Source of the DNA: Accumulibacter sp.
Lineage (GTDB): Bacteria > Pseudomonadota > Gammaproteobacteria > Burkholderiales > Rhodocyclaceae
NCBI GenBank assembly: GCA_024235695.1
Contig: JACKLX010000016.1
Span: 32,998 to 96,997 of the forward strand
Direction of reading: 5' to 3'
DNA: 64,000 nucleotides
In this document: positions 1 through 64,000 of the stretch, piece after piece
How the letters are laid out: each line of letters starts with the position of its first letter
Position numbering within the stretch: the stretch's first letter is position 1
Program-made: the position numbers and the translations under genes
The notes under the pieces: generated by a model
What the model saw: only the letters and a program-made list of their open reading frames with translations
Told to the model about the DNA's origin: nothing
The model's database searches: none

Positions 1-597
1 CACGAGGAGGCGCTGCATCGCCTGCCGCCGCTGCTCGACGCTCTGGCCATCGAACGGCCGCTACTGGTCGGCCACAGCGATGGCGCGTCGATCGCGCTGA
101 TCCACGCCGCAGCCTTTCCCGACCGGGTGGCAGGGCTGGTCGTCCTGGCGCCACATGCCTTCGTCGAGGCGAAGGCGCTCGCCGCCATCGTGCACGCCGG
201 CGAATCGTACGCTGGCGAGGCGAGCGGCGAGCGGCGACGGAAGCTGGCGCGCCACCATCGCGATGCCGATGCCGTCTTTGCTGCCTGGCATGACATCTGG
301 TTGGCTCCGGAATTCCGCGCCTGGGACATCCGCGACTGTCTGCCGGCGATCCGTTGCCCGTTGCTGGCTGTCCAGGGCGAAGACGATGAGTTCGCGACGA
401 TGCGCCAGATCGAGTGCATCGCCGAGGCCGTCAGCGATTCAGTCGTCGACCGGCGGGCCGACGTGGACCTGCTGAAGCTCGCCGATTGCCGGCATTCGCC
501 GCACCGCGACCAGCCGCTGGCGGTTCGCCAGGCGATCGTTCGTTTCGTCGATCGACTGGCTGCTGCCGGTGTTGGCGCGCTGCCTGGCGGTCGATGA
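1..597 (+). CDS. alpha/beta hydrolase, 5' end outside the window
   Basis: The reading frame is open from base 1 and ends at the TGA at 595-597, so about 198 C-terminal residues are present and the start lies upstream. The nucleophile elbow G-H-S-D-G is near residue 26 of the visible part. A GEDDEF segment near residue 127 could carry the catalytic acid, and the histidine in DCRHSPHRD near residue 164 completes a Ser-Asp-His triad. This is the alpha/beta hydrolase fold seen in esterases, lipases and C-C hydrolases; the substrate cannot be told. It is followed, tail to tail, by the superoxide dismutase gene 34 bases away. Confidence 0.8.
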   Translation, partial: HEEALHRLPPLLDALAIERPLLVGHSDGASIALIHAAAFPDRVAGLVVLAPHAFVEAKALAAIVHAGESYAGEASGERRRKLARHHRDADAVFAAWHDIWLAPEFRAWDIRDCLPAIRCPLLAVQGEDDEFATMRQIECIAEAVSDSVVDRRADVDLLKLADCRHSPHRDQPLAVRQAIVRFVDRLAAAGVGALPGGR

Positions 598-631
598 GCG
601 GTATCCGCGGTGTGGCGGACTTGCCCGGCGG

Positions 632-1153
632 TTAGCTGCCGATCACGCCGCAGGCGATGCGGGCGCCGCCGCCGCCGAGCGGCGCCGGGTTGTCGGAGTG
701 ATTGTCGCCGCCGGCGTGCACCATCAGCGCGCGCTTTGCCACGTCCGAAAGTTTCAGCCTTGGCGCCAGCACCGGGCTGCCGGCGCTGCCGTCGGCGGCG
801 ACGTAGAGTCCCGGCAGGTCGCCAAGATGCCCGTCACCCCATGGCTCGCCATGTCGCTTGCTGTCCTGCGGATCGAAATGCCCGCCCGCCGCCAGTGCGG
901 CAACGGCTGCCCCGTCCTTGTCGGCCGGCGCGCACGACGCGTTCTGGTGTACATGAAAGCCGTGCAGGCCCGGTGGCAGCCCCTTGAGGTCGGGATAGAA
1001 GGCGAGGCCGTACGGCGTTTCGACGATGCGGACCGTTCCGGCGGTGGCGCCGACGCCTTTGCCGTCAACGTGGTTCACGGTGACGGTTGTCTCCGCGGCG
1101 CTAGCCAGGACCGGGAATACGACGCAGGCGACAAAGGCAACTGAACGTTTCAT
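632..1153 (-). CDS. sodC: Cu/Zn superoxide dismutase precursor
   Basis: This 173-residue protein converts superoxide to peroxide and oxygen, almost certainly in the periplasm because residues 1-19 form a signal peptide ending in ASA. The copper ligands are visible in HGFHVHQ (residues 64-70), GGHFDP (H92) and [10 protein letters not shown] (H146). H101 and H109 lie in the zinc loop. Cys74 and Cys168 are placed to form the conserved disulfide, and the tail [12 protein letters not shown] is typical of the family. The frame stays open 56 codons further upstream, but ATG 1153 has a strong ribosome site (AAGGAGAGAG) and starts the signal peptide, so it is chosen. It stands alone, convergent with the hydrolase. 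Confidence 0.93.
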
Positions 1154-1501
1154 GGCTCTCTCCTTGAATGGAACGGAACTGCAGGTCGGGGCCAACGACT
1201 GGTCGGCCTTCCTGGGGCGCCGGTAGGGGCCCGCTACGGGCTCGGCATCGGTACAGGGCTGTGCGCCGGAGCCGGCGGAGCGCTTGCCGCCGGCGAGCCA
1301 TTGCGAAGCCATGATAACCACTGGACCAAGGACAGGGCAAGGTCGCGCGGCGCGATGCCGGGGACCGGGCGGCTGAGCCGCCTTGCCGCCGCTCTTTCCA
1401 GGCTTGAGCGTGCCATGAACTGCCGATGGCAGGATCAGCGGCTGAGATCATCTTGCCGAGGCGTTTGGTGCGGAACGTGTCAAAGACCTTGAGACGCCAC
1501 A
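1154..1501. other. intergenic region upstream of sodC, no gene seen
   Basis: These 348 bases lie between the start of sodC and the stop of the NHL-repeat gene, both on the minus strand. Open frames here are antisense or out-of-frame extensions without recognisable domains or ribosome sites. No clear terminator or promoter was recognised. The sodC promoter should lie in its left part. Confidence 0.5.
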
Positions 1502-2356
1502 CTAATAGTCACCAGAGAGTCTGAGGATACGGCCGGTCTTCGTTTCGGCCACGTACAGGTTGCCAGTCGCGTCAAACGCCGGGTCGCGCGGTTCCGCCAG
1601 CCCTTCGAGCAGGGTGATCGTTGTTCCGTCCAGCCGAACCTTCGAGAGCTTCCCAACCTGCGGTTGGGCAACGTAGAGTTCCCCGGATGGCCCGATGGCC
1701 AAGCCGACCGGACGTTCGATGTCCGTCACCTTCTGCACTTTTCCGTCCCGACTTACCTTGACGATCCGGTTGCCCGTATTCTCATTGACGAAGACATCGC
1801 CGGCCCTTCCGAAGGCCAACCCGTGCGGCCAGGAGAGCCTGGACGCGATCACCCGCGTCATCTCGCGGCCCTTGAAAGCGATGACTCTTCCCCGGTGCAA
1901 CTCGCAGACCAGGAGATCGCCGTCGGGACTGAAATCCAGGTCCACTGGAAATTCCACGTCGCCGATGTAGGTCGACACGGCTCCGGCAGGGGAGATCTGT
2001 GCCACGCGGTTCGCGCCGCTGTCTGCAACGTAGAGGTTGCCGTGTGCATCGATTGCCAGGTCGTGTGGGTCGGTGAACCCGTTGGCCACCTGCGTCACCC
2101 TGCCGTCGGGAGTCACTGCTGCAATGCTGCCACCGGCTTGTTCCGTTACATAGAGTGTGCCTGACGGACCAAAGACCAGACCGCGGGGCCCCGCCAAGCC
2201 GGCCGCAACGACCACATAGGTCACGTTTGAGCTCGGTTGGAGGACCACAGGCCGCTTATCCGATGCTTCCGCCTCAGCCGCGTTTCCCGCCCCAGCACTG
2301 GCAAGAGACGTTACCATCACCAGGAATGCTGCTGACTGCCGGATACTGACGTTCAT
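1502..2356 (-). CDS. secreted NHL-repeat beta-propeller protein
   Basis: The 284-residue product starts with a signal peptide (residues 1 to about 26, ending AGNAAEA). Then come about six repeats of roughly 40 residues built on the pattern G-L-x-F/Y-x-P-x-G-x-L-Y-V-T/A-E/D, as in PRGLVFGPSGTLYVTE and PVGLAIGPSGELYVAQ. That is the NHL/SMP-30/Vgb type of six-bladed beta-propeller, here filling the whole mature protein. Such proteins may be lactonases (streptogramin lyase-like) or binding scaffolds; no catalytic residue set decides between these. ATG 2356 is supported by GAGGAG about eight bases upstream. No operon partner is close. Confidence 0.82.
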   Translation of the reverse strand: MNVSIRQSAAFLVMVTSLASAGAGNAAEAEASDKRPVVLQPSSNVTYVVVAAGLAGPRGLVFGPSGTLYVTEQAGGSIAAVTPDGRVTQVANGFTDPHDLAIDAHGNLYVADSGANRVAQISPAGAVSTYIGDVEFPVDLDFSPDGDLLVCELHRGRVIAFKGREMTRVIASRLSWPHGLAFGRAGDVFVNENTGNRIVKVSRDGKVQKVTDIERPVGLAIGPSGELYVAQPQVGKLSKVRLDGTTITLLEGLAEPRDPAFDATGNLYVAETKTGRILRLSGDY

Positions 2357-2738
2357 ATCGCATACTCCTCAGGACTACCGTGAAAGTCGCGGGCGCGACT
2401 CACAAATCTCCCTTCGCCGTTGCCCGTGAGGGGTCGGGCAGTGAGGTGGGGAATTCAGGGAGAATGCTTCCTGCCCGTCGAGTGATTCCGACATGCAGGC
2501 CGGAATGCACACGGCAATCGCCGGGAGCGGTCACAGCTTTAATGATCCGGGCTGTCTCGACAGTTCATGGCCGTCTGGGCGACGAAGCGGTAGGGATGTA
2601 CGTGTTTCGGTCGAGTTCCACCTGTGCGCCTATGACTCTCCGACCGCGATCAACGGTCTTGGTTCGGCTGCTTGTTACCGTCCTTGCCGCGTAGGTTGCA
2701 GCGGCCGACTCGCCCGTTGCTCGACAAGGGTCGAGCAT
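2357..2738. other. intergenic region, no gene seen
   Basis: These 382 bases separate the NHL protein start from the pirin stop. The frames found here have no ribosome sites and no recognisable family. The strand carrying the NHL gene should have its promoter in the left part. No hairpin with a T-run was seen. Confidence 0.45.
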
Positions 2739-3653
<915 letters not shown>

Positions 3654-3739
3654 CGCGCACCTCCTCTCTGTTGACTGGTCGCTGCTATCCGGCGGCCGCG
3701 GTGGTCCTGGCGAGCGGACGCTTCGCCAGCCCATTGGCC

Positions 3740-4528
3740 TTATTGCAGGCCGCTCGCCGGCAGCAGTCGCGACGCCGGGTCCTGCCGGTAGAAGATGGCG
3801 AACTGCTCGTAGAGCGCCGGATACTGCGCCCGCAGCAGTTCCGGCGTTTCGAAGAACGCTTCGCTCATCACCGCGAAGAATTCACCCGGACTCTCGGCCG
3901 CATAAGGATCGAACAGCGTCTCCGGCCCGCCGGCTTCGGCTTCGTCGACCTGTGCGCAGAAATCATCATAGCTGGCGTGCAGCACGTCTTGCCAGTCGGC
4001 GCGCGAGATTTCCGGCGGCAGCGCCGGAATGCCGTTCGCTTCGCCACTGAGCATGTCCAGCTTGTGCGCGAACTCGTGAATGACGACGTTGTAGCCGGCG
4101 CCGGCCATCTGGGCGTCGCGCCAGGAGATCAGCAGCGGTCCTCCCTCCCAGGCTTCGCCCGAGGCGAGTTCGTCGTACTCGTGGACGACGCCGAATTCAT
4201 CCTCGACGCTGCGCGGGATGACGAACTCGTCGGGGTAAACGACGATCCCGACCCAGCCGCGATAGTAGTCGAGACCGAGTTCGAGGATCGGCAGGCAGCC
4301 CTGCGCGGCGATCGACACGCACATCGGGTCATCGAGTTCGAGTCCGCCGGCGGCCGTGAACTCCTTCTCGGCAAGGAAGCCCTCGGTCAGCGCGCGCAGG
4401 CGCTGCTGCTGGTCGTCGGAGAGCGCGCCGAGGAAGGGCATGGTGGTGATCAGCCGGTCCCACAAGGCATCGGGTAGCGGTGCCGTTTCCGGCTTTCGCC
4501 GCAACCAGCCGATCAGCTTGCCGATCAT
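3740..4528 (-). CDS. mtfA: MtfA-type zinc peptidase (M90 family)
   Basis: The protein has 262 residues, the usual length for MtfA. The zinc motif HEFAHKLD is at residues 151-158, and the third ligand probably lies in the glutamate-rich stretch ESPGEFFAVMSEAFFE near residue 212. In E. coli MtfA is a cytosolic aminopeptidase that binds the regulator Mlc and so affects glucose PTS control; whether an Mlc exists here is unknown. Its ATG overlaps the TGA of the upstream transporter gene by four bases, so the two are translationally coupled. Confidence 0.88.
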   Translation of the reverse strand: MIGKLIGWLRRKPETAPLPDALWDRLITTMPFLGALSDDQQQRLRALTEGFLAEKEFTAAGGLELDDPMCVSIAAQGCLPILELGLDYYRGWVGIVVYPDEFVIPRSVEDEFGVVHEYDELASGEAWEGGPLLISWRDAQMAGAGYNVVIHEFAHKLDMLSGEANGIPALPPEISRADWQDVLHASYDDFCAQVDEAEAGGPETLFDPYAAESPGEFFAVMSEAFFETPELLRAQYPALYEQFAIFYRQDPASRLLPASGLQ

Positions 4529-5430
4529 GCGCTTGTCGCCGGTGCCGGCGCGGCGGTGGTCAGGTAGATGCCGGCGAAGATCAGGACGATGCCCAGATAA
4601 TGGTAGCCGTGTGGAATCTCGGCGAGGAAGATCGCCGCCAGGATGGTACCGAAGACCGGCATCAGGTGGATGAACAGGCTGGCCTTGCTGGCGCCGACTT
4701 CACCGACCGCGCGGTTGTAGAAGACATAGCCAAGAAAACCCGGAAAGATTCCGGTATAGGCGATGCCGGCGAGCGAACTGGCCGAGACGTGGATGATCCT
4801 GCCCTGGGCGATCTCCCAGGCGTACGCCGGAGCGAGAGCGAGCAGGCCGACGACGATCAAGGCCGCGAGCAGCAGCATCGGGTCGATACCGGCGGGTCGC
4901 CACTGCAGGCCGATGGTGTACAGCGCCCAGGTGAATACCGCCGCCAGCATCCACAGGTCGCCGACGTTCAGGCCGAGATTGGCCAGCGTCTGGACGTTGC
5001 CACGGCCGACGATGATCATGACGCCGAACAAGGAGATCAGGACGCCTAGCCATTCGATGGCGCGCAGGTGCTTCTTGAGGAAGGCCCACGACAGGGCCAT
5101 GGTGGCAATCGGGATGAACGAATTGAGCAGGACGGCATTGGTCGCTGCGGTGTAGTTCAGCGCCAGGTAAGCGAGCGTATTGTAGCCGGCGACGCCGAGC
5201 AGGCCAAGGACCACCACCGGCTTCCAGCCGCGCCGCAGCAATGGCCATTGCGCACGCAGATGGGGCAGGGCGAGCGGCAGCACCAGCAGCAGGGCGATCG
5301 CCCAGCGCCAGAAAGCGAGCGAGAGGGGCGGCACCTGCTCACGGATCGCGCGGCCGAGCACCATGTTGCCTGACCAGAACAGGACGGTCAGCGCAAGCAG
5401 CAGATAGGGGTGTTGCAGGCGGTCGAGCAT
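4525..5430 (-). CDS. EamA-family (DMT) transporter
   Basis: This 301-residue inner-membrane protein shows about ten hydrophobic segments in two EamA repeats of five. The first repeat begins LLALTVLFWSGNMVLGRAI, the usual N-terminal segment of the family, and the second starts near GDLWMLAAVFTWALYTIGL. Members export amino acids or other metabolites, or have unknown substrates. Its stop codon overlaps the start of mtfA (ATGA). The start region overlaps the upstream, unused part of the relA frame on the other strand, so the two genes diverge from a very short interval. Confidence 0.87.
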   Translation of the reverse strand: MLDRLQHPYLLLALTVLFWSGNMVLGRAIREQVPPLSLAFWRWAIALLLVLPLALPHLRAQWPLLRRGWKPVVVLGLLGVAGYNTLAYLALNYTAATNAVLLNSFIPIATMALSWAFLKKHLRAIEWLGVLISLFGVMIIVGRGNVQTLANLGLNVGDLWMLAAVFTWALYTIGLQWRPAGIDPMLLLAALIVVGLLALAPAYAWEIAQGRIIHVSASSLAGIAYTGIFPGFLGYVFYNRAVGEVGASKASLFIHLMPVFGTILAAIFLAEIPHGYHYLGIVLIFAGIYLTTAAPAPATSA

Positions 5431-5496
5431 TGGTCGCGGGCGGCTGGCAAAGGCGCATTATGCCTGATGCTCGGTCGCGTCCATTATAATGAGCTA

Positions 5497-7722
5497 ATGG
5501 TCTCGGTCATCCACTCGGTCGCCGCCCAGAGCGACCTCGAACACTCCTGCTTGACGCTTGCCGAGGGCCTGACGCCTGCCGACAGCGAACGCTTGCGACG
5601 GGCAGTCGACTTCGTCGAGCCCTTCTACGGCGATCGTCGGCTGGGCAGCGGTGAAGGCGTCTGGGGCCACGCGCTGGGGATGGCGCTGATCGTCGCCGGG
5701 CTCCGGCTCGACACCGATTCCCGGCTGGCGGCGCTGCTCTTCGCCGTGCCGGCGCAGCAGGAACACGGCCTGACCTTGATCGAGAAGCAGTTCGGGCGCA
5801 GTGTCGCACATCTGGTCGACGGCATTTCGCGGCTCAACCGCGTGCGTCCGATCACCCGCGGTTTTGTCGCCCATTCGGTAGACAGCAGCGACAAGAAGCC
5901 ACAGGAGATGAAGGCGCAGATCGAGGTGCTGCGCAAGATGTTGCTGGCGATGGTCGAGGATATCCGCGTCGTCTTGCTGCGTCTTGCCTCTCGCACTCAG
6001 ACCCTGCGCTACTATGCCGACGAGCCGGACGAGTTGCGTGTGCCGGTGGCGCGCGAAACGCTGGAACTGTACTCGCCGCTGGCCAACCGGCTGGGCGTCT
6101 GGGAACTGAAGTGGGAGCTCGAGGACCTTTCCTTTCGCTTCATGCATCCGGCGATCTACAAGGACATTGCCCAGCACCTCGACGAGAAGCGAACCGAGCG
6201 CGAGCAGTTCATCAGCGAAGCCGTCGCGCTGCTGCGGCGGGAGCTGGCCGCCGCCGGCATCGGCGACGCCGAGGTCTACGGCCGACCCAAGCACATCTAC
6301 AGCATCTGGAACAAGATGCGCAAGAAGGACGTCGCTTTTGCCGAGGTCTACGACGTGCGCGCGCTGCGGGTGATGGTTGATCAGGTCAAGGACTGCTATA
6401 CGGCGCTGGGCATCGTTCACCACATCTGGTCGCCGATCGCCAGCGAGTTCGACGATTACATCGCTCATCCGAAAGGCAACGACTATCGCTCGTTGCACAC
6501 CGCCGTGCATTGCCCCGACGGACGGGCGCTCGAGGTGCAGATCCGGACCCGCGAGATGCACCGTCACGCCGAGCTCGGGGTGGCCGCGCACTGGCGTTAC
6601 AAGGAAGGCAGCAAGGCCAGTGCGGAAGACCGTTACGACGAGAAGATCGCCTGGCTGCGGCAGTTGCTGAGCTGGCGGGACGAGGCGGTCGATTCGTCGG
6701 ACTGGGTCAGGCATTACAAGCAGGCCGCTTTCGACGAGACGCTTTACATCCTGACGCCACAGGGCCGGGTGGTCGACCTGCCGCGGGGAGCGACACCGGT
6801 CGATTTCGCCTACCGGGTGCATACCGATATCGGCCATCGCTGTCGCGGTGCCAAGGTGGACGGCGCGCTGGTGCCGCTGAACACGCAGCTCACCACCGGT
6901 CAGCGTGTCGAGATCATCCTCGCCAAGCGCGGTGGTCCGTCGCGCGACTGGCTCAATCCCGCGCTCGGCTACGTGTTCACCCATCGCTCGCGGGCCAAGG
7001 TCCGGCAGTGGTTCGCCAGTCTGGCGCTCGAGGACATGCTCGCCGAAGGGCGCGCCGTGGTCAGCCGCGAGATTCAGCGGCTGGGCCAGTCCGGGATCAG
7101 TCTCGACGAGCTTTCGGCACGGTTGGGCTTTGCGCGCAGCGAGGACCTGTTCATCGCCGTCGCCCGCGCCAAGCTGAGCATGCGCCAGTTGCAGGTGGCG
7201 GTGCGTGGCGGCGAGAGCGCGGCCGAAGAGGAGGAAGTCAGCGAGTTGCCGGTATCCAGGCTGCGGCCGAGCGACGAGTCCGAGAAGGGCATCCTGATCG
7301 TCGGCATCGATCGTCTGCTGACCCAGCTTGCCGGCTGCTGCAAACCGGTGCCACCCGACGCCATCGTCGGCTTCGTTACCCGTGGCAAGGGGGTTTCGGT
7401 GCATCGTGCCGACTGCAGCAACTTCGCGAACATGCAGGCGATGCATCCCGAACGGGTGATCGAAACGAGCTGGGGTGGCGGCCCGGAGGGCATCTTCGCG
7501 GTCGACATCGCGATCGACGCGCACGATCGTCAGGGGCTGCTGCGTGACGTTTCCGACGTGCTCGCGCGTGAAAAGATCAACGTCATCGCGGTCAATACGC
7601 AGTCCAGGCAGGGCAATGCGCACATGCGCTTCACTGCCGAAGTCGGCAGCATTGCACAGCTCGACCGCACCCTGAGCCTACTGCACGGCGTCGAGGGCGT
7701 CGTCGGCGTGCGCCGCGCCTGA
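5497..7722 (+). CDS. relA: RelA-type (p)ppGpp synthetase
   Basis: The 741-residue product has the order degenerate HD hydrolase domain (about 40-190), RelA_SpoT synthetase (about 230-350), TGS (about 410-475), a central region with the CC cysteines of LAGCCKPV, and a C-terminal ACT domain (about 660-740). The HD motif that SpoT uses for hydrolysis is replaced (LLFAVPAQQEH), and the synthetase carries EFDD at residues 317-320 instead of RFKD. Both mark a synthesis-only RelA responding to uncharged tRNA on the ribosome. ATG 5497 is chosen as the first codon of conserved sequence; ATG 5467 is an alternative. A perfect TATAAT at 5485-5490 lies only seven bases before ATG 5497, with no good -35, so start and promoter deserve mapping. 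Confidence 0.93.
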   Translation: MVSVIHSVAAQSDLEHSCLTLAEGLTPADSERLRRAVDFVEPFYGDRRLGSGEGVWGHALGMALIVAGLRLDTDSRLAALLFAVPAQQEHGLTLIEKQFGRSVAHLVDGISRLNRVRPITRGFVAHSVDSSDKKPQEMKAQIEVLRKMLLAMVEDIRVVLLRLASRTQTLRYYADEPDELRVPVARETLELYSPLANRLGVWELKWELEDLSFRFMHPAIYKDIAQHLDEKRTEREQFISEAVALLRRELAAAGIGDAEVYGRPKHIYSIWNKMRKKDVAFAEVYDVRALRVMVDQVKDCYTALGIVHHIWSPIASEFDDYIAHPKGNDYRSLHTAVHCPDGRALEVQIRTREMHRHAELGVAAHWRYKEGSKASAEDRYDEKIAWLRQLLSWRDEAVDSSDWVRHYKQAAFDETLYILTPQGRVVDLPRGATPVDFAYRVHTDIGHRCRGAKVDGALVPLNTQLTTGQRVEIILAKRGGPSRDWLNPALGYVFTHRSRAKVRQWFASLALEDMLAEGRAVVSREIQRLGQSGISLDELSARLGFARSEDLFIAVARAKLSMRQLQVAVRGGESAAEEEEVSELPVSRLRPSDESEKGILIVGIDRLLTQLAGCCKPVPPDAIVGFVTRGKGVSVHRADCSNFANMQAMHPERVIETSWGGGPEGIFAVDIAIDAHDRQGLLRDVSDVLAREKINVIAVNTQSRQGNAHMRFTAEVGSIAQLDRTLSLLHGVEGVVGVRRA

Positions 7723-7839
7723 GCGCCGGGGCGCCGGCTGGCGATGTTGTGCAGGTACGGCACCGCCGCTGGCTTGTCGCCGGAGCGGCGGCTCGCGACG
7801 ACCGTCGGCCGCCGGCGCGCGGTCGGTGAGCGCCGGCGG

Positions 7840-8718
7840 TCAGCGTGCGGCGACCAGCACGTCGCAGCGTGCCTGCGGCAGCACCCGCTTGGTGACGCTG
7901 CCGAGCAGCAGTTCCTCGGCCATGCCGACGCCGTGTTTGCCGAGAACGATCAGGTCGGCGCTCTGTTCTTCTTCCTGTTCCAGGATGCCGAGTGCGGCGT
8001 CGCCGTGGATCAACAGCGGTCGCCACCGCGAGGCGGCGATCTGGGCATCGGCGGCGGCCTGTTGAAGGTGGAGCAGCGCTTCTTGCTGGGCCTTGCTGCG
8101 GTAGCGCTGGATCAGCTCCTCGTTGACGCCGGAAATGCGCATCTTGCCCTCGAAGCGCGCTTCGTAGGCGTGCAGGAGAATCAGCTCTGCCTGCGGCGCG
8201 ACCGTCATCGCCAGACGGATTGCCCGCAGCGACCAGGGCGAGAAATCGATTGGCACGATGACGCGTCGGTAGGCTTCGCGGGGCGCCTGTCTGACCAGCA
8301 GGATCGGCCGCAGGGTTACCCGCAGCAAGCGCTCTGCCGTCGCCCCGAGCAGCCAGTGGCGCATGAAGCCGGCACCGCGCGTGCCGACGATCAGCAGTGT
8401 CGCGTCGAGCAGATCTGCCTGTCTGCCGATACTTTCCATCACCTCTCCTTCAAGCAGATGCTGGCCGGCGCTGACGCCGAGCGGTTCGCCGATTTCGGCT
8501 GCGAGCAGCGACAGCGCCTCGCGCGCCTGCGCGCGGATCTGTTCCTGCACAGCCTGGCCATCATCGTCGAACAGGTGCAACAGCTCGGCCAGCGCCCGCC
8601 TTTCCAGAACGTGTGCGAGCACCAGCCGCGCGCCGGTTTGCCGGGCCAGCATGGCGGCCCGCTGGGCAGCATGGCGCGACGGCGCCGAAAGGTCAGTGGC
8701 GACAAGCAGACTGTTCAT
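7840..8718 (-). CDS. universal stress protein with two Usp domains
   Basis: The 292-residue protein contains two UspA domains in tandem. Each ends in the ATP-binding glycine pattern G-x2-G-x9-G-S/T: GTRGAGFMRHWLLGATAERL in the first and GKHGVGMAEELLLGSVTKRV in the second. The frame is open 16 codons upstream, but ATG 8718 has GGAGG seven bases before it and begins the typical MNSLLVATDLS strand. Such proteins help survival under energy or redox stress. The P-type ATPase gene upstream on the same strand ends about 70 bases away, so both may share a transcript. Confidence 0.9.
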   Translation of the reverse strand: MNSLLVATDLSAPSRHAAQRAAMLARQTGARLVLAHVLERRALAELLHLFDDDGQAVQEQIRAQAREALSLLAAEIGEPLGVSAGQHLLEGEVMESIGRQADLLDATLLIVGTRGAGFMRHWLLGATAERLLRVTLRPILLVRQAPREAYRRVIVPIDFSPWSLRAIRLAMTVAPQAELILLHAYEARFEGKMRISGVNEELIQRYRSKAQQEALLHLQQAAADAQIAASRWRPLLIHGDAALGILEQEEEQSADLIVLGKHGVGMAEELLLGSVTKRVLPQARCDVLVAAR

Positions 8719-8784
8719 GAGGTGTCCTCCGGGTAGTTGAGTGCTTCGGTAATCTTCGCGAGACATGCCTGGCAGCGGCCGGGT

Positions 8785-11490
8785 TCACAGACGGCCGACC
8801 GGCAAACGCCGCAACACCGCTTTCTCCGCTTCGACGGCGAGGAACTGGCCGGCGCCAAGGGCCAGGATCACCAGCCACGACGCCGCGTCGAGGCCTTCGC
8901 TTTGGAACACCTCCTGGAGCGCTGGGGCGTAGGTGAACAGCAGCTGGAAAGCGATCAGGGTGGCGCTCACCCAGAGCGCCACCGGGTTGCCGGTGAGGGT
9001 CTCGCGGGTGAACGCCGAGGCGGTGAAGTGGCGTACGTGGAACAGGTACAGCAGTTCGCCGACGACCAGCATGTTCACCGCTGCCGTACGGGCCGTCTCG
9101 ACGCTGCTGCCGCGCGCCAGTTCCCATTCGAAGACGCTGAAGGTGACGACGACCATCAGGGCGCTGACGTAAGCGATGCGCGCCGCCAGCACGCGCGTGA
9201 TCAGGGCTTCACCGGGGCGTCGCGGCGGCCGTTGCATGACCCCGGGCTCGGCCGGCTCGAAAGCCAGCGCCAGCGCGAGGGTCACCGCGGTAATCATGTT
9301 CACCCACAGAATCTGGCCGGCAGTGACCGGTAGCGCCAGGCCGAGGAAGACCGCCAGCAGGATCACGCCCGCTTCACCGCCGTTGGTCGGCAGGATGAAC
9401 AGCAGCGATTTCTTGACGTTGTCGAAAACCACGCGACCCTCGCGAACGGCCTGCGCGATGGTCGCGAAGTTGTCGTCGGTCAGCACCAGGTCGGCGGCTT
9501 CGCGCGCCGCGTCGGTGCCCTTGTCGCCCATCGCCACGCCGATGTCGGCTGCCTTCAGCGCCGGCGCGTCGTTCACGCCGTCGCCGGTCATCGCCACCAG
9601 TTCGCCCTGCGCCTGCAGCGCGGCGACCAGGCGCAGCTTGTGCTCGGGGCTGGCGCGTGCGATCACGTCGGTCTCGCGCGCCCGGCGGCGGAGCGCGTCA
9701 TCGTCCAGCGCGTCGACCATGTCGCCGGTCAGAACCCGCTCGGCGTTCAGGCCCAGTTGTCGGCCGATGGCCGCCGCGGTGACCGCATGGTCGCCGGTGA
9801 TCATCTTCACCCGCAGTCCGGCGTGCTGGCATTCGGCGACGGCGGCGATCGCCTCCTCGCGCGGCGGATCGATCAGTCCGACCATTCCCAGCAAGGTCGA
9901 ACGCCAGCCGATGTCGACCATCGACAGCGACGTCGTCGTTGCCGGCATTTCGCAGCGCGCCAGCGCGAGTACCCGCTGACCGGCAGCGGCGGCGGCGTGC
10001 ATCCGCTGGTCCCAGGCCGCACGGTCGAGCGGCCGGCCGCCAGTGTCCTGCACGCACAGGTCGAGAATGCGTTCCGGCGCGCCCTTGAGCAGCACCTCGG
10101 CGTGTCCGGCATGGTCGTGATGCAGGGTGGCCATCAAGCGGTGTTCCGACTCGAACGGGATTTCGTCGACGCGCGGTTGCGCGGCGGCGACCTCGGCCGG
10201 GTCGAGGCCGGCCTTGCGCGCCAGCGTCTGCAGGGCACCTTCGGTGGGATCGCCGAGCAGTTGCCAGCCACTCGTCGGGTCGTGCCTGAGCTGTGCGTCG
10301 TTGCACAGCAGAGCGCAGCGTACCAGACGCTGCAGAGCGATGTCACCGAGCGGGTCGATCGGCTCGCCATCGCACAGGAAACCGCCCTCCGGCGCGTAGC
10401 CGGCGCCGCTCACCGCGAGGGTGGCGGTGGGCAGCATGACGCGCACGGCGGTCATTTCGTTCCTGGTCAGCGTGCCGGTCTTGTCCGAGCAGATGACGGT
10501 GACCGAGCCGAGCGTCTCGACCGCCGGCAGCCGGCGGATGATCGCGTGCTTGCCGGCCATGATGCGGGTACCGATGGCGAGCACGATGGTGACGATCGCC
10601 GGCAGGCCTTCGGGGATCGCCGCCACCGCCAGGCCGACGACGGCGAGAAAGATCTCCAGCGCCGGCATCTGGTGCACCAGACGCCCGTAGAGGAAAGTGA
10701 TCAGTCCGACGACAAGGATGAACAAGGTGATCTGGCGCGCGAACTGATCGAGCCGCCGGGTGAGCGGCGTCGCCAGGGTGTGGACGCCGCCGACCAGCCG
10801 GCCGATGCGCCCGATCTCGGTCGCCTGCCCGGTACCGACGACGACACCCTGTGCCTGGCCGGAATTGACGACTGTGCCGGAAAAGGCCAGGCACGAGCGG
10901 TCGCCGATCGGAGCGGCGCTGGCCACGGGTTCGCTGCCCTTGTCAGCCGGCAGCGATTCGCCGGTGAGCGCCGCCTCGTTGATCCGCAGGTTCTTCACCC
11001 GCAACAGTCGCAGGTCGGCCGGCACGCGCGCGCCCGCTTCGAGCAGCACGATGTCGCCGGGCACCAGCAGCGTCGCATCGACTTCGTGCCGTTCACCGGC
11101 GCGGATCACCATGGCGCGGCTGGCGAGCATCGCGCTCACCGCCTCCAGCGCCTTCTCGGCCTTGCCTTCCTGTATGAATCCGATCGCCGCGTTGATCAGC
11201 ACGACGGCGGCGATCACGCCGGCGTCGATATAGTCGGCGAGCGTGAAGGTGATCAGCCCGGCGGCGAGCAGCACATAGATCAGGGGGTTGTGAAACTGCA
11301 GCGCAAAGCGCCGCCAGGGCCCGTGCCGCTGCGCTGGTGGCAGGGCGTTGCGGCCGTGGCGTGCGAGGCGCTGGGCAGCCTCTTGCGGAGCAAGACCGGT
11401 TTGGGTGACCGCCAGCGCACGCAGGACGTCGGCCACCGGCAATGCGTGCCAGACGGGAGATTTCTCGGCGGTTGGCGGCGGGCTGGCCAT
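8785..11490 (-). CDS. P-type cation-transporting ATPase (P2-type, CtpF-like)
   Basis: About 901 residues follow the P-type II plan: an N-terminal cation-ATPase domain, actuator domain with LTGES, membrane helix 4 with PEGLPAIV, phosphorylation motif SDKTGTLT, the hinge [13 protein letters not shown], and a C-terminal block of membrane helices. The M6 segment reads [18 protein letters not shown]. The aspartate that binds calcium in SERCA-type pumps is absent, so the ion is not safely calcium; mycobacterial CtpF-like pumps look similar. ATG 11490 has a GAGG about eight bases upstream and is preferred over ATG 11511, which lacks one. Pairing with a universal stress protein gene downstream suggests a stress-response role. 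Confidence 0.9.
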
Positions 11491-11803
11491 CGCTTGCCTC
11501 AAGCGAAGCATGCCCGATTGGTGTCAGACGTCGAGGCCGTCCGACGACGAGGCCGATGCGTCGATGATCGACGGCCACTGGTCGGCAAGCGGCGGCCTGA
11601 CCCGGCGCTGTCACGCGAATCTCGCGCGTTCATGGTCAGCTCGGTGTCTCAACTCGGCGCGGCCGCTTCATCGCCATGCCGCAAACAATTCGGCCTGGTG
11701 TGGCAGCCGTGCCAGTTGCGCCTCGACGCCAGGTCGGTCGGTGCCGGTCGGTCGTTCGCCCGGCGCCGACCGTTGCTGCTTGCGTACGATTGCTGCTCCC
11801 GCC
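11491..11803. other. intergenic region between ppk1 and the P-type ATPase, no gene seen
   Basis: About 313 bases hold no supported gene. Long frames crossing this stretch on the plus strand are antisense to the neighbouring genes. No T-run terminator follows ppk1. Confidence 0.45.
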
Positions 11804-13945
11804 TCAGTCCTTCAGCAGTTCGATCAATTCGGCCTGCGACGAGTGCGGCGCGGTGCGCGATCCCCGCCGCTGGTGGTAGGTGCCGTCAGGGCCAAGTTCC
11901 CAGGCCAGGGTGTTGTCGGTCAGGTAGATCTGCAGTCCTTCGGCGATCACCCGGCGTTTCAGCTTCCGGTCAAGCACCGGAAACGCCAGTTCGATGCGCC
12001 GGAAGAAGTTGCGGTCCATCCAGTCGGCGCTCGACAGATAGACCTTTTCCTCGCCGTCGGCAAAGAAATAGAACACCCGATGGTGTTCGAGTTGGCGGCC
12101 GATGATCGAGCGGACAGTGATGTTTTCCGACAGGTCCTTGACGCCGGCGCGCAGGCCGCAGACACCGCGCACGATCAGGTCGATCTTGACGCCGGCCTGC
12201 GAGGCCTCGTAGAGCGCGGCGATGGTTTCCGGTTCGAGCAGCGAGTTCATCTTGGCGATGATCCGCGAGCGTTTGCCGGCCCGCGCTGCCTCGGCTTCGG
12301 CACGAATCCCGGCGACGACATTCGGCTGCAGCGAGAACGGCGCCTGCCACAGGTGGGTCAAGGTCTGCGCCCGACCCAGGCCGGTGAGTTGCTTGAAGAC
12401 CTCGTTGGTGTCGGCGCCGATCTCCTCGTTGCAGGTCAGCAGGCCGAAGTCCGAATAGAGGCGGGCGGTCTTCGGATGGTAGTTGCCGGTACCCAGGTGC
12501 ACGTAGCGACGCAGGCTGCCACCGCTCTTCTCCTCCTCGCGGCGGACGATCATCAGCATCTTGGCGTGCGTCTTGTAACCGACAACGCCGTAGATGACGT
12601 GCGCGCCGACCTCCTCCAGCTTGGTCGCCCAGCCGATGTTGGCTTCCTCGTCAAAGCGCGCCATCAGTTCGACGACGACGGTCACTTCCTTGCCGTTCTG
12701 CGCGGCACGGATCAGCGACTGCATCAGGACCGAGTCGGTACCGGTGCGGTAGACGGTCATTTTGATCGCCACCACCTGCGGGTCGACCGCCGACTGCTGC
12801 AGCAGCTCGATCACCGGGTTGAAACTCTGATAGGGGTGGTGCAGCAGGATATCGCCGTTACGGATGGCGTCGAAGACGCTGGTGCACTTCTGCAATACCT
12901 TCGGTGTTCCCGGGGTGAACGGCGGGAACTTGAGATTGTCGCGCTGCACCCCGTCCGGCACCTGCATCAGGCGAACCAGATTGACCGGACCGGCGACGCG
13001 GTAGAGGTCGCGCTCGGTGAGGTTGAACTGCCCGAGCAGGAACTCGGTCATCGCTTCCGAACAGTTGTTGGCGACTTCCAGCCGAACCGCGTCGCCGAAG
13101 TGCCGCTGTGGCAACTCGCCCTGGATCTTGGCGCGCAGGTTCTTGACTTCCTCTTCGTCGACGAACAGGTTGCTGTTGCGGGTGACGCGAAACTGGTAGC
13201 AGCCGAGTACCTTCATGCCGGCGAACAGTTCGTGCACGAACTCGTGCAGGATCGACGACAGGAAGACGAAGCAGTACTCGCCTTCGCAGACTTCGCGCGG
13301 TAGCCGGATGACGCGCGGCAGCACCCGCGGCGCCTGGACGATGGCGGCGTCCGAGCTGCGCCCGAAGGCGTCGCGGCCTTCGAGCTCGACGGCGAAGTTG
13401 AGGCTCTTGTTGAGCACCCGCGGAAAGGGGTGCGACGGGTCGAGACCAATCGGTGTGATTACCGGCATCACTTCGCGGAAGAAGAAGCCGCTGATCCACT
13501 CGCGCTGCTTGGCGGTCCAGTCGGAGCGCTTGACGAAGCGAACGCCTTCGGCGGCGAGCAGCGGCAGGATTTCGTCGTTGAGCAGCGCGTACTGTTCGCG
13601 GACCAGCGCGTGCGTCTCGTCGCTGACCAGGCGATACACTTCGCGAGCGGTCTTGCCGTCGGTGGTGATCGCCACCGATCCGAGCTTGAGTTGTTCCTTG
13701 ATTCCCGCCACCCGGATTTCGAAGAACTCGTCGAGGTTGCTGCTGACGATGCACAGGAAGCGCAGCCGCTCCAGCAGGGGGGTTCTGGGGTTCTTTGCCT
13801 GCCACAGCACACGGCGATTGAAGGCCAGCAGACCCATCTCGCGATTCTGGAAATAATCCGACGGGAAACCGCTGGGCGATGCCTGGGGAGCGGTCTGGTG
13901 AGCGGTCTTGGGAGCAGCCTCGGTGGTCGTGGCGACGATGTTCAT
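11804..13945 (-). CDS. ppk1: polyphosphate kinase 1
   Basis: The 713-residue enzyme reversibly transfers the gamma phosphate of ATP to polyphosphate. The N domain begins at about residue 30 with SDYFQNREMGLLAFNRRV and contains the conserved SSNLDEFFEIRVAG. The catalytic half contains VGYKTHAKMLMIVRRE and the autophosphorylated histidine region VHLGTGNYHPKTARLY. A second phospholipase-D-like block carries the equivalent conserved SADWMDRNFFRR. ATG 13945 has GGAAGGAA upstream. It diverges from ppx across 241 bases; a PHO-box-like site lies 45 bases before the start. In a polyphosphate-accumulating organism this is the main polymer-forming enzyme. Confidence 0.97.
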   Translation of the reverse strand: MNIVATTTEAAPKTAHQTAPQASPSGFPSDYFQNREMGLLAFNRRVLWQAKNPRTPLLERLRFLCIVSSNLDEFFEIRVAGIKEQLKLGSVAITTDGKTAREVYRLVSDETHALVREQYALLNDEILPLLAAEGVRFVKRSDWTAKQREWISGFFFREVMPVITPIGLDPSHPFPRVLNKSLNFAVELEGRDAFGRSSDAAIVQAPRVLPRVIRLPREVCEGEYCFVFLSSILHEFVHELFAGMKVLGCYQFRVTRNSNLFVDEEEVKNLRAKIQGELPQRHFGDAVRLEVANNCSEAMTEFLLGQFNLTERDLYRVAGPVNLVRLMQVPDGVQRDNLKFPPFTPGTPKVLQKCTSVFDAIRNGDILLHHPYQSFNPVIELLQQSAVDPQVVAIKMTVYRTGTDSVLMQSLIRAAQNGKEVTVVVELMARFDEEANIGWATKLEEVGAHVIYGVVGYKTHAKMLMIVRREEEKSGGSLRRYVHLGTGNYHPKTARLYSDFGLLTCNEEIGADTNEVFKQLTGLGRAQTLTHLWQAPFSLQPNVVAGIRAEAEAARAGKRSRIIAKMNSLLEPETIAALYEASQAGVKIDLIVRGVCGLRAGVKDLSENITVRSIIGRQLEHHRVFYFFADGEEKVYLSSADWMDRNFFRRIELAFPVLDRKLKRRVIAEGLQIYLTDNTLAWELGPDGTYHQRRGSRTAPHSSQAELIELLKD

Positions 13946-13989
13946 GGGTTCCTTCCGTGAAAATTTGTTGATCAGGCAGGCGGGTAATT

Positions 13990-14008
13990 GGTAGCAGACA
14001 TATTACAA
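13990..14008 (-). promoter_or_regulatory. candidate PHO box upstream of ppk1
   Basis: Read on the minus strand the site is TTGTAATATGTCTGCTACC. It keeps the two CTGT-type half sites of the enterobacterial PHO box at the right 11-base period: TTGTAAT then CTGCTAC, against the consensus CTGTCATAWAWCTGTCAY. About 13 of 18 positions agree by eye. It ends 45 bases before the ppk1 ATG, where PhoB-dependent promoters place it. PhoB control of ppk is known in other proteobacteria; binding here is inference. Confidence 0.45.
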
Positions 14009-14186
14009 CCATCGCCACCGCAGGGGGTCGATCGGCCGGAGCTTTTCTCGGCAAGGCGGCGGTCGATGGGCGCATTTCGGGCGGCGATGAGGCTCCCGGC
14101 AGTAGTGCTAAAATAAGCAGTCGGCGATTTCCCGCACACCATTCACCGCGCCGCAGATCCGAGGGCGGCGCTCACGCCAGGCAGCC

Positions 14187-15698
14187 ATGAGTTACGAACT
14201 AATCGCAGGCGTCGACCTGGGGTCGAACAGTTTTCGCGTTCAGGTCGGTCGTGTCGTCGGCTCGCGGATCCACCCGCTCGACACGCACAAGGAGCCGGTG
14301 CGGCTGGGTGCCGGCCTGACCCGTGACAAGATGCTCGATCATGCTTCCCAGCAGCGGGCGATCAGTGCCTTGCAGCGCTTTGGCGAGCGCCTGCGCGGTT
14401 TTGCGCCGGCCACCGTGCGGGCCGTCATCACCGACGCGATGCGCGTCGCCCGCAACGCCAACGTCATCCTGCCGCAGGCGGAAGCCGCGCTCGGTTTTCC
14501 GATCGAGATCATCGGTGGTCGCGAGGAGGCGCGCCTGATCTTCATCGGCGCAATCAACGCCTTGCCGGCCGCCGCGCATCGGCGGCTGGTGGTGGACGTC
14601 GGCGGTGGCTCGACCGAACTGGTGATTGGCGAGGGTAGCGAGCCGCTGCTGATGGAGTCGCTGTTCATGGGCGGCATCAGTTATCGCCAGCGCTTCTTTC
14701 CCGACGGCAAGGTGCACAAGAAGAGCCTCCGGGCGGCCGAAGTCGCCGCGGCGCGCGAGGTCGAGGCGATTGTCGCCGACTACCAGCGCTGCGGCTGGCA
14801 AGAGGTCGTCGGGTGTTCGGGTTCGGCGCAGGAAATTGCCGGCATCCTCGAGACCAACGGCCTCAATCCCGACGGCGGCAGCGGCATCAGTCGCGAGGGA
14901 CTGGCCAGACTGCGCGAGCGGCTGCTTCGGGCCGGTTCCGCCGAAGCGCTGAAGCTCGAGGGTGTCAGCAGCGACCGCCTGCAGATTCTCCCCGGTGCCA
15001 TCGCGATCATGTCGGCCGTCTTTTCCGAGCTGGCCATCGAGCGCATGATCTACTCCGACGGTGCGCTGGCGCTGGGCGTGCTCTACGATCTGCTCGGGCG
15101 CTTCGAGCACCACGATACGCGCGACGAGACGGTGCTGCACTTCATGCGCCGCTATCAGGTCGCCGAGGCACAGGTCAGACGCGTCGAACGGACCGCGCTG
15201 ACGCTGCTCGGGCAGTTGATCGCGCTCGATTCGTCGGCGCACGAGAACGACGTGCACTTCCTGCGCTGGGCGGTTTCCCTGCACGAGATCGGCGTTTCGG
15301 TGGCGCACGCGGGCTTTCACCGGCACGGTGCTTATATCGTCAGCAACGCCGACATGCCGGGTTTCTCGAAACGCGACCAGCAGCGCCTGGCGTTGCTGAT
15401 TCTCGGGCAGTACGGCAAGCTGCAGAAGCTGGCGGCGATGCCGGCGGGCGACGCCAACTGGCGACTGCTGCTGTGCCTTCGCCTGGCCGTTCTGGTGCAT
15501 CGTTCACGCGACGACGAGGCGTTGCCGAACTGGTCGATCAAGGAGTCGCCGGTCGGCTTCGAGCTCGCCGTTCCGGCGGACTGGCTGGCGGCGTGCCCGA
15601 GCGTCGCCGCCGCGCTGGTCGACGAGGCGCTGTTCTGGCGCCGCATCGGCGTTACCGTCCAGATCAAGCGCCTGCCGGACGAGGTGGTGCTGCCATGA
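14187..15698 (+). CDS. ppx: exopolyphosphatase (Ppx/GppA family)
   Basis: This 503-residue protein has the ASKHA-fold signatures of Ppx/GppA phosphatases: phosphate loop GVDLGSNSFRVQVGRV at residues 8-23 and VVDVGGGSTELVIGEG near residue 137. The C-terminal third is the helical HD-like domain (Ppx_GppA_III). It releases phosphate from polyphosphate ends or may hydrolyse pppGpp; position beside ppk1 favours the first. The gene diverges from ppk1, and only seven bases separate its stop from the GTG start of the Mla-type permease gene, so it probably leads that operon. Confidence 0.93.
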   Translation: MSYELIAGVDLGSNSFRVQVGRVVGSRIHPLDTHKEPVRLGAGLTRDKMLDHASQQRAISALQRFGERLRGFAPATVRAVITDAMRVARNANVILPQAEAALGFPIEIIGGREEARLIFIGAINALPAAAHRRLVVDVGGGSTELVIGEGSEPLLMESLFMGGISYRQRFFPDGKVHKKSLRAAEVAAAREVEAIVADYQRCGWQEVVGCSGSAQEIAGILETNGLNPDGGSGISREGLARLRERLLRAGSAEALKLEGVSSDRLQILPGAIAIMSAVFSELAIERMIYSDGALALGVLYDLLGRFEHHDTRDETVLHFMRRYQVAEAQVRRVERTALTLLGQLIALDSSAHENDVHFLRWAVSLHEIGVSVAHAGFHRHGAYIVSNADMPGFSKRDQQRLALLILGQYGKLQKLAAMPAGDANWRLLLCLRLAVLVHRSRDDEALPNWSIKESPVGFELAVPADWLAACPSVAAALVDEALFWRRIGVTVQIKRLPDEVVLP

Positions 15699-15705
15699 GC
15701 GCCTG

Positions 15706-16821
15706 GTGAGCGCGGCGACGATTGCCACCGTCGAGCGGGCGGCCAGCGTGCAGGTGCAGCTTGCCGGCGACTGGACGCTGGCGACCATGCCGCAGCCGAT
15801 TTCGCGCCTCGAGCTTCGCCTGCGCCATCTCGCCGCCGGCGATGCCGATTGGGATCTGCGGGCGATCGCGCGCATGGACAGTGCTGGCGGCATTCTGCTG
15901 TGGCGCGCCTGGGGACGACGCTGGCCGGCATCGCTGGCCATTTCTCCCCGGCATCGGTCGCTGATCGAGCGTGTCGAGGCGGTGCCCGTCGATGTCGGGC
16001 CGCCGAGCTCGCCGGGACACCTGAACGCGCTGCTGCTTCTCGGTCGATTGGTCCTGGCGGCGATTGACAACCTGGCGGGAATCGTCGCGCTGATCGGCCA
16101 ACTGGTTCTCGACGTGGCTCATCTCTGCCGGCATCCGCGCGACATTCCATGGCGCGAGTTCTCGGCAAATCTGTTCAAGAGCGGTGCGCAGGCGCTGCCG
16201 GTGACGGCGCTGATCGGTTTCCTGATCGGCGTCGTCCTGTCGTATCTCTCTGCCCTGCAGCTGGCGACCTTCGGCGCCGACGTGTTCATCGTCAATCTGC
16301 TCGGCATCAGCATCGTTCGCGAGCTTGGGCCGATGCTGGTGGCGGTCCTGGTTGCTGGCCGCTCGGGTTCGGCGATGACTGCCCAGATCGGCGTCATGCG
16401 GGTCACCGAGGAGATCGACGCGCTGGCGACGATGGGTGTTTCGCGCAGTCAGCGGCTGGTGCTGCCGAAGGTCATCGCGCTGTCGATCGCGATGCCGCTG
16501 CTGGTCGTCTGGTGCTCGGCCGCAGGGATCATTGGCGGAATGGTATCGGCCAATCTGCAGATGGACCTGTCGTACGGCTTCTTCATCGACACGCTGCCGA
16601 AAGTGGTGCCGGTCAGCAATCTCTGGATCGGCATGAGCAAGGGCGCCGTCTTCGGTTTCCTGATCGCACTGATCGCCTGCCACTTCGGCCTTCGGGTCAA
16701 GCCGAATACGGAAAGCCTCTCGTCACAGACGACCACTTCGGTGGTAACCTCGATCACGGTGGCGATCCTGGTCGATGCCATCGCGGCGATCCTGACCCGC
16801 AATGTCGGCATTCCGCTGTGA
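15706..16821 (+). CDS. mlaE: MlaE-type permease with N-terminal STAS-like domain
   Basis: The 371-residue protein begins at GTG 15706. Residues 1 to about 95 look like a STAS domain (IARMDSAGGILLWRAWG), the role played by separate MlaB in E. coli. The rest is an MlaE permease with about five or six hydrophobic segments and the family motif VRELGPMLVAVLVAGRSGSA, followed by AQIGVMRVTEEIDAL. It forms the inner-membrane channel of a phospholipid ABC transporter. The GTG of the following ATPase gene overlaps its TGA by four bases. Confidence 0.92.
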   Translation: MSAATIATVERAASVQVQLAGDWTLATMPQPISRLELRLRHLAAGDADWDLRAIARMDSAGGILLWRAWGRRWPASLAISPRHRSLIERVEAVPVDVGPPSSPGHLNALLLLGRLVLAAIDNLAGIVALIGQLVLDVAHLCRHPRDIPWREFSANLFKSGAQALPVTALIGFLIGVVLSYLSALQLATFGADVFIVNLLGISIVRELGPMLVAVLVAGRSGSAMTAQIGVMRVTEEIDALATMGVSRSQRLVLPKVIALSIAMPLLVVWCSAAGIIGGMVSANLQMDLSYGFFIDTLPKVVPVSNLWIGMSKGAVFGFLIALIACHFGLRVKPNTESLSSQTTTSVVTSITVAILVDAIAAILTRNVGIPL

Positions 16822-17615
16822 GCACGCCGCCTGAGACAGCTCCGATGACGGCCCCGGTGATCGAGATTCGCGGACTGTGCACGCGTTTCGACGACGTGCT
16901 GGTTCATCAGGGCATCGATCTCGATGTCGCCGCCGGGCAGATACTCGGTCTGGTCGGTGGCTCCGGCAGCGGCAAGACCACCCTGCTGCGCGAGATCGTC
17001 GGTCTGCTGGCGCCGAGCGCCGGCAGTCTCAAGCTCTTCGGGCAGACGATGCTCGACGCCGACCCAGAACGCGGCCGAGCGGTCCGCCGGCGCTTCGGGA
17101 TGCTCTTCCAGCAGGGGGCGCTGTTTTCGGCGTTTTCGGTTTTCGACAACATCGCTTTCCCGCTACGGGAGTTGCGTACGCTCGACGAGGCGATGATTCG
17201 CGATCTGGTGTTGCTCAAGCTGGCGATGGTCGAACTCGAGCCACGCCACGGCAGTTTGATGCCCGCCGAGTTGTCCGGCGGCATGGTCAAGCGCGTCGCG
17301 CTGGCGCGGGCGCTGTCGCTGGAGCCCGAGCTGCTGGTCTTCGACGAGCCGACGGCCGGTCTCGACCCCGATCTTGCCGAGAGCTTCGTCAGACTGATCA
17401 AGTTGCTGCAGCGGGAACTCGGGTTCACGGTGGTGATGGTGACGCACGATCTGGCGACCTTGAAGGGTCTGGCGACGCGGCTGGCGGTGCTCGCCGACAA
17501 GAAGATCATCGCCTGTGGTACGGCCGAAGAGGTGCTGGCCGTCGATCATCCCTTCATCCACAACTTTTTCGGTTCGGGGCACTCCGCCGCGATCACCGGA
17601 CAGGAGGCGAGCTAA
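16818..17615 (+). CDS. mlaF: MlaF-type ABC transporter ATPase
   Basis: The ATPase has 265 residues from GTG 16818. The Walker A motif GGSGSGKT is at residues 47-54; further on are the Q-loop LFQQGALFSAF, the signature LSGGMVKR, Walker B LLVFDEPTAGLDP and the switch histidine in VTHDL. The GTG overlaps the permease stop (GTGA), which argues for coupling; ATG 16845, nine codons on, is the other possible start. It powers lipid movement between the membranes together with the permease before it and the MCE protein after it. Confidence 0.93.
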   Translation: MSTPPETAPMTAPVIEIRGLCTRFDDVLVHQGIDLDVAAGQILGLVGGSGSGKTTLLREIVGLLAPSAGSLKLFGQTMLDADPERGRAVRRRFGMLFQQGALFSAFSVFDNIAFPLRELRTLDEAMIRDLVLLKLAMVELEPRHGSLMPAELSGGMVKRVALARALSLEPELLVFDEPTAGLDPDLAESFVRLIKLLQRELGFTVVMVTHDLATLKGLATRLAVLADKKIIACGTAEEVLAVDHPFIHNFFGSGHSAAITGQEAS

Positions 17616-17617
17616 CC

Positions 17618-18562
17618 ATGGAGAACCGTTCGCACGCCCTGATGGCCGGCTTGTTCACGCTGCTGCTCGGCGTTGCGGCGGTACTCTCGGCATGGTGGTT
17701 CGGCGGCAAGCACGAACTGACCCGGGAGTACACGGTGGTCACCAGGCAGAATGTCACCGGCCTCAGCCTGCAGGGACAGGTCCGCTATCGCGGCATCCGG
17801 GTGGGCAAGGTACAGGCCATCGAACTCGACCCCGAGGATCTGCGCAATATCCTGATTCGCATCAGTGTCAACCAGGCGGTACCGGTGACGCACGGGACGA
17901 CTGCCAAGATGGGCTATCAGGGCGTCACCGGCATCGCTCACATCCTGCTTGAAGACAGCGGCCGTGATCCGGCGCCGCTGGCCGGCGACGACGGCGAAGC
18001 CTCGTGGATCAGGATGCAGCCGTCGCTGATCGAGGAGTTGTCCGACGCCGGTGGCGCCACACTGCGCGAAGCGAAGGACTTCCTGGTCAATGCCAACAAG
18101 CTGCTGAACGACGACAACCTGCAGCATTTTGCGCGGATCCTGGCCAACCTCGATGCGACCACCGCCAGTGCCAACGACGCGATCGGCCAGTTCCGCAAGC
18201 TGCTGACGATGCTTCCGGAGAACGTCCGCCTGCTCAGTGCAACGCTGGCGCGCGCCGAGCGGGCGGCGGGTGAGGCGACGCCAGTGCTGGTCGAGGCGCG
18301 TCGCCTGATCGTTCGCCTGCAGACGGTCAGCGACAAGGTGGAACGGCTGATCGGTGATCCATCGCCGGGCGGCATCGGCGCGCTGGCGCCCCGCCTGAAC
18401 GAACTCGGCAGCGAGTTGTCGGCCAACTCGCGTCAGCTCCAGCGGGTGCTGCAGATGCTTGAAGAGTCACCGCAGAGCATCGTTTTCGGCTCGCCGAAGC
18501 CTGCTCCGGGACCCGGCGAGGCCGGCTTTGCCCCACCGCCACGTAGCGAGGGATCACCATGA
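17618..18562 (+). CDS. MCE-domain (MlaD-like) lipid-binding protein
   Basis: The 314-residue protein has one N-terminal membrane anchor (about residues 9-28), then an MCE domain starting YTVVTRQNVTGLSLQGQVRYRGI in two adjoining parts and ending with VTGIAHILLED. A long helical region follows, with a Pro-rich tail. MCE proteins form hexameric rings or tubes that carry lipids across the periplasm. ATG 17618 is three bases after the ATPase stop and has AGGAGG upstream. Its stop overlaps the lipoprotein start (ATGA). The long helical extension makes it closer to PqiB/YebT-style or actinobacterial Mce proteins than to the short E. coli MlaD. Confidence 0.9.
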   Translation: MENRSHALMAGLFTLLLGVAAVLSAWWFGGKHELTREYTVVTRQNVTGLSLQGQVRYRGIRVGKVQAIELDPEDLRNILIRISVNQAVPVTHGTTAKMGYQGVTGIAHILLEDSGRDPAPLAGDDGEASWIRMQPSLIEELSDAGGATLREAKDFLVNANKLLNDDNLQHFARILANLDATTASANDAIGQFRKLLTMLPENVRLLSATLARAERAAGEATPVLVEARRLIVRLQTVSDKVERLIGDPSPGGIGALAPRLNELGSELSANSRQLQRVLQMLEESPQSIVFGSPKPAPGPGEAGFAPPPRSEGSP

Positions 18563-19173
18563 GAAGGCTGTTACTGCTGTTGGCGTTGGCTTTGCTGACG
18601 GCCTGCGCGACCGGCGGGCGCAATGCAGCGCCACCCGAAGTGTATGATTTCGGCCTGCCGGCTCAACGCCTGGTGGGCGACGGTCGCTGGTCGAAAGTCG
18701 CGCTCGAAATCCGGGCGCCGTACTGGTTCGACTCGCTGAGCATCGAGTATCGCCTGCTCTACGACGACCCGCTGAAGCTGCGCAGCTACGCCGGCAGTCG
18801 CTGGGCCGGTGCGCCCGGGCTGCTGCTGTCGCAGCGCTTGCGGCAACAGCTCGGACTGGTTGGCAGCAGTGGCCATACCGCGGCCAGTTGCCTGCTGCGT
18901 TTGGAGTTGCAGGAATTCTCGCAGGTTTTCGACACGCCGCAGCACAGTCGCGGCGTCTTGCAGGGCAGCGCCGGGGTGCTCGACGGCAGGCACCGGGTGG
19001 TCGCCGAGCAGTTGATCGCGATCGCGCAGCCGGCCGCCACGGCCGACGCCCGCGGCGGCGTCCGTGCCCTGGTAGCGGCCAGCGAGGAACTCGGCCGGCA
19101 ACTTGCCGGCTGGTTGAACGAACTTGAGAAAAATGGCACGCTGAAAAGCTGCCTGGCGGCGCCGGGCAGCTGA
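18559..19173 (+). CDS. ABC-type transport auxiliary lipoprotein
   Basis: The product has 204 residues with a lipoprotein signal peptide; the lipobox LLTAC puts the lipidated cysteine at residue 15 or so. The mature part fits the ABC_trans_aux family, which partners Mce transporters (PqiC/MlaC-like function at the outer membrane). Its ATG overlaps the MCE gene stop by four bases, making it the last gene of the ppx-mlaEFD transcription unit. Cys pairs occur at residues about 112 and 199. Confidence 0.83.
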   Translation: MRRLLLLLALALLTACATGGRNAAPPEVYDFGLPAQRLVGDGRWSKVALEIRAPYWFDSLSIEYRLLYDDPLKLRSYAGSRWAGAPGLLLSQRLRQQLGLVGSSGHTAASCLLRLELQEFSQVFDTPQHSRGVLQGSAGVLDGRHRVVAEQLIAIAQPAATADARGGVRALVAASEELGRQLAGWLNELEKNGTLKSCLAAPGS

Positions 19174-19266
19174 CTTGCACCAGCGGCAGTGCCGCCGGGT
19201 CCAGGCGCCGAGGGCCGGCTCGCGGCGCTGCCGACCAACCCGTTGATCGACATCAAGGAGACAATC

Positions 19267-20067
19267 ATGAGCACCCCGACGCCAGCCCAGGACGATCCCT
19301 ACCTTCTGCGCAGCGATCGCAATGGCATTGCGACGCTGACCCTCAACCGGCCGCAGCAGTTCAACTCCCTGTCGCAGGCGATGATCGCTGCCCTGCAGGC
19401 CGAGCTCGACGCCATCGCTGCCGATCCAGCGGTGCGCGTGGTGGTGATCGCCGGTGCCGGCAAGGCCTTCTGTGCGGGTCACGACCTCAAGGAGATGCGC
19501 GCCAACCACGACAAGGCATTCATGCAGGATCTGTTCAGGCGCTGCGGCAGGATCATGATGGCGATGACGCAGATGCCGCAGCCGGTGATCGCACGCGTCC
19601 ATGGCATCGCCACGGCAGCCGGTTGCCAACTGGTGTCGATGTGCGACCTGGCGGTCGCCGCCGACAGCGCGCGCTTCGCTACCTCGGGGATCAATGTCGG
19701 GCTGTTTTGCGCCACACCCGGAGTTGGCTTGTCACGCAATCTTGGCCGCAAGCAGGCGCTGGAGATGCTGCTGACCGGTGATTTCATCGACGCACAGACG
19801 GCGCTGCAGCAAGGCCTGGTCAATCGCGTCGTCGCCGGCGATGTGCTCGATGCCGAGATCGACAAGCTCGCCGGCTCGATCATTGGCAAGTCGTCGGTGG
19901 CCATCGGCATCGGCAAGCAGATGTTCTACAAACAGCTCGAAATGGGGCTCGAAGGCGCTTATCAATACGCCTCGGAGGTGATGGCCTGCAACATGATGAC
20001 CGAAGACGCCGCCGCGGGTATCGACGCCTTCATCGGCAAACGCAAGGTCGAGTGGCTGGGGCGGTAG
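19267..20067 (+). CDS. crotonase-family protein of ECHDC3 type, catalytic Glu residues missing
   Basis: The 266-residue protein has the crotonase fold with FCAGHDLKEM and ATAAGCQLVSMCD, which form the CoA and oxyanion site. In mitochondrial-type enoyl-CoA hydratase the two catalytic glutamates lie in GGCE and in QPE; here these positions are GCQ and TSG. The segment FATSGINVGLFC followed by TPGVGLSRN matches the ECHDC3 subgroup, which shares this loss. So hydratase activity is doubtful, although automatic annotation will say enoyl-CoA hydratase. ATG 19267 has AAGGAG at the correct distance; the frame is open further upstream. Confidence 0.87.
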   Translation: MSTPTPAQDDPYLLRSDRNGIATLTLNRPQQFNSLSQAMIAALQAELDAIAADPAVRVVVIAGAGKAFCAGHDLKEMRANHDKAFMQDLFRRCGRIMMAMTQMPQPVIARVHGIATAAGCQLVSMCDLAVAADSARFATSGINVGLFCATPGVGLSRNLGRKQALEMLLTGDFIDAQTALQQGLVNRVVAGDVLDAEIDKLAGSIIGKSSVAIGIGKQMFYKQLEMGLEGAYQYASEVMACNMMTEDAAAGIDAFIGKRKVEWLGR

Positions 20068-20092
20068 CTTCGGCAGCCCGCTGCAGCCCTGG

Positions 20093-21568
20093 TCAGATCA
20101 CCGCCAGGTGATCGTGGCCGCCGGCCTTGGCGTCGTACAGCGCCTTGGCGGCGCGTTTGAGAACGTCGTCGAACGATTGATCGCTGGCGTTCGCCTGGCT
20201 GGCGCCGACACTGGCCGTGAACTGGACGGTGCCGTTCTCGGTCGGGATCGAGATCCTGGCGATTCCTTCACGCACCCGCTCGGCGACCACCACCGCGTCG
20301 CTGACGTCGGTGTTGCGCAGCAGGATCGCGAATTCCCCGGCGCCCAGCCGGCCGAGCAGATCCATGCCGCGCAGACAGTCTCGTGCCACCTCGGCGAAGG
20401 CGATCAGCGCCCGGTCACCAATGGCATGGCCGTAGCCATCGTTGATGCGCTTGAAGAAATCGATGTCGAACAGCAGGATGGTCAGCGGCGACTGCGAACG
20501 ATGGGCGCGCAGTAGCTCATTCTCGAGTGATTCGACGAAGTGGTGGCGACTGCTGACACCGGTCAGCCGGTCGGTGGTCGCCAGATGCTGCAACTCGGCA
20601 TCGCGGTTGGCCAGCACTTGCAGCAGGCGCAGCGATCGATAGGCAACGACCGCCAGGGGCAGGGTGATGCCCAGCGCCAGCAGAACGACCCACAGCGTTT
20701 GTTTCAGCCAGGGCGCCAGAAGCTGTTCGTAGTCCGCCGCAACCATCACCACCAACGGCCAGTCGGGAACCGGCGAATAGCTGACCAACTGCCGTTGCTG
20801 CGAGCCTTCTGCTTCCTCGAGCAAGACCACGTTGCTCAACTGCGGCGCCAGCAACTCGCCGGCCAGCACTCCTCCGGGCAGCGGCTGGCCGAGCAGCTGT
20901 ACGTCGTCGGGCGCCCTCGCCAGGACCATGCCGTCGCGTCGCAGGAGGGTGATCGAGCCGCCTGGCTTGCGGCGCTGCATGTCGTAGACCTCGCTCAGTT
21001 TCGCCGGGTCGATCTCGGCAAGCAGCATCGTCAGGCCGTGTGTCGGAGCTGTCAGTCGCAGGGCGACCGGCAGCACGAAACCCTGGCCGGGCTGAACGCG
21101 TGCGGGGCGGCCGATGAACAGCGTGCCGTCGTTGGTCGCGTCGCTGAAATAGTCGCGGTCGGCGACACTTGGCGGTGGCGGCGGCGTCTCGTCGAGGACG
21201 TCGACGACGCTGCCGTCCGCGGCCAGCAGGCGAATGCCGATGGTCACGCCGGCGGCGCTGCGAAAACCCGCGATCAGCTTGCGGAAAGCCGGGTCGGTGC
21301 GTGCGTCACGTCCGGGGTTCGCCTCCAGCCATTGCGCGCTGGTCGCCAGGAAGACGTTGACCAGGCGAAACTGCCGCCGCGTCTGGTCGGCAACAGCGTG
21401 CGTCATGCGCTGCAATGCCTCACCGGTCGTCGCGATGCGCTCCTCGCGAGCCGACACCACCCAGAAGGCGACGGCAGACCACAGCAAGGCGATAAACAGC
21501 AGCGTCAGGACGATCACCGTTCGCGGACTTGCCCAATCCTCAAGATGTTTGCCGCTGCCTTTGCTCAT
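20093..21568 (-). CDS. membrane sensor with degenerate GGDEF domain
   Basis: The 491-residue protein has a membrane helix near residues 17-38, a periplasmic sensor of about 250 residues (dCACHE-like, with VADRDYFSDATNDGTLFIGRP), a second membrane helix near 290-310 and a C-terminal GGDEF domain from LATTDRLTGVSSRHHF. The active-site loop reads RLGAGEF, so GG(D/E)EF has become GAGEF and the metal-binding acid is a glycine. The inhibitory-site RxxD (RGMD) five residues before it is kept. The likely role is c-di-GMP binding and signalling, not synthesis. ATG 21568 has AGGT upstream and is preferred to ATG 21607. Confidence 0.88.
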   Translation of the reverse strand: MSKGSGKHLEDWASPRTVIVLTLLFIALLWSAVAFWVVSAREERIATTGEALQRMTHAVADQTRRQFRLVNVFLATSAQWLEANPGRDARTDPAFRKLIAGFRSAAGVTIGIRLLAADGSVVDVLDETPPPPPSVADRDYFSDATNDGTLFIGRPARVQPGQGFVLPVALRLTAPTHGLTMLLAEIDPAKLSEVYDMQRRKPGGSITLLRRDGMVLARAPDDVQLLGQPLPGGVLAGELLAPQLSNVVLLEEAEGSQQRQLVSYSPVPDWPLVVMVAADYEQLLAPWLKQTLWVVLLALGITLPLAVVAYRSLRLLQVLANRDAELQHLATTDRLTGVSSRHHFVESLENELLRAHRSQSPLTILLFDIDFFKRINDGYGHAIGDRALIAFAEVARDCLRGMDLLGRLGAGEFAILLRNTDVSDAVVVAERVREGIARISIPTENGTVQFTASVGASQANASDQSFDDVLKRAAKALYDAKAGGHDHLAVI

Positions 21569-21727
21569 GCGTTCTACCTGTCCACGCCCGTGGCACTCCG
21601 CAGGCATTCTAACAGCGTGTTCGCCTTTGCCGACAGTCCGGCGGCCAGCCGGGCGGGCGTCGCCGACGCCCGGCGCTGGCGCTCGCCTGCCGATGGTGTT
21701 TGCCGAGTGGTACGGCCGCGCATTCCC

Positions 21728-22414
21728 TCAGCGGGATCGATGGCGCGTTTCGGCGCCGTCGTCGTGCCGGTCTTCGCCGGCCGTCTCGCCGGTCCACTCG
21801 GCATCCTCACCCTCGACGTCGATGATGCCGCCGAAGAATTCGATGGCGGTGTCGGCGACCTGCGAGGTGTCGTAGTAGGCGTAGGCGCCGGCACCCAGGG
21901 CACCGAAGACCGGGATCCAGCGCGAGATGCCCTTGCCGATCAACCTTTGCGCGATATGCATGCCGATTTTCATCACCACCGCCTGGACTTGTGGACGCGA
22001 GGCCCGCTGAACGACGAAGCGCTTGCCGACCTGCGCCACCAGATCGCGCACGACCTTGGCGTCGGTGTGCCTGAACAGGCAGTAGATCATCTCTTCCCGG
22101 CCGAGCTCCTGCGCCTTGCCATGGCAGGCCGCGATGTCGGCCACCAACTGCGTCTGCAGTTGCCACAGCGCGCGCAGTTCGGGCAGCAGCGTCAGCCAGC
22201 CGAGCGGGCCGGGTGGCAGGCTGAGTCCGCCGGTGGTGACGGCGGCCTGTCGGGCGGCCGTGCCGGCGATCGCCCGCGCCCGGGCTTGCGGTCTGGCATG
22301 AGGAAGTTCGCTGCTGGCCGGCGTCTGGCCGACGTAATCGAGAATCGCCTCGGCGATGCGGGGGCCGGCTCTCAAACGAGAGTCGCGTTGTTTCGAGAAG
22401 CGTTTATCTGCCAT
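21728..22414 (-). CDS. EcsC-like family protein
   Basis: The 228-residue protein resembles the EcsC family: a helical, partly hydrophobic core PPGPLGWLTLLPELRALWQLQ, then KRFVVQRASR and a Gly/Ala-rich hairpin IPVFGALGAGAYAYYDT. The C-terminus is acidic and charged. EcsC proteins have no settled biochemical function. The frame runs 167 codons further upstream, antisense to or out of frame with the methyltransferase gene, so ATG 22414 is taken as start although its ribosome site is weak. Confidence 0.68.
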   Translation of the reverse strand: MADKRFSKQRDSRLRAGPRIAEAILDYVGQTPASSELPHARPQARARAIAGTAARQAAVTTGGLSLPPGPLGWLTLLPELRALWQLQTQLVADIAACHGKAQELGREEMIYCLFRHTDAKVVRDLVAQVGKRFVVQRASRPQVQAVVMKIGMHIAQRLIGKGISRWIPVFGALGAGAYAYYDTSQVADTAIEFFGGIIDVEGEDAEWTGETAGEDRHDDGAETRHRSR

Positions 22415-22484
22415 GGTCGGGGTGCCATCTGCAAACAGGGGGTGGTGGGGTCGGCGGTGCGGCGGCGCAAACAGCCATGGTCGC

Positions 22485-23117
22485 TCATTGCGCCGCCTTG
22501 CGCCAGACACTGGCCAGCCAGGGTTGCTGCGCGCAGGGCAAGCCAGCCGGGCGGAAATAATGCTCGAGCTCAAGGTAACCGGCGTCGGCCATCCGGCACC
22601 GCCAGGCGGCAAGGTCGTGGTAGCTGGCGTAGCGTTGGCCGTGCCAGCCCTCCTCGTTGTCGCCGCGCGGGTTCGAGCAGAAAAGCACGCCGCGGCGCTT
22701 GAGCGTGGCGTGCAGTTGCCGCAATACGCGCGGCAGCTCCTGCTGCGGCACATGAAACAGCGAAGCGTTGGCAAACACGCCGTCGAAGTGGTCGCCGGGC
22801 AGATCGAGCTTGAGAAAATCCTGTTGCCAGACCGGACAGCCGCTTTCGATCCGCGCCATGTCAACGAAGGCCCGGGCGCCATCGAGGCCGATGGCGCGAT
22901 GGCCGAGCCCGGCAAGGGTCTTCAGATCGCGCCCCGGGCCGCATCCGAAGTCGAGAATCGTGAATGGCGCCAGGCCCTCGATGTGGCGCAAGAGGGCGGC
23001 GACATTCTGACTGACGTCGTGGTCGCGCGTCGCGTCGCGGAAATTCGCCGCGTTCTGGTTGTAGTGCTCGATCGTCTGGGCGGCGATCTGTTCGAGCTCA
23101 TCGGGACGTAGTGGCAT
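22485..23117 (-). CDS. class I SAM-dependent methyltransferase
   Basis: The 210-residue enzyme has motif I ILDFGCGPGRDLKTL near residues 52-66, the acidic loop GLDGARAFVDMAR, and motif FDGVFANASLFHVP. This is the Methyltransf_11/25 type that methylates small molecules; the substrate is not evident. ATG 23117 starts the family-like MPLRPDELEQIAAQTIEHYN; the open frame upstream is rich in Arg and looks non-coding. It lies 70 bases before the EcsC-like gene on the same strand. Confidence 0.85.
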   Translation of the reverse strand: MPLRPDELEQIAAQTIEHYNQNAANFRDATRDHDVSQNVAALLRHIEGLAPFTILDFGCGPGRDLKTLAGLGHRAIGLDGARAFVDMARIESGCPVWQQDFLKLDLPGDHFDGVFANASLFHVPQQELPRVLRQLHATLKRRGVLFCSNPRGDNEEGWHGQRYASYHDLAAWRCRMADAGYLELEHYFRPAGLPCAQQPWLASVWRKAAQ

Positions 23118-23551
23118 GGTACCGGTCGCTGGTCGAACGCCCTGCCTGCGAGTTGCGAAGCCGGCGCCGAAGTCGATGGTAAACCATCGGCGACCGATCC
23201 GGTGACCGCGAAGCTTGCGTCGGCGAGGCGCGAAACGGCCACGGCCCATCGCTGCAAAGGTCCGCAGCCCGGCCGTGCGGCCGCATCCTTGCGGCGAGCC
23301 GGCCAGGCGGTGATGGTCCGGCGACCCGTCGCGCGCCGCGCCGCCATGTCGGCGGTGGCCACTGGCCAGCCCGGGCCGACTCGCCGCTTTCCGTCGGCAG
23401 AAGCGGGCGCCCGGATCTTCCTGTGCTAATCTACGTCGGTGCGCGCTGCCGTCACCTGCCTGCCCTGGCTGGCCAGGCGACCGGGTGGCGCCAAGGGAAT
23501 GAACAAGATAACCCCGAGGCGGCCTGGCCGCCCACCGTGCGAGGGTTCGTG

Positions 23552-25039
23552 ATGGCCACCGAGACTGAAGTCAAGTTGTCCCTGTCGGCGCGCTCTGCCA
23601 GCCAGTTGTCCAGGCACCCGTTGCTGGCCGAACTGGAGCCGCAACGGCAGCGGCTGATCAATACCTACTACGACACGGCGGACAACCGCCTGCGCAAGGA
23701 AGGTATCGTCGTGCGTCATCGCCAGAAGGGTCGCCAGTGGCTTTGCGGCGTCAAGACGGCGGTGCCGCTCAGCGGCGGCCTGGCACAGCGCAAGGAGTGG
23801 GAGTTCCCGGGTCACCCCGGGGAGTTCGACTTTTCGCGCGTTGATCAGAGTTCCGTCCGCGATCTTGTCGAAGCGCTTCGTGATCAGCTGCAACCGCTGT
23901 TCACCACCCGCTTCACGCGCACCGCCTGGATGCTCGAACCGCGCGCCGGCGTGCGCGTCGAAGTGGCTCTCGACCGTGGCTGGATCGACGCGGGCGGACG
24001 GCGCGAGGAGATCCGCGAGGTCGAACTGGAACTGTGCGCCGGCGCGGTCAGCGATCTCTTCGAGGTGACCGCGGCGCTGCAGGCCGGCCTGCGACTGCAT
24101 CCCGAGGCACGCAGCAAGTCCGATCGCGCCTACCGTCTGCTGGCCGACCTGCCGGTGACCGCAGCGAAGGCGATTGCCATTCCGATCGACGCCGGCCTGT
24201 CTACCATTGCCACCTTTCGACTGGTCGCGCTGGCGTGTGTCAATCATCTGCAGCGTAACGAACAGGGCCTCTGCCAAACCGACGCGCCGGAGTTCGTTCA
24301 TCAGGCGCGGGTTGCCATTCGCCGTCTGCGGTCGGCGATTCGCGTCTGGCAGCGACACCTGCCCGAGGCTTTCGTGGCGCGCTTCGATCCCCTCTGGCGC
24401 GAACTGGCACAGGGACTCGGCGAGGCGCGCAACTGGGACGTCTTTCTGGCCGCGACACTGCCGGTGCTCGGCGAGAGCCTGCCCGACAGTCGCGGGATCG
24501 ATCAACTGCACACCCGCGCCCGCCAGCGCTGCCGCAGCAGTCGCCAGCTTGCCAGGCGGGCGCTCAGCTCGCCCGCCTATTCGCGCCTGCTGGTCGACTT
24601 TACCGCGGCGTTGCTGGCGCTGCCGGAGGCCAGTCCCGCGCCGGTCGGCAGTTTCGTGCCGGCGTGGCTCGAAAAGTGCACCAGGCGGGTCAACCAGCGC
24701 GCCTTGCACGCCCTGGGCAGCGACGATGCGGCTCGCCATCGTCTCCGCCTGGCGTTCAAGCAGCTGCGCTACGCGGTCGAGTTCTTTTCGCCGCTTTTCG
24801 CCGCCGGTCCGGCGCTCGATAACTACCAACAAGCGGTCGCCGCCTTGCAGGAATTGCTCGGCAGTCAGAACGACCTGACGGTTGCCATGCAATTGACCGG
24901 CGAGACTCTGCCGGCTGCGGTAGCGGCGCCGATTCTCGACTGGCTGGGGCGGCAGAGCGAATCACTGCTGCCGGAACTGGGCGCGCGGCTGGACAACTTC
25001 CGCCAACAGCAGACGCCCTGGCAGCAGTTGTCCGCTTGA
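23552..25039 (+). CDS. CYTH-CHAD domain protein, polyphosphate-linked
   Basis: The 495-residue protein begins with the CYTH motif ETEVKLSL (ExExK at residues 4-8), whose acidic tunnel hydrolyses triphosphates in the TTM family. The C-terminal CHAD domain, from about residue 230, carries FVHQARVAIRRLRSAIRVW and a second basic helix block LRLAFKQLRYAVEFF. CHAD domains bind polyphosphate, and such proteins sit on polyphosphate granules in other bacteria. ATG 23552 has GAGGG at seven bases; the frame is open upstream from 23423. With ppk1 and ppx in the same window it adds to the polyphosphate theme, although not in the same operon. Confidence 0.9.
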   Translation: MATETEVKLSLSARSASQLSRHPLLAELEPQRQRLINTYYDTADNRLRKEGIVVRHRQKGRQWLCGVKTAVPLSGGLAQRKEWEFPGHPGEFDFSRVDQSSVRDLVEALRDQLQPLFTTRFTRTAWMLEPRAGVRVEVALDRGWIDAGGRREEIREVELELCAGAVSDLFEVTAALQAGLRLHPEARSKSDRAYRLLADLPVTAAKAIAIPIDAGLSTIATFRLVALACVNHLQRNEQGLCQTDAPEFVHQARVAIRRLRSAIRVWQRHLPEAFVARFDPLWRELAQGLGEARNWDVFLAATLPVLGESLPDSRGIDQLHTRARQRCRSSRQLARRALSSPAYSRLLVDFTAALLALPEASPAPVGSFVPAWLEKCTRRVNQRALHALGSDDAARHRLRLAFKQLRYAVEFFSPLFAAGPALDNYQQAVAALQELLGSQNDLTVAMQLTGETLPAAVAAPILDWLGRQSESLLPELGARLDNFRQQQTPWQQLSA

Positions 25040-25082
25040 GCCCGAGCGGCGCGGCTCGCGACCTGGGTGGCGCGGCAGCCGC

Positions 25083-26471
25083 TCAGAGCTGGTAGATCCA
25101 GCTGGCGATCACGAAGTAGTTGAGGACGCCCAGAATGTCGATGGCGGTGGTCACGAAGGGGCCGGTGGCGACCGCCGGGTCTACCTTCAGGCGCTGGAAG
25201 ATCATTGGCAGCAAGACGGCCAGCAGGGCTGCGCCGGTCATGTTGCCGAGAATCGTCAGGCCGACCACTTCACCGAGCGCGATGCTGTCGTGTATCAGGT
25301 AGCCGTAGACCGCCAGGATGACGCCGTAAAAACTTCCCAGCAGCAGGCCGACGCGCAATTCCTTGAGCACCAGCGGCACCGTGTCGCGGACATCGATGGC
25401 GCCGGTGGCAAGGCCTCGCACGGCGACGGTGGCCGACTGCACGCCGACGTTGCCGGCCATTCCCATCACCACCGGCAGGAAAGCGCCGAGCACCAGAACC
25501 TCGGCGAGAATGGCCTCGTAACGGCCAATCACCGCCGTCGCCGCCAGACCGCCGACGAACGCGGCCAGCAGCCAGGGCAGACGTATCCTGGCGATCTTGA
25601 ACGACGATTGGGTGAGCGTTTCCGACTCGCTGGTGCCCGCCATTTTCAGCATGTCGCGGGTCGTTTCCTCTTCGAGGACATCGATCACGTCGTCGACGGT
25701 AATCATTCCGACCAGCAGGTTGTCGTCATTCACTACCGGGATCGCCAGCAGACGGTACTTGTCGACCAGCATCGCGACGGTGGTCTGATCGGTGTCGGTG
25801 CTCACCTTCATGACCCGTCGGTTCATGATCTTGTGCAGTGGCGTGTCGGGGCGTGCGAGCAGCAGTTGTCGCAGCGAGACGACGCCGGCCAGGCGTCCCG
25901 CCTCGTCGGTCAGGTAGAGATAGAAGACCATCTCGACATCTTCGTGGCTGCGAATGTTCTCGATGCCTTCTTCTACGCTCAGGGTCTGCGGCAGCGAGAA
26001 GATATCGGTGGTCATGATGCCGCCGGCGCTGTCGGGGTCGTATTGCAGGAGGCTTTCGACTTCGTCCTGGCTTTCGCGTCCGAGCAAGGCCAGCAACTGC
26101 TCACGCTGTTCTTCCGGCAGTTCGCCGATCAGGTCGGCCAGTTCGTCCGGCCGCACATGTTCCAGGACGCCGGCCAGCCGCTCAAGCGACGACTCCCGCA
26201 TCACCTGCTCGCGCAGGTCGGGCGGCAACTGGCTGAAGACATCGGCGGCCATCGCCGTGTCGGCGATGGCATAGAAGATGTCCACCAAGTGCGCCGGAGG
26301 CAAATCGTCGAGAACCGACGCAAGGTCCGCAGGATGGATCTTCGAGAGCATTTTCTGCAATGACGCGCGGGCGTTGCGCGCGTAGAGCCGATCGATCGTT
26401 TCGACCAGGCGCTTCTTCTTGCGATCGTAGGTCGCCGACGCTGCTGGCTTGCTCTCTATATTGATTTGCAT
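25083..26471 (-). CDS. mgtE: MgtE magnesium transporter
   Basis: The 462-residue protein has the MgtE N domain (residues about 40-140, with IHPADLASVLDDLPPAHLVDIF), a CBS pair (about 145-270, with IMTTDIFSLP and VDKYRLLAIPVVND) and about five membrane helices from residue 300 (LPWLLAAFVGGLAATAVIG). The pore helix residues PVVMGMAGNVGVQSATVAVRG are family-typical. Cytosolic magnesium is sensed at the N and CBS domains. The leader contains a possible hairpin (CGCGGT/ACCGCG arms at 26489-26509) before a good ribosome site AGGGGA. Its function as a magnesium-responsive leader is only a guess. Confidence 0.95.
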   Translation of the reverse strand: MQINIESKPAASATYDRKKKRLVETIDRLYARNARASLQKMLSKIHPADLASVLDDLPPAHLVDIFYAIADTAMAADVFSQLPPDLREQVMRESSLERLAGVLEHVRPDELADLIGELPEEQREQLLALLGRESQDEVESLLQYDPDSAGGIMTTDIFSLPQTLSVEEGIENIRSHEDVEMVFYLYLTDEAGRLAGVVSLRQLLLARPDTPLHKIMNRRVMKVSTDTDQTTVAMLVDKYRLLAIPVVNDDNLLVGMITVDDVIDVLEEETTRDMLKMAGTSESETLTQSSFKIARIRLPWLLAAFVGGLAATAVIGRYEAILAEVLVLGAFLPVVMGMAGNVGVQSATVAVRGLATGAIDVRDTVPLVLKELRVGLLLGSFYGVILAVYGYLIHDSIALGEVVGLTILGNMTGAALLAVLLPMIFQRLKVDPAVATGPFVTTAIDILGVLNYFVIASWIYQL

Positions 26472-27016
26472 AATTATTGTCCCCTGATCGCGGTGCGTGC
26501 GAGACCGCGAGCGGGGGAGTTTACTCGCAGGCTGCGGGTCGGTCCATTGATTTCCTGCAAGCTGACGCCAGCTACGTGTTTCAGGATGACGGCGGGTCTC
26601 GACTGGCTGGTGACGACCATCGCTGCTGCCATCGAGCGGTCGTGGTCGACGCCATCAGGCGGCATTTCGTGAACTGCGTCAGCCTGGCGTTGCTGGAGGA
26701 ATTGTCATGCCGGCTCGGTTGTTGAGCCAGTCTGGCAACCTTGCCCGCTCGTCGTCGCGCAAGCAGCCGCCGAGCTTTCTCGGTGACCGGCGCCAACGGC
26801 CGCGCTGAATCCGTCGGCCAGCCGGACTTGCCGACGAAAGCTGTCGTTCTTCGTGAGTAGCGCATCGCCTGGTCGAACAGGAATGCGATCGCCGGCCCGT
26901 CGGAAGAGCTTCGAAGACTCGACGAAGACTCGACGAAGACTCGAGGACGAGCGCCGGGCAATGCCGAGGCGTCGACGAAGGTGCCCGACGCGCAGCAGAA
27001 GCGTCGCCCGGACGGT
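26472..27016. other. intergenic region between aroG and mgtE, with a small tandem repeat
   Basis: About 545 bases without a supported gene. Frames on either strand (for example 26581-26961 on the minus strand) have no ribosome site and no recognisable domain. It contains the mgtE leader at its left end and three perfect tandem copies of CGAAGACTCGA at 26912-26944. No terminator for the leftward mfd-aroG unit is here, since that unit ends at its right boundary without a T-run. Confidence 0.5.
26912..26944. repeat. three tandem copies of an 11-bp unit
   Basis: The unit CGAAGACTCGA is repeated three times without change, directly head to tail, in non-coding DNA between aroG and mgtE. Eleven bases match one helical turn, but no known binding site is recognised. 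Confidence 0.8.
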
Positions 27017-28090
27017 CTAGCCGCGTCGCGCCGGCAGCACCTCGTGCAGCAACCTGGCGGCGTCGCGAATCATGGTTTCGGTGCTGTCCCAGTCGACGCA
27101 GGCATCGGTCACCGAGCAACCGTACTTGAGCTGCGAGAGGTCCTCGGGAATCGGCTGATTGCCGGCGACGAGATTGGATTCGATCATCATTCCGACCAGC
27201 GACCGGTTGCCGAGGCGCACCTGGTTGACCACGTCGGCCATCACCAGCGGCTGCAACTCGGGCTTCTTGTAGCTGTTGGCGTGCGAGCAGTCGACCACGA
27301 TGTTGGTCGCCAGGCCCGCCTTGCCCAGCGCCTGCTCGGCCATCTGCACGCTGACCGTGTCGTAGTTCGGTCGGCCATCACCGCCACGCAGGACCAGGTG
27401 TCCGTAACGGTTGCCGCGCGTTCGCACGATCGACGTCCGCCCCTGGCCGTTGATGCCCAGGAAGCTGTGCGGCCGCGACGCCGAGAGGATGGCATTGACG
27501 GCGATGCCGACGTCACCGTTGGTGCCGTTCTTGAAGCCCACCGGGGTAGACAGGCCGGAGGATATCTCGCGGTGTGTTTGCGACTCGGTGGTGCGCGCGC
27601 CGATCGCCGTCCAGGAAATCAGGTCGCCGAGATACTGCGGCGAGATCGGGTCGAGCGCTTCGGTGCCTGCCGGCAGGCCGAGTTCGGCGATCTCGAGCAG
27701 GAACTCGCGCGCCTGTTGCATTCCCCGGTCGACGTGAAACGAGTCGTCCATGTCCGGGTCGTTGATATAGCCCTTCCAGCCGGTGGTCGTCCGCGGTTTT
27801 TCGAAGTAGACGCGCATCACCAGATACAGCGACTCACTGACCTCGTCGGCAAGCGCTTTCAGCCGGCGCGCATAGTCCAGCCCGGCCACCGGGTCGTGGA
27901 TCGAGCACGGCCCGACGACGACGAACAGGCGATGGTCGCTGCGGTCGAGAATTCCGCGCAGCGCCTCGCGGCCGCTCATCACCCGCCCGGCGGCGGTCGG
28001 CGAGAGCGGCAGACGGGCCTGGATTTCCTCGGGCGAAGGCATCGCGTCGAAGGCGCTGACATTGATGTTGTCGATGTCGAAAGTGGTCAT
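27017..28090 (-). CDS. aroG: DAHP synthase, class I
   Basis: The 357-residue enzyme joins phosphoenolpyruvate and erythrose 4-phosphate, the first step of aromatic amino acid synthesis. Conserved parts include LFVVVGPCSIHDP at about residues 57-69, RVYFEKPRTTTGWKGYINDP, the metal cysteine in that GPCS, and IVDCSHANSYK. The length and the N-terminal extension are like E. coli AroG/AroF/AroH, which are feedback-controlled by Phe, Tyr or Trp; which inhibitor applies is not clear. Its ATG overlaps the mfd stop by four bases (ATGA), so it is translated from the mfd transcript. Confidence 0.95.
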   Translation of the reverse strand: MTTFDIDNINVSAFDAMPSPEEIQARLPLSPTAAGRVMSGREALRGILDRSDHRLFVVVGPCSIHDPVAGLDYARRLKALADEVSESLYLVMRVYFEKPRTTTGWKGYINDPDMDDSFHVDRGMQQAREFLLEIAELGLPAGTEALDPISPQYLGDLISWTAIGARTTESQTHREISSGLSTPVGFKNGTNGDVGIAVNAILSASRPHSFLGINGQGRTSIVRTRGNRYGHLVLRGGDGRPNYDTVSVQMAEQALGKAGLATNIVVDCSHANSYKKPELQPLVMADVVNQVRLGNRSLVGMMIESNLVAGNQPIPEDLSQLKYGCSVTDACVDWDSTETMIRDAARLLHEVLPARRG

Positions 28091-31000
28091 TGTTTGGGCA
28101 CGCGGGTCAGTTGATGAACAAGGTCTTTCACCGCCGCTACGCGGTCGGCCAGGGTCGCACAGTGACGTTTGAGAACCAGCCTGTCCTGCCCGGCCAGTCG
28201 GTAGTCGCGGTTCCTCTGGATCAGTTCGATGATCCGCGACGGGTCGATCGGCGGTTTGGCCTCGAACTGTACACTGATCTGTTCGCCGGTGGCGTCGAGC
28301 TTGCTGACCCCCAGCGGCTTGCACAGCAGGCGCAGGCGATGACTGTCGAGCAGGGCGCGGGCCTGCGGCGGCAGCTCGCCAAAGCGGTCGACGAGTTCTT
28401 CCTGGAGGTCGGCGAGCTGGTCGCTGGCCGTGCAGTTGGCGAGGCGCTTGTAGAGCGCCAGCCGTTCGTGGACGTCCGGAGCGTAATCGTCGGGCAGCAG
28501 AGCAGGGGTATGCAGGTTGACCTCGGTGGCGATCGCCAGTGGCTGCGTCAGATCGGGCTCCTGGCCTTGCTTGAGGGCCGCGACGGCACGGTTGAGCATC
28601 TCGGTGAACAGGTTGAAGCCGACTTCCTGCATCTCTCCCGACTGGTTGTCGCCGAGCACTTCGCCGGCGCCGCGGATTTCCAGGTCGTGCATCGCCAGGT
28701 AGAAACCAGCACCCAGCTCGTCCATCATCTGGATCGCTTCCAGGCGCTGTCGGGCCTGCTTGTTGAGCGCCTCGTGATCGTGCGTCAGCAGGTAGGCGTA
28801 GGCCTGGTGGTGCGAGCGTCCGACCCGGCCGCGCAGCTGGTGGAGCTGCGCGAGACCGAACTTTTCGGCACGGCTGATGACGATGGTGTTGGCGTGTGGA
28901 TTGTCGATGCCGGTTTCGATGATCGTCGTACACAGCAGGACGTTGGCCCGCTGCTGCGTGAAGTCGCGCATCACGCGCTCGAGTTCACGTTCCTTCATCT
29001 GGCCGTGGCCGACGACGATGCGCGCCTCGGGCAACAGCTTGGCGAGCTTGTCACGGACGTTGTCGATGGTGTTGACTTCGTTGTGCAGGAAGTACACCTG
29101 GCCGCCGCGCTTGAATTCGCGCAACAGCGCCTCGCGAATGATGCCGTCCGAGAAGCGGCTGACGAACGTCTTGATCGCCAGCCGTTTCTGCGGCGCCGTG
29201 GCGATGACAGAGAAGTCGCGCAGACCTTCGAGCGACATCGCCAGCGTACGCGGGATCGGCGTCGCGGTCAGCGTCAGTACGTCGACCTCGGCACGCAGTG
29301 CTTTCAGTGCCTCCTTCTGGCGGACGCCGAAGCGATGCTCCTCGTCGATCACCACCAGCCCGAGACGGCTGAACTTGACGTCTTTCTGCAACAACCGGTG
29401 GGTGCCGATGACGATATCCAGGCGGCCCTCGGCGAGTTCCCCGAGTGCCGCTTTGACCTCTGCCGTGGTCTTGAAGCGCGACAGCTCGGCGATCTTCACC
29501 GGCCAGTCGGCAAAGCGGTCGTTGAAGGTCTGGTAGTGCTGTTCGCAGAGCAGCGTCGTCGGGCACAGGACGGCCGCCTGCCGGCCGCCAGCGACGGCGC
29601 AGAAGACCGCACGCAGGGCGACCTCGGTCTTGCCGAAGCCGACGTCACCGCAGACCAGGCGGTCCATTGGTCGGCCGGATTTCATGTCCTCGATCACCGC
29701 CGCAATTGCCGCCGCCTGATCGGGCGTTTCCTCGAAACCGAAACCGTCGGCGAACGCCTCGTGGTCATGCGCCCTGAATTCGCAGGCGTGCCCCTGGCGT
29801 GCCGCCCGCAGCGCGTACAGCGCCAGCAGCTCGGCAGCGGTGTCGCGAGCCTGCAGGGCGGCCCGGCGTTTGGCCCTTTCCCATTGCGGCGAGCCGAGCG
29901 TATGCAGTGGTGCTGCGTCGGGGTCGGCGCCCGAGTAGCGCGAGATGACATGCAGCTGCGCCACCGGCACGTACAGCTTGGCGTCGCCAGCGTAGTGCAG
30001 CTCGAGAAACTCCATTTCGCCTTCGCCGAGATCAAGGTGAATCAGACCCTGATAGCGGGCGATGCCGTGCTGCTCGTGAACCACCGGCGAACCGACCTTC
30101 AGTTCGGTGAGGTCACGCAACCAGTTATCGACCGACGCCTTGCGTTGTGCGACGTGGCGGGCGCGCCGCGAGGGGCTGTCGGCGTACAGCTCGGCTTCGG
30201 TGACGATCGCCAGTTGGTCGAGCTGGAAGCCGTCGTGCAGCGGTCCGACGGCCAGCGACAGCCTGCTGTCGGCGGCAAGGAAATCGGCAATGCTCGCGCT
30301 GGCTGCCGGCTGCAGCCCGTACTCCGCGAGCAGTCCGGCCAGTGTCTCGCGTCGTCCGGCGGTCTCGGCGAGCAGCAGGACGCGGCCGGCAAAGCCGGCG
30401 ATGAAGCCTTTCAGGCGTTCGAGCGGGTCGTGCGCGCGGCGGTCGACGGCCAGCGACGGCAGGCCGCGCGCCGGTCCGTCGTCGCCTGCGGCGAGCCTTA
30501 CGCTGGCAAGCGGACGGGCAGCGACGAAGAAAGGCTCTTCGGCCAGGAACAGATCGGCAGGCCGCAGCAGGGGATGGCTGCGGTCGCCGGCGAGCAGCTC
30601 GTAGCGTGACTGCGCTTCACGCCAGAAGGCGCGAATCGCCGCCGGTACGTCGCCGTGCAGGACGAGAACGGCAGCGTCGGGAAGATAGTCGAAAAGGCTG
30701 GCCGTTTCCTCGAAGAACAGCGGCAACCAGTATTCGATGCCGGCGGTCGGAACGCCATTCGAGACGTCCTTGTACACGCGCGATTTGCCCGGGTCGCCGT
30801 CGAACAGCTCGCGAAAGCGCTGGCGAAAACGCGTCCGCCCGTGCTCGTCGAGCGGGAACTCACGCGCTGGCAGCAGGCGAATCTCGGGCACCGGAAAAAG
30901 AGTGCGCTGGCTGTCGACGTCGAAGGTCTTGATGCTTTCAATTTCGTCGTCGAAGAGATCCAGACGGTACGGCAGTTGCGAGCCCATCGGGAAGAGGTCC

Positions 31001-31569
31001 ACGATGCCGCCGCGGATCGCGTACTCGCCCGGCGCGACGACCTGCGTGACGTGCACGTACCCAGCCAGCGTCAACTGGCTGCGGAACTTTCCGGCGTCGA
31101 GTCGCTCGCCCTGCTTGAGAAAGAAGGTGTAGGCCGCCAGATACGCCGGCGGCGCCAGCCGGTAGACGGCGGTAGCGGCGGGTACCAGCAGCACATCGCA
31201 ATCGCCGCGCATGACGGCATAGAGCGTCGCCAGTCGTTCGGAAACCAGGTCGTGGTGCGGCGAGAAGCTGTCGTAGGGAAGCGTCTCCCAGTCGGGCAGC
31301 AGGCGGATGCGCAGGGCCTCGGCGAAACAGGGGATTTCCTGCAGCAGACGCTGTGCATCGGTGGCGTTGGCGGTCAGTACGGCCAGCATGCGGGGTCTGG
31401 AAGCCCGCATCGCCTCGCTGGCGGCATGGGCAATCGTCAGCGCGTCGGCCGAGCCCGCGAACGACGGGAACTGAAGTTTTTCGCCGACTTTCGGCAACGG
31501 TGGTCGGGGAAGCTCTAATGACAAGGAATGCGGCTCGCGACTCGATTTCTGACCCGGGGTGGTCTGCAC
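28087..31569 (-). CDS. mfd: transcription-repair coupling factor Mfd
   Basis: The 1160-residue protein has all Mfd parts in order: UvrB-like N domains (residues 1 to about 340), the RNA-polymerase-interacting CarD-like domain (about 480-555; GSPVVHEQHGIARYQGL), an ATP motor with Walker A GDVGFGKTEVALRA near 640, DEEH box VVIDEEHRFGV, TATPIPRTLAMSL, helicase motif VI QLRGRVGRSHHQAYAYL, and the C-terminal TRCF domain. It removes RNA polymerase stalled at lesions and recruits UvrA. It leads a two-gene unit with aroG. Confidence 0.97.
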   Translation of the reverse strand: MQTTPGQKSSREPHSLSLELPRPPLPKVGEKLQFPSFAGSADALTIAHAASEAMRASRPRMLAVLTANATDAQRLLQEIPCFAEALRIRLLPDWETLPYDSFSPHHDLVSERLATLYAVMRGDCDVLLVPAATAVYRLAPPAYLAAYTFFLKQGERLDAGKFRSQLTLAGYVHVTQVVAPGEYAIRGGIVDLFPMGSQLPYRLDLFDDEIESIKTFDVDSQRTLFPVPEIRLLPAREFPLDEHGRTRFRQRFRELFDGDPGKSRVYKDVSNGVPTAGIEYWLPLFFEETASLFDYLPDAAVLVLHGDVPAAIRAFWREAQSRYELLAGDRSHPLLRPADLFLAEEPFFVAARPLASVRLAAGDDGPARGLPSLAVDRRAHDPLERLKGFIAGFAGRVLLLAETAGRRETLAGLLAEYGLQPAASASIADFLAADSRLSLAVGPLHDGFQLDQLAIVTEAELYADSPSRRARHVAQRKASVDNWLRDLTELKVGSPVVHEQHGIARYQGLIHLDLGEGEMEFLELHYAGDAKLYVPVAQLHVISRYSGADPDAAPLHTLGSPQWERAKRRAALQARDTAAELLALYALRAARQGHACEFRAHDHEAFADGFGFEETPDQAAAIAAVIEDMKSGRPMDRLVCGDVGFGKTEVALRAVFCAVAGGRQAAVLCPTTLLCEQHYQTFNDRFADWPVKIAELSRFKTTAEVKAALGELAEGRLDIVIGTHRLLQKDVKFSRLGLVVIDEEHRFGVRQKEALKALRAEVDVLTLTATPIPRTLAMSLEGLRDFSVIATAPQKRLAIKTFVSRFSDGIIREALLREFKRGGQVYFLHNEVNTIDNVRDKLAKLLPEARIVVGHGQMKERELERVMRDFTQQRANVLLCTTIIETGIDNPHANTIVISRAEKFGLAQLHQLRGRVGRSHHQAYAYLLTHDHEALNKQARQRLEAIQMMDELGAGFYLAMHDLEIRGAGEVLGDNQSGEMQEVGFNLFTEMLNRAVAALKQGQEPDLTQPLAIATEVNLHTPALLPDDYAPDVHERLALYKRLANCTASDQLADLQEELVDRFGELPPQARALLDSHRLRLLCKPLGVSKLDATGEQISVQFEAKPPIDPSRIIELIQRNRDYRLAGQDRLVLKRHCATLADRVAAVKDLVHQLTRVPKQ

Positions 31570-31743
31570 AAGCCGGGCAAGGCGAGGCAGTGAAAGGGCG
31601 GGATTATAGCGGATCGGCGGCCGTCGCTCGCGTCGTCGGACGCACGCCTGTTGGCCGGCCGATTGCCCGTCTTCGGCTTGCTGCCGGGCGATGACCGCCT
31701 GCCGCCGGCGGCCTGGCCGGGGGACTCGGTCGCCGCCGGGTGC

Positions 31744-32499
31744 TCAGGCGTGATGCGCTTCGAGCTTCGCGCACAGCGCGCTGAAGAACGACGAAGCATC
31801 GCTGCGGATCGACCAGTCCGCGGCGTCGGAAAGTGGCGTCGGGTGCGGATTGACTTCGACCACCGTTGCCCCGGCGCGTTTCGCCCACAGCGGCAAGAGG
31901 GCGGCGGGTTGCACGGTAAACGACGTGCCGATGCAGAAGAAGACGTCGGCAGTGAGGCTGTGCAACTGGGCAGCGGCAAACACCTCTTCCTCGAGCATCT
32001 CGCCGAACAGCACCAGATCCGGTCGCACCGGGGCGCCGCAGTGCGGGCAGGCGAAAGGTTCACGCGACGCCGGATGCCAGTCGGCCGTGTAGCCACAGTG
32101 CTGGTGGCAGCGCAGCCGATGGATCGTGCCGTGAATCTCGAGCACCCGTTGATTGCCCGCGTGCGTGTGGTAGCCATCGATGTTCTGGGTGATCACCGTC
32201 ACCTGCTTCGCTGCACAGATCTTCTCCAGCCGGGCGAGCGCGTGATGGCCGGCGTTCGGGCGCCGGTCATCGACCAGTTGTTTGAGCTGCAGGAGCCAGC
32301 TCCAGACGACGCGCGGATTGCGCCGGAATCCTTCGACGCTGGCGACTTCATCGGGATCGACCTGATTCCATAGTCCGGTCGCGCCATCGCGGAAGGTGGG
32401 GATGCCGCTGTCGGCCGAAAGCCCGGCACCCGAGAAGATGACCACTTTCGCGGACGCGCCGACCAGTTTGGCAACCGACTCGAGGCTGTTGGCTTGCAC
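31744..32499 (-). CDS. SIR2-family NAD-dependent protein deacylase
   Basis: The 251-residue enzyme has the NAD motif FSGAGLSADSGIPTFRD at about residues 24-40, TQNIDGYHTHAG with the NID box, the catalytic HGT histidine, a four-cysteine zinc site (C-x3-C and C-x2-C in RLRCHQHCG and ACPHCG), and GTSFTVQPAALLP. It removes acyl groups from lysines using NAD. The Tyr-x2-Arg pair that marks desuccinylases is not seen, so deacetylation is the simplest reading. It is a single gene between mfd and the divergent ompA gene. Confidence 0.92.
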   Translation of the reverse strand: MQANSLESVAKLVGASAKVVIFSGAGLSADSGIPTFRDGATGLWNQVDPDEVASVEGFRRNPRVVWSWLLQLKQLVDDRRPNAGHHALARLEKICAAKQVTVITQNIDGYHTHAGNQRVLEIHGTIHRLRCHQHCGYTADWHPASREPFACPHCGAPVRPDLVLFGEMLEEEVFAAAQLHSLTADVFFCIGTSFTVQPAALLPLWAKRAGATVVEVNPHPTPLSDAADWSIRSDASSFFSALCAKLEAHHA

Positions 32500-32921
32500 G
32501 ATCGTCTCCTTTCATCGTGGCTGGCCCGCCGGGCCGCCGTGGTGCGCATTGCCGGCGGCTCCGAGCGAGCCCGTTGTCGCTCCGACGCTGCGCGCCGGCA
32601 GCAATGGCTTCGCTCAGCGTCGATTGTCGCATGCCCCGCCGGTATCGATGACGGCGACGCCCACGGCGCGGCTTTCCCTTGACCGACGCGCTCGGCGACC
32701 CCCTGGCGACGCCTGCGCCGGGTCGCCGCAATGGCGACGGCGGGCGGCCGGCAGTGGCCGCGCCGCCGCTTGCGGAGGCCGTTCGTTGCGTAAATGCAAC
32801 ACAATGCCAAACCAATGCTTGAAGCCGCTCAAGTTTGTATGCTTAAATCCGCCGACTGCGCAAAAATCGCATCGCGTGACACGCATTCGGACCTAACAGA
32901 GATTAATCGAGGAGGAATATC
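32500..32921. other. divergent intergenic region, sirtuin and ompA promoters
   Basis: This 422-base region separates the sirtuin gene (leftward) from the first OmpA-domain gene (rightward). No protein gene is supported. The right third is much richer in A and T than its surroundings and contains the ompA promoter candidate at 32819-32848. A small inverted repeat, GTTGC and GCAAC around a six-base spacer, lies at 32785-32800, upstream of it. Confidence 0.5.
32819..32848 (+). promoter_or_regulatory. candidate sigma-70 promoter of the first ompA gene
   Basis: TTGAAG at 32819-32824 and TTAAAT at 32843-32848 are spaced by 18 bases, in an A/T-rich stretch. They end about 73 bases before the TTG start of the OmpA-domain gene. 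Both hexamers keep the most conserved positions. A 5'-leader of some 65 bases would result. Confidence 0.45.
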
Positions 32922-33581
32922 TTGAAATCGAAAATCATTACTACCCTGCTGGCCTCTATCGGCCTTTTTGCAGCAGTTGGTGCCGCACAAGCCCAGACTG
33001 CCGCTGACCGCGTTTACGTGATTGACTCGCGTGGCGAAGTCGCGATGAGCGGCGCTGGCCTGTGCTGGCGGACGGGCTTCTGGACCCCCGCCGGCGCTGC
33101 CAAGGATCCGGCCGGCTGCAAGTGCGACAAGGACCTGCTGCCGAAGGAAGTCTGCGAGCCGAAGATGGCCGCTGCTGCTGCTGCGCCGACTCCGAAGCCG
33201 TCCGGTGACAAGATCACCGTCGCGGCCGATGCGCTGTTCGACTTCGACAAGGCGACGCTGCGCCCGCTGGGCAAGGCCAAGCTTGACGAAATCGTCGCCA
33301 TGTCCAAGCAGATCAAGCTGGAAGTGATCATCGCCGTCGGTCACACCGACCGCTTCGGTTCCGATGCCTACAACCAGAAGCTGTCCGAGCGGCGTGCCGC
33401 GGCGGTCAAGACCTACCTGGTCAGCAAGGGTGTCGAAGCCAACCGTGTCTACACCGAAGGCAAGGGCAAGAAGAACCCGGTGACGCAACCTGGCCAGTGC
33501 GCTGGACCGAAGAGCAAGAAGGTCATCGAGTGCCTGCAGCCCGACCGTCGTGTCGACATCGAGCTGATCGGCACCAAGTAA
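32922..33581 (+). CDS. OmpA-domain outer-membrane protein, copy 1
   Basis: The 219-residue protein has a signal peptide (residues 1-25, ending AAQAQ), a short Cys-containing spacer ([13 protein letters not shown], then [13 protein letters not shown]) and a C-terminal OmpA/peptidoglycan-binding domain. That domain starts [20 protein letters not shown] and holds [21 protein letters not shown], the region that binds diaminopimelate. There is no beta-barrel, so it is a periplasmic or surface-attached protein tethering envelope to peptidoglycan. The start is TTG 32922, supported by an ideal GAGGAGGA upstream. A strong terminator follows. A near-identical copy lies at 35054-35728. Confidence 0.93.
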   Translation: MKSKIITTLLASIGLFAAVGAAQAQTAADRVYVIDSRGEVAMSGAGLCWRTGFWTPAGAAKDPAGCKCDKDLLPKEVCEPKMAAAAAAPTPKPSGDKITVAADALFDFDKATLRPLGKAKLDEIVAMSKQIKLEVIIAVGHTDRFGSDAYNQKLSERRAAAVKTYLVSKGVEANRVYTEGKGKKNPVTQPGQCAGPKSKKVIECLQPDRRVDIELIGTK

Positions 33582-33596
33582 TCCAGGCGATGCCTG

Positions 33597-33626
33597 AAAA
33601 AGCCCCGCTTCGGCGGGGTTTTTTTT
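33597..33626 (+). terminator. rho-independent terminator after ompA copy 1
   Basis: The stem CCCCGC (33603-33608) and GCGGGG (33613-33618) with a TTCG loop is followed by eight T residues. It lies 15 bases after the stop codon and should end transcription before the amidohydrolase gene. Confidence 0.92.
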
Positions 33627-33651
33627 CACGCCTGTCGATACCGTCGAGTCC

Positions 33652-34977
33652 ATGACTACACTCGTGCAAGGCGTCGATCTGGTCATCGAGGCGCGCTGGG
33701 TTGTGCCGGTCGAACCGGCCGATGTCGTTCTCGAGAACCACGCGGTAGTGGTCGACGGTGGCCGCATTGTCGACCTCCTGCCGCAGGCTGACGCGGCTGA
33801 CCGCTACTCCGCACGCTCGCACCAGCGGCTGGACCAGCACGTGCTGATCCCCGGCCTGGTCAACCTGCACACCCACGCTGCGATGACTCTGCTGCGTGGT
33901 CTCGCCGATGACCTGCCGTTGATGCAGTGGCTGCGGCACCATGTCTGGCCGGCCGAGGCCCAGCACGTCTCCGAGCAGTTCGTCCACGACGGCACGCTGC
34001 TGGCCTGTGCCGAGATGTTGCGCGCCGGCATCACCTGTTTCAACGACATGTACTTCTTTCCCGGAGCAGCCGCCAGGGCGGCGCTGGATTCCGGAATGCG
34101 CGCGGCAATCGGCCTGATAACGGTCGACTTCCCGAGCAACTACGCGACCGACGCCGACGATTACCTGGCCAAGGGCCTGGCGGTCCGCGACCAGTGGCTG
34201 GACGAGCCCCTGCTGTCCTTCTGTCTCGCGCCGCACGCGCCTTATACCGTCAGCGAGCGAACTTTTGCCAGGGTGCTGACGCTGGCCGAACAGATCGAGT
34301 CGCCGATCCACCTGCACCTGCACGAAACGGCGCACGAGCTCGAGGACAGCCTGAAGCGTTTCGGGATGCGGCCGATAGAACGCCTTCGACGGCTCGGTTT
34401 GCTGAGTCCGGCGTTGATCGCCGTTCACGCTGTTCACCTCGACGCGCCGGAGATCGAACTGCTGGCCCGGCATGGCTGCTCGGTAGCGCATTGTCCGGCT
34501 TCCAACCTCAAACTCGCCAGTGGCATCGCCCCGATCGCGGAACTGTCGGCGCAGGGAATCAACATTGGCCTGGGCACCGACGGTGCGGCCAGCAACAATC
34601 GACTCGACCTGCTCCAGGAAATGCGTCTGGCCGCCTTGCTGGCCAAGCAACAAAGTGGTCGTGCCGACGCCATCAACGCCCACCGCGTGCTGCGCATGGC
34701 GACACTTGCCGGCGCCAGGGCGCTGGGTCTCGATCACGAGATCGGCTCGATCAGCGCTGGCAAGGCCGCCGACCTGTGCGCAGTCCGGGTCAACGATGTC
34801 GCGCTGGCGCCATGCTACGACCCGGTTTCGCAGCTCACCTACGCGGTAGGCCGTGAGCATGTTTCTGAGGTGTGGGTGGCGGGCCGGATGCGTGTCGAGC
34901 GTGGGCAACTGGTTGAAAACAACGAAACTGGATTGATAAAGCTGGCGCTCTTGTGGCAGAATAAAATCCGTCCGTGA
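33652..34977 (+). CDS. mtaD: TRZ/ATZ-family amidohydrolase (probable MTA/SAH deaminase)
   Basis: The 441-residue enzyme has the metal-dependent deaminase motifs: HTHAAMTLLRG (HxH near residue 67), HAPYTVSERTF, HLHLHETAHE with the metal histidine and catalytic glutamate, HAVHLD and GTDGAASNN with the metal aspartate. This layout is that of 5-methylthioadenosine/S-adenosylhomocysteine deaminases and the related N-ethylammeline chlorohydrolases. The deaminase reading is favoured because the following ubiG is a SAM-dependent methyltransferase that makes SAH. It starts 26 bases after the ompA terminator. Confidence 0.87.
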   Translation: MTTLVQGVDLVIEARWVVPVEPADVVLENHAVVVDGGRIVDLLPQADAADRYSARSHQRLDQHVLIPGLVNLHTHAAMTLLRGLADDLPLMQWLRHHVWPAEAQHVSEQFVHDGTLLACAEMLRAGITCFNDMYFFPGAAARAALDSGMRAAIGLITVDFPSNYATDADDYLAKGLAVRDQWLDEPLLSFCLAPHAPYTVSERTFARVLTLAEQIESPIHLHLHETAHELEDSLKRFGMRPIERLRRLGLLSPALIAVHAVHLDAPEIELLARHGCSVAHCPASNLKLASGIAPIAELSAQGINIGLGTDGAASNNRLDLLQEMRLAALLAKQQSGRADAINAHRVLRMATLAGARALGLDHEIGSISAGKAADLCAVRVNDVALAPCYDPVSQLTYAVGREHVSEVWVAGRMRVERGQLVENNETGLIKLALLWQNKIRP

Positions 34978-35053
34978 CGGGTTCGGTCAACAACGGGGCA
35001 TAACAAGGCATGCGGACAAACTCCGCGGGCTTCAATTAACGAGGGAAAACCAG

Positions 35054-35728
35054 ATGAACAAAACTGCAAGAACATGCACCATGGTGGCCGTGCTCACCGC
35101 CGCCGTCGGCTTCGGCGCCTCGCTGGCTCAGGCGCAGACTTCGATTCCGCTGGACCGGGTGTACGTGGTCGACTCACGCGGCGAGGTTGCGATGAGCGGC
35201 GCCGGCCTGTGCTGGCGGACGGGCTTCTGGACCCCGGCCGGCGCTGCCAAGGATCCGGCCGGCTGCAAGTGCGACAAGGACCTGCTGCCGAAGGAAGTCT
35301 GCGAACCGAAGATGGCCGCTGCTGCTGCCGCGCCGACTCCGAAGCCGTCCGGTGACAAGATCACCGTCGCGGCCGATGCGCTGTTCGACTTCGACAAGGC
35401 GACGCTGCGCCCGCTGGGCAAGGCCAAGCTTGACGAAATCGTCGCCATGTCCAAGCAGATCAAGCTGGAAGTGATCATCGCCGTCGGTCACACCGACCGC
35501 TTCGGTTCCGATGCCTACAACCAGAAGCTGTCCGAGCGGCGTGCCGCGTCGGTCAAGGCCTACCTGGTCAGCAAGGGCGTCGAAGCCAACCGTGTCTACA
35601 CCGAAGGCAAGGGCGAGAAGAACCCGGTGACGCAACCTGGCCAATGCCCGGGACCGAAGAGCAAGAAGGTCATCGAGTGCCTGCAGCCTGACCGTCGTGT
35701 CGACATCGAACTGATCGGCACCAAGTAA
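35054..35728 (+). CDS. OmpA-domain outer-membrane protein, copy 2
   Basis: This 224-residue protein has a different signal peptide from copy 1 (residues 1 to about 28, ending SLAQAQT) and then almost the same mature protein. From RVYV onward only about five residues differ over some 190: I/V, A/S, T/A, K/E and A/P. The Cys spacer and the OmpA domain are the same. ATG 35054 has GAGGGA upstream. It has its own terminator. Being similar at silent positions as well points to a recent duplication or gene conversion. Confidence 0.93.
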
Positions 35729-35751
35729 GTCGGCAGTGCTACTGCAACCGG

Positions 35752-35777
35752 AAAGCCCTGCCTCGGCAGGGCTTTTT
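35752..35777 (+). terminator. rho-independent terminator after ompA copy 2
   Basis: The stem AAAGCCCTGCC and GGCAGGGCTTT around a two-base TC loop ends in five T residues, 24 bases after the stop codon. Confidence 0.9.
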
Positions 35778-35991
35778 CGTTGCGTGCCAGAGCGGGTGCC
35801 GGTTGCCGGCCTTGTCGCAACGCCGCGCTGTGCCCGCCGGACGCCGGCTGCTGGTCTACGGACGCGCGTTGTGGCGGCACCACGGCGGTGCAGTCGCGAT
35901 TCGTTTTCGATCAACCGCCGGATGCGCCGCCAGGCTTCCGGCACTGTCGGGAGAGGGTGGACGTCGCTCCGCCATCGCCCTGCCAGCTGTC

Positions 35992-36708
35992 ATGGATACC
36001 CCGGAAATCATGATCAACGCCGACCAGAATGAACTGGAGAAATTCAGCCAGCTCGCCCATCGTTGGTGGGACCCGAGCAGCGATTTCAAGCCTTTGCACG
36101 ACATCAATCCGTTGCGTCTCGAATGGATCGACGGCCACTGTCAACTTGCCGGCAAGCGCGTTGTTGACGTCGGTTGCGGTGGCGGCCTGCTGTCCGAGGG
36201 CATGTCCGCGAAAGGCGCCACGGTGACCGGCATCGACCTCTCCGACAAGGCGCTGAGCGTCGCCCGCCTGCACCTGCTGGAGAGCGGCCGACAGGTCGAT
36301 TACCGGCAGCTCTCGGCCGAAGAACTGGCGGCTCAGCACGCCGGCAGCTACGACGTCGTGACCTGCATGGAGATGCTCGAACACGTGCCCGACCCCGCCA
36401 GCACGGTTGCCGCCTGCGCGGCGCTGACCCGACCCGGCGGTCATGTCTTCTTTTCGACCATCAACCGCAACCCGAAAGCCTACCTGCTGGCCGTGATCGG
36501 CGCCGAATACGTTCTGCGGATGCTCCCCAAGGGTACCCACGACTATGCACGCTTCATCAAGCCTTCGGAGCTGTCGCGCTGGGCGAGGAACGTCGGACTT
36601 GATCCGGACGATCTGCGCGGCATGAGCTACAACCCGCTGACCCGGCGCTACGCGCTTGGCAGCGACAGCGACGTCAACTACCTTCTGCACACCGTCAAGA
36701 GTGTTTGA
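35992..36708 (+). CDS. ubiG: ubiquinone biosynthesis O-methyltransferase
   Basis: The protein of 238 residues (232 from the inner ATG 36010) performs both O-methylations of ubiquinone synthesis. It begins with the UbiG-specific [12 protein letters not shown] and [15 protein letters not shown]. The SAM motif [15 protein letters not shown] follows at about residues 56-70, and then [11 protein letters not shown] and [13 protein letters not shown]. Neither start has a strong ribosome site; the GGAA before 36010 is close. The next gene starts inside its last codons, so ubiG and gph form an operon. Confidence 0.94.
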
Positions 36709-37357
36709 AGCGGTTCTCTTCGACCTCGACGGTACCTTTGCCGATACCGCACCCGATCTCGCCGCGGCCCTCAACCGCTTGCGCGATGACCTGCGCCTGC
36801 CGCGGGTTCCGCCGAAGGAACTGCGCGCCCTGACCTCGCAGGGCGTCCGCGGCATGCTCAAGGCGGGGCTCGACATGCGTCCTGGCGACGCGCGCTACGG
36901 CGAGTTCTACGACCGTTTCCTGCACTACTACAGCCAGGACATCTGCGTCGAAACGACGCTGTTTCCCGGCGTCGCCCAACTCCTCGGCGGCCTCGAGGGG
37001 CGCGGCTCGCCGTGGGGCATCGTTACCAACAAGGCGCAACGCTTCACCCTGCCGCTGCTGGCCCGGCTGGGCTACGCCAAGCGTGCCGCCTGCGTGGTGA
37101 GTGGCGATTCCGCGCAGCGAGCCAAGCCGGCGCCGCATCCGATGCACCTGGCCTGCGCCCTGATCGCCCGCCACCCCGGGCGCTGCCTGTACGTCGGTGA
37201 CGATCACCGCGACATCCTGGCTGGCCGGGCGGCCGGCATGGTGACCGTCGCGGTACGCTACGGTTATCTCGGCGACGGTGCGCCGATCGAGGCCTGGGGT
37301 GCCGATCATCTGGTCGACCGGGCCGAAGAGATCGGTTCTCTGGTCGGCATCGACTGA
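36701..37357 (+). CDS. gph: phosphoglycolate phosphatase (HAD family)
   Basis: The 218-residue phosphatase starts at GTG 36701, overlapping ubiG by eight bases, and opens with the HAD nucleophile motif [15 protein letters not shown]. Motif II is IVTNK, and the lysine and acidic motifs are AKPAPHP and [17 protein letters not shown]. It removes 2-phosphoglycolate made during DNA repair; in this family a role on sugar phosphates is also possible. ubiG-gph pairs are common in betaproteobacteria. Confidence 0.92.
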
Positions 37358-37434
37358 GCGTCTTCGGGCGGCCGGTCACCAGCCCGCCAGGATCAGAAAC
37401 GCAAGCCAAGGCGGCGATGCGTTAAAGTGTCGCC

Positions 37435-37812
37435 ATGACCAGAACCGCCCTGATTCTCTTCGCCCACGGCGCACGTGATCCCGACTGGGCCGAGCCGATG
37501 CGTCGCGTTCGCGCTGGCGTGCTCGCGCAGATGCCCGGCACGCGCGTCGAACTGGCCTTTCTCGAGTTCCTGCAGCCGACCCTGCGCGATTGTGTCGAGG
37601 CGCTCGTCGCCGAGGACTTCGAACAGATCACCGTCCTGCCGATGTTCATCGCCCGCGGCGGGCATCTGCAGCGCGACCTGCCGCTGTTGCTCGACGAGTT
37701 GCGGCAGCGGCACCCGCGAACGCGCTTCGAACTGGCCGCTACCATCGGCGAGGTCGAGAGCATCGTCCAGGCCATGGCCAGGCATGCCCTGACGCTGCTT
37801 GGCGCCGCCTGA
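37435..37812 (+). CDS. cbiX: CbiX-type sirohydrochlorin chelatase-like protein
   Basis: The 125-residue protein has the short CbiX form: ILFAHGARDPDWAEPMRRV at residues 7-25 with the metal-binding His at residue 11, then VLPMFIARGGHLQRDLP with the second histidine. Short CbiX proteins insert cobalt or iron (or nickel) into sirohydrochlorin as homodimers. No other cobalamin or siroheme gene is close, so its metal cannot be deduced from the window. Confidence 0.9.
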   Translation: MTRTALILFAHGARDPDWAEPMRRVRAGVLAQMPGTRVELAFLEFLQPTLRDCVEALVAEDFEQITVLPMFIARGGHLQRDLPLLLDELRQRHPRTRFELAATIGEVESIVQAMARHALTLLGAA

Positions 37813-37899
37813 GCATGGCCTGGGCACCGCTGCCGTGCGCGGCGCTCGCCGGCCGGCCGGGGGAGCCGGTGCGCGTTTCCGGGCGCGCCGGTCAGGGTC

Positions 37900-38610
37900 G
37901 TGCCTGAAGCGAAGTTTTCGCCGATCGGCTATCTGGCAACGCCGTTTCGCGACCGCTTCGGCATTCCGCGCCAGCCGCGGCTGGCGCCGCACGCACACGG
38001 TCAGCTGCGCCTTGTGCGACCCCATGATCGTCCCGAGGCGGTGCGCGGACTCGACGCCTTTTCGCATGTCTGGCTTCATTTCATTTTCCACCGCAGCGCC
38101 GGCCGCTGGAACCCGACGGTCCGTCCACCGCGTCTCGGCGGCAACCAGCGGGTGGGCGTCTTCGCCAGCCGCAGTCCCTTCCGGCCGAATCCGCTGGGCT
38201 TGTCGCTGGTCGAGCTGCTGACCATCGATACCCGCGATGGCGTGCTGCTCACTTTCGGCGGCGTTGACCTGCTCGACGGCACACCGATTCTCGACATCAA
38301 GCCGTACGTTCCCTTCGTCGATTGCGAGCCCGCCGCTCGTGGCGGCTTCGTCGCCGGGCCGCCGCCATTGCTGGCGGTCCACTTCACGGCCCGGGCACGT
38401 GCCCAGCTGGCCCGGCACGAGCGCCGCTGGCCCGACCTGACGCTGCTGCTGCGCGAAGTGCTGGCGCAGGATCCGCGTCCGGCCTACGCTGACGACCCCT
38501 TGCGACGGTACGGCTTCCGCCTCTACGATCTGGAAATCCAGTGGCGTTGTACGGCGGCCGGCGCGATCGTCGAGCAAGTGCTCGGGCCGCCGGCCGATGG
38601 CCAGCCCTGA
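37900..38610 (+). CDS. trmO: tRNA (t6A37) N6-methyltransferase TrmO
   Basis: The 236-residue protein begins at GTG 37900. It has the TrmO N-terminal fold (FSPIGYLATPFRDRFGIPRQ), the SAM-binding motifs VWLHFIFHR and RVGVFASRSPFRPNPLGLS, and the C-terminal DPRPAY tail that marks this family. It adds a methyl group to threonylcarbamoyladenosine at position 37 of some tRNAs. It follows cbiX after 87 bases and may be in the same transcript. Confidence 0.93.
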   Translation: MPEAKFSPIGYLATPFRDRFGIPRQPRLAPHAHGQLRLVRPHDRPEAVRGLDAFSHVWLHFIFHRSAGRWNPTVRPPRLGGNQRVGVFASRSPFRPNPLGLSLVELLTIDTRDGVLLTFGGVDLLDGTPILDIKPYVPFVDCEPAARGGFVAGPPPLLAVHFTARARAQLARHERRWPDLTLLLREVLAQDPRPAYADDPLRRYGFRLYDLEIQWRCTAAGAIVEQVLGPPADGQP

Positions 38611-38823
38611 GCCGCATCAGCGGGCGTGCCGCTGGACGTCTGTCGCCAGCCGTGTCGGCGCAGGCCACCGCTGCTGCGTTACTATGGAATGATCGACGCG
38701 GCGCGAGTGCCTGCACTGACGCGGGCAGACGTCGGCAGCGGGACGAATCGCCGCTGCTGCGCGGCTTGGCTCTGACAGCTGCCGGCCACCGTCGTCGGCA
38801 GCCATTACCCTGGAGAGAATTCC

Positions 38824-39285
38824 ATGAAAAGGTCGATTTTGGCGCTGTTCATGCTGACCCTTGCCGTGCCCAACGTCGTCGTCGCCGGTGGCGGCGGGCG
38901 GGGCGGCTACCAGGCGTCCGGCACGGTCGTCGTCGGTGGCGGTTACGGCTACGGTCCGCGTGGCGGCTATCGCGGTGGCGGTTGGGGCTATCGGGGTGGC
39001 GGCGTCGGCGTCTATCTTGGCGGGCCGGTATTCTGGGGCGGCCCGTGGGGCCCGTGGGGGCCGCCGGCCTATTATCCGCCGCCGGTCGTCTATCCGTATC
39101 CACCGGTGGTCGCCGTGCCGCCGCCGGTGGTCTACGTCGAGCGAGCCGAAGCCCCGGCGCCGTCCGCGTCGGTTGGCGAACTTGAAGCGGGCTACTGGTA
39201 CTACTGTCGCGAACTGGCCGGCTACTACCCTGCCATCATGCAGTGTCCCGGGCCGTGGGTGAAGGTCGCGCCACGCGCCGATTAG
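38824..39285 (+). CDS. Gly/Pro/Tyr-rich secreted protein, function unknown
   Basis: The 153-residue protein has a signal peptide (residues 1-21, ending VVVAG) and then a low-complexity stretch: glycine-rich GGGYGYGPRGGYRGGG, then Pro/Tyr-rich YYPPPVVYPYPPVVAVPPPV. The C-terminal 35 residues are ordered-looking and carry WYYCRELAGYYPAIMQCPGPW, a motif found at the C-terminus of many small exported proteins of betaproteobacteria; its two cysteines may pair. No function is known. ATG 38824 has GGAGAG upstream. Confidence 0.82.
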   Translation: MKRSILALFMLTLAVPNVVVAGGGGRGGYQASGTVVVGGGYGYGPRGGYRGGGWGYRGGGVGVYLGGPVFWGGPWGPWGPPAYYPPPVVYPYPPVVAVPPPVVYVERAEAPAPSASVGELEAGYWYYCRELAGYYPAIMQCPGPWVKVAPRAD

Positions 39286-39319
39286 CTGGCGGCGGCGCGC
39301 GAGACCGCAGCGTGCCGCC

Positions 39320-39958
39320 TCAGGGCGCGAGCCGCTCGCGGATCCATTGCCGATCATCGTCGAGTCGGTAGCGCAGGCGGTCGTGCAGGCGGCTCTTGCG
39401 ACCTTGCCAGAATTCCCAGGTATCCGGGTGCAGGCGGTAGCCGCCCCAGTGCGGCGGCCGCGGCGGGTGGAGCAGGAACTGCGCACCATAGCGGGCGGCG
39501 TTGGCGACCAGCACCGCGCGGCTGGAAATCACCTGACTTTGCGGACTGGCCCACGCCCCGATTCGCGAGTCGAGCGGTCGGCTGGCGAAATAGGCGTCGC
39601 TTTCGGCGTCGCTGACCTGGTCGACGCGGCCTTCGATCCGTACCACGCGCTCCAGTTCGACCCAGTGAAATTGCAGTGCGGCAAACGGATTGGCGGCCAG
39701 TTCGCGACCCTTGCGGCTATTGCGGTTGGTATACCAGGTGATGCCGTTCTCGTCGTAGCCCTTGATCAGGACCACCCGCGTCGATGGGCGCAGCGTTCCG
39801 TCTACCGTCGCCAGCGTCATCGCGTTCGGTTCCGGCAGCTGCGCGGCGATCGCTTCGCCAAGCCATTGCGCAAACTGCGCCAGCGGGTCGGCATGCGATG
39901 CGTCCTCGCTCAGTTCGGCACGTTCGTAGCTTTTTCGGAGGTCGGCGAGAGGGTTCAT
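39320..39958 (-). CDS. pdxH: pyridoxamine 5'-phosphate oxidase
   Basis: The 212-residue flavoenzyme makes pyridoxal phosphate from pyridoxamine or pyridoxine phosphate. Conserved parts are [21 protein letters not shown], the FMN site [30 protein letters not shown], and the C-terminal family end [19 protein letters not shown] 39958 begins [16 protein letters not shown] as in other PdxH proteins; the frame is open 25 codons further but without family sequence. It is convergent with the secreted Gly-rich protein. Confidence 0.96.
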
Positions 39959-40023
39959 GGCGGATATCGGCTCGAAGGATTGGCGGGGCAGGGCGGCGGG
40001 TGGCGAGCGTCCGGGTGCGTCAG

Positions 40024-41895
40024 CTAGCGGCACGCGGACGGCGCGCGACGATCATCGTCGAGCAGCCGGCGGTCATCGCCAAGCTCGTCAAGCACTGCCG
40101 GCTGGCCCCGCAGCCAGGCCTTGCGCAGCGCATTGCCCTGTTGTTTGATGCGCAGTCGGTGCTTGCCGGCTGTCGGCGGGCCGAGCCGGACCGAAAACGC
40201 CATCAGCTCGTCACGCCTGAAGGCATGAACGGTGACCAATGTGCCCGCTTGCCGCCGGCACAACAGACGTTCCAGAGTCGATGGCGTGAGCCGCAGACCG
40301 TCGATCGCGATCAGCAGGTCGCCCGCTGACAGGCCGGCTGCTTGCGCCGGGCTGCCCTGGTAGACGGTGGCCAGTTTCAGTTCGTCGCCGCTGGCGCTGG
40401 TCTTGACGCCGAGGCTGGGTGTGACAGAGCCTTTTCCCCGTCGGAGGCGAATCCCGAAAGGCTTCAGCAGTCGTGCGAGTGGCAACTCGGCGGTGCCATG
40501 GACCGCTTTGGCGAAGAAGCTCGCGAGGTCGAGACCCGACAGTTCCTCGGCGAGCAGGCGAATGTCGTCGTCGCCGACGCCGATGCCAGGATGCCGCTCG
40601 CGCTCGTGCTCGCCATGGCGTTGCCACAGCGCGCGCATCAGCTGGTCGAGCGAACAGCGGCCATTGGTCCCGGCGCGCAGGGTGAGGTCCAGCGCCAGCG
40701 CCACCAGCGATCCCTTGGCGTAGTAGCTGACCACCTCGTTGGGCGTGTTTTCGTCCGGGCGATAGTATTTGGTCCACGCGTCGAAACTCGATTCGGCGAC
40801 GCTTTGCCGCTGGCGACCGGGGTCGCGGTCGACCCGGTCGATGGTCGCGGCGATCAAGCCGAGCCAGTCATCGACGGTGATCGTGCCGCAGCGCAGGAGC
40901 GTCAGATCGTCATAGTACGAAGTGAAGCCCTCGAAGGCCCAGAGTAGCGTGGTGTAGTTCTCGGAGCCGAGATCGCAGGCGGTGAAGGCGGCCGGCTTGA
41001 TCCGTTTGACGTTCCAGCTGTGGAAGTACTCGTGGCTGCACAGACCGAGGAAAGTCCGGTAACGCTCGGGCGTGCCTTTCATCCCGGCGTAGGGCAGGTC
41101 GTCGCGAGCGCACAGCAGTGCCGATGACGCGCGGTGCTCAAGGCCGCCGTAGCCGTCGCCGACGGCGGTGACCAGGAAGAGGTAGTTGGGCATCGGCGCG
41201 GGTTCGCCGAAAAAGCGGATCTGATATTCACAGATGCGCGTCAGATCGGCGGTCAGGCGGTCGAGGTCGCAGTCATGGCGGCCGCTGATGGCGACCCGGT
41301 GGGGCACACCGCAAGCGCTGAAAGAGGCCAGCGCGAAGCGACCCATCTCGACCGGGTGGTCGATCAGTTCGTCGTAGTTGGCGGCGCGGTAGAGGCCGAA
41401 TCCCCGTGCTCTGGCGCTGCCTTTCACGCCGCTGGCCGGTGCCAGCGCGGTGGCCACGCGCCAGTCCCGATAGCGATCGCCGAGCGGTGGCTGCAGGTCG
41501 ACCAGGCAGGGCAGCCGTTCGCCGCCGAGCGGCCGCAGAAAGACGCTGCTGCCGTTGAAAAAGGCGTGCGTCTGGTCGAGGTGAGCGCCGCGTACCGACA
41601 GGTCCCAGGCGTATACCTCGCAGATGACCGTGAGCGACGCCGTCTTGTTGACCGGCGCGGCCTGCCAGGTGTGTTTGTCGATCTTGGCGAGAGCGACGGG
41701 CTTGCCGGCGGCTTCGGCGCGGATCGCTACGACGTGGCGAGCGAAGTCGCGGATCAGGTAGCTGCCCGGAATCCAGGCCGGCAGCGCAAAGCGTTGGCCG
41801 GCCGGGTCGACGGTCGCCAGCGTGCAGCGCACCTCGAAGAGATGTGCCTCCGGACGGCTCGGGCGGATGCGGTAGACAATCTGTGCAGGCTTCAT
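40024..41895 (-). CDS. M61 glycyl aminopeptidase-like protease with PDZ domain
   Basis: The 623-residue protein has the M61 N-terminal domain (residues about 1-170), the catalytic domain with [15 protein letters not shown] (zinc HExxH near residue 290) and the downstream glutamate in [14 protein letters not shown], then a PDZ domain near residues 500-570 ([23 protein letters not shown]). No signal peptide is evident, so the enzyme is probably cytosolic. ATG 41895 has GGAA about nine bases before it; ATG 41904, three codons up, lies too close to it. It is 65 bases upstream of pdxH on the same strand. Confidence 0.92.
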
Positions 41896-42157
41896 CGGCA
41901 ACATTCCATCGTGGTTTCACGGTGTCGGCGGAATTGTACGGCTTCCCGGCTGTCCGATCAGCCATTACCGGCGCTGGCGCTGCCCCGCTATCCTTGCCGC
42001 GCGAACTGCAGACGAGCTGCGTGGCGTTCCGGCCGCGGCCGCTTCATGACGGATCATTGTTTGGATCCGGGCGCCAGTCGTGCCACAATGAACCGGCGGG
42101 CTGTTGGACCCAACGACCCGTTGCGCTGACCCGGCTGAAGACGAAGGAGACGTGAAG

Positions 42158-43063
42158 GTGACCGGATTTCCAAGACGCGTGCTGTTGGCGGCAGTTGCGG
42201 CCGTCGCACTGCTGTCTGCGCCTGCCGTGGCGCGCGACCTGGTGGGTACCCTGAAGAAGATCAAGGACACCGGAGTGATTTCCCTTGGCCACCGCGAGGC
42301 TTCCATCCCGTTCTCCTACCATGACGAAAAGCAACAGGTCATCGGCTACTCGCAGGAGCTGATGCTGAAGGTCGTCGAAGCGATCAAGAGCGACCTGAAG
42401 ATGACAAAGCTGGAGATCAAGCTGGTGCCGGTGACGTCCGCCAATCGCATCAAGCTGATCCTGAACGGCTCGGTCGATATCGAATGTGGTTCGACCACCA
42501 ACAACGCCGAGCGTCAGAAGGAGGTCAGCTTCTCGAATACCATTTTCATCGTCAGCACGCGCTTGATGACCAGGAAGGACTCCGGGGTAAACGACTTCGC
42601 CGACCTCGCGGGCAAGAACGTCGTCACCACCGCCGGCACCACTTCCGAACGCCTGCTCCGCCAGATGAACAAGGAAAAGAAGATGAACATGAGCATCATC
42701 AGCGCCAAGGACCACGGCCAGGCGTTCCTGACGCTCGAGACCGGGCGTGCGGTTGCGTTCATCATGGACGACGCCTTGCTGTTCGGTGAAATGGCCAAGG
42801 CCAGGCACCCGGACGACTGGACCGTCGTCGGCACGCCACAGTCGTTCGAGGCCTATGGCTGCATGCTGCCGAAGGACGATTCGGCGTTCAAGAAGGTCGT
42901 TGATCGGGCCCTGGCAAAGGCGATGACCTCCGGTGAAGCCGAGAAGATCTATGCCAAGTGGTTCTTGCAGCCGATTCCGCCGAAAGGCCTGGCGCTCAAC
43001 TTCCCGCTTTCCGACGCCGTCAAGGCGTTGTACAAGGCGCCGAACGACAAACCGTTCGACTAG
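42158..43063 (+). CDS. glutamate/aspartate-type ABC transporter substrate-binding protein
   Basis: The 301-residue protein starts at GTG 42158, which has AAGGAG eight bases upstream; an in-frame GTG 42152 is too near that site. A signal peptide ends about residue 26 (PAVARD). The mature part is a family 3 binding protein like GltI: IPFSYHDEKQQVIGYSQELM, VDIECGSTTNNAERQKEVSFS and GTTSERLL. No permease or ATPase gene is adjacent, so the transporter is encoded elsewhere. It is followed after 183 bases by NAD-glutamate dehydrogenase, which suggests glutamate uptake and use as a shared theme. Confidence 0.9.
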   Translation: MTGFPRRVLLAAVAAVALLSAPAVARDLVGTLKKIKDTGVISLGHREASIPFSYHDEKQQVIGYSQELMLKVVEAIKSDLKMTKLEIKLVPVTSANRIKLILNGSVDIECGSTTNNAERQKEVSFSNTIFIVSTRLMTRKDSGVNDFADLAGKNVVTTAGTTSERLLRQMNKEKKMNMSIISAKDHGQAFLTLETGRAVAFIMDDALLFGEMAKARHPDDWTVVGTPQSFEAYGCMLPKDDSAFKKVVDRALAKAMTSGEAEKIYAKWFLQPIPPKGLALNFPLSDAVKALYKAPNDKPFD

Positions 43064-43246
43064 CCCTGGTAGGGACCGCTGCGGCGGCGCATCGGCGAGC
43101 GGCCGATGGCCGGACGGCGATCGTCGGCGGCGTTTCGACAAGCCGTCGCGCAGCACGGCAATACGGCGAAATCTGCAGCCAAGGCGAGGCCGAGACGAGC
43201 AGCGCGGCTCGACGCCACACGATGAATCCAGAAAGAGGAGAGCGGC

Positions 43247-46200
43247 ATGGCAAAGCTTACGGAATCGACCCTCAACCTGCGCCGCAACCTGCGCGAAATC
43301 GCCACCCAACAGAATCTGTCGGCACGCATCGACGAGTATCTCGACTGCTATTTCGGTGACGTCGAACTGAACGACGCCGTCGATGCCAGCCCGGAAGAGC
43401 TGCTGGGTGCCGCCGTCCAGCATTTCCGGCTGGGCGAGACGCGGGCGTCCGGACAGGCCGTCGTCGCGCTCTATACGCCCGATTTCGACCGCCATGGGTG
43501 GCATTCGCCGCACACCGTGATCGACGTCGTCACCGACGACATGCCCTTCCTGGTCGACTCGCTGTCGATGCTGGTCTCGCGCCATGGACTGGTCATCCAT
43601 CGCATCCTGCACCCGCTGATCAGCGCGCAACGCGGCGCCGAAGGCGACCTGCAGCGCGTGCTGTCGGGCGTTGCCGCCGGCAGCCAGGCGGAGTCGTGGA
43701 TTCACCTCGAGATCGATCGCGTCGGCGACAGCGGCTTCCTCGCGCAGTTGCGCCAGGAAATGGTCAGCGTTCTCGCCGATGTCCGTGCGGCGGTCGAAGA
43801 TGTCGCCGCAATGCATCGCAGCATGCAGCAGGCCTACGACGAGATGCTTGCCGTCAAGACCGCCGACGGCGACGAGGTGGCGGCGTATCTCAACTGGATC
43901 GGGGTCAATAACTTCGTCTTCCTCGGCTACGCCGATTACCTCGTCAGCGCCGGTGAGAAGGTGCTGTCGCGCGTCGCCGACAGCGGCCTCGGCATCCTCC
44001 GGCATACCGATCACCCGGGTTTTGGCCGTTGCCTGGCGGGAATCCCGGGCGCCGTCGACGAACTGGCGCGCGATCCGCTGCCGGTGATCCTGGTCAAGAC
44101 CGACGCCCGGTCGACCGTGCACCGTTCGGCCTACCTCGATTTCATCGGCGTCAAGCGCTACGACGCCGCTGGCCAGGTGATCGGCCTGCGGGCGCTGGTT
44201 GGCCTGTACACCGCGCACGTCTACCACGTCGCCGCGACCGACATCCCGCTGCTGCGACGCAAGATCGCCGCAGTCCGCGAAGCGATCGGATTCGTGCCGC
44301 GCAGTCACCGCGACAAGACGCTGGTCAACGTGCTCGAAACCTACCCGCGCGACGAACTGATCGAGATCGCGCAGGACGACCTGATGGCGATTGCCAGCGG
44401 GATCGTCTCGCTGCACGAACGCGAACAGGTGCGCGTCTTCATGCGCAACGACGCCTGGGGGCGTTACGTCTCGGCGATGATCTATATGCCGCGCGACCGT
44501 TTCGACACCAAGCTGCGCAAACGGATCTCGGCGCTGCTCCAGGAAGCGCTGGCCGCCGACCATGTCGACTTCTTCATCATGCTCGGCGAGTCGCGACTGG
44601 CGCGGATTCATTTCATCGTCCACACCCCGGTCGGTACCGCCTATCACTACGATGCCGAAGAGATCGAAAGGCAGGTCGCCCGCATCGTCCGCGGCTGGGC
44701 CGACGAACTCAAACACAATCTGATCGGACATTACGGCGAGGCGCGCGGCAACGCCCTGTTGCGCCGCTATTCGCCGGAGCTGCCGCTGTTCTACCAGGAG
44801 CGGGTGACGCCGGCCTCGGCGGTGTCCGATCTCGAGCGCCTGGAGGCCGCCGAGAAGAGTGGTCGTGTCGAAGTCAAACTGAGCGCCGCGCACGGCGACG
44901 ACGGCGCGCACCAGCACCTCAAGCTGTTCCGCCGCGGCCGGCCGCGGCCGCTGTCGGCGATCCTGCCGATTCTCGAGAACCTCGGGCTGACGGTGCTTTC
45001 CGAGCAGCCATTCAACCTGCCGCAAAGCGATCTGCACGTTGCCGACTTCGCGGTGCAGTTGCCCGACCCGGCGGCGTTGAACGACGACACCACCCGGCAG
45101 GCGTTCATCGAGCTGCTCGAAAGCCTGTTGCGCGACGACGCCGAGAACGACGGTTTCAACCGGCTGGTGCTGCTCGCCGGCCTCAACGGGCGGCAGATCA
45201 GCATCCTCCGTGCCTACCGGCGCTACCTGCGGCAGGCCGGGCTGCCCTTCAGCCAGGTGTTCATCGAGAACTGCCTGGCGACCCATTCCCGGATCACCCG
45301 CGGGCTGGTCGACCTGTTCGAAGCGCTGTTCTCGCCGACCGCCGACGAGGCGCGCGCCAGGGCGATTTCCGACGAGCTGAGCGCCGCCCTGTTGCAGGTC
45401 AGCAACCCCAACGACGACCGCATCCTGGCTGCCCTGCAGACGGTCATCGAAGCAACGCTGCGGACCAATGCCTACCAATCGGCCAGCGACGGCAAGAGCC
45501 GGGACTACCTGTCGTTCAAGCTGTCGTCGCGAGACATCCCCTTCCTGCCCCAGCCGGTGCCGCTGTACGAGATCTTCGTTTACAGCGAGCGCGTCGAAGG
45601 CGTGCACCTGCGCGGCGCGAAGGTCGCTCGCGGCGGCCTGCGCTGGTCCGACCGGATGGAAGACTTCCGCACCGAGGTGCTCGGTCTGGTCAAGGCACAG
45701 ATGGTCAAGAACGCGGTCATCGTTCCGCTCGGTTCGAAGGGCGGCTTCGTCTGCAAGCGCCTGCCCGCGGTCAGCGACCGCGAAGCTTTCCAGGCCGAAG
45801 GCATAGCCTGTTACACGACCTTCATTCGCGGCCTGCTCGATCTCACCGACAACCTGGTTGACGGTCGGGTCGTGCCGCCGCGCGGCGTTCGCCGTCGTGA
45901 TGGCGACGACGCCTACCTGGTGGTCGCCGCCGACAAGGGAACGGCGACCTTTTCGGATATCGCCAACGGCATCGCCATCGAGTACGGTTTCTGGCTGGGC
46001 GACGCCTTTGCCTCGGGCGGATCGGTCGGCTATGACCACAAGAAGATGGGGATCACCGCCCGCGGTGCCTGGGAGGCGGTCAAGCGACACTTCCGTGAGC
46101 TGGGTCTCGATATCCAGACGCAGCCGTTCACCGTCGTCGGTGTTGGCGACATGTCCGGCGACGTGTTCGGCAACGGCATGTTGCTGTCACCGGCGATCAA

Positions 46201-47920
46201 GTTGCTGGCGGCCTTTGATCACCGTCATCTGTTCCTCGACCCCGACCCCGACCCGGCGGCCAGTTTTGCCGAGCGGCAAAGGCTGTTCGAACTGCCGCGC
46301 TCGTCGTGGGCCGACTACGACCCGACGCTGATCTCCAGCGGCGGTGGCGTCTGGTCGCGCACCGCCAAGTCGATTCCGCTGTCGCCGGAGGTCCGTGCCT
46401 GGCTCGGCACCACGGCACTGCAATTGCCTCCGCACGAGCTGATCAAGATCCTCCTGCAGGCACCGGTCGATCTCCTCTACAACGGGGGCATAGGCACCTA
46501 CGTCAAGGCCAGCAGCGAGAGTCATCTCGACGCCAACGATCGCGGCAACGACCTGCTGCGGGTAGACGCCAACCAGCTGCAGGCGCGGGTGGTCGGCGAA
46601 GGCGGCAACCTCGGGCTGACGCAGCAGGGCCGAATCGAGTTTTCCCTCGCCGGCGGTCGCATCTACACCGACGCCATCGACAACTCGGCCGGCGTCGACT
46701 GCTCCGACCACGAGGTCAACATCAAGATCCTGCTCGCCGGGCTGATCGCTCGCGGCGACGTCACCGGCAAGCAGCGTGACGCCCTGCTGGCATCGATGAC
46801 CGACGAGGTAGGCCGCCTGGTCCTGGCCGACAACTATCAGCAGACGCAGGCGATTTCGCTCGAAGTTGCCGCCGGTGCCGAACTGATCGAAGGGCACGGA
46901 CGTTTCATTCGCGCCCTCGAGGCCAGCGGCGCGCTGCGCCGAAGCATCGAGGCGCTACCCGACGACAAGCGGCTCGCCGAACGTGCCCAGCAGCAGCGCG
47001 GGCTCACCGCGCCGGAGCTCTCGGTCCTCCTGGCGTACGCCAAGATCACCCTGAAGGAAGCGATTCTCGCTTCCGAGCTGCCCGACAGCGAAGACGTCTA
47101 CGAGCTGTTGGTGAACTACTTCCCGGCGGCCGTTCTCGATCGCTGCCGCGAGCTGCTGCCGGCGCACCCGCTCAAGCGCGACATCATCACCACGCAGCTG
47201 GTCAATCGCCTGGTCAACCGGATGGGAACGATCTTCGTCATGCAGGTCGGCGACGAGACCGGTGCCTCGCCGGCGCAGGTCGCCGGTGCCTGGTACGCGG
47301 CCAGCAGCGTGCTCGGCGCCGAAGCACTGTGGCACGACATCGAGGGGCTCGACCTGGTGGTCGACGCGGCCAGCCAGATGCAATTGATGGCCGGTCTGCG
47401 GGCAATGACGGCCGAGGCGACGCGGGCGCTGCTGCCGCGCTACGTTGCCGGCGCGTCGATCGCGCAGCTGGTCGACGACTACCGGCCGGCGGTGGTGGAC
47501 AGCATGGACCGCGTTCGCGCCGGGGCCAGCGGCACGGAAGTCGTGTCGACGCTGATCGAGGGGCGCGGCGAGATCGTCGTCGCCTTCGAACTGGTCAATC
47601 TGGCGCGTGCCTGCGCTCACCCGCTCGACGAGGTCGCCAGCGCGCTGCGCGATCTCGCCGAGCAAATCGATCTCGACTGGTTCGGCGCCGCCGTCCACCG
47701 GCTGCCGGCCGGCAACCGCTGGCAGGCGAGGGCGCGCGCGCAGCTTGCCGGCGAGCTCACCGGCCTTCGCCAGCAGCTGCTGCAGCAGGTGCTGGGCGCC
47801 CGGCTGGCGGCGACAGCCGAGGCGGCGGCAGTGCTCGACGAGCTGAAGAGCAACGTGCCGCAGGACCTGGCGATGCTCTCCGCCGGCCTTGCCGAGATCA
47901 AGCGCTTGTTGGCGGCCTGA
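43247..47920 (+). CDS. gdhB: NAD-specific glutamate dehydrogenase, large type
   Basis: The 1557-residue protein is of the 180-kDa class of catabolic NAD-dependent glutamate dehydrogenases. It has an N-terminal ACT-containing regulatory half (residues 1 to about 700), a catalytic core with LRGAKVARGGLRWSDRMEDF near 790, LGSKGGFVCK with the catalytic lysine, FTVVGVGDMSGDVFGNGML and VGEGGNLGLTQ, and a long C-terminal helical region. It feeds glutamate into 2-oxoglutarate and ammonium, often under allosteric control. ATG 43247 has GAGGAG upstream. Confidence 0.95.
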   Translation: MAKLTESTLNLRRNLREIATQQNLSARIDEYLDCYFGDVELNDAVDASPEELLGAAVQHFRLGETRASGQAVVALYTPDFDRHGWHSPHTVIDVVTDDMPFLVDSLSMLVSRHGLVIHRILHPLISAQRGAEGDLQRVLSGVAAGSQAESWIHLEIDRVGDSGFLAQLRQEMVSVLADVRAAVEDVAAMHRSMQQAYDEMLAVKTADGDEVAAYLNWIGVNNFVFLGYADYLVSAGEKVLSRVADSGLGILRHTDHPGFGRCLAGIPGAVDELARDPLPVILVKTDARSTVHRSAYLDFIGVKRYDAAGQVIGLRALVGLYTAHVYHVAATDIPLLRRKIAAVREAIGFVPRSHRDKTLVNVLETYPRDELIEIAQDDLMAIASGIVSLHEREQVRVFMRNDAWGRYVSAMIYMPRDRFDTKLRKRISALLQEALAADHVDFFIMLGESRLARIHFIVHTPVGTAYHYDAEEIERQVARIVRGWADELKHNLIGHYGEARGNALLRRYSPELPLFYQERVTPASAVSDLERLEAAEKSGRVEVKLSAAHGDDGAHQHLKLFRRGRPRPLSAILPILENLGLTVLSEQPFNLPQSDLHVADFAVQLPDPAALNDDTTRQAFIELLESLLRDDAENDGFNRLVLLAGLNGRQISILRAYRRYLRQAGLPFSQVFIENCLATHSRITRGLVDLFEALFSPTADEARARAISDELSAALLQVSNPNDDRILAALQTVIEATLRTNAYQSASDGKSRDYLSFKLSSRDIPFLPQPVPLYEIFVYSERVEGVHLRGAKVARGGLRWSDRMEDFRTEVLGLVKAQMVKNAVIVPLGSKGGFVCKRLPAVSDREAFQAEGIACYTTFIRGLLDLTDNLVDGRVVPPRGVRRRDGDDAYLVVAADKGTATFSDIANGIAIEYGFWLGDAFASGGSVGYDHKKMGITARGAWEAVKRHFRELGLDIQTQPFTVVGVGDMSGDVFGNGMLLSPAIKLLAAFDHRHLFLDPDPDPAASFAERQRLFELPRSSWADYDPTLISSGGGVWSRTAKSIPLSPEVRAWLGTTALQLPPHELIKILLQAPVDLLYNGGIGTYVKASSESHLDANDRGNDLLRVDANQLQARVVGEGGNLGLTQQGRIEFSLAGGRIYTDAIDNSAGVDCSDHEVNIKILLAGLIARGDVTGKQRDALLASMTDEVGRLVLADNYQQTQAISLEVAAGAELIEGHGRFIRALEASGALRRSIEALPDDKRLAERAQQQRGLTAPELSVLLAYAKITLKEAILASELPDSEDVYELLVNYFPAAVLDRCRELLPAHPLKRDIITTQLVNRLVNRMGTIFVMQVGDETGASPAQVAGAWYAASSVLGAEALWHDIEGLDLVVDAASQMQLMAGLRAMTAEATRALLPRYVAGASIAQLVDDYRPAVVDSMDRVRAGASGTEVVSTLIEGRGEIVVAFELVNLARACAHPLDEVASALRDLAEQIDLDWFGAAVHRLPAGNRWQARARAQLAGELTGLRQQLLQQVLGARLAATAEAAAVLDELKSNVPQDLAMLSAGLAEIKRLLAA

Positions 47921-48126
47921 CGGTCATCAACTGGCGACACCCCGGCGATCGTGAAAGTGACGGCCGCCTCCCTCACTTGCCGTGTGCATGCCGGCAGCGT
48001 TCGGCGGCCGGGGAGCATGCTCCCTGAACTTGCCGTTGCGCTTCCCGACCCTGGTTCCGTGTCCGGGACGAGGGTCGTCGTGAGTCGCTGCGCTGGCCCG
48101 CGTGCGGACGTCGCCGGCGACAGCCG

Positions 48127-49431
48127 ATGACTGGCCGCGGCACTCCTCGCCGGTTGCTGCAGCAGATGTTTGCGGCGGCGGTCGACAGCGCGCAGCCCGC
48201 GCACTGCCTGCCGCCGCACCTGCCGCAGGTCGCCCGGCTGCTGCCCGGCAGCGGCCCGGGGCGGCTGCTGGTCATCGGCGCCGGCAAGGCCTCGGCGGCG
48301 ATGGCCAGGGCGGTCGAGGATCACTGGCCCGGTCCCGCTCCCATCTCCGGGCTGGTGGTCACCCGTTACGGCCATGGCGTTCCCTGCCGGCAGGTCGAAA
48401 TCGTCGAAGCGGCGCATCCGCTGCCCGATGCCGCTGGCCTGCGCGCCGCGGCACGCATTCGCGAGCTGGTCATGCCGCTGGGCGCCGACGACGTCGTACT
48501 GTGCCTGATTTCCGGTGGCGGTTCGGCCCTGCTTGCCCTGCCGCTCGAAGGCATCACGCTCGAGGACAAGCAGGCGCTCAACCGGCAATTGCTCGAGTCG
48601 GGCGCCAGCATCGGCGAAATCAACTGTCTGCGGCGCCACCTGTCGGCGATCAAGGGCGGGCGCCTGGCGGCGGCTTGCCATCCGGCGCGGGTGGTCAGCC
48701 TGCTGATCTCCGACGTGCCCGGCGACAAGGCCTGCGACATCGCCTCCGGACCGACGGTCGGCGACGCCAGCAGCTGCGCCGACGCACTGGCGATCGTCCG
48801 CCGCTACGGCATTGCGCTGCCGGCGAACGTCCGCGAGGCGCTCGAAAGCGGCCGCGGCGAGTCGGTGAAGCCGGACGACGCGCGCCTGGCCGGCAGCGAA
48901 ACGCGACTGATCGCGACGCCGCAGATGGCTCTCGAAGCCGCCGCCGAGGTCGCCCGCGCAGCCGGCGTCGTCCCCCACATTCTCGGCGACAGCATCGAAG
49001 GCGAGGCGCGCGACGTTGGCAAGGTGATGGCCGCGATCGCCCGCCAGGTGGCGCAGCACGGACAGCCGTTCGCGACGCCCTGCGTGCTGCTCTCGGGTGG
49101 CGAGACGACGGTCACCGTGCGTGGCAAGGGCTGTGGCGGGCGCAATGTCGAATTCCTCCTGTCGCTCGCCGTCGCGCTCGATGGCCTGGCCGGCGTTCAT
49201 GCGCTGGCGGCCGACACCGATGGCGTCGATGGTCAGCAGGAGATCGCCGGCGCCTACCTGGCGCCCGATTCGCTGGCGCGCGCCTGGGACCAGGGCATCC
49301 GGCCAAGGGACAGCCTCGACGACAACGATGGCCACGGCTTCTTCCAGGCGCTCGGCGATTCGATCGTCAGCGGCCCGACACTGACCAACGTCAACGACTT
49401 TCGCGCCATCCTGATCGAATCGCGCCGATAG
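48127..49431 (+). CDS. glycerate 2-kinase (GckA/TtuD, MOFRL family)
   Basis: The 434-residue enzyme phosphorylates D-glycerate to 2-phosphoglycerate. It has the DUF4147 N-terminal Rossmann-like domain with LLVIGAGKASAAMARAVE, LCLISGGGSALLALP and SDVPGDKACDIASGPT, and the C-terminal MOFRL domain with CVLLSGGETTVTVRGKGCGG. Length and layout are typical. No glyoxylate or tartronate gene is adjacent. The gene begins 206 bases after the glutamate dehydrogenase stop. Confidence 0.93.
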   Translation: MTGRGTPRRLLQQMFAAAVDSAQPAHCLPPHLPQVARLLPGSGPGRLLVIGAGKASAAMARAVEDHWPGPAPISGLVVTRYGHGVPCRQVEIVEAAHPLPDAAGLRAAARIRELVMPLGADDVVLCLISGGGSALLALPLEGITLEDKQALNRQLLESGASIGEINCLRRHLSAIKGGRLAAACHPARVVSLLISDVPGDKACDIASGPTVGDASSCADALAIVRRYGIALPANVREALESGRGESVKPDDARLAGSETRLIATPQMALEAAAEVARAAGVVPHILGDSIEGEARDVGKVMAAIARQVAQHGQPFATPCVLLSGGETTVTVRGKGCGGRNVEFLLSLAVALDGLAGVHALAADTDGVDGQQEIAGAYLAPDSLARAWDQGIRPRDSLDDNDGHGFFQALGDSIVSGPTLTNVNDFRAILIESRR

Positions 49432-49612
49432 CACCCGGCGAGAGGTCGGCGCCTGCTCGCGTCCGCGGCTCGCCGGCGACGCCGAGCGGGGTTGCCCGAG
49501 ATCGTCCGAGATCGTCGGAGAGCGGCACGCAGGGCGTCGGGATGTGCGGCCGGCCGCCTCGAAACGGCGCCAATGCGGTGCGCCGCTGGCCATGGATGTG
49601 GCGCGCCGCGGC

Positions 49613-49624
49613 GCATAATTATGC
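49613..49624. promoter_or_regulatory. AT-rich palindrome upstream of the DUF2889-sucCD genes
   Basis: GCATAATTATGC is a perfect 12-base palindrome in otherwise GC-rich DNA, 91 bases before the DUF2889 start. A TAGAAT at 49656-49661 may be a -10 element, but no -35 was convincing. It could be an operator; no known regulator is matched. Confidence 0.25.
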
Positions 49625-49714
49625 ATTTCGCCGAGAATCGCCGGTCATTCTGGTGTAGAATTGCCTGCCAGCTGCGAAGCCTTGACGGGCTCGCCAATCC
49701 CCTCAGGATCCTTG

Positions 49715-50266
49715 ATGCCGCTGCCCCCACCGATTGCCGAACGCACCCGCATGCACCTTCGCAGCGTTCAGCTCGACGGTTACAAGCGCGACGACGGGTG
49801 CTGGGACATCGAGGCCCGTCTGGTCGACGTCAAGGACCACGACTACCCGCTGTCATCCGGTCTGCGCAAGCAGGGGGAGGCGGTGCACGACATGTCGGTG
49901 CGGGTGACCATCGATCACCAGATGAACATCCTTGATGCCGCCGCCAGCGTCGATGCCATGCCCTACGACGGTTATTGCGACCGCATCGTCCCCGACTATA
50001 CGCAGCTGATCGGCCTCAATCTTTTCCATGGCTTCCGGACGGATGTCAAGAACCTGTTCCGCAGCACCCGCGGTTGTTCGCATCTCAGCGAACTGGTGAT
50101 GTTCCTGCCGACCGCGGCGCTGCAAACCTTCGCCAGCGACGTGCGCGACGACGACGATAGCGGGCACAAGCCCTATCAGCTGGATCGTTGCCACGCGCTG
50201 GAGTCGCATTCGGACGCGGTCCGGCGCTTTTACCCGCGTTGGTACCGTGGCCAGAAGCCCGGGTAG
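49715..50266 (+). CDS. DUF2889 domain protein
   Basis: The 183-residue protein has the DUF2889 pattern: an N-terminal [19 protein letters not shown], the Asp/His-rich [18 protein letters not shown], and a central cysteine region with [19 protein letters not shown]. The function of this family is unknown; it is often found just before sucC in betaproteobacteria, as here. ATG 49715 begins [10 protein letters not shown], the usual N-terminus, with AGGA upstream; an extension to 49661 is less likely. Confidence 0.87.
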
Positions 50267-50340
50267 GAAGGTCTGCCCGTGTTTCCTACGTTGATTACTT
50301 TCGTTACAACTCGCAACCTCAACTCAAGCAAGGAAAGCGC

Positions 50341-51501
50341 ATGAAAATTCACGAATATCAGGGCAAGCAGCTCCTGAAGAAGTTCGGCGTTGTCGTTCCG
50401 CGCGGGGTGTTCTGTCAATCCGTCGATGAAGCGGTCAAGGCAGCCGAATCCCTGGGTGGCAAACTCTGGGTGGTCAAGGCGCAGATTCACGCCGGCGGTC
50501 GCGGCAAGGGCGGTGGCGTGAAGGTCGCCAAGTCGCTGGACGAAGTCCGCGAGTTCGCCGGCCAGATCCTCGGCATGCAGCTGGTCACTCACCAGACCGG
50601 CCCGGCCGGCCAGAAAGTGCGTCGGCTGCTGATCGAAGAGGGGGCCGACATCCGCAAGGAATACTATGTCGCCGCGCTCACCGATCGGACCACCCAGACG
50701 GTGGCGATGATGGCTTCTTCGGAAGGCGGCATGGACATCGAGAAGGTTGCGCACGATACCCCGGAGAAAATCCTCAAGGTCTTCGTCGACCCCGAGGAAG
50801 GCTTGAGCGCCAGGCAGGCGGCCGAGCTGGCCACCGGCATCGGTGTGCCGGCCGAGTCGGTCGACCGTGCGGTTGCCGCGCTGCAGGGCCTCTTCAAGTG
50901 CTACATGGAAACCGACGCCTCGCTGGCCGAGATCAACCCGCTGATTCTCGAGGGCGACGGCAACATCAAGGCGATCGACGCCAAGTTCAACTTCGACTCC
51001 AACGCGCTCTATCGTCAGCCCGAAATCATGGCTTTCCGCGACCTCGACGAAGAGGATCCCGACGAGCTCGAGGCGTCCAAGCACGATCTCTCGTACATCT
51101 CGCTCGACGGCAACATCGGCTGCCTGGTCAATGGCGCCGGCCTGGCGATGGCGACCATGGACACCATCAAGTTCTTCGGTGCCGAACCGGCCAACTTCCT
51201 TGACGTCGGCGGTGGTGCGACGACCGAGAAGGTGACCTCGGCGTTCCAGATAATGCTCAAGAATCCCAAGGTCAAGGGCATCCTGGTGAACATTTTCGGC
51301 GGCATCATGCGTTGCGACACGATCGCCACCGGCGTCGTGGCGGCGGCCCGCGAGACCCATCTCTCGGTACCGCTGGTGGTCCGCATGAAGGGGACCAACG
51401 AAGATATCGGCAAGAAGATCCTCAGCGATTCGGGTCTGCCGATCATCACTGCCGATTCCATGGCCGATGCCGCCACCAAGATCGTTGCTGCGGTCAAGTA
51501 A
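50341..51501 (+). CDS. sucC: succinyl-CoA ligase, beta subunit
   Basis: The 386-residue ATP-grasp subunit starts [17 protein letters not shown] at ATG 50341 with AAGGAAAG upstream. The nucleotide site is seen in [16 protein letters not shown], the metal site in [12 protein letters not shown], and CoA and catalytic contacts in [13 protein letters not shown]. With sucD it turns succinyl-CoA into succinate and a nucleoside triphosphate in the TCA cycle. sucD begins ten bases after its stop. Confidence 0.97.
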
Positions 51502-51510
51502 GGAGCCAAG

Positions 51511-52400
51511 ATGTCCATTCTGATTAACAAAGACACCAAGATCATCACCCAGGGCATGACCGGCAAGACCGGGCAGTTCCATACCGAGAAATGCCAGGAA
51601 TACGCCAACGGCAAGAACTGCTTCGTCGCCGGCGTCAACCCCAAGAAAGCCGGCGAGAGCCTGCTCGGCATTCCCATCTTCGGCTCGGTCAGGATGCCGC
51701 CGCCGCGACCGGCGCCACCGTTTCGGTGATCTACGTGCCGCCGCCAGCGCGCCGCGGCGATCTGGGAAGCCGTCGAAGCCGATCTCGACCTGGTGGTCTG
51801 CATTACCGAGGGATTCCCGTTCGCGACATGCTGGTCGTTCGCAACCGGATGAAGAAGCGCGAAGCCGCCGGCGGCAAGAAGACCCTGCTGCTCGGCCCCA
51901 ACTGCCCCGGCCTGATCACCCCGGAAGAAGTCAAGATCGGCATCATGCCCGGTCACATTCACCGCAAGGGGCGCATCGGCGTCGTTTCGCGTTCCGGAAC
52001 GCTGACCAACGAAGCCGTCGGCCAGCTGACCGAGATCGGCCTCGGCCAGTCGACCGCCGTCGGCACCGGTGGTGACCCGATCAACGGCCTCAAGCACATC
52101 GACATCATGCGGCTGTTCAACGACGATCCGGATACCGACGCGGTGATCATGATCGGCGAGATCGGTGGTCCCGACGAAGCCGATGCCGCGGTGTGGTGCA
52201 AGGCCAACATGAAGAAGCCGATCGTCGGCTTCATCGCCGGAGTGACCGCTCCGGCAGGCAAGCGCATGGGCCACGCCGGCGCGCTGATCTCCGGCGGTGC
52301 CGACACCGCTGACGCCAAGCTCGCGATCATGGAAGAGTGCGGCTTCACGGTGACCCGCGACCCGTCGGAAATGGGCAAGCTGATCAAGAAGCTGATCTAG
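51511..52400 (+). pseudogene. sucD: succinyl-CoA ligase alpha subunit, interrupted by frameshifts
   Basis: Both ends are normal SucD: MSILINKDTKIITQGMTGKT from ATG 51511 and a complete C-terminal half from GIPVRDMLVVRN to KKLI at 52400, including the active-site region HAGALISGG. Between about 51690 and 51815 the frame is lost. One base is missing near 51691, two near 51757 and one near 51812; restoring them by eye rebuilds the family sequence ATGATVSVIYVPP, IWEAVEADLDL and TEGIPVRDM. All surrounding sequence is well kept and the gene is normally needed, so sequencing or assembly error is likely, but a true mutation cannot be excluded. The catalytic partner sucC is intact. Confidence 0.9.
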
Positions 52401-52432
52401 GCGCAAGCCTGCAGGCCTGCAGTCCGGGCAGG

Positions 52433-52460
52433 AAAAAGGCAGACCGCGGTCTGCCTTTTT
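52433..52460 (+). terminator. rho-independent terminator after sucD
   Basis: A perfect hairpin, AAAAAGGCAGACC then GCGGTCTGCC, is followed by TTTTT, 32 bases past the sucD stop. It closes the DUF2889-sucC-sucD unit. The A-run before the stem would make it work on the other strand too. Confidence 0.92.
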
Positions 52461-52595
52461 CGTTGCGGCGAAGCGCCTGCCCGATGACGTCGGCCATTTG
52501 CCGTTAGAATCCCTGCTGCGGCCCGGTGGCGCACGGCACGCGCGCCGCCGCCGGGCGGCTGATGGGGATCGCTTGACTACCGGTGCGAGAAAGAA

Positions 52596-53555
52596 ATGGC
52601 ACTTTTCCTGAATGAACAAGACGTCGAGCAACTGCTCACCATGCCGCTGGCGCTGGCAGCGGTCGAGGCCGCGCATCGCCAGCTCTCGTCAGGGCACGCC
52701 TGCGACGTACCACGGCAAAGGACGCGCCTGCCGCAGACCACCCTGCACATCCTGCAGGGCGCCCTGCCCGAACTCGACGCGATCGGTTACAAGGCCTATA
52801 CCAGCAACCGCTCGGGCGTGCGTTTCCTGGTGCACCTGTTCGAGGCGTCGAGCGGCCGCCTGCGGGCGGTGATCGAGGCCGACCGCCTGGGGATGATGCG
52901 TACCGGTGCGGCGTCGGGCGTTGCCACCCGCTGCCTGGCCCGGCCCGACGCAGAGGTGCTCGGGATGTTCGGTGCCGGCTGGCAGGCCGAGGGACATCTC
53001 GAAGCGCTGGCCGCGGTACGTGCGCTCAGGCGGGTCAAGGTGCATGCACGCCACGCCGAGCGGCTGGCCGCCTTCTGCAGGCGGATGTCCGAACGTCTGG
53101 GGATCGACGTCGTGCCGCTCGATTCGCCGGAAGCGGTGGTGCGCGACAGCGACATCGTCAGCACCGTCACGACCGCGTCGACGCCGCTGTTCAGCGCCGA
53201 CTGGCTGTCGCCGGGTACGCATCTCAATGCCGCCGGGTCGAATTCGCTGATCCGTCGCGAACTTGGCGAAGACGTTCTGAAGCGTTGCTCACCGATCGTC
53301 GTCGATAGTGTCGAAACGGCGCTGCGCGAGGCTGGCGACCTGCTGCCGCTGCTCGAAAAGGGGCGCCTGCAGGCCCGCAGCCTGGTCGAACTCGGCGAGG
53401 TTCTCTGCGGTCGGCAGCCGGGGCGGTCGACCGTCGAGCAGATCACGCTGTTCGAGTCGCAGGGGATGGCGGTGCAGGATCTGGCGGTCGCCGTCCGCCT
53501 CGAGGCGCTGGCCAGGGCGCGTGGCGTGGGCATCGAATTGCCTTATGGCGGCTAG
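52596..53555 (+). CDS. ornithine cyclodeaminase/mu-crystallin family protein
   Basis: The 319-residue protein has the family N-terminus with MPLALAAVEAAHRQLSSG, the substrate region around TSNRSGVRFLVHLFEASSG and the dinucleotide motif LGMFGAGWQAEGHLEAL at about residues 126-142, then VVRDSDIVSTVTTASTP. Members are ornithine cyclodeaminases, alanine dehydrogenases or pyrroline-2-carboxylate reductases; the residues visible do not choose between them. ATG 52596 is supported by GAGAAAG. It follows the sucD terminator as an independent gene. Confidence 0.88.
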   Translation: MALFLNEQDVEQLLTMPLALAAVEAAHRQLSSGHACDVPRQRTRLPQTTLHILQGALPELDAIGYKAYTSNRSGVRFLVHLFEASSGRLRAVIEADRLGMMRTGAASGVATRCLARPDAEVLGMFGAGWQAEGHLEALAAVRALRRVKVHARHAERLAAFCRRMSERLGIDVVPLDSPEAVVRDSDIVSTVTTASTPLFSADWLSPGTHLNAAGSNSLIRRELGEDVLKRCSPIVVDSVETALREAGDLLPLLEKGRLQARSLVELGEVLCGRQPGRSTVEQITLFESQGMAVQDLAVAVRLEALARARGVGIELPYGG

Positions 53556-53682
53556 TGTTGGCACAATGCAGTCCACGACGCGCGAGTGAGCGCCGGCACC
53601 CTGCTCTGCGCTGCCGAACGCGGCGCCGGGGCGGCGTGAGTCGCGATCGCCGCGGCTGGCGGGTCAGGCAACGGGAGAATAC

Positions 53683-54510
53683 GTGACGAACAGTCTGCTG
53701 GGGGCGCTTGAGATCGCCACCCGTACCGATCCCGGGCTGGTGCGGGGACAGAACGAAGATTCGGTGTTTGCCGACGCCGATCGTGGTCTGGCGATCCTGG
53801 CCGACGGGATGGGCGGCTACAACGCCGGCGAGGTCGCCAGCAGAATGGCGACGGAGATTCTCTCGAGCCGACTGGAGAAGGCTTTCCTGGACGCCGCAGC
53901 GCACGAAGCCGAAGGCGGCGGCCAGGCCGTGGTCCAGCGTTCGCTGGTCGAGCACATTGCGGCGGTAAACACCGCGATCTATTGCGCGGCGACCGATCAG
54001 TCGCAGTTCGGCGGCATGGGCACGACGCTGGTCGCGACGGTGTTTTGCGACGACCGCGTGATCGTTGCGCATATCGGCGATTCGCGGCTCTATCGTTTGC
54101 GCGGTGAGGAGTTCGTCGCCTTGACGCGCGACCATTCCCTGTTGCAGGAGCAGATCGACAGCGGCCAGATCTCGCAGGAAGAAGCGCGCTTTTCGATCAA
54201 CCGCAACCTGGTGACGCGCGCTGTCGGCGTCGATCCGGTGGTCGAGGCCGAGGTGCACGTGCACGCGGTTTGCCCCGGCGACGTCTATCTTTTGTGCTCG
54301 GATGGCCTTTACGACATGGTCGAAGAGGACGAAATCCAGCACGCGCTGGAACTGTTCGGCGTCAACCTCGAGCTTGCCGCCGGGCAGTTGATCCAGATGG
54401 CCAACGACAACGGCGGCGAGGATAATGTTTCGGTGGTGGTGGTCAAGGTCCTGCACGAATTCCCGGCAGCCCGTGGCCGCTGGTCGAAACTGCGGTCATG
54501 GTTTAGATAA
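53683..54510 (+). CDS. PP2C-type serine/threonine protein phosphatase
   Basis: The 275-residue phosphatase begins at GTG 53683 with GGGAGA upstream. All metal-site motifs are there: TDPGLVRGQNEDSVF, LADGMGGYNAGEVAS, GMGTTLVATVF, VAHIGDSRLYRLR, CSDGLYDMV and GGEDNVSVVVV. Stp1/PrpC-like enzymes reverse Ser/Thr kinase action. The next gene, 14 bases on, encodes a two-FHA-domain phosphopeptide reader, a classical partner, but no protein kinase gene lies in the window. Confidence 0.95.
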   Translation: MTNSLLGALEIATRTDPGLVRGQNEDSVFADADRGLAILADGMGGYNAGEVASRMATEILSSRLEKAFLDAAAHEAEGGGQAVVQRSLVEHIAAVNTAIYCAATDQSQFGGMGTTLVATVFCDDRVIVAHIGDSRLYRLRGEEFVALTRDHSLLQEQIDSGQISQEEARFSINRNLVTRAVGVDPVVEAEVHVHAVCPGDVYLLCSDGLYDMVEEDEIQHALELFGVNLELAAGQLIQMANDNGGEDNVSVVVVKVLHEFPAARGRWSKLRSWFR

Positions 54511-54524
54511 GGACGAAGAAGGCG

Positions 54525-55217
54525 ATGGCAAAGCTCATACTCAGCATGGATGGTCTGGTTCTCAAGGAAATCCCGCTGCTCAAGGAGCGCATGAGTATCG
54601 GCCGCAAGGCGCACAACGACATCCAGATCGACAACATGGCGATCAGCGGTGAGCACGCGGCGGTGGTGACCATTCTCAGTGATTCCTTCCTCGAGGATCT
54701 GAACAGCACCAACGGCACGCTGGTCAACGGGCAGTCGGTCAAGAAGCATTTTCTCAAGGACGGCGACGTCATCGAGCTCGGCAAGTACAAGATGAAGTAT
54801 CTGGCGGCGCCGGTGGCGCCTGGCGAGGTTGCCGACTACGACAAAAGCATGTTGTTTCAGTCGGGTCCGCTGCCCGACGTGGCGACGCTCGGCGACCCGA
54901 TGATCGCCGCCGTCGCGCAGTCGCAGGCGTCGGCGCCGGCCGCCCCGACGCTGCCGGCGGCGGCGATCCAGCTGCTCTCGGGATCCAACGCCGGCCGCGA
55001 ACTGCCGCTGACCAAGACGCTGACGACGCTCGGCAAGCCCGGTCTGCAGGTGGCGGTGATCGCCAGGCGTCCGCACGGCTATTTCCTGACGCACGTCGAG
55101 GGGGCGAAGTTTCCGACGGTGAACGGTCGCGTCCTCGACGGGCAGGCGCATTGCCTGCAGGATCACGACGTGATCGAGATTGCCGGCGTGAAGATGGAAT
55201 TCTTCCTGAAGACCTGA
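54525..55217 (+). CDS. FHA-domain protein, probably two FHA domains
   Basis: The 230-residue protein has an N-terminal FHA domain (residues about 20-90) with the key MSIGRKAHNDIQI, SGEHA and NSTNGTLVNG motifs that bind phosphothreonine. After a Pro/Ala linker, residues about 145-228 look like a second, diverged FHA fold (TTLGKPG, FPTVNGRVL, DHDVIEIAGVKMEFF). It follows the PP2C phosphatase gene by 14 bases, and the pair likely serves phospho-Thr signalling. Its stop codon overlaps an ATG of a short frame at 55217. Confidence 0.92.
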   Translation: MAKLILSMDGLVLKEIPLLKERMSIGRKAHNDIQIDNMAISGEHAAVVTILSDSFLEDLNSTNGTLVNGQSVKKHFLKDGDVIELGKYKMKYLAAPVAPGEVADYDKSMLFQSGPLPDVATLGDPMIAAVAQSQASAPAAPTLPAAAIQLLSGSNAGRELPLTKTLTTLGKPGLQVAVIARRPHGYFLTHVEGAKFPTVNGRVLDGQAHCLQDHDVIEIAGVKMEFFLKT

Positions 55218-55353
55218 TGAGCGCCTCTTCCCGGCCTGCATTCGACCAGCAGCGACACGCCTTCCGGCCGTCCGCGTCGAACGTGTCGGACTCGTCGGAC
55301 TCGTTGAACTCGTCCAGCCATCGTCAGCAGGCGGTGGATCCGGCGGAGCGATC

Positions 55354-56121
55354 ATGAAGCTCACGGTGCTGGGCTGTAGCGGCGGGATCGGCGGCAGCGA
55401 TCTGCGGACCACCTCGATGCTGGTCGACGATGACCTGCTGATCGACGCCGGAACGGGTGTCGCCGATCTGTCGCGTGCGCAGCTGGCCGCTATCGACCAC
55501 GTCTTTCTGACCCATTCACATCTTGATCACATCGCTTCGCTGCCGCTGCTGATCGATTCGGTCAGCGACCTGCGCGAGCAACCGCTGACCGTGCACGCGA
55601 CGCCGGCGACGCTGGAGATCATCGGCAAACACATCTTCAACTGGGTCATCTGGCCCGATTTCAGCGTCATCCCGAGTCCCGAAAAAGCGCTGATGCAGTA
55701 CCGGGCGATCGCCCTCGGGCAGTCGGTCCAGCTCGGCGAGCGGAAGATCACCGCGCTGCCCGCCGAGCATACCGTCCCGGCGGTCGGCTATCAGCTGGAC
55801 TCGGGGCACGGCAGCCTGGTGTTTACCGGCGACACGACGGTCAACGATTCCTTCTGGCCGGTGGTCAACCGTATTGCCAATCTGCGCTATCTGCTGATCG
55901 AAACCGCTTTCGCCAACCGCGAGCGGCGGCTGGCGGAGATTTCCAAGCACCTCTGTCCGAGCATGCTGGTCAGCGAGCTGGGCAAGCTGAAGGTCGACGC
56001 CGAGATCTACATCAGCCACCTGAAACCCGGTCAGGCGGCGCTGACCATGGCCGAGATCGACGACTGCGCCAGCGCCTTCAAGCCGAGGATGTTGCGCAAC
56101 AGGCAGGTCTTCGAGTTCTGA
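55354..56121 (+). CDS. metallo-beta-lactamase-fold hydrolase, class II cyclic nucleotide phosphodiesterase-like
   Basis: The 255-residue enzyme has the MBL metal motif LTHSHLDHIASLPLLID at about residues 50-66, then a histidine in LPAEHTVPAVGY, an aspartate in VFTGDTT and a final His in ISHLKPGQ. The extended sequence around the HxHxDH box is like class II cAMP phosphodiesterases (CpdA-unrelated, PDE1-like). It lies just after the PP2C-FHA genes. A phosphodiesterase in this signalling set is possible but unproven. Confidence 0.83.
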   Translation: MKLTVLGCSGGIGGSDLRTTSMLVDDDLLIDAGTGVADLSRAQLAAIDHVFLTHSHLDHIASLPLLIDSVSDLREQPLTVHATPATLEIIGKHIFNWVIWPDFSVIPSPEKALMQYRAIALGQSVQLGERKITALPAEHTVPAVGYQLDSGHGSLVFTGDTTVNDSFWPVVNRIANLRYLLIETAFANRERRLAEISKHLCPSMLVSELGKLKVDAEIYISHLKPGQAALTMAEIDDCASAFKPRMLRNRQVFEF

Positions 56122-56208
56122 GCAGTGGAAGGTGGCGCCTGGCGTCACCGGTGAAGGGCATGGTGGTGAAGTGCGCACCGCCGTCGCCGTAAGCACTTCC
56201 TGCGCGGC

Positions 56209-56751
56209 TCAGGCGTAAACCTCGGCAGCGCGCAGCGGCGTTCCCACCTGATCCTTGGCGGACAGCGCCGGCTCGCCGTCGAGCGGCCAGTCGACGCCGA
56301 CTTCGGGGTCGTTCCAGAGAATGCAGCGCTCGTGTTCGGGGGCGTAATACTCGGTGGTCTTGTAGAGAAAGTCGGCCGTTTCCGAAAGCACCAGGAAGCC
56401 GTGTGCGAATCCCGGCGGAATCCACAGCATCCGCTGGTTGGCATCCGAGAGCTCGACACCCTCCCAGCAGCCGAACTTCGGCGACGAGCGGCGAAGATCG
56501 ACGGCGACGTCGAAAACCGCGCCGCTGGTCACCCGCACCAGCTTGCCCTGCGGCTGCTGCAGCTGATAGTGCAGGCCGCGCAGCACACCCCGGCGCGAGC
56601 GCGAATGGTTGTCCTGGACGAAATCCGCAGCGAGGCCAAGATCGGCAAAACCCTTGCGGTTCCAGCTTTCCAGGAAAAAACCGCGGGCGTCGCCGAAGAC
56701 CTTCGGTTCGACGATCAGGACATCGGGCAGGCGGGTCGGGATGATTTTCAT
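56209..56751 (-). CDS. rfbC: dTDP-4-dehydrorhamnose 3,5-epimerase
   Basis: The 180-residue cupin enzyme converts dTDP-4-keto-6-deoxyglucose to the L-lyxo form in dTDP-rhamnose synthesis. Typical parts are IVEPKVFGDARGFFLESWN, DNHSRSRRGVLRGLHYQ with the catalytic histidine, VDLRRSSPKFG and WIPPGFAHGFLV. It lies 159 bases downstream of rfbA on the same strand. rfbB and rfbD are not in the window. Confidence 0.96.
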   Translation of the reverse strand: MKIIPTRLPDVLIVEPKVFGDARGFFLESWNRKGFADLGLAADFVQDNHSRSRRGVLRGLHYQLQQPQGKLVRVTSGAVFDVAVDLRRSSPKFGCWEGVELSDANQRMLWIPPGFAHGFLVLSETADFLYKTTEYYAPEHERCILWNDPEVGVDWPLDGEPALSAKDQVGTPLRAAEVYA

Positions 56752-56910
56752 TTTGGCCAGGGGTTCGGAGTTTGGAGTGCGGTGTGCGGCAAAGGCAACG
56801 GCCAGCGCGGCTACGGTCGGCGAACGGTGGATGGTCGATGGTCGATGGCGAGTGGCGGGCGGCCGATGCCGAACGGCAGACGCCGGCCCGCCGGGCCGCT
56901 CGCCACTCCG

Positions 56911-57825
56911 CTATTCCTTGAGCAGCGCCAGCAGGTACTGCCCGTAGAGGTTCTTCTTCATCGGTTCCGCCAGCGCCTCGAGCTGCTCGGCGGTGATATG
57001 GCCGCGATGGAAGGCGATCTCCTCCGGGCAGGCGATCTTCAGCCCCTGCCGCTTCTCGATCGTCTCGATGAACATGCTCGCTTCGAGCAGCGATTCGTGC
57101 GTGCCGGTGTCCAGCCAGGCATGGCCACGACCCATCATCGCCACGCCGAGGTCGCCCCATTCGAGGTACTGACGATTGACGTCGGTGATCTCCAGTTCGC
57201 CACGTGCCGACGGTTTCAGCTTGCGCGCCACGTCGACCACCCGCTGGTCGTAAAAATACAGGCCGGTCACCGCGTAATGCGACTTCGGCGCCGCCGGTTT
57301 TTCCTCCAGGCTGACGGCGCGTCCGCTGCTGTCGAATTCGACGACGCCGTAGCGTTCGGGGTCATGGACGCGGTAGGCGAACACCGTCGCGCCTTCATGC
57401 TGCGCGTTCGCCGCCTGCAGATCCCGGGCCAGCTCGTGGCCGTAGAAGATGTTGTCGCCGAGGATCAACGCCGAAGGCCCATCGCCGACGAAATCGGCAC
57501 CGATGATGAAAGCCTGCGCCAGACCGTCGGGGCTGGCCTGCACCGCATACTGGATGTTGAGGCCCCACTGCTGGCCGTCGCCGAGCAGCTGCGCGAAGCG
57601 TGGCGTATCCTGCGGCGTCGAAATGATCAGGAAATCGCGAATCCCCGCCATCATCAAGGTGGTCAGCGGGTAATAGATCATCGGCTTGTCGTAGATCGGC
57701 AGCAGCTGCTTGGACACCGCCAGCGTCGCCGGGTACAAGCGCGTACCGGAACCGCCGGCGAGGATGATGCCTTTTCTCGGTGACTGGGCGCCGCCAGTCG
57801 ATGATTGCTTTGCAGCTGTCGTCAT
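56911..57825 (-). CDS. rfbA: glucose-1-phosphate thymidylyltransferase
   Basis: The 304-residue enzyme makes dTDP-glucose from dTTP and glucose 1-phosphate. It has [20 protein letters not shown] with the nucleotide-binding loop at about residues 18-37, [27 protein letters not shown] and [10 protein letters not shown]. It starts ATG 57825; the first 17 residues are a non-conserved extension. Together with rfbC it supplies dTDP-sugars for surface polysaccharide. Confidence 0.96.
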
Positions 57826-58178
57826 TTCGTGATCCTGCGGTTAGGGCGGTGGACAAGCCTGGCGGCCGAATATCCTATGGCGGGCGCGATTGGTCAAGGA
57901 AATCCAATCGCAAGCCAGGGGGGCGCCCCGGCTGAGTTGCCGTGGCGTTCCGTCGTCATCGCAAGCCAGCACTGCCGGAGCAAGTCTACACATCGCAAGG
58001 CAGGCCGACCATGAATTACGTCACCAATGACAACGCCGCGCCGCCGCCGACGCCGGTTGGCGCGAACGGCGCCGATTGACGGCGGCCGCGGCTTGCGGAG
58101 ATACTCGGCCGTCTGACCGCAATTCCTTGCCCCTGCCGCCACTCCTGCCCGCTGCGAGCCGCTTCGCCACCATCGCCC
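57826..58178. other. intergenic region between rfbA and the RfaH-like gene
   Basis: About 353 bases, containing divergent promoters by position. ATCGCAAGCCAG occurs at 57907-57918 and 57958-57969, with one-mismatch ATCGCAAGGCAG at 57992-58003. A 22-codon frame at 58011-58079 is too short and unsupported. The right end, from 58128, is the start of the 427-bp direct repeat. Confidence 0.45.
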
Positions 58179-58554
58179 GTGTCTGCCAACCTGCCCTCAG
58201 CCAAACCGTGGTACGTCTGCCTCTGCAAGCCGCGGCGCGAGGCGCTGGCCGTGCGCAAGCTCGAGGAGCAGGGCTACGAGGTTTTCCTGCCGATGCTGAC
58301 GCAATGGCAAAAGGCCCGGAGTGGCTGGATAAGGAAGAAACCGCAGGTGATGTTCCCGCGCTACGGCTTCGTGCGCTGCGGTCGTCCCGAGCAGAGCATC
58401 GCACCGATCCGCAGCACTCCCGGCGTCAGCGGCCTGGTGCGCTTTGGCGCGTTTCCCGCGACCCTCGATGATGCGACGCTGGCGGCGATTCGTGCACTGG
58501 CTGAAAGCCAGGCCAGGGCAATGGACGAGGAGAGGACGCCATTCCAGGCCGGCG
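58128..58554 (+). repeat. 427-bp direct repeat, first copy
   Basis: The block 58128-58554 is repeated without a visible change at 59732-60158, 1604 bases away. It covers the upstream 51 bases and the first three quarters of the RfaH-like gene. Confidence 0.9.
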
Positions 58555-58700
58555 ACAGCGTCGAGATCGCCGCCGGTCCGCTCAAAGGCCTGTCGGGCAT
58601 CGTCTCCGCCGTCGCCGACGAGCGGGTAAGCGTGATGCTCAGCCTGCTCGGCCGCGAGCAGCCGGTCGCCGTGCCGGCCGCCCACCTGACGCTGGCGTGA
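58179..58700 (+). CDS. rfaH: RfaH/NusG-like transcription antitermination protein
   Basis: The 173-residue protein has an NGN domain (residues about 10-110) opening with KPWYVCLCKPRREALAVRKL and containing LPMLTQWQKARSGW and MFPRYGFVR, followed by a KOW domain near residue 125 (AGDSVEIAAGPLKGLSGIVS). RfaH-type proteins keep RNA polymerase moving through long polysaccharide operons. It starts at GTG 58179. Location beside rfb genes and before an EPS-type MarR regulator fits EPS control. A truncated copy sits at 59783. Confidence 0.88.
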   Translation: MSANLPSAKPWYVCLCKPRREALAVRKLEEQGYEVFLPMLTQWQKARSGWIRKKPQVMFPRYGFVRCGRPEQSIAPIRSTPGVSGLVRFGAFPATLDDATLAAIRALAESQARAMDEERTPFQAGDSVEIAAGPLKGLSGIVSAVADERVSVMLSLLGREQPVAVPAAHLTLA

Positions 58701-59078
58701 TGGCCGTTGATCGCCCGATGAATCGGGCTCCTGCGGGTCGGGCGGCGTTGACTCACAATGCAGGAGCCCGATTGATCGGGCGGTGTGTCGCTTGCCAGCG
58801 CGCATGTGGTCTATCACAATTGCGACGCGCATACTTGACCTCGGCATCGCTGAGCGCAGTCGTTTCGTGGGCAAGCGTGGTCGTCACGCGCGGCGTTGCT
58901 GCCGGGCTATTTCCTGCGCTGCTCCCGATTTCCAGGGCTTCTTGCCGCGGCGGAGGATAATCTCGTGATTGGACCGCTTTCGGCAGTTGCGCCAGGCGTC
59001 GGTGGCGATGTGACACTCGATAGCGTTCGTGGCCAGTTGGATCTTGAACCGCTTCGTCATTTGGATGGGAGAAACCGG
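58701..59078. other. intergenic region with two facing REP palindromes
   Basis: About 378 bases between the RfaH-like gene and the antitoxin gene. REP copies at 58711-58732 and 58761-58782 face each other with GGAG tails inwards. The remaining 300 bases have short frames on both strands (for example 58884-59165 on the minus strand) with no recognisable domain. Confidence 0.5.
58711..58782. repeat. REP copies 1 and 2, opposed pair
   Basis: Copy 1 (58711-58732) is stem GCCCGAT/ATCGGGC with a GA loop followed by CTCCTG; copy 2 (58761-58782) is the reverse orientation with CAGGAG before the stem and a TG loop. The stem is unchanged between the two. Confidence 0.85.
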
Positions 59079-59315
59079 ATGTTGTCGATTGCGCTGGAAT
59101 GCGAAGTGCCGCCCGACCGCAAGGTCATCGTAAAGATGCCGAGCGAGGTGCAACCTGGCAAACACGAGTTGATTGTGGTGATAAACGAGCAGCCGTTGGC
59201 GGCAACTCCGGGGGAGTCATCCAATGCCGAAGGGCTCAACCAACTCGCGGGAGCCTTGAAATTGACGGAGGATCCGCTCGCTTTTCAAGAGCGCCTGCGC
59301 AAGGAATGGGAATGA
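59079..59315 (+). CDS. antitoxin of a PIN-domain toxin pair
   Basis: The 78-residue protein begins MLSIALECEVPPDRKVIVKM with GGGAGA upstream. It is small, charged and acidic at its C-terminus (EDPLAFQERLRKEWE), as in antitoxins of VapB type, and its stop overlaps the next start by four bases. The N-terminal half may be a swapped-hairpin DNA-binding fold, but no clear family motif is seen. Its role comes from the PIN gene behind it. Confidence 0.78.
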   Translation: MLSIALECEVPPDRKVIVKMPSEVQPGKHELIVVINEQPLAATPGESSNAEGLNQLAGALKLTEDPLAFQERLRKEWE

Positions 59316-59674
59316 GGCTGGTGCTGGATACCAACGTGATTCTCTATCACTTGGCCGATCGCCTGTCGGCGCCACTTCCTCAAGCGACCATCAGCGCGTC
59401 GATCATTTCCGAGATGGAGACGCGCTCCTATCCCGAGTTGAGCGTGCGCGACGAGGCTGTCATTCAGCGCTATCTGGCGTGCCTGCACCTCGTCGAGCTG
59501 ACGCCCGCGATCAAGGAAAAATCGATTTTCTTGCGGCGGCAGCATCGGCTGAAACTGCCCGATGCCATCATTGCCGCCACGGCACAGGAGTTGGGCGCGG
59601 TTCCATTGACCTGTGATAGGCAATTGTTGAATGTGCTGGGAGTCGGCGCGCAAGCGCCCGAAGTGCGTCCCTGA
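59312..59674 (+). CDS. PIN-domain ribonuclease toxin, VapC-like
   Basis: The 120-residue PIN protein has the acidic active-site residues in order: LVLDTNVILYHL (D6), SIISEMET (E about 38), LPDAIIAATA (D about 90) and LTCDRQ (D about 107). VapC-type PIN proteins cleave RNA and are held inactive by the paired antitoxin. ATG 59312 overlaps the antitoxin stop (ATGA) and has AAGGA upstream; ATG 59306 is an alternative. It lies between the two copies of a 427-bp repeat. Confidence 0.9.
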   Translation: MRLVLDTNVILYHLADRLSAPLPQATISASIISEMETRSYPELSVRDEAVIQRYLACLHLVELTPAIKEKSIFLRRQHRLKLPDAIIAATAQELGAVPLTCDRQLLNVLGVGAQAPEVRP

Positions 59675-59731
59675 AACGAGGGAGCATTCCTGCATCGACA
59701 CTTTCCCGGGAATGTCCCTGCCCGGAACGAC

Positions 59732-60158
59732 TGCCCCTGCCGCCACTCCTGCCCGCTGCGAGCCGCTTCGCCACCATCGCCCGTGTCTGCCAACCTGCCC
59801 TCAGCCAAACCGTGGTACGTCTGCCTCTGCAAGCCGCGGCGCGAGGCGCTGGCCGTGCGCAAGCTCGAGGAGCAGGGCTACGAGGTTTTCCTGCCGATGC
59901 TGACGCAATGGCAAAAGGCCCGGAGTGGCTGGATAAGGAAGAAACCGCAGGTGATGTTCCCGCGCTACGGCTTCGTGCGCTGCGGTCGTCCCGAGCAGAG
60001 CATCGCACCGATCCGCAGCACTCCCGGCGTCAGCGGCCTGGTGCGCTTTGGCGCGTTTCCCGCGACCCTCGATGATGCGACGCTGGCGGCGATTCGTGCA
60101 CTGGCTGAAAGCCAGGCCAGGGCAATGGACGAGGAGAGGACGCCATTCCAGGCCGGCG
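59732..60158 (+). repeat. 427-bp direct repeat, second copy
   Basis: This block equals 58128-58554. Left of it the sequence diverges at once. Right of it the sequence jumps to a stretch like that found after the intact gene (TTGACC, then TCACAATGCAGGAGCCCGAT), so the KOW-coding part has been removed by a deletion with a short GGCG overlap at the junction. Confidence 0.9.
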
Positions 60159-60301
60159 TTGACCAGAAGGCCTCACAATGCAGGAGCCCGATTGATCGGG
60201 CGATAACGCGAGAAACGACCGATGCCCGTCAACAGCAAAATCACCCACCACGGCGCCGTCGACGGCGTTACCGGCTCCTGCCACCAGCTCAGCCTGCCTG
60301 A
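59783..60301 (+). pseudogene. truncated second copy of the RfaH-like gene
   Basis: The GTG start and the first 125 residues equal those of the gene at 58179, including the whole NGN domain. After FQAG the frame runs into the REP and then into the 5' part of the beta-CASP gene, giving an unrelated Arg/Pro-rich tail until 60301. The KOW domain, which contacts NusE/ribosomal S10 in this family, is gone. A stable NGN-only protein could still bind RNA polymerase, so regulatory interference is conceivable. Confidence 0.82.
60181..60203 (-). repeat. REP copy 3
   Basis: CAGGAG, stem GCCCGAT/ATCGGGC and a TG loop, the same sequence and context (TCACAATG before it) as copy 2. It lies just 19 bases before the beta-CASP start codon. 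Confidence 0.85.
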
Positions 60302-61625
60302 TGGCCAGTCGGTGCTGATCGACTGCGGTCTGTTTCAGGGCGCGGAAACCTCCGGCGAGGGGGCGGGCGCCGAACAACTGGCCGTCACCTTCCCGATCGA
60401 CGGCGTCCGTGCGCTGGTCGTAACTCACGTCCATATCGACCACGTCGGTCGCATCCCCTACCTGCTGGCAGCCGGCTTCCGCGGGCCGATCATCTGCAGC
60501 CAGGCCTCGGCCGCGCTGCTGCCACTGGTTCTCGAAGACGCCCTCAAGGTCGGTTTCACCCGCAACCAGACGCTGATCGAACGCTTTCTCGCGCAGATCA
60601 GCCAGCAGATCGTCGCCTTGCCCTACAAGCACTGGCACAGCCTCATCGCCGGCCAGCCCGGGCTGCGCGTCAAACTCTCGCCGGCCGGACACATCCTCGG
60701 CTCGGCCTACGTCGAGTTCGAAGTCGCGCAGGGCAGCGACAGGCAACGCGTCGTTTTCTCCGGCGACGTCGGTGCACCGTACACCCCGCTGCTCCCGGCG
60801 CCGCGCCCACCCTATGGCGCCGACATCGTCGTCCTCGAAAGCACCTACGGCGACCGTACCCACGAAAGCCGCAGAGACCGTCGCCAGCGCCTGCAAGCGC
60901 TCTGCGAGCACGCCTTCGCCAACAATGGCAGCGTGCTGATCCCCGCCTTCAGCATCGGTCGCACGCAGGAGCTGCTCTACGAACTCGAAGAAATCATCCA
61001 CCGCAGCGGCCAGCGCCCAGCCGCCCCCGGCATCGCCTGGGACGATCTCGACATCATCGTCGACTCGCCGCTGGCGGCCGACTTCACCGCCGGCTACGGG
61101 CAACTGCGCGAGCACTGGGACAGCGAGGCACGCCGCAAGTTGGTCAGCGGCCGCCACCCGCTGGCCTTCGAACAACTCACCACCATCGACGACCACGCCA
61201 GCCACCTGCGCACCGTCGATTACCTGGCGCGCACCGCCCGCCCGGCCATCGTCATCGCCGCCAGCGGCATGTGCAGCGGCGGCCGCATCGTCAACTACCT
61301 CAAGGCGATGCTCGGCGACCCGCGCCACGACGTCCTGTTCATCGGCTACCAGGCGAGCGGCACGCCGGGCAGGGACATCCAGCGCTACGGCCCCAAGGGT
61401 GGCTACGTCGTCCTAGATGGCCAACGCTACGCGATCCGCGCCGGCGTCCACAGCCTCGGTGGCTACTCGGCGCACGCCGACCAGCACGACCTGCTCAACT
61501 TCATCGGCCGCATGCGCCGCCGGCCAGGGCAAGTCCGCCTGGTGCACGGCGACGCCGGCGCCAAGCAAGCGCTGGCCGCCGCGATCAGGCAGCGGCATCC
61601 GGCGATCGAGGTAAGCATTCCCTGA
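60222..61625 (+). CDS. beta-CASP metallo-beta-lactamase ribonuclease-like protein
   Basis: The 467-residue protein starts ATG 60222. The MBL motif VVTHVHIDHVGRIPYLL is at about residues 68-84, the histidine in SPAGHILGSAYVEFE and aspartate in VVFSGDVG follow, and the beta-CASP motifs ESTYGDR, a serine-rich IPAFSIGRTQELLY, SGMCSGGRIVNYL and GGYSAHADQHDLL complete the set. This is the bacterial CPSF/RNase J-like exonuclease family. It is preceded by a REP and lacks a strong ribosome site. Confidence 0.93.
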   Translation: MPVNSKITHHGAVDGVTGSCHQLSLPDGQSVLIDCGLFQGAETSGEGAGAEQLAVTFPIDGVRALVVTHVHIDHVGRIPYLLAAGFRGPIICSQASAALLPLVLEDALKVGFTRNQTLIERFLAQISQQIVALPYKHWHSLIAGQPGLRVKLSPAGHILGSAYVEFEVAQGSDRQRVVFSGDVGAPYTPLLPAPRPPYGADIVVLESTYGDRTHESRRDRRQRLQALCEHAFANNGSVLIPAFSIGRTQELLYELEEIIHRSGQRPAAPGIAWDDLDIIVDSPLAADFTAGYGQLREHWDSEARRKLVSGRHPLAFEQLTTIDDHASHLRTVDYLARTARPAIVIAASGMCSGGRIVNYLKAMLGDPRHDVLFIGYQASGTPGRDIQRYGPKGGYVVLDGQRYAIRAGVHSLGGYSAHADQHDLLNFIGRMRRRPGQVRLVHGDAGAKQALAAAIRQRHPAIEVSIP

Positions 61626-61635
61626 CGGCCGGAAA

Positions 61636-61658
61636 TCGCCCGATCAATCGGGCTCCTA
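61636..61658 (+). repeat. REP copy 4
   Basis: Stem GCCCGAT/ATCGGGC, CA loop, followed by CTCCTAC. It lies ten bases past the beta-CASP stop and runs into the REP-linked spacer (GGCAGGCGCGTCG...) from which the following Rpn-type frame takes its start. Confidence 0.88.
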
Positions 61659-61659
61659 C

Positions 61660-62259
61660 ATGTTGGCAGGCGCGTCGCCGAACGCCGACGAAAACCGCCA
61701 CCGCGTGGTCACCGCCGCACATCTATTCACCCGCAAGACCAAGGGTGACCCTGAACAACGTTATGCGGCAAAATGGCGGCTGGCCAAGCTGCTCTACGAA
61801 CGCAACTGGGGCAAGCAGCGCATCATCGACCTGTTCAGTGTCATCGACTGGCTGATGCGCTTGCCGACCGAACTCGAGAAGCGGTTGATGGACGAAGTCT
61901 ACACATTGGAAAGGAGCGTCACGATGCCTTACGTCACCTCTGCCGAACGCTTCGGAATAGAAAAGGGCTTGCAACAAGGATTGCAACAAGGATTGCAACA
62001 AGGATTGCAACAAGGTCGCCAGGAAGGTCGCCAGGAAGGTCGCCAGGAAGGTCGCCAGGAAGGTCGCCAGGAAGGCCGCCAGGAAGGCCGCCAGGAAGGC
62101 GAGGCAGCACTCCTGCAGAGCCTTCTCGCCCGCCGCTTCGGCGCACTGCCTGATGCGGTCCGCGCCCGACTGGACAAGGCCACCGTCGAGCAACTCGAAA
62201 GCTGGGCCATCAAGGTGCTCGATGCCCGGTCGCTGGACGAAGTTTTCGATCAGGGTTGA
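61660..62259 (+). CDS. 5'-truncated Rpn-family (DUF4351) protein with tandem repeats
   Basis: The 199-residue frame gives the C-terminal part of Rpn/PD-(D/E)xK transposase-like proteins: VVTAAHLFTRKTKGDPEQRY, ERNWGKQRIIDLFSVIDWLM and, at the end, ARRFGALPDAVRARLDKATV. The first 13 or so residues come from the REP spacer, and the N-terminal nuclease domain is missing, so it is not a complete nuclease. Between them lie four LQQG and seven RQEG repeats. The protein could still fold at its C-terminus, but loss of function is likely. Confidence 0.75.
   Translation: MLAGASPNADENRHRVVTAAHLFTRKTKGDPEQRYAAKWRLAKLLYERNWGKQRIIDLFSVIDWLMRLPTELEKRLMDEVYTLERSVTMPYVTSAERFGIEKGLQQGLQQGLQQGLQQGRQEGRQEGRQEGRQEGRQEGRQEGRQEGEAALLQSLLARRFGALPDAVRARLDKATVEQLESWAIKVLDARSLDEVFDQG
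61967..62101 (+). repeat. 12-bp tandem repeats in the Rpn-type gene
   Basis: Four near-perfect copies of TTGCAACAAGGA are followed by seven or so of CGCCAGGAAGGT/C. They keep the frame and encode LQQG and RQEG units of a probable coiled or extended linker. Such stretches vary in number easily by slippage. Confidence 0.85.
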
Positions 62260-62318
62260 ACGCACCGACCAACACGGCGACCGCCCGACCCGCCAGGCGA
62301 TCGCCTCCACGACCCCCG

Positions 62319-62370
62319 GTAGGAGCCCGATTCATCGGGCGATGACGCCTGTCACCCGATTCATCGGGCA
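62319..62370 (-). repeat. REP copies 5 and 6
   Basis: Copy 5 (62319-62343) is a full GTAG-type element: GTAGGAGCCCGAT, TC loop, ATCGGGCGA. Copy 6 (62352-62370) has lost the GTAGG head and starts ACCCGAT, with a TC loop. Both lie just before the RAYT start. Confidence 0.85.
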
Positions 62371-62394
62371 AAAACCCCCGGCCAACCGACAACC

Positions 62395-62841
62395 ATGGCC
62401 CTTACCCAAGCCCATGCCGAAAACCTGCGGCAAGGCCGCTTCTCGCAATCCGGGCAGGTCTACCTGTTAACCCTGGTGACCTCCGGACGCGCGCGCGTCT
62501 TCGAGCAGTTCGTGCCGGCGCACCAGGCAGCACGCTGCTTCGCCGAGCGATCCGTTCGCCGCTACGGCAGCACGCTGGCGTTTGTGGTGATGCCCGACCA
62601 TGTCCATTGGTTGCTGGAGCTGGCTTCGGAGGTAAGCGTCAGCGACGCCGTGCGCATCTATCGCGCCAAGGTGAGTCTGGCTTTGCGCCGCCGAATCTGG
62701 CAAAAGGGATTCCATGATCGCGCCTTGCGCCGCGATGAAGATCTCGTGGCCGTGGCGCGGTACGTCGTCAGCAACCCCGTGCGCGCCGGGCTCGTTGAAC
62801 GCTCGGGAGATTACCCGCATTGGGATGCGGTCTGGATTTAG
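62395..62841 (+). CDS. REP-associated tyrosine transposase (RAYT, IS200/Y1 type)
   Basis: The 148-residue protein is a single-domain Y1 transposase with the HUH motif VVMPDHVHWLLEL near residues 62-74 and the catalytic tyrosine in VARYVVSNPVRAGLV near 127. N-terminal RFSQSGQVYLLTLVT is RAYT-like. RAYTs nick single-stranded REP DNA at GTAG tetranucleotides in the E. coli and Pseudomonas systems. Here intact GTAG-REPs sit directly before and after the gene, as expected for a REP-spreading enzyme kept by the host. No terminal inverted repeats of a free IS were seen. Confidence 0.92.
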   Translation: MALTQAHAENLRQGRFSQSGQVYLLTLVTSGRARVFEQFVPAHQAARCFAERSVRRYGSTLAFVVMPDHVHWLLELASEVSVSDAVRIYRAKVSLALRRRIWQKGFHDRALRRDEDLVAVARYVVSNPVRAGLVERSGDYPHWDAVWI

Positions 62842-62847
62842 CTCTGA

Positions 62848-62868
62848 TCGCCCGATAAATCGGGCCCC
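62848..62868 (+). repeat. REP copy 7
   Basis: Stem GCCCGAT/ATCGGGC, AA loop, then CCCCGA in place of CTCCTAC; first element of the first 178-bp unit and seven bases beyond the RAYT stop. Confidence 0.82.
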
Positions 62869-62951
62869 GACGTCGGCAGGCGCGTCGTCGAACGCCGACG
62901 AACACCGCCATCGCCCGAACCGCCGGCCGTAAGCCGCCACCAACACCCCTC

Positions 62952-63047
62952 GTAGGAGCCCGATTCATCGGGCGATTACGGCGACCGCTGCCGACGAAGG
63001 CGCGCGAGATCACCCCAGACGCCGATCGCCCGATAAATCGGGCCCCG
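62952..63047. repeat. REP copies 8 and 9
   Basis: Copy 8 (62952-62975) is a GTAG-type element with TC loop in reverse orientation; copy 9 (63026-63047) is forward with an AA loop and begins the second 178-bp unit. Together they form an inverted pair spaced by 50 bases. Confidence 0.82.
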
Positions 63048-63129
63048 ACGTCGGCAGGCGCGTCGTCGAACGCCGACGAACGCCGCCATCGTCCGAACCG
63101 CCGGCCGTAAGCCGCCACCAACACCCCTC

Positions 63130-63226
63130 GTAGGAGCCCGATTCATCGGGCGACAACTGCGAACGCCGCCGTCGACGCGTGCGAGATCACCCCAGACGCC
63201 GATCGCCCGATAGATCGGGCTCCTAC
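63130..63226. repeat. REP copies 10 and 11
   Basis: Copy 10 (63130-63153) has the GTAG head and TC loop; copy 11 (63202-63226) has an AG loop and ends CTCCTAC. It is the last inverted pair before the MarR gene. Confidence 0.85.
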
Positions 63227-63276
63227 CTGCAACGACAATCGCCCTTGCCGCATCCGCCAATATCCCCTAACATTGC

Positions 63277-63293
63277 CGTTCATTTGTTGAACG
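63277..63293. promoter_or_regulatory. palindromic candidate operator of the MarR-type gene
   Basis: CGTTCA and TGAACG form six-base arms around TTTGT, ending seven bases before the ATG. The site sits over the ribosome-binding position GAGAAG. MarR proteins usually bind 16- to 20-base palindromes at their own promoters, so self-repression is a reasonable inference. Confidence 0.4.
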
Positions 63294-63300
63294 AGAAGAC

Positions 63301-63639
63301 ATGACCCCGGCCGAGCAGGTGCACCTGCGTATCCTTCGCATCGTCGAGGAAGAGCCACAGATCAGCCAGCGGCAGCTTGCCGAACGTCTTGGCGCCAGTC
63401 TGGGCAAGACCAATTACCTGATCAAGGCTCTGCTCGACAAAGGCTACATCAAGGCGGGTAACTTCCTGCGCGCCGAAGACAAGCTGAAATACGCGTACCT
63501 GCTGACTCCCGACGGCATCCGCGCCAAGCTGCGCTTGACGCGCAACTACCTTGCCCGGAAGGAGCAGGAGTACGTCGCGATGAAAGTGGAAATCGAAGGT
63601 ATGCGTGCCGAGCTGGCCGCGCAGGACGATCAGGGGTAG
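63301..63639 (+). CDS. MarR-family regulator, EPS-associated type
   Basis: The 112-residue protein is a short winged-helix regulator of the EPS-associated MarR family: EEEPQISQRQLAERLGASLGK is the recognition helix-turn-helix, YLIKALLDKGYIKAGNF the wing and LKYAYLLTPDGIRAKLRLT the dimer helix region. Genes of this type stand at the start of exosortase-linked exopolysaccharide loci. ATG 63301 is preceded by GAGAAG. A palindrome in its leader suggests autoregulation. Confidence 0.9.
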   Translation: MTPAEQVHLRILRIVEEEPQISQRQLAERLGASLGKTNYLIKALLDKGYIKAGNFLRAEDKLKYAYLLTPDGIRAKLRLTRNYLARKEQEYVAMKVEIEGMRAELAAQDDQG

Positions 63640-63967
63640 GCCGTAACGCTGGCTTGAAGAGAGTCTGTCAGCCCTCGCAAGCCAGCCAACGGCGGCAGCG
63701 TCCAAACAACACGATTTCGACCAGCTGCCGGAATCAGCGGACGCCAACGGGGGGTGTCCTCTGCCGGTATAGCGACATCAATTGCTGAATGGGCAAACAT
63801 TCGGGCATGGCGGTAGCGTGCCTGAAACGCATTGCCGGCAAGTTGCGTCCGAAACGTTGTGGCGATAATCAATTCCAGAATCGATTGGCGAGCTGTCGGC
63901 AGGCATTGCCCGACCGCAGGGGACTGCTCCATAGAAAAGTGCTTTTAGCAGGGATAGCACCACGGTC
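63640..63967. other. region after the MarR gene, no gene seen
   Basis: About 328 bases with no supported gene. Short frames on the minus strand (63630-63932) have no recognisable domain or ribosome site. Composition is more AT-rich than the surroundings. Confidence 0.4.
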
Positions 63968-64000
63968 GCCCAGGAAGGCGAGGCCGCACTCCTGCAGAGC
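63968..64000 (+). pseudogene. start of another Rpn-type tail, cut by the window end
   Basis: The last 33 bases encode AQEGEAALLQS, the same as residues following the RQEG repeats of the Rpn-type gene at 61660 with one changed residue at the start. Upstream in the same frame there is a stop at 63931, so the N-terminal part is missing here also. It is a second truncated relative of that gene, continuing outside the window. Confidence 0.4.

Follow-up and report, generated by a model that had tools for sequence, protein, structure and literature searches.

A probable GTAG-1-kind REP/RAYT system at an EPS locus of Candidatus Accumulibacter

Results

The window (the whole 64-kb stretch of DNA analysed here) carries an intact RAYT gene whose neighbours are RfaH-like, rfbA, rfbC and MarR_EPS genes, and its REPs adjoin the same set (Table 1). 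The assignment to an EPS locus made in the preliminary description is thereby borne out. Two gene fragments in the window end at REPIN sequence; the truncated RfaH-like copy runs into REPIN spacer sequence, and a REPIN spacer stops at 61704, just ahead of the start of DUF4351 homology.

Table 1. Genes, hairpin repeats and composite repeat units in the window.
Feature	Position	Strand	Remarks
RfaH/NusG-like antiterminator gene	58179..58700	+	Pfam NusG above cut-off; RfaH, UpxY models below theirs
REP 1	58707..58734	-	stem-loop 58713-58728, GCAGGA head
REP 2	58760..58787	+	stem-loop 58766-58781, GCAGGA head, fold z -6.8
Second RfaH-like copy, 3'-truncated	59732..60158	+	427 bp identical to 58128-58554
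REP 3	60180..60204	+	stem-loop 60186-60201, adjoins truncated RfaH-like copy
Metallo-beta-lactamase / beta-CASP gene	60222..61625	+	
REP 4	61635..61659	-	stem-loop 61638-61653, directly 3' of beta-CASP gene
DUF4351 gene, 3' part	61706..62259	+	homology to full-length copies starts 61706
REP 5	62319..62343	+	stem-loop 62325-62340, upstream of RAYT gene
REP 6	62354..62369	.	degenerate: headless, one stem mismatch
RAYT	62395..62841	+	148 aa; H69/H71 (HUH), candidate catalytic Y123
Tandem duplication of REPIN unit	62846..63175	.	copies 62846-62997, 63024-63175; period 178
REP 7	62847..62871	-	stem-loop 62850-62865, degenerate head, 8 bp past RAYT stop
REP 8	62952..62976	+	stem-loop 62958-62973; pattern search, head scoring, fold test
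REP 9	63025..63049	-	stem-loop 63028-63043, degenerate head
REP 10	63130..63154	+	stem-loop 63136-63151
REPIN	63130..63226	.	inverted pair, GTAG outside, stems 53 bp apart, DNA fold z -5.2
REP 11	63202..63226	-	stem-loop 63205-63220
MarR_EPS regulator	63301..63639	+	TIGR04176 136.6 bits, cut-off 88

Allowing up to 2 mismatches, 11 hairpin sites were found across the 64 kb, against a mean of 0.70 in shuffled sequence; 0/100 shuffles attained 11. Ten are perfect GCCCGATNNATCGGGC hairpins and one has a single mismatch, so that the eleven unchanged stems first described become ten, the eleventh (62354-62369) also being without a recognisable head. Heads were scored on whichever strand matched better. 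An exact GTAGGA was found at 5/11 copies (61638, 62325, 62958, 63136 and 63205); three carry GCAGGA (58713, 58766 and 60186), two a degenerate head (62850 and 63028) and one none (62354). The two-base loop does vary, but less than had been claimed: on the headed strand the 10 headed copies read TC, TG, TG, TG, TC, TT, TC, TT, TC and CT, with T as the first base in 9/10. Over the 76 headed copies from 40 fetched loci, loops were TC in 55, TT in 13, TG in 5 and others in 3, and the 3-bp tail was GAT in 62, GAA in 8, GAC in 4 and others in 2. The consensus element is GTAG-GA-GCCCGAT-TY-ATCGGGC-GAT, often paired into REPINs. The dinucleotide CT stands directly 5' of GTAG in 28/76 headed copies, which are partly related by descent, against a background of 5.5%; CT is a reported cleavage dinucleotide (PMC8266576, in excerpt).

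The elements form inverted doublets with preferred spacing. Pairs with GTAG outside (n = 12) have 51-54 bp between the stems in 9/12 cases, and many share their spacer; among pairs with GTAG inside (n = 17), 7 have 33-37 bp. In the window, inverted pairs of GTAG REPs surround the RAYT gene, as first described. REP 1 and REP 2 form a pair with heads inside and stems 37 bp apart, and the spacer of the REPIN at 63130..63226 is similar to that of pairs in other species. The two tandem copies of the REPIN unit (152 nt) are 95% identical. Moreover, the REPs at 58766 and 60186 have a common left flank, beside the two copies of the RfaH-like gene stretch. The REP copies of the window are thus not all independent, some being segmental duplicates. 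Local crowding is in part the product of segmental duplication rather than of transposition, which counts against a RAYT-driven model. For one REP pair, both flanks are present without the REP in three genomes (G008, G010 and G021), where the intergenic DNA aligns poorly; insertion ends and target duplications are not visible because this DNA is too diverged.

The encoded protein is a Y1 transposase of RAYT type, as had been proposed. It scores 122.3 bits against NCBIfam NF047646 (REP_Tyr_transpos; cut-off 80), has a Pfam Y1_Tnp match and is matched by phmmer to TnpArep 4er8 (E 1.7e-05, 28 bits). H69, H71 and Y123, whose catalytic role is assigned by homology, are identical in an alignment of 81 RAYTs, and the HUH, Tyr and other residues are kept in 99-100% of these. 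RAYT dN/dS is 0.14-0.17 in three species pairs, and the gene is under purifying selection. Between G000 and G011 its dS is 0.83, near that of the flanking genes (0.52-0.73). An active IS200/IS605 element was considered and rejected, there being a single RAYT above the NCBIfam cut-off in its own genome and a transpos_IS200 score of 23.4 bits against a cut-off of 55.

Headed hairpins were sought within 2.5 kb at 81 RAYT loci. At least one was present at 68/81 loci and at least two at 64/81, compared with 0/81 loci with two headed hairpins in composition-matched random flanks in each of 5 trials. RAYT distance correlates with REP stem distance (Mantel r 0.38, 0/5000 permutations), as it does in a non-redundant set of 37 RAYTs (r 0.20, 8/5000). 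The two RAYTs nearest in sequence (86% and 78%) have an identical stem and the third-nearest (62%) differs by one pair; RAYTs are therefore flanked by REPs that vary with them. Both stem and head had been thought specific to this lineage. The 7-bp stem is nearly genus-specific, but the head is not, because in other RAYT systems a head of this kind precedes different stems, GTAGGA or GTGGGA being found at 60/64 loci with a repeated headed hairpin. A general link between the RAYT family and MarR_EPS was rejected, since it was seen at 1/80 loci only, namely the G011 record itself.

The whole-genome pattern search with intergenic count suggested in the preliminary description returned 23 perfect, clustered copies in the RAYT's own genome, and 81/85 hairpins of the fetched loci are intergenic. 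So low a copy number counts against the REP/RAYT model. The 85 hairpins fall into 30 context groups, which are not counted as independent insertions because paired neighbour REPs can link contexts. Across the genus the hairpin occurs in 13/28 genomes and a close RAYT in 3/28, with 0 hits for a reversed-pattern control in the genomes searched. Headed REPs are concentrated around the RfaH / beta-CASP / MarR_EPS cassette: in six genomes, whose copies are not all independent of one another, 27/47 lie within 35 kb of MarR_EPS against 0.84 expected. Copies distant from the EPS locus are also numerous.

Discussion

We consider it very probable that Candidatus Accumulibacter has a GTAG-1-kind REP/RAYT system, whose hairpin repeats are probably moved by a transposase-like RAYT. 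In excerpts of PMC3733652, GTAG-1 REPs have GTAG, two unpaired bases (GW), a perfect short stem, a TY loop and a conserved 3-bp tail; the Accumulibacter element has this layout with a RAYT nearby, as in the known REP/REPIN systems noted at the outset. The RAYT, a single-domain HUH/Tyr nuclease, would recognise single-stranded hairpins of the consensus form and, by analogy with studied relatives, nick beside them, such nicking leading to the copying or movement of paired REPs (REPINs). Binding, cleavage and present-day mobility are predicted. The RAYT gene lies within the cassette; there REPs have additionally multiplied by local duplication, and gene fragments terminate at REPIN sequence.

It is unlikely, in our view, that the hairpins are kept chiefly as RNA elements, that is as transcript 3' ends or attenuators of an EPS regulon, with the RAYT an incidental or domesticated neighbour. 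For 48/72 intergenic copies the closest gene end is a 3' end (random mean 32.4, maximum of 300 trials 44), and 32 copies lie no more than 100 bp from a 3' end (random 17.8, maximum 28), as this reading would predict. Regulation has moreover been suggested for Thauera (Di Nocera et al. 2013, PMC3733652, in excerpt), and REPs are concentrated near RfaH-like and MarR_EPS genes. However, strand-specific conservation of the unpaired GTAGGA head and of a loop beginning with T would be expected for a nuclease substrate and not for a terminator, and the many copies distant from the EPS locus argue in the same direction.

Given 13/28 genomes with REPs and 3/28 with a close RAYT, REPs are orphaned in several species; 7/10 genomes having headed copies have no close RAYT, a point against the REP/RAYT model. 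A distant Y1 transposase might have moved such REPs in trans, or they might have arrived with the EPS island by horizontal transfer, an account we think doubtful. It draws on G026 (100% complete, 10 contigs), where 14 perfect hairpins were counted but a RAYT search at E 0.001 gave no match, and on G244, of another genus, which has the same REP and a match of only 33% over 91 residues. Against it, orthologous REP pairs have the same neighbouring genes in G000, G004 and G013, and further REP sites are common to G004 and G013, as vertical inheritance predicts. Since orthologues of some REP sites are present in RAYT-bearing species, we favour RAYT loss, and the orphan REPs of sister species are likeliest to be leftovers of a lost RAYT. 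When the fetched loci of RAYT-less genomes were searched for remnants of the gene at E up to 1, one match only was returned (43 residues, E 0.97, in G026); it is possible that a RAYT was overlooked in fragmented assemblies. Occurrence of the motif in genomes without RAYT had been named as evidence against the system, and the motif does occur in genomes in which a close RAYT was not found; we do not take them as a refutation because the orthologous REP sites fit RAYT loss.

Chance palindromes or assembly duplication we regard as a negligible explanation: one contig start (C14) and three contig ends (C2, C16 and C19) fall within 1 kb of a REP, and assembly is therefore weak there, but chance is contradicted by the counts in the window and by the reversed-pattern control, and copies occur in 13 independently assembled genomes. 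CRISPR-like arrays were likewise considered and rejected.

The Accumulibacter REP/RAYT system joins a known kind and is unusual mainly in its pile-up at EPS genes and in the persistence of REPs without a detected enzyme. More speculatively, and with the odds against it, the EPS cassette may be a lasting home in which GTAG REPs repeatedly settle, persist, vary coat genes and outlive their RAYT. If so, RAYT nicking and REPIN pairs would cause cassette and island genes to be duplicated, truncated and exchanged, and REPs would be a source of cell-coat variation. GTAG REP arrays flank EPS genes in Thauera sp. MZ1T (PMC3733652, in excerpt). With this published case and the cassette bias in Accumulibacter, it becomes possible to test whether REPs are linked to variation in coat genes.

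In a limited literature search, Accumulibacter together with RAYT gave no match, and together with "repetitive extragenic palindromic" gave a sole match, concerning another organism; the word Accumulibacter does not occur in the text of PMC3733652. The present data add a RAYT and cognate REP from a genus that is of interest in wastewater treatment, with a clear prediction of substrate sequence, and the 3/28 and 13/28 species genomes offer a natural series on the fate of REPs after enzyme loss. The GTAG-1 family (Di Nocera, De Gregorio and Rocco 2013, PMC3733652) has the same layout and intergenic placement, its family 1 has frequent GTAG-inside pairs, as here, and families of 20-100 copies or fewer are allowed; Accumulibacter differs in its GCCCGAT stem, low copy number and a RAYT inside the cassette itself. 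The REPINs of Pseudomonas fluorescens SBW25 (Bertels and Rainey 2011, PMC3116915) are likewise inverted doublets of fixed spacing, with tandem clusters beside the RAYT gene and long hairpin folds, whereas Accumulibacter has tens of copies in all, not hundreds, and, in the 51-54 bp class, a spacer whose sequence is in part shared between species. The Marinomonas REPtron Mb, a group 3 TnpA-REP (PMC8266576, in excerpt), also has a small perfect palindrome two bases from GTAG, with a stem of 5 bp compared with 7 bp here, and cleaves at CT or CA, the likeness of Accumulibacter being one of sequence. Lastly, the Escherichia coli TnpA-REP (4er8) belongs by sequence to the same fold family, with HUH and Tyr, but the similarity is just 28 bits and E. 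coli REP stems are bulged.

The RAYT and its hairpins in the window

The window carries a REP/RAYT system of known kind in the genus Accumulibacter, for which our literature search found no report of such a system. Its distinctive points are the bias of the REPs (GTAG-headed hairpins, stem GCCCGAT/ATCGGGC) towards one locus and their survival without a detectable close RAYT, the REP-associated tyrosine transposase.

Against the IS200 transposase model the RAYT scores 23.4 bits, under the cut-off of 55, and TnpArep 4er8 is its only PDB sequence match at E ≤0.01. Across 81 aligned RAYTs (the window's and the best 80 of 271 matches) H69, H71, Y123 and P128 never vary, and N127 hardly does. No other RAYT in the same genome exceeds the model cut-off; a second, weak Y1 transposase on contig C2 (locus L017, C2:40379) reaches 40.5 bits, under cut-off. 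Sequence comparison shows purifying selection on the RAYT (dN/dS 0.17, 0.17 and 0.14). Its dS between genomes G000 and G011 (0.83) is near that of its cassette neighbours (RfaH-like 0.61, beta-CASP 0.52, MarR 0.73), as would be expected if the RAYT were inherited in place.

Coordinates of features in the window
Feature	Position	Description
RfaH-like stretch, first copy	58128-58554	427 bp, most of the gene
RfaH-like stretch, second copy	59732-60158	100% identical to first
REPs with common left flank	58766; 60186	adjoining the two RfaH-like copies
Probable toxin-antitoxin pair	59079-59674	78-aa gene and 120-aa PIN-domain gene, four-base overlap
DUF4351 C-terminal fragment	61660-62259	in-frame 12-nt tandem repeat, LQQG/RQEG type
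RAYT gene	62395-62841	148 aa; NCBIfam REP-associated tyrosine transposase model 122.3 bits, cut-off 80
REPIN unit, tandem duplicate	62846-62997; 63024-63175	95% identity
GTTCANNNNTTGAAC	63280-63300	just upstream of MarR_EPS

The GCCCGATNNATCGGGC hairpin occurs at 11 places in the 64-kb window at ≤2 mismatches (expected 0.70), a number reached in 0/100 shuffles. The preliminary description had given all eleven an unchanged 7-bp stem; ten are perfect and the eleventh has a mismatch. GTAG before the stem in the best copies was confirmed as exact GTAGGA in five, the others having GCAGGA (3), a degenerate head (2) or none (1). The two-base loop does vary, but less than was thought, its first base on the headed strand being almost always T. 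Nor are the copies all independent, because one REPIN (inverted REP pair) is tandemly duplicated and two REPs share a left flank.

The suggested whole-genome search of this assembly (3.83 Mb, 32 contigs, 83.7% complete) found at least 23 perfect hairpins: 10 in the window and 13 outside it (seven in the start region of C14, two on C2, one each on C4, C5, C10 and C19). Fourteen copies have the full head, and a reversed-pattern control gave 0. REPs lie <1 kb from the start of C14 and the ends of C2, C16 and C19; the count is thus a minimum, and more of the cassette may lie on a different contig.

Pairing, placement and predicted nick site

The inverted-pair arrangement was borne out, with 12 GTAG-outside pairs (nine with 51-54 bp between stems) and 17 GTAG-inside pairs (seven with 33-37 bp). 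Spacers are recognisably alike in several GTAG-outside pairs (G000, G001, G013, G021, G026), and single-stranded DNA folding of two window pairs is much stronger than that of shuffled sequences (z -5.2 and -6.8). In the 40 fetched loci, 81/85 perfect hairpins are intergenic by our own gene prediction, non-coding sequence being 26.6% of the fetched DNA, and REPs lie near gene 3′ ends more often than random intergenic points. CT directly precedes GTAG in 28/76 headed copies (background 5.5%). TnpA-REP proteins are reported to cleave at CT (or CA), with GTAG and single-stranded features required (PMC8266576); by analogy, the RAYT is predicted to nick at the CT that adjoins GTAG.

Distribution and RAYT loci elsewhere

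The hairpin is present in 13 of 28 genus genomes (120 copies), and its headed form in 10. A RAYT of ≥78% identity was found in three (G000, G011, G013), the others giving weak matches only (15) or no match (10). The pattern had been expected to be absent from genomes without this RAYT; seven of the 10 headed-REP genomes have no close RAYT, including G001 and G026, both listed as 100% complete. Close RAYTs on contigs of Candidatus Accumulibacter regalis (86%) and Candidatus Accumulibacter necessarius (78%) are the G013 and G011 records respectively and were not counted as extra evidence. In an even draw of 297 family genomes the headed form occurs in five, 4/12 within the genus and 1/285 outside; the stem is therefore nearly, not wholly, genus-specific. 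The outside genome, G244 (loci L192, L193), carries four headed copies and only a 33% RAYT match.

Among the 81 RAYT loci, a headed hairpin lies ≤2.5 kb from the RAYT in 68, and the same hairpin occurs at least twice in 64; our script detected none in 13. Control flanks randomised with dinucleotide composition kept (five trials) gave one hairpin in 7 to 12/81 and two in 0/81. The head, also described as lineage-specific, is not: it is GTAGGA in 41 of the 64 loci and GTGGGA in 19 (60/64 together), with GCAGGA in two and others in two. The tail starts GA in 60/64. Stems vary between loci, and their distance tracks RAYT distance (Mantel r 0.38, 0/5000 permutations; r 0.20, 8/5000, non-redundant n=37).

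Eleven Pseudomonas/Pantoea loci among the best 80 (L031, L032, L035, L037-L040, L065, L078, L081, L094; 12 if L019 is added) have a beta-CASP gene, 53-63% identical to that of the window, ~1 to 2 kb from the RAYT. Since most come from related species, this may be one old linkage.

REPs without the enzyme

G000, G004 and G013 have REP pairs next to the same genes, and further REP sites are common to G004 and G013 (two) and to G000 and G013 (one). G004 shares sites with RAYT-bearing genomes yet gave no RAYT match, which suggests that its old REPs persisted after the enzyme was gone. An assembly gap at the cassette is a possible cause of the missing RAYT, as G004 gave no MarR_EPS match either. 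In G009 and G021 the stretch from beta-CASP to MarR_EPS is assembled in one piece and the RAYT is absent; it is also assembled in G001, where just part of the beta-CASP gene is present. RAYT loss is, on these sequences, the likely source of REPs without the enzyme.

Rearrangement and bias at the EPS cassette

Breakpoints in the window fall at REPIN sequence. The second RfaH-like copy matches the first over 427 bp and then runs into REPIN spacer, so that it is cut short, and the DUF4351 fragment starts at 61706, a single base separating it from sequence shared with REPIN flanks, which ends at 61704. DUF4351 relatives are abundant in islands beside MarR_EPS (40 members in our clustering). No RfaH-like duplication was seen in the fetched G011 or G013 cassette stretches.

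G000 and G011 have the RAYT between beta-CASP and MarR_EPS; in G013 it comes after the RfaH-like gene, and the contig ends shortly beyond it. In the six genomes that carry headed REPs and also give a MarR_EPS match above cut-off, 27/47 headed REPs lie ≤35 kb from MarR_EPS (expected 0.84) and 16 lie ≤5 kb (expected 0.12), each copy being taken as independent despite duplicates among them, such as five with near-identical flanks in G011; the test omits 31 headed copies in G002, G004, G007 and G013, which have no match over cut-off. Headed REPs are missing from eight genomes with MarR_EPS. Neighbouring genes include GDP-mannose 4,6-dehydratase, UDP-glucose dehydrogenase, epimerases, rfbA, rfbC and many DUF4351 genes. 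A published parallel, reported by Di Nocera and co-workers, is Thauera sp. MZ1T, whose GTAG-1 arrays flank EPS genes (PMC3733652).

The two RfaH-like copies flank the small-protein/PIN-domain gene pair. GTTCANNNNTTGAAC, found immediately upstream of MarR_EPS in 11/11 loci compared, is a candidate operator of the MarR_EPS regulator.
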